This document shows positions 1 to 11,723 of a stretch of 11,723 nucleotides of DNA, piece by piece (positions within the stretch are counted from its first letter, which is position 1; the number at the start of each line of letters is the position of its first letter). The DNA comes from Chloroflexota bacterium (GTDB lineage Bacteria; Chloroflexota; Limnocylindria; Limnocylindrales; CSP1-4), in contig JANYAA010000146.1 in NCBI GenBank assembly GCA_025355255.1, positions 1 to 11,723 on the forward strand, read 5' to 3'. A model generated the notes under the pieces. The model ran no database searches. It was given only the letters and a program-made list of their open reading frames with translations, and was not told the origin of the DNA. The position numbers were made by a program, and so were the translations under genes.

Positions 1-1210
1 ACCAGCGGCCAGCCGTGGCGCGGACGATGGCGTCGCCGGTAGCGAGGCCAAGACCGGCACCCCCCGCCTCGGACGATGTCGTGACGGAACGGTGGAAGCG
101 GTCGAAGACGCGCTCACGCTCCTGCTCGGGGATGCCCGGGCCGGAGTCGCCCACCGACAGCGACACGCGGCCGCCGTCCAGAGCGACTGTCACGTCCACC
201 GAACCGCCCTCGGGCGCGTACTTGCAGGCGTTGTCCAGCAGGACGCCGATGAGCCGATCCACAAGATCGGCGGGCGCTGAAATCACTGCGCCCGACCGGG
301 CAGCGTGGACGGTCAGCGCCAAGTGGCGGGTCTCGGCGACTGCGGCGAATCGGTCCACCGCCTGCGTTGCCAGCGTGCCCAGATCAATCGGCCCCGAAAC
401 GGTTGGCGCGGTAGCCGCATCAAATCGGGCCAGCCAGAGCATGTCCTCAAGCAGCCGCCGCATGCGGTGCGACTCGCGCTCCACCTTGGTGAAGGCGTTG
501 CGGTACCAGGCGGCATCGCGTGTGGCGGAGAGCGCCAGCGACGTGTGCGCCTCAATGACGGTCAGCGGCGTCCGCAGCTCGTGCGACGCGTCGGCGGTGA
601 ACTCGAATTGGCGCCGGCGGGCGGCCTCGATGGGGGCGGCCACGCGGCGGCCCACGATCACGGCACCAACAAACACGGCGCCCAGCAGGAGCGGCGCGAT
701 GAGGAGCTCGCCCAGGATGATCGTGCGCTGGGCATCTGAGGCGATGTCCATCGCCTGAGCCACCACAACGTACGAGCTGCCCGCCTGGTGGCCCGCGATG
801 CGCACGGGCGTGCCGTCGATTGTCGCCGACTGCGGGTTGGCGACCGTGCGCAGTTCGGCGGGCAGCGCGGGCGTGGTGGCGCTGGCGACCACGGTCCCGT
901 CGGCGGCGATCACCCAGGTGAGGAACGGCGCACCAAACGGGTGGCCGGGGTCCCGACCCAGATCCAGCGGACCCCCGTGCCCCCCGTGCCCGCCGCCGCC
1001 GGAGCCGCCGGGGCCACCTGGGCCTCCCCCATCGTTGGGCAGGCGATCAAAGGACTGCATCAGCCGCTGGTCTGCCTGCGCGTTCAGGTCGTGCGTGGCG
1101 AACGCGACGACGCCCGCGGCAACCACCAGGTAGCCGAGGCCCACCACCGCTGTGGCGGCGAGCGCCACGCGGATGGACTGCCCGCGGACGGCGGGCACCT
1201 GCATGCTCAC
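1..1210 (-). CDS. Sensor histidine kinase, C-terminus cut off by the window edge
   Basis: Membrane sensor kinase that would autophosphorylate on His and pass the phosphate to the regulator encoded just upstream. About 403 residues are visible and there is no stop codon before base 1. From the GTG at 1210: TM1 at about 13-38, an extracytoplasmic region to about 160 with a Gly/His-rich run at 61-80, and TM2 at about 163-187. The H box FTADASHELRTPL has its phosphoacceptor at H210. The N box LLDNACKYAPEGG has N327, the G1 box VGDSGPGIP has D355, and the G2 box GGAGLGLA comes near the edge. Only about 20 residues separate TM2 from the H box, so a normal HAMP domain is missing. The GTG start overlaps the regulator's TGA (GTGA), with GGAGG 10 nt before it; an in-frame ATG at 1204 is the alternative. 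Family and role are well supported; the signal sensed is unknown. Confidence 0.93.
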   Translation of the reverse strand, partial: MSMQVPAVRGQSIRVALAATAVVGLGYLVVAAGVVAFATHDLNAQADQRLMQSFDRLPNDGGGPGGPGGSGGGGHGGHGGPLDLGRDPGHPFGAPFLTWVIAADGTVVASATTPALPAELRTVANPQSATIDGTPVRIAGHQAGSSYVVVAQAMDIASDAQRTIILGELLIAPLLLGAVFVGAVIVGRRVAAPIEAARRRQFEFTADASHELRTPLTVIEAHTSLALSATRDAAWYRNAFTKVERESHRMRRLLEDMLWLARFDAATAPTVSGPIDLGTLATQAVDRFAAVAETRHLALTVHAARSGAVISAPADLVDRLIGVLLDNACKYAPEGGSVDVTVALDGGRVSLSVGDSGPGIPEQERERVFDRFHRSVTTSSEAGGAGLGLATGDAIVRATAGRW

Positions 1211-1881
1211 GACGTCTCGGCCTCCGCCCGGTAGCCCGCGCCGCGGACGGTGACGATGCGGATCCCCGCGTTGACGATCTTGGAGCGCAGCCGCGACAGC
1301 TGCACGTCGATGGCGTTGGAGCCCAGCGGCTCCGTCTCGTCCTGCCAGGCGTGCTCGGCGATGGCCTTGCGATGCACAACGGCGGGAGCGCGTCGAAGCA
1401 ACAGCTCCAGGATCCGGTATTCGGTGCCCGTCAGGCTCAGATCTCGGCCGTCCGCTCGCACCGCACGCGTGACGGGATCAAGCTCAACGCGTCCAAGCTT
1501 GAGCACCGGGGCATCCACCCCCCGCGGCCGCCGCTGGAGCGCGCGGACCCGCGCCAGCAGTTCGCCAAAGTCAAACGGCTTGACCAGGTAGTCGTCCGCG
1601 CCGGTGTCGAGGCCGCGAATGCGATCTGTCGGCGTGTCGCGCGCGGTGAGCATCAGCAGCGTCGTGGGCCGGTCGTTCTTGCGCGCCCAGGCCACCACGT
1701 CAATGCCCTCTTTCCCGGGCATGCGCCAATCGATCACGGCCACGTCGTACTCGTACCACTGGAGCTGGTCGATGGCGTCGTCGCCTCGACCAACCGCGTC
1801 AACCTGGTAGCCGGCGTCGGTCAGCCCAAGGACCAGGACCTCGCGGAGGCCCTCGTCGTCCTCGGCCACCAGCACGCGCAT
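1207..1881 (-). CDS. OmpR/PhoB-family response regulator
   Basis: DNA-binding response regulator of 224 aa, a normal length for the family. Receiver domain at about 1-115: acidic pocket E7-D8-D9, phosphoacceptor D51 in VIDWRMPG, switch T79, and K101 in YLVKPF. The winged-helix DNA-binding domain occupies about 130-220, with the typical LTGTEYRILELLL start and a C-terminal VRGAGYR hairpin. The ATG has a strong Shine-Dalgarno sequence, GGAGG at 1889-1893, 7 nt upstream, so this gene is read from a leader unlike its leaderless neighbours. The stop overlaps the kinase start (GTGA), which marks a coupled two-gene operon. An 8-bp-arm palindrome 20 nt upstream of the start is a candidate operator, perhaps for autoregulation; that is inference. 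No target genes can be named. Confidence 0.96.
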   Translation of the reverse strand: MRVLVAEDDEGLREVLVLGLTDAGYQVDAVGRGDDAIDQLQWYEYDVAVIDWRMPGKEGIDVVAWARKNDRPTTLLMLTARDTPTDRIRGLDTGADDYLVKPFDFGELLARVRALQRRPRGVDAPVLKLGRVELDPVTRAVRADGRDLSLTGTEYRILELLLRRAPAVVHRKAIAEHAWQDETEPLGSNAIDVQLSRLRSKIVNAGIRIVTVRGAGYRAEAETS

Positions 1882-1901
1882 CTCGTCGCCTCCGATGTTG
1901 T

Positions 1902-1920
1902 GCAGCGCTTACAGCGCTGC
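1902..1920. promoter_or_regulatory. Perfect palindrome upstream of the response regulator
   Basis: The arms gcagcgct (1902-1909) and agcgctgc (1913-1920) are exactly complementary around a 3-nt spacer. The heptamer cagcgct also occurs as a direct repeat 9 nt apart (1903 and 1912), a layout compatible with tandem binding by an OmpR-type dimer. The element ends 20 nt before the regulator's start codon and contains the TAA of the possible small ORF at 1909-2028. It could be an operator, a leader hairpin or a weak terminator; the sequence alone does not decide. Confidence 0.45.
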
Positions 1921-2028
1921 CGTGCGAGCCGCATCGGCGCCCGCCTCGGCGACATGGTCGCATCCCCGTTCGGTCCCCTGCGCCGCATTCCGGAACCGAG
2001 CCTCGCGCCGGTTGTCGGTGGTCTTCAT
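1909..2028 (-). CDS. Possible 39-aa small ORF upstream of the response regulator
   Basis: ATG at 2028 to TAA at 1911-1909, giving a charged, alanine-rich 39-residue peptide that begins MKTTDNRREARF. About 79% of its codons end in G or C, similar to real genes here. It fills most of the gap between the upstream lipoprotein and the response regulator, and its stop lies inside the palindrome before the regulator. No clear Shine-Dalgarno sequence was found. The best -10-like hexamer, CAATCT, is 5 nt upstream with no -35. It could be a leader peptide, a small regulator or chance. I do not recognise it. Confidence 0.25.
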   Translation of the reverse strand: MKTTDNRREARFRNAAQGTERGCDHVAEAGADAARTAAL

Positions 2029-2093
2029 GCCCGAGATTGCCGCGCAGATCCTTTCGGCTTCGTGACGCCGTTGTGGGGTGTGGGGCAGTCGGC

Positions 2094-2696
2094 TCAGTTC
2101 TTCCAGACCACCGTCGCCAGCATCGTCTTGACAGCGCTTTCGGCAAGAGAGGAATCAGGCCCCGCGAGACAGGCGTCAACCTCCATCCAGTTGAGCGGCT
2201 CGGGATCCGGGATGGTCACGATGACCTGGCGGGCGCCGCCGATGCCCGCACAGCCCTCGTTGGGCGCCTTGTCCTCAAGCGTCGCCCGTCGGCCGCCGAC
2301 GATCAGCTGGCGTCCGCGCGTCGGATCAAACGTCCACGCCGGGTTGAACCGGGCGCGCCAGGTGACGAGAAGACCGCCGAAGTCAAGCGATTCGACCGGG
2401 TACCACGAGCACACCGATCCGTTGGGCAGCTGCCTGCACGGCTCCACGAGTTGCGCCGTGGACAGCGAGACCAGATCGTCGGTGAAGCTCGTCAGGACCC
2501 GGAAAGACGCCGCGTTCCAGAAGGCCGGGTAATCGAAGGCGACGCCGCGCCGGTCGAAGTGGCAGGTCGGGTTGCCGCCGCAAGGTGGCGGCGCGGGTGG
2601 CGGCGTTGGCGTTGGGGCTGGGCCACAGCCCGCGAGGCTCCCCGCCAGGGCGAGCGCGATCGCGATCGACCGTCTGCTGACCCGTTGATTCCCCAC
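2094..2696 (-). CDS. Predicted lipoprotein of unknown function
   Basis: 200-aa exported protein. A positively charged start and a hydrophobic stretch (SIAIALALAGSLAG) lead to the lipobox LAGC with the lipidated Cys at C24, followed by a Pro-rich spacer (25-38). The mature part contains GVAFDYPAFW (about 51-60), a pattern common in PsbP-like/DUF1795-type extracytoplasmic domains, and several Cys residues that could form disulfides. That domain link is only a resemblance. The start is the GTG at 2696: a TAGAGT hexamer sits exactly 6 nt upstream with GTGACA 17 bp before it, so the gene looks leaderless and separately transcribed although it is only 37 nt after the DinB gene. It ends TGA at 2096-2094. 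The function is unknown. Confidence 0.85.
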   Translation of the reverse strand: MGNQRVSRRSIAIALALAGSLAGCGPAPTPTPPPAPPPCGGNPTCHFDRRGVAFDYPAFWNAASFRVLTSFTDDLVSLSTAQLVEPCRQLPNGSVCSWYPVESLDFGGLLVTWRARFNPAWTFDPTRGRQLIVGGRRATLEDKAPNEGCAGIGGARQVIVTIPDPEPLNWMEVDACLAGPDSSLAESAVKTMLATVVWKN

Positions 2697-2702
2697 CCGC
2701 CC

Positions 2703-2731
2703 ACTCTAGGCCGTCGGACTGGGGCTGTCAC
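2703..2731 (-). promoter_or_regulatory. Leaderless promoter for the lipoprotein gene
   Basis: On the minus strand: -35 GTGACA (2731-2726), a 17-bp spacer, -10 TAGAGT (2708-2703), then 6 nt (GGGCGG) to the GTG start at 2696. This geometry puts transcription initiation at or next to the first base of the start codon. The same spacing is found at the DinB gene and the broken lipoprotein gene. Confidence 0.6.
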
Positions 2732-2733
2732 GG

Positions 2734-3267
2734 TCACCCGGTCGCGAGGATTTCCCCAAGCTGGGCGGCGTGGCCCTCAAGGTGCGTCACGATCATCCGG
2801 TCGCGAACCTGGTCCGCGGTCATCTCCCCCAGACGCGGATGGCGGCCAACGGCGTTGCCGGCGCCGAGGTTTGCGGCGGCTTCGGCCGCGACCGTTCGCT
2901 CCCAGCGGGCGATGCCGTCGTTGATGCGCTCGAACTGATCGGCAAGGGTGAAGCGGCGGTCCCGGTCGATGATGGCGAGGCGAACCTGATCGTCCGAGTC
3001 GCGGCCAAACGGGAGTCCGTTCTCGGCCGTGCGGCCGGCTTCCACGATGCGGGCGAACTCGCCATACCAGAAGGCAAGCATCTCGCAGGTGTGCGCGAGG
3101 AGCTCGGGCGGGCCCCAACTCGCTTCGAGTCCGGTGCCGAAGTCCTGCGACAGCGGCCATGGCTGCCCCGCCTCCACGCGCGGTTGCAGCGCGGCAAACG
3201 CGGCGCGGGATGCGGCGAGGCGGGCGAGCGCCTCATCAACGGGCATCGGCTGGGGCAACATCTCCAT
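2734..3267 (-). CDS. DinB-superfamily protein
   Basis: 177-aa four-helix-bundle protein of the DinB / mycothiol maleylpyruvate isomerase-like superfamily, whose members are typically metal-dependent thiol transferases or hydrolases in the cytoplasm. The usual three metal ligands are present: H59 in ELLAHTCEML, and H162 and H166 in the C-terminal THLEGHAAQL motif, preceded by the typical LGEMTADQVRDRMIVTHLEGH stretch near 146-166. Length fits the family. The ATG at 3267 is preceded by CAGACT at 6 nt and ATGACA 17 bp further up, so it is probably leaderless. An in-frame ATG two codons later cannot be excluded. The AlkA-type gene is divergent across a 203-bp gap. The substrate and thiol cofactor are not determinable. 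The family name comes from a damage-inducible gene but does not prove a repair role. Confidence 0.85.
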   Translation of the reverse strand: MEMLPQPMPVDEALARLAASRAAFAALQPRVEAGQPWPLSQDFGTGLEASWGPPELLAHTCEMLAFWYGEFARIVEAGRTAENGLPFGRDSDDQVRLAIIDRDRRFTLADQFERINDGIARWERTVAAEAAANLGAGNAVGRHPRLGEMTADQVRDRMIVTHLEGHAAQLGEILATG

Positions 3268-3273
3268 ATCAGC

Positions 3274-3302
3274 AGTCTGGCCGGTTTGGCCCGGATTGTC
3301 AT
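3274..3302 (-). promoter_or_regulatory. Leaderless promoter for the DinB-family gene
   Basis: On the minus strand: -35 ATGACA (3302-3297), a 17-bp spacer, -10 CAGACT (3279-3274), then 6 nt (GCTGAT) to the ATG at 3267. Only the first base of each hexamer departs strongly from consensus. No Shine-Dalgarno sequence precedes the ATG. Confidence 0.5.
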
Positions 3303-3323
3303 CTGGGCCCTGGGAGGGCTCCG

Positions 3324-3428
3324 ATGCCGCTGAGTTACGGGTGGTTCACGGCGATGCCCAAGCTGCACGGTTCGAACTTGCATGTCGACCGTGGGCGCTC
3401 GACTCCTGCACGCGACCGCCCGTCCTGA
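3324..3428 (+). CDS. Doubtful 34-aa small ORF between the DinB and AlkA genes
   Basis: ATG at 3324 has a textbook Shine-Dalgarno sequence, GGAGGG (3313-3318), 5 nt upstream, and runs 34 codons to TGA at 3426-3428. The product begins MPLSYGWFTAMPKLHGS and has no recognised domain. It lies in the 203-bp gap between divergent genes, which otherwise holds only their promoters. Chance is a real possibility at this length. Confidence 0.2.
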   Translation: MPLSYGWFTAMPKLHGSNLHVDRGRSTPARDRPS

Positions 3429-3470
3429 ACCACAGGTGCATCAACCGCGGATCGGCTGCACCATGACGCC

Positions 3471-4106
3471 GTGTCTGACCCCGCCAAACCGCTGACCGAC
3501 GCGACGCTCGCCCTCGCCGTCCGGGAGTTGGCGCGGCGCGACCCGGCGCTGGGCACCGTGGTGGAGCGGTTTGGCCTGCCGCCGATGTGGGCCCGCGAAC
3601 CTGGCTTCCCCACCCTGCTCCACGTGTTGCTGGAGCAGCAGGTGTCGCTGGCATCGGCCAAGGCGGCGTTCGACCGGCTGCGCGCGGCTCGTGATCCGCT
3701 GACGCCAGCATCGTTCCTTGAGCTGGACGACCAGCAGCTGTTCGAGATCGGGTTCAGCCGCCAGAAGACGCGCTACGGGCGGGAGCTGGCGCTGTCGATC
3801 CTGTCAGGCGCGCTGGACCTCGACGCGCTGTCGGCGCTGGACGATGAGGGTGTCGATGCCGCGCTGACGGCGGTTGTTGGCTTCGGGCCGTGGACCGCCA
3901 CGATCTATCGGCTGATGGTGCTGCTGCGCCCGGACGCCTGGCCTGTTGGAGATATCGCGCTGGCCCAGGCGATCGCTGAGGTGCAGGGGCTGCCGCATCG
4001 GCCGGGGTCTTCCCAGATGCTCGCACTCGCCGAGGGCTGGCGCCCGTGGCGCGCGGTGGCGGCGCGGATCCTGTGGCATCACTATCTGTCGGTGCGGGCG
4101 AGATGA
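3471..4106 (+). CDS. AlkA-type DNA-3-methyladenine glycosylase (HhH-GPD superfamily)
   Basis: 211-aa base-excision repair enzyme that would remove alkylated purines from DNA. It carries the glycosylase core: LLEQQVS at 53-59, a helix-hairpin-helix at about 134-147 (VVGFGPWTATIYRL), and the catalytic Asp at D161 in WPVGDIALAQAI. It lacks the N-terminal domain of E. coli AlkA, as many short bacterial homologues do, and has no Cys cluster for an iron-sulfur centre, unlike EndoIII or MutY. The start is GTG at 3471; the nearby ATG at 3463 is out of frame. CACCAT 6 nt before the GTG may be a weak leaderless -10, without a convincing -35. The TGA overlaps the next gene's ATG (ATGA). The exact substrate within the alkylpurine group is inferred. 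Confidence 0.92.
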   Translation: MSDPAKPLTDATLALAVRELARRDPALGTVVERFGLPPMWAREPGFPTLLHVLLEQQVSLASAKAAFDRLRAARDPLTPASFLELDDQQLFEIGFSRQKTRYGRELALSILSGALDLDALSALDDEGVDAALTAVVGFGPWTATIYRLMVLLRPDAWPVGDIALAQAIAEVQGLPHRPGSSQMLALAEGWRPWRAVAARILWHHYLSVRAR

Positions 4107-4633
4107 GAGGGAGGGCGATTCGGCACTTCGTTTGGTTTAGAGCACTGGCGCTGATGGTCGGCGCATGTGGTGGCCCTGCGCCCAGCGCGAGCCCGAGCGG
4201 GACAGCATCGCCTGTGGGCATCATGTCCCCTCCGGTCCCGACGCCGTCAGGCTCCGCCGAGCCCTCGGCCTGGTGCGCCGGCAGGACGTGGCCGCCGTAC
4301 CACATGGGGACCATCCCCGGGATCACGATCACGTCGCCTCATGCCGGTACCCTTGAGATCTCGAACCACACCGACCGCACGTACTACTACAGCGTCCCGC
4401 GCTGGGAGATGGAGCAGTACGTCATGTGTGTGGGCCTGGGAGAGTTGAACATCGGGAACGGACCGGTGGACTCGGGCGAGACCGCACGGGTGATGTTCTT
4501 CGGGAACCCTGCGCAGGGGGCCGTCCGGCTGACGGTCGCGTTCTGGGACAAGCCGTGCGGCGAGGGATGCCAGCGCGAACCGGTAGTGGCGATGCCGGTC
4601 ACGCTGTCGCCGGTTGCCCCGATCGGGACCTGA
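4103..4633 (+). CDS. Predicted lipoprotein coupled to the glycosylase gene
   Basis: 176-aa exported protein, starting at the ATG that overlaps the glycosylase stop (ATGA), which implies translational coupling. The N-terminus is MRGRAIRHFVWFRALALMVGAC: basic residues, a short hydrophobic segment and the lipobox VGAC with Cys22. A low-complexity Ser/Pro/Thr linker (about 25-55) follows, then a globular part with Cys residues that could pair as disulfides (CAGRTW, YVMCVG, KPCGEGC). The Tyr-rich TYYYSVPRWEMEQY segment is distinctive, but I recognise no family. Longer in-frame starts inside the glycosylase gene would spoil the signal peptide. Its pairing with a DNA-repair enzyme has no obvious functional reason. 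Confidence 0.82.
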   Translation: MRGRAIRHFVWFRALALMVGACGGPAPSASPSGTASPVGIMSPPVPTPSGSAEPSAWCAGRTWPPYHMGTIPGITITSPHAGTLEISNHTDRTYYYSVPRWEMEQYVMCVGLGELNIGNGPVDSGETARVMFFGNPAQGAVRLTVAFWDKPCGEGCQREPVVAMPVTLSPVAPIGT

Positions 4634-4672
4634 CCCCGCTGCGCGGCCCTTCCGCAACCCATCCGCGCGGGG
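4634..4672 (+). terminator. Possible hairpin after the lipoprotein gene
   Basis: Starting right after the stop codon, CCCCGC (4634-4639) and GCGG (4643-4646), separated by a 3-nt bulge, can pair with CCGCGCGGGG (4663-4672) around a 16-nt loop. No U-tract follows. The PAC2 gene's -10 box lies just downstream, so a separating role is plausible but weakly supported. Confidence 0.25.
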
Positions 4673-4677
4673 AGCCG

Positions 4678-4683
4678 TAGACT
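4678..4683 (+). promoter_or_regulatory. Leaderless -10 box of the PAC2 gene
   Basis: TAGACT stands 7 nt before the ATG at 4691, the TANNNT pattern seen at leaderless genes in high-GC bacteria. There is no good -35 at 16-18 bp. The only purine-rich stretch, GGGGAG, ends 15 nt before the ATG, too far for an ideal ribosome-binding site. Confidence 0.55.
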
Positions 4684-4690
4684 TCGTGCT

Positions 4691-5539
4691 ATGTCGCTAT
4701 ACACACTGGCCGATCCGCTCGCCCAGACCACGGAGCCCATCGTCGTTGCCGCCTTTGACGGCTGGGTTGACGCTGGCAGTGCGGCCACCGCCGTGCTGGA
4801 CGTGCTGGCCGAGGGCGGCGAGATCGTTGCGACCTTCGACACGGACGCGCTCTTCGACTACCGCGCGCGGCGCCCAACGCTGGAGATCCGCGACGGACGC
4901 CTGGCGTCGCTCGAATGGCCAAACCTGACGATGCGCCACAACCGCTTTGGCGGCCAAGACCTGCTGCTGCTCACCGGTGCCGAGCCGGATTTCCGCTGGC
5001 ACGAGCTCGCCGCCGACGTCATGACGCTCCTCCGGAGCCTCGACGTGCGGGGCTGGATCAGCATCGGCGCCATTCCGGCCGGCGTCCCCCATGCGCGGCC
5101 CGTGCCGATCCTCGGGACAGAGTCTGAGCTTGGGCTCCTGCGCGGCGGCGTCACCGCGGGCCCAACCGGGCTGATGAGCGTGCCCAGCGCAGCGCTCTCC
5201 GTGCTGGAGATGAGCGCGGGCGAGGCCGGGATTCCGGCCGTGGGCTACTTCGCCCAGATCCCCCACTACGTCACCGGGCCGTATGCGCTGGGCTCACTCG
5301 AGCTGCTGCGGGCGCTGGAACGCCATCTGGGCATCGACCTCCCGCGCGGGGACCTGATCGAGGAATCCGGGCGCCTTCGTCTTCGCCTGGATGCCGCCGT
5401 GGCCGCCGACGACACGACGCGCACCTACGTGGAGCGGCTGGAGGCGATGGTGGACGAGGCCCGACAGCCCGCCGGCGAAGACCTGATCGGCGAGATCGAG
5501 AAGTTCCTGCGCGAGGGCCGCGGCGGCAGCGAGGGCTAG
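4691..5539 (+). CDS. PAC2-family protein
   Basis: 282-aa protein of the PAC2 family, named after the eukaryotic proteasome assembly chaperone 2. Family members in Actinobacteria and Chloroflexota are common but poorly characterised and presumed cytoplasmic. Diagnostic stretches are VVAAFDGWVDAGSAATAVLD (about 18-37) and FGGQDLLLLTGAEPDFRWHE (about 86-105). Others are WISIGAIPAGVPHARP and an IPAVGYFAQIPHYV segment near 195-210. The charged C-terminal helices (about 250-282) are typical of the group. Length is normal. It is leaderless by its -10 spacing. It is convergent with the helicase gene, and its stop codon lies inside the first copy of a 22-bp repeat made of the helicase 3' end. Assignment to the family is firm; molecular function is not. 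Confidence 0.9.
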   Translation: MSLYTLADPLAQTTEPIVVAAFDGWVDAGSAATAVLDVLAEGGEIVATFDTDALFDYRARRPTLEIRDGRLASLEWPNLTMRHNRFGGQDLLLLTGAEPDFRWHELAADVMTLLRSLDVRGWISIGAIPAGVPHARPVPILGTESELGLLRGGVTAGPTGLMSVPSAALSVLEMSAGEAGIPAVGYFAQIPHYVTGPYALGSLELLRALERHLGIDLPRGDLIEESGRLRLRLDAAVAADDTTRTYVERLEAMVDEARQPAGEDLIGEIEKFLREGRGGSEG

Positions 5540-5555
5540 TAGCGCTCCCGCCGGA
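5534..5555. repeat. 22-bp direct repeat, copy 1 (at the PAC2 stop)
   Basis: An exact 22-bp match (begins ggctagtagcgctcccgccg) to 5788-5809. On the minus strand this copy reads as codons CGG-CGG-GAG-CGC-TAC-TAG, the last five residues and stop of the helicase (RRERY). On the plus strand it includes the PAC2 stop (TAG at 5537-5539). The fossil helicase stop and the PAC2 stop overlap in the tetranucleotide CTAG. Confidence 0.9.
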
Positions 5556-5787
5556 GCCGGCCGCCTGCGCAGCGCCTCCACAGCACTGCCGATGCTAGGG
5601 GGCAGCTGAACACGCACCACCGCCGCGGCTTTCAGGCCTAGGACGCTGTCGAGCGCCTGTCGCAGCACCCTGGATGCTGGCGCGCGACCGTCATGGCCGA
5701 GCATCGGGGCGTGCGGACGATCAGGCGCCCGCACTGCGCGCGGCTAGCATCGGGGATGCTGCAGCGAACGACCAGCTGGTGGCGAGC
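5556..5787. other. Non-coding segment between the two repeat copies
   Basis: 232 bp between convergent genes, bounded by the 22-bp repeats. I find no convincing gene. One minus-strand frame from a GTG at 5734 stays open but continues across the whole antisense of PAC2, so it is not credible. agcatcgggg occurs twice (5700 and 5746). The second forms a hairpin, agcatc (5746-5751) / gatgct (5755-5760), with a GGG loop, without a U-tract. This may be a small insertion or a gene remnant. Confidence 0.5.
5746..5760. terminator. Small hairpin between convergent genes
   Basis: Perfect 6-bp stem agcatc/gatgct with a 3-nt GGG loop, between the PAC2 and helicase 3' ends. It could help end transcription from both sides, but it is short and has no T-run on either strand. 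Confidence 0.2.
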
Positions 5788-5809
5788 GGCTAGTAGCGCT
5801 CCCGCCGGA
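5788..5809. repeat. 22-bp direct repeat, copy 2 (functional helicase 3' end)
   Basis: Second exact copy of the 22-bp sequence; here it is the true end of the helicase gene, with stop TAG at 5792-5790. The copies start 254 bp apart in the same orientation. Confidence 0.9.
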
Positions 5810-8012
5810 CCATCACCTGGCGACCGCGGATGGTCGCGGCGCGTAGGGCGCCAATCACGCGATCCGCGGCAGCCTCGGGGACATCCACCAGCGAGAAGCC
5901 GTCCGCGATCTGGATGGCCCCGACGTCGCGGCCCGAGAGCCCCGCCTCATGCGTGATGGCGCCGACAAGGTCCGCCGGGCGCATACCGCCGGCACGGCCG
6001 AGGCCCACGAAGAGCCGGGTTGCGCCGCCAAGGCCGCCGGAGCCGCTGGCGGGGGGGCGCATCACGGGCCGACCCTCGGCGTCGTGCCACTCCGTGGCGC
6101 GGAACCCGCGGCGAGGGCCGGTGACGGCGCGCGGACCCAGGGTGTGCGGCGCCGGACGAGGCCCCATCGCGCGCTGCTGCTGGAACCCCTGCGGGTACCC
6201 CTGCTGATATCGCTCGTCACCGCTGGGCGGGAGCGGGGCACCGGTTTCGGGCGGCCGCTCCTGCCACTGCCGAGCGGGACCCGACTGCGGCTGCCCCTGC
6301 CATGGCTGCTGCGCCTGACCTTGCCACGGCTGCTCCATGCGGCCAAACGGCCGGCGAACCGGGCCTGGTCGGGCGCTATGCCCAAACGACGGCCCCGGGC
6401 CGGACGCGAACCCCCGCGAAGGCCCCGACGACGGCAGGAAAGCCTGCGACAGCTCAGCCGTGTCCTCCGCCCCGCGGGCTTCGGCATCGGCCTGCGCAAC
6501 CGCAGCCAGCGCGATCTCAAGCAGGCCAAACTCCTCGGCCAGCGGCTCCACGACGGCGCGGTAGCGGTCGTTGCGTCCCTCAGCGCCCGCGGTGAGCGCC
6601 TCACGCAGCGAACTGACCAGGAGCTCCATCCGCTTGGCGCGCAGGTCGGCCACCGTGGGCAGGCCGGCGATCTCCATCGGCCTCCCGATGACACGCTCAA
6701 TCTCGCGCATCAGCCGGGACTCGCGCGGCTCAACAAGGGTGATCGCCACGCCTTCGCGCCCCGCGCGGCCGGTTCGGCCAGTGCGGTGAACGTAGACCTC
6801 AGCGGAGCTTGGGACGTCGAAGTTGACGACATGGCTGACGTGGTCGATATCGAGACCGCGGGCGGCAACGTCCGTGGCGACCAGCACGTCCAGCGAGTGG
6901 TCGCGGAAGCGGGTCATGATCCGGTCGCGCTGCTCCTGCGCCAGACCACCGTGGAGGGCGGCGGCGTCACGGCCGCGGGCGGAGAGGGCTTCGGCAAGGT
7001 CGTCCACCTCGCCGCGGGTGCGGGCGAAGACCAGCGTGGCGGCGCCGTCTTCCAAATCCAGAATGCGGCCGAGGGCGGCGAGCTTGTCCTGACGACGCAC
7101 GACGTACGCGATGTGGCGGACGCGCACCTGCTCGCCGGCAACCTCGCGCTCCGCCTGCACGCGGACGCGCACGGGGTTCTGGAGATGACGCTCGGCCAGG
7201 CGGGCGATGGGCCCGGCGATGGTCGCCGAGAAGAGCGCGGTCCGGCGCGTTGTCGGCAGGGCGCTAAGGATCTTGTCGAGGTCGTCGGCGAAGCCCATGT
7301 CGAGCATCTCGTCGGCCTCGTCCAGGACCACGGTCTGGACCTCGTCAAAGCGCAGCGTGCCGCGGTCTATGTGGTCCACGGCGCGCCCGGGCGTCGCAAC
7401 GACGACGTCCACGCCGCGCGAGAGGCGGGCGAGCTGCGCGGTGATGGGCTGACCGCCGTATACGGGGACCACGCGACAGCCGATCTCGCGGCCGTACTTG
7501 TGAATTGCCTCGGCCACCTGCATGGCGAGCTCGCGCGTGGGCGTCAGCACGAGGGCCGTTGGGCGACTGCCGCGGCCGTCGCGGGGCACGCCGCGGTTGC
7601 CGGCCTCAGCGCCGGCCTCGCGGGCCTTGTCCATATTGATGGCCAGGGCCTGCAGGATGGGCAGCGCGAAGGCGGCGGTCTTGCCCGTGCCTGTGGGGGC
7701 TTCGGCGAGGAGGTCCCGTCCGGCGAGGAGCGGCGGGATGGCCGCGGCCTGGACCGGCGTGGGCTCCTCGTAGCCGAGGGCGGCGATGGTCCGCAGGATG
7801 CGCGGATCCAAGCCGAGCGCGGCAAAGCCGTCGACTTCGACCGTGTCGGCGGGATCGTCAGTGTCGGCGTCTGCGGGGCCGTCGTCGGCAGCGTCGTCGG
7901 CAGCGGCGGCGGTGGCGGCAGTGGAGTCCGCGGCGGTTTCGGCGGCGTCCTCAGACGCGGCAAGAGTCTCGGGTTCGGTCGGGTCGGCGTCGTGGCCGGA
8001 GTCAGAATTCAC
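5790..8012 (-). CDS. deaD: DEAD-box ATP-dependent RNA helicase, DeaD/CsdA type
   Basis: 740-aa RNA helicase, presumably acting on structured RNA or in ribosome assembly, as DeaD/CsdA proteins do. An acidic Ala/Asp-rich tail (1-60) precedes the core: Q motif PTPVQ (84-88), Walker A APTGTGKT (105-112), Ia PTREL (158-162), Ib TPGR (207-210), DEAD (231-234), SAT (262-264), V ATDVAARGLD (379-388) and VI HRTGRTGR (409-416). A low-complexity Gln/Pro/Trp/Gly linker (about 525-660) carries two QPWQGQ units (561, 569). A DbpA-type RNA-binding domain (about 665-738) starts TRLFVGLGR and ends VMVRRERY. The start is the GTG at 8012, with TACCCT 6 nt upstream. The frame stays open to 8438, but that stretch is non-conserved filler. 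The gene symbol marks the subfamily, not proven orthology. Confidence 0.95.
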   Translation of the reverse strand: MNSDSGHDADPTEPETLAASEDAAETAADSTAATAAAADDAADDGPADADTDDPADTVEVDGFAALGLDPRILRTIAALGYEEPTPVQAAAIPPLLAGRDLLAEAPTGTGKTAAFALPILQALAINMDKAREAGAEAGNRGVPRDGRGSRPTALVLTPTRELAMQVAEAIHKYGREIGCRVVPVYGGQPITAQLARLSRGVDVVVATPGRAVDHIDRGTLRFDEVQTVVLDEADEMLDMGFADDLDKILSALPTTRRTALFSATIAGPIARLAERHLQNPVRVRVQAEREVAGEQVRVRHIAYVVRRQDKLAALGRILDLEDGAATLVFARTRGEVDDLAEALSARGRDAAALHGGLAQEQRDRIMTRFRDHSLDVLVATDVAARGLDIDHVSHVVNFDVPSSAEVYVHRTGRTGRAGREGVAITLVEPRESRLMREIERVIGRPMEIAGLPTVADLRAKRMELLVSSLREALTAGAEGRNDRYRAVVEPLAEEFGLLEIALAAVAQADAEARGAEDTAELSQAFLPSSGPSRGFASGPGPSFGHSARPGPVRRPFGRMEQPWQGQAQQPWQGQPQSGPARQWQERPPETGAPLPPSGDERYQQGYPQGFQQQRAMGPRPAPHTLGPRAVTGPRRGFRATEWHDAEGRPVMRPPASGSGGLGGATRLFVGLGRAGGMRPADLVGAITHEAGLSGRDVGAIQIADGFSLVDVPEAAADRVIGALRAATIRGRQVMVRRERY

Positions 8013-8018
8013 GCCTAG

Positions 8019-8024
8019 AGGGTA
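8019..8024 (-). promoter_or_regulatory. Leaderless -10 box of the helicase gene
   Basis: On the minus strand TACCCT (8024-8019) is 6 nt (CTAGGC) before the GTG start at 8012. This supports GTG as the real start even though the frame remains open upstream. I see no consensus -35 at 16-18 bp. Confidence 0.45.
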
Positions 8025-8095
8025 TCCCCGATCGGCAGACCACCCGCACGGCACAGGTTGCGGGGCCGCTCGCGCTCGCCGTATTCCAAGAGGGG

Positions 8096-8275
8096 CTATC
8101 CGGACGCGAACTCTGGTCTGGCTGCGCCCTTGTCGCGCGGCGGATGACTTGTAGGAATATTCCAGCGCTCTGGCCAGCAGCTTCCGTGCCCGAACACGGC
8201 AAACGACAGCACGCCACCAAGGAAACTCACGGGATAGTCCTTCTTGGAGTGCGGCGCCAACGCGTACGAGGCCAT
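8096..8275 (-). CDS. Doubtful 59-aa ORF between the gltD remnant and the helicase
   Basis: ATG at 8275 to TAG at 8098-8096. The first 30 residues (beginning MASYALAPHSKKDYPV, then the hydrophobic SFLGGVLSFAVFG) use mostly G/C-ending codons and could be coding; the second half does not. There is no Shine-Dalgarno sequence or -10 box at the usual distance. It may be a remnant of a longer gene or chance. The rest of 8013-8299 holds only the helicase promoter and a 10-bp palindrome ggaatattcc at 8154-8163. Confidence 0.2.
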   Translation of the reverse strand: MASYALAPHSKKDYPVSFLGGVLSFAVFGHGSCWPERWNIPTSHPPRDKGAARPEFASG

Positions 8276-8299
8276 GGCAGCGGGCGCGCCGGCCCCCGG

Positions 8300-8407
8300 C
8301 TACGGCTGCAGCACCGTCTCGCCGTGCATCTCGAAGCGGTCCACGCCGATCGCGGCCGTGCGGTCCTCGCGGATGGCCCAGGCGACGAGCGACTGGCCGC
8401 GGGCGCA
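8300..8407 (-). pseudogene. gltD: Detached copy of the gltD 3' end (36 codons including stop)
   Basis: On the minus strand this reads CARGQSLVAWAIREDRTAAI, then [15 protein letters not shown] and TAG, the conserved C-terminus of the glutamate synthase small subunit (the final NAD(P)H/FAD-domain helix). Against the resident gltD end at 10238-10345 it has 12 mismatches in 108 bases and no indels. Four of 35 residues differ and 7 of the 12 base changes are silent, so the two copies diverged under selection as working genes. Nothing gltD-like continues above 8407, so it is a remnant without a start. It sits at the downstream border of the exported-protein cassette. Confidence 0.9.
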
Positions 8408-8427
8408 CCCCGACAAGCTCGTACTGC

Positions 8428-8464
8428 CGCCGTCGCAACCGGTACCAAGCCAGTTGCGACCGCG
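8428..8464 (-). terminator. Hairpin downstream of the exported-protein cassette
   Basis: GTCGCAAC (8432-8439) and GTTGCGAC (8453-8460) are exactly complementary around a 13-nt loop. After one mismatch, three more pairs (8428-8430 with 8462-8464) extend the stem to 11 of 12 pairs. It lies 10 nt past the stop of the last cassette gene. No U-tract follows, so it would be an unusual intrinsic terminator or an RNA-stabilising 3' hairpin. Confidence 0.5.
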
Positions 8465-8474
8465 ATGTAGATCG

Positions 8475-8927
8475 TCAGTTGGACGCCAACGGGACGTCAG
8501 CCATGATCTTGAGATCCCCGATGAAGGCCCCGGTTGCAGGATCGTAGAAGGCCACCCCGCATGCCACCCGTACCAGCCTGCTGCCGGCCTGCTCGACTGG
8601 ACCCCCGGCGGCCTGAGCCATGTCGTCGGTGAAGGTGATTGCCGTGGCAGTCTGGCCGTCGATCGCGGGCACGGTGGGGGCGTGGATCTTCACGCTCGTC
8701 CTATCGAGGATTACGGCATTCGGGTACTCGCCGGCGAACGCATCCACCGCCCCACCGATCGCGGACGGGCCCGCAGACGACAACTGGAGCGGGACTTCGG
8801 CATCGATCCTCGCGATGGAACAGGACGCGGCGGCGTTGGCCTGCGAGGGACCCGCGACGGCCACGGCCAGCAGAATGACGGCGGACGAGGCTCCCAGCGA
8901 GAGCAGGAGCAATCGGATCTTGTTCAT
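8475..8927 (-). CDS. Secreted protein of unknown function, second gene of an exported pair
   Basis: 150-aa protein starting at the ATG that overlaps the previous gene's TGA (ATGA), so it is translationally coupled. A long signal peptide (MNKIRLLLLSLGASSAVILL, then AVAVAGPSQANA) probably ends near residue 33, with cleavage around ANA-A. The mature part (beginning ASCSIARIDAEVPLQLSS) is about 115 aa, has two Cys (CSIAR and VACGVAF) that could form one disulfide, and has no recognised domain. A longer in-frame start at 9014 would lie inside the neighbouring gene and bury the signal peptide, so it was not used. Its G+C content and codons look less extreme than those of the flanking housekeeping genes. 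A role alongside the upstream secreted protein is inferred from coupling only. Confidence 0.8.
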   Translation of the reverse strand: MNKIRLLLLSLGASSAVILLAVAVAGPSQANAAASCSIARIDAEVPLQLSSAGPSAIGGAVDAFAGEYPNAVILDRTSVKIHAPTVPAIDGQTATAITFTDDMAQAAGGPVEQAGSRLVRVACGVAFYDPATGAFIGDLKIMADVPLASN

Positions 8928-9601
8928 TGGCAGAGGTCCCAAGTGTCGACATTGATCGCGTTGCCACTTGTGGCGAAGTGCTGGTTCGTCCAGGATACGG
9001 CGCCGGAATACCACTGCCAGCTGCCGGCCGGGTTCATGATTTGATCGTTGCGGTAGGTCTCGTGGCTGGAGGCCTCGCCCATCAGCTGGCTGGACATCGA
9101 GTAAATCTCAGAGTAGATCTCGGCTCCGGAAGGAGTCCAAGACAGTGTGGTCCAGAACTTGTCGACGCCGTCTACATACACGTGGAATTGATGGTTCCCC
9201 GGGTCAAACCCAACGGAGTAGTCGTGGACCGTTCCCACGGCGTATGCGAGCAGATCCCCCCACACTAGCGAGTGGCCCGGCTGCTGGAGTTGGTACTGCG
9301 TCGTCCGGTTGCCGGCTGCCTTGTACGGGCCGATCTGCGCCCACTCGAAGTTGGCCGGTCCCGGGAGCATGACCCAGGCATAGCTGAAGCCGTTGCCTGT
9401 GACGAGCGGGTCGTAGGTCTTGATCGTCGAGTAGACAGCCCGCGCACTCGCCAAGGTGTCGGTCGAGCCCATCCATAGGTACGAGTTCGTTGCGCTGCGA
9501 TGCATGTCAGAGCACGCGGCAGACGCACCCGCTGGCGGGGCGAGGAGCATCGAGGCGGTCAGCAGTCCGGCGCCCGTGAGCCGGCCAAGGGTCCTTGTCA
9601 T
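8924..9601 (-). CDS. Secreted protein of unknown function, first gene of an exported pair
   Basis: 225-aa protein with a Sec signal peptide (MTRTLGRLTGAGLLTASMLL, APPAGASA), predicted cleavage near residue 28-29. The mature part is rich in Tyr, Trp, Ser and Asn with little charge. It contains YAWVMLPGPANFEWAQIGPY and HQFHVYVDGVDKFWTTLSW, suggesting a beta-sandwich of the concanavalin-like kind, though no family is certain. Its only Cys residues, C30 near the mature N-terminus and C224 next to the last residue, could link the two ends. The start has GGGGGA 5 nt upstream, unlike the leaderless neighbours. G+C is low (104 of 180 bases at 9061-9240, versus 128 of 180 in the helicase at 7321-7500), which points to acquisition from elsewhere. 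Confidence 0.85.
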   Translation of the reverse strand: MTRTLGRLTGAGLLTASMLLAPPAGASAACSDMHRSATNSYLWMGSTDTLASARAVYSTIKTYDPLVTGNGFSYAWVMLPGPANFEWAQIGPYKAAGNRTTQYQLQQPGHSLVWGDLLAYAVGTVHDYSVGFDPGNHQFHVYVDGVDKFWTTLSWTPSGAEIYSEIYSMSSQLMGEASSHETYRNDQIMNPAGSWQWYSGAVSWTNQHFATSGNAINVDTWDLCQ

Positions 9602-9683
9602 GGTTGTCCCCCAGGAACAGATGAAGGTCTCGAGTACGTAACCGACGGCGTAGTGGGTTCCGCGATGGCATCCCGCTTTGCGA

Positions 9684-10174
9684 CTACGGACTGCACGTAG
9701 CTGCAGGAGCGGGCCCGACGGGCGCTCCGGTGGCGTCCTCGTACGCGCCGCTTGCCCTCAGGACGATGGTCCGGGGACCGTCGACCCCAGTCTCGTGAAA
9801 TGTCGCGATGAGCTTGGCGTCGGAGCGCACGAGGTCGACCGTCCAAGGCAGTGGCGGCATGGACGCGGGATCGACCGCGACCAGGTAGGTGTCGGACACG
9901 ACCTGGCAGGCGAGGTGTCCGACCACCTTCCCGTTAATCTGGACATCGGCCGCAGGGCCATCGATGTTGTAGACCGTCAGCGTGAACGGTGCCCGCGAGA
10001 CGGCGGCTCGCTTGCATCGGTAGCGCTCGGGGCTGTCGACGGCGGCGCGGAGCAGGCCACTGCGAGCCCGACAGTTGCCACGAGCAACCCAATTGCGATC
10101 GCCCAGCGAGCCGTTGCAGCCAGCAGATCGATCCGGCCCATCGGCGGCACGCGATGTCCCCCATCGGTTTCCAC
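9684..10174 (-). pseudogene. Lipoprotein gene broken by a one-base frameshift
   Basis: The first part (GTG at 10174) gives a 65-aa product with a hydrophobic segment and lipobox LAVAC (Cys41), followed by a Ser/Pro/Ala linker; it stops at 9977. The body (APFTLTVYNIDGPAADVQIN, GKVVGHLACQ and on to TCSP) continues in another frame to TAG at 9686-9684. Adding one G to the GGG at 9994-9992 joins both parts into a single 163-aa protein. The mature domain, with two Cys, is not recognised. The promoter fits this start exactly: TTGACA-17 bp-CAGCTT-6 nt-GTG. An ATG at 10141 is the alternative start. Either a real pseudogene or a sequencing indel; the G-run context favours the latter slightly. Confidence 0.75.
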
Positions 10175-10180
10175 CAGCGG

Positions 10181-10209
10181 AAGCTGGGCGGTAGCAATCG
10201 ATCTGTCAA
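10181..10209 (-). promoter_or_regulatory. Promoter of the cassette's lipoprotein gene
   Basis: On the minus strand: perfect -35 TTGACA (10209-10204), a 17-bp spacer, CAGCTT (10186-10181), then 6 nt to the GTG at 10174. It directly follows the hairpin after gltD, so the cassette appears to be transcribed independently of gltD. Confidence 0.6.
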
Positions 10210-10232
10210 GGGCCGATTCTCCCTCGGCGCCC
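10210..10232 (-). terminator. Candidate gltD terminator hairpin
   Basis: On the minus strand GGG-(CG bulge)-CCGA pairs with TCGG-CCC around a 7-nt loop, 5 nt after the gltD stop. Only TT follows before the next promoter's -35 (TTGACA), so termination strength is uncertain. Confidence 0.4.
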
Positions 10233-10237
10233 GTGAG

Positions 10238-10345
10238 CTACGGCTGCAGCACGGTCTCGCCATGCATCAGGAAGCGGTCCACGCCGATGGCGGCCGTGCG
10301 GCCCTCGCGGATCGCCCAGACCACAAGGGACTGGCCGCGGACGCA
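10238..10345. repeat. Long imperfect direct repeat, copy 2 (resident gltD 3' end)
   Basis: This 108-bp segment is the in-place end of gltD and pairs with the detached copy at 8300-8407: 96 of 108 bases identical, same orientation, copies 1938 bp apart start to start. The repeats enclose 8408-10237, the cassette of exported-protein genes. Confidence 0.9.
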
Positions 10346-11723
10346 GTCGCCCGCCGCAAAGACGCCCGGCACGGAGGTCATGCGGTCAGCCCCCGTGCGG
10401 ACGTTGCCGCGCGCGTCCAGCTCGCAGCCGAAGGCGCGGGGCAGCGCGGGCTCCGGGCCGAGGAAGCCATCGCCAGCAGCACGAGGTCCGCCGGGATCAC
10501 CTGCGACGTGCCCGGGACCTCGCGCAACTCGCCGCGCCCATCGGCGCCCACGCCAAACGCGGCATCTGCTGTCTCAATGCCCACAACGCGCTCGTTGCGC
10601 CCGATGAAGCGCCGCGTCGTGGTGGAGTATCGTCGGGGATCGGAGCCCCACAACGCCGCCGCCTCCTCCTGCCCGTAATCCATCTTGTAAACCTTGGGCC
10701 ACTCCGGCCACGGGTTCGACGGCTGCCGCGTGTCGGGCGGGCGCGCCATGATCTCCAGCTGCGTGACCGAGCGCGCGCCCTGGCGGATTGCTGTGCCAAC
10801 ACAGTCGGTGCCGGTGTCGCCGCCGCCAATGACGACGACGTCGCGCCCGGCAGCGTCGATGGGCGCCTCGGCATCGGCCCCGCCGTCAAGCAGCCGCCGC
10901 GTGTTGCCGCGCAAGTAGCTCATCGCCAGTTGGATGCCGCCCAGCTCGCGCCCTGGGATGGGCAGGTCGCGCGCGACGGCGGCGCCGGTCGCCAGGACCA
11001 CGGCGTCATACGTCGAGAGCAGCTCCGAAGCTGCCACGTCCGCGCCAACGGTGACGCCGGTGACAAACGTGATGCCCTCGGCCGCCATCAGCGCAACGCG
11101 CCGGTCAACGACGCCCTTGTCGAGCTTCATGTTGGGGATGCCGTACATCAGCAGCCCGCCGATGCGGCCGGCGCGCTCGTACACGGTGACCGAATGGCCG
11201 GCAGAATTGAGCTGTGCCGCCGCCGCAAGACCCGACGGGCCGCTGCCGATGACGGCAACCTTCTTGCCTGTGCGCGTGAGCGGCGGGCGCGGCGTGATCC
11301 AGCCCTCGGCGAAGGCGCGGTCCGCGATCTCTACCTCGATGGTCTTGATGGCCACGGGATCGGCCCCGCCAACGCCCACCGTGCAGGACCCCTCGCAGGG
11401 CGCCGGGCAGACGCGCCCGGTGAACTCCGGGAAGTTGTTTGTGTACGCGAGGCGGATGGCCGCCTCCTGCCACTGCCCGCGGTAGACCAGATCGTTCCAC
11501 TCGGGGATCAGGTTGTTGATGGGACAGCCCGAGGCCATACCGCTGATGAGCGTCCCCGTGTGGCAGAACGGCACGCCGCAGTCCATGCAGCGCGCGGCCT
11601 GCTGGTTGAGCGTGGCCTCCTCGAGGCGCGGGTGCGACTCGCTCCAGTCCTGGATCCGCTCCAGCGGCGGCCGCGACGGCATGGACCTGCGGACGAACTC
11701 CACAAAGCCTGTGGGCTTGCCCA
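10238..11723 (-). CDS. gltD: Glutamate synthase small subunit GltD, frameshifted near the 3' end
   Basis: Supplies NADPH electrons to the large subunit for making glutamate from glutamine and 2-oxoglutarate. The last window bases read (A)TG GGC AAG CCC ACA GGC, the usual MGKPTGF start, so the start codon begins one base beyond the window (inference). Numbered from it: iron-sulfur Cys at 46, 49, 54, 67 and 106, 110, 114; FAD motif VIGSGPSG (158-165); NADPH motif [11 protein letters not shown] (297-307). After M419 (ATG at 10470-10468) the expected GFLGPEP reads ASSARSP: one G is missing from ATGGGCTTC, and the frame stops at 10378. Restoring it gives 495 aa, with [19 protein letters not shown] and ending ETVLQP at TAG 10240-10238. 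gltB is expected beyond the right edge. A homologous Fe-S oxidoreductase such as a PreT-like protein is less likely. Confidence 0.93.

Follow-up and report, generated by a model that had tools for sequence, protein, structure and literature searches.

A repeated gltD 3' end around three exported-protein genes in a Chloroflexota genome, probably a relic of acquired DNA

Integrative elements of the pSAM2/AICE type carry RepSA, Xis and an integrase and reside at tRNA genes. The 15-kb prophage e14 of E. coli is integrated in the 3' part of a protein-coding gene, icd. According to the passages on e14 in a review, the element supplies the end of icd, and the old end, 163 bp in length, stays on the far side as a duplicated pseudo-end (PMC6379469). 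In the T6SS clusters of Vibrio, displaced 3' ends of effector genes occur together with orphan immunity genes. The sections of the paper that describe these clusters explain them by one-sided homology combined with illegitimate joining (PMC5361080).

Here we describe a repeated gene end in an uncultured Chloroflexota bacterium. The window, i.e., the whole stretch of DNA that was analysed, is the entire contig G000:C300 (11,723 bp). It belongs to a metagenome-assembled genome (MAG) of 2.73 Mb in 505 contigs, with an estimated completeness of 83%; the assembled sequence was our sole data. Read along the minus strand, the order is gltD, its end copy B, three genes of exported proteins (the cassette), a second gltD end (copy A), a 281-bp spacer and a DEAD-box helicase gene. 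We regard the repeat and the cassette as probably a genuine relic of acquired DNA, of modest interest. The features are as follows:

5790 to 8018, minus strand: DEAD-box helicase, the usual downstream neighbour of gltD in the genus
8019 to 8299, no strand: spacer between A and the helicase; in relatives it found no match but one of 15 bases, at chance level
8300 to 8407, minus strand: end copy A, a displaced second gltD end, apparently decaying; 96/108 identical to B, with all five replacement differences
8475 to 8933, minus strand: cassette gene 3, encoding an exported protein with no assigned function; 55% to the third cassette gene of the congener G008
8924 to 9601, minus strand: cassette gene 2, exported protein of 225 aa with a predicted glutamic-peptidase (eqolisin/neprosin) fold
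9684 to 10174, minus strand: cassette gene 1, lipoprotein-like, split across two frames at about 10,000-10,050; 65% match to the G008 homologue over its residues 49-152
10238 to 10345, minus strand: end copy B, the last 35 codons and stop of gltD, joined to the main gltD; 92.6% to the gltD end of the congener G007
10346 to 11723 (contig end), minus strand: main gltD with Fer4_20 and Pyr_redox_2 domains; 88% to G007 with one gap; frame broken near 10,467

As far as the review passages describe e14 in icd, the layout of the window has the same topology (PMC6379469). Unlike e14, the window has 1.83 kb between the copies, the target is gltD, and no integrase was recognised. The likeness to the described Vibrio clusters is that an incoming module leaves an old gene 3' end displaced downstream; there, however, toxin-immunity pairs form serial arrays, whereas here a housekeeping gene and one insertion are concerned (PMC5361080). 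The initial annotation had called a protein-coding target unusual, which e14 in icd with its 163-bp duplicated end contradicts (PMC6379469). The kind of structure looks known from phage-like elements, while gltD looks new as a target gene; we found no literature that joins gltD, an integration site and a genomic island.

The repeat itself was reproduced as annotated. Both copies read on the minus strand, and each consists of the final 35 gltD codons and the stop. An ungapped comparison gives 96 identical bases of 108 and 12 differences, no indels among them; our recount agrees that seven of the 12 are silent. The copies enclose 1830 bp with the three exported-protein genes, as had been claimed, so that a direct repeat of the end of the target gene is present at both borders of the cassette. 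A gapped alignment covers 121 columns at 86.8% identity and runs about 12 bases beyond the stop codon; the edge of the repeat is thus near the stop codon and not exactly at it. The longest run of identical bases shared by A and B is shorter than 20. With A and B masked, B reaches no more than 53/108 on the plus strand and 52/108 on the minus strand in ungapped comparison with the rest of the window. B is continuous with the main gltD, yet comparison with G007 shows a one-base shift of the gltD frame near 10,467, which the initial annotation did not mention. Together with the break in cassette gene 1, this makes two frame breaks within about 500 bases, each either genuine or due to an error in the consensus. 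In the same contig, the frames of the helicase and PAC2 genes are open.

The site between gltD and the helicase was compared in relatives, using the genus set (our genome and 11 congeners) and a family set of 107 genomes, of which many are incomplete. At the DNA level gltD matched 43 of 61 genomes, many of them just by short and probably paralogous stretches, and the detailed comparison covered 13 loci of relatives. The initial annotation had proposed a search for empty sites, and these exist: in six of the 11 congeners (G002, G003, G004, G005, G007 and G009, all of other species) the same helicase comes next after gltD, and these loci show neither the cassette proteins nor a second long match to the gltD end. 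As to the other five, gltD and the helicase are on separate contigs in G010, the gltD contig of G006 stops just behind the gene, G011 has gltD with only short helicase matches, and G001 and G008 have no match to the gltD end and only partial or short matches to the helicase. The cassette-free sites indicate that the helicase ordinarily stands next to the gltD end and that A is a leftover end. Across the family set, a search with the 35-residue gltD end gave matches in 44 of the 107 genomes including our own, and only our own has two at one locus.

A conserved helicase motif lies 141 bp behind the gltD stop in G004, 184 bp in G002, 486 bp in G003, 988 bp in G007 and 2,011 bp in G005; in our genome it lies 2,412 bp from B and 474 bp from A. 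In G009, whose spacer is short like those of G002 and G004, a variant motif follows the gltD stop at about 185 bp. Other cargo behind gltD, the second thing proposed for inspection, was also found. The G007 spacer holds a different ORF of 106 aa, lipoprotein-like; that of G005 (L038, G005:C5) holds a 590-aa ORF of exported type on the opposite strand, and that of G003 (L044, G003:C75) an apparent remnant of the latter (the G003 gltD contains a run of 100 N). By eye, several near-identical short motifs of the type ATCACnnnnGTGAT are seen in both orientations in the 725-bp spacer of G007 (L033, G007:C24).

An apparent second gltD end in G006 was rejected, being an exact overlap of two contigs: the end of G006:C270 (L036) and the start of C371 (L096) share exactly 141 bases at the gltD end. 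The assembly graph therefore branches at the gltD end in that metagenome, whose strains may differ behind gltD.

The two copies differ in what their substitutions do to the protein. We polarised the differences against 13 relatives; several of these have shorter ends, so that some of them are out of register beyond about codon 27. All five replacement differences are in A and affect four residues, three of which are invariant in the 13 relatives. A has V to A at codon 9 (V in 13/13), G to D at codon 15 (G in 13/13) and L to E, through two bases, at codon 26 (L in 13/13). At codon 2, where A has V to A, the relatives have V or M in eight of 12 readable cases and S or T in four. B has no replacement change at the conserved residues where A differs. 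The silent differences are of mixed polarity: the minority base is that of B at positions 18, 84 and 93 and that of A at 57; positions 21 and 24 vary widely, and at 33 A has the base of G007, which the 12 other relatives lack.

A random change in the 108-bp end would be a replacement 74% of the time. With the changes split eight to A and four to B, the five replacements among the eight of A fit neutral decay (p 0.36), and the absence of replacements among the four of B does not (p 0.005). If position 33 is moved to A, the count for B is 0/3 and p is about 0.02 (calculated by hand). Fisher's test of the asymmetry between A and B gives p 0.08. In this small test A looks unconstrained and B constrained, a result that disfavours both a pair of living alleles and a chimeric assembly of two strains. 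Because all replacement changes are in A and mostly at invariant residues, A looks, judged by its substitutions, like an old copy decaying after the loss of its gene. The claim that seven silent differences point to diverged working alleles fails on the same one-sidedness; we rejected such alleles as the sole origin of the differences, and the hypothesis is not needed. The suggested tree of the gltD ends was built (13 rows by 99 columns), but nine of its ten inner branches are left open, and hence the resident copy cannot be told from it. Over 99 bases A and B differ at 12 positions, B and G007 at eight, and A and G007 at 13. In contigs derived from metagenomes, replacement changes confined to one copy can mark that copy as an old displaced end, as distinct from a chimera or a pair of living alleles.

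We propose that gltD received, in its last part, an insertion of about 1.9 kb comprising a gltD 3' end (B) and the three exported-protein genes. The newly arrived B would have completed gltD, and the original end A would have been pushed to the far side, beside the helicase, where it would then have decayed. From the repeat, the cassette-free sites and the one-sided decay of A we infer a single insertion event. This agrees with the initial proposal of an element that inserted at the 3' end of a gene with a replacement end and left the old end beyond the far border. The vehicle is more weakly inferred. It may have been an integrative element with the gltD 3' end as its attachment site, in the manner of e14 in icd, whose integrase would since have been lost; we give this vehicle a little less than an even chance. 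The initial annotation saw no integrase, and indeed a domain scan of the four cassette ORFs recognised none, nor did inspection of the spacer translations by eye. Site-specific integration is therefore unproven, and we do not claim membership in the integrase-bearing class. If the proposal is true, gltD can be counted, in the broad sense, among the protein-coding genes that have acquired DNA between two copies of their 3' end.

The cargo gives some information on possible vehicles. Glutamic peptidases (eqolisins, neprosin) are characterised by a catalytic Gln/Glu or Glu/Glu pair. The predicted model of the gene-2 protein has the fold of these peptidases (pLDDT 77.6), and its residues Q89 and E165, invariant in 11/11 sequences, may be the catalytic pair. 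The protein is just 13-15% identical to glutamic peptidases and has no Pfam family reaching the cut-off. From the predicted fold alone, gene 2 probably encodes a secreted peptidase of the glutamic type. Its relatives comprise eight protein clusters, that of the window included, with three loci in named genomes; none were found among viral contigs or plasmids.

In G008 a cassette with about 60% identity to that of the window is located between a tatD-like gene and groES. In L050 (G008:C8), at about 230-2337, the cassette and a different end of the tatD-like gene replace the plain spacer of G007 (L075, G007:C239). The flanks of the exchanged region are 98.7-99.3% identical, and a CIRCE-like block is only 80% alike. 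It looks like a swap of the whole intergenic block by homologous recombination. A repeated tatD end in G008 was considered and rejected, as the repeat search gave just short, imperfect repeats. Two gene spacers of the genus, gltD-helicase and tatD-groES, hold different genes from species to species, so that the turnover of small exported-protein genes can be compared directly.

Homologues of genes 1 and 2 also occur in G076, a member of another genus of the same family (L054, G076:C35, 212-7083), along with RepSA, an HTH protein and a tyrosine integrase. The ends of that region are two 18-bp copies of the anticodon region of tRNA-Leu. By its gene content and ends the region appears to be an AICE-like element in a Chloroflexota MAG; in the parts of the pSAM2/RepSA literature that we found, Chloroflexi are not named. 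Two of the cassette genes thus have homologues in a setting like that of pSAM2/AICE elements. Unlike these elements, the window has no recognised backbone (RepSA, Xis, integrase or tRNA attachment site) and its target is not a tRNA gene. A tRNA-Val beside a set of cassette genes in G128, of the same family, looked spurious by eye and was discarded. It is conceivable, though we think it unlikely, that the secreted peptidase-fold protein, the lipoprotein and the third exported protein form a mobile module in Chloroflexota with several means of transfer: tRNA-targeting elements that carry it as cargo, exchange of the tatD-groES block, and insertion at gltD with no recognised integrase. Such a module would land behind conserved genes and at times supply their last codons.

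An integrative element is favoured by the topology shared with e14 in icd, by the G076 element, in which relatives of the cargo sit, and by a weak gene-2 homologue of our own genome that is enclosed by two tRNA-Lys copies, one partial and one complete. Against it, the G008 cassette, the closest one with known surroundings, is elsewhere, in a swap-like block with no long border repeats, and the repeat is seen in one genome only, where gltD and gene 1 are frame-broken. We place it somewhat ahead of a one-sided homologous import, through homology-facilitated illegitimate recombination or a single crossover, which is possible but rather unlikely. Here gltD and the cassette of a related donor would have paired with the resident gltD and been joined with no homology 108 bp before the resident stop, leaving A behind and making an integrase unnecessary. 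None was recognised in the cassette ORFs or spacers, the intergenic block swapped between G007 and G008 carries the cassette in G008 between flanks of 98.7-99.3% identity, and displaced 3' ends of the same layout are explained in this way in the relevant sections of the Vibrio paper (PMC5361080). The same sections call the process rare (PMC5361080), and the import needs a donor with gltD beside the cassette; none was seen among the 107 family genomes, many of which are incomplete. The identity to G007 along gltD has no visible change, which neither supports nor excludes such an import.

That the contig fuses pieces of two strains at the gltD end seems improbable to us. In favour of this, the structure is seen in a lone MAG contig in which two reading frames are broken near the end, and the exact 141-base overlap in G006 indicates that assemblies in the genus can branch at this place. 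But a chimera would fuse two working ends, and A has L to E, G to D and V to A at residues invariant in 13/13 relatives; the identical runs of A and B, all below 20 bases, also speak against it. The gene-2 protein is recorded on two contigs, though the second may copy the same record. Least probable, by a slight degree, is a local duplication separate from the arrival of the cassette, in which a gltD end of about 110-120 bp was copied past a settled cassette, e.g., by template switching. The repeat is short, its edges are arbitrary save for their nearness to the stop codon, and the decay of A would suit any old duplication. This account requires two events, however, and gives no reason for the place of the copy exactly at the cassette border. 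Moreover, self-comparison of 42 other loci of our genome (248,743 bases, of which 221,014, or about 8% of the assembly, are readable) found no other duplicated gene end.

Those 42 loci contain four repeats of at least 50 bp: two are inside long ORFs, one is of low complexity by eye, and one is a tRNA-Lys repeat. Self-comparison of 41 loci of relatives (380,739 bases) gave six repeat pairs in five loci. The tRNA-Lys repeat (L059, G000:C161, 486-5276) is formed by two tRNA-Lys copies, one partial and one complete, that have 58 identical bases in common and flank about 4.6 kb; its unit is the 5' half of the tRNA with 21 bases upstream. The island between the two copies holds a Mutator-family transposase and a weak homologue of gene 2.
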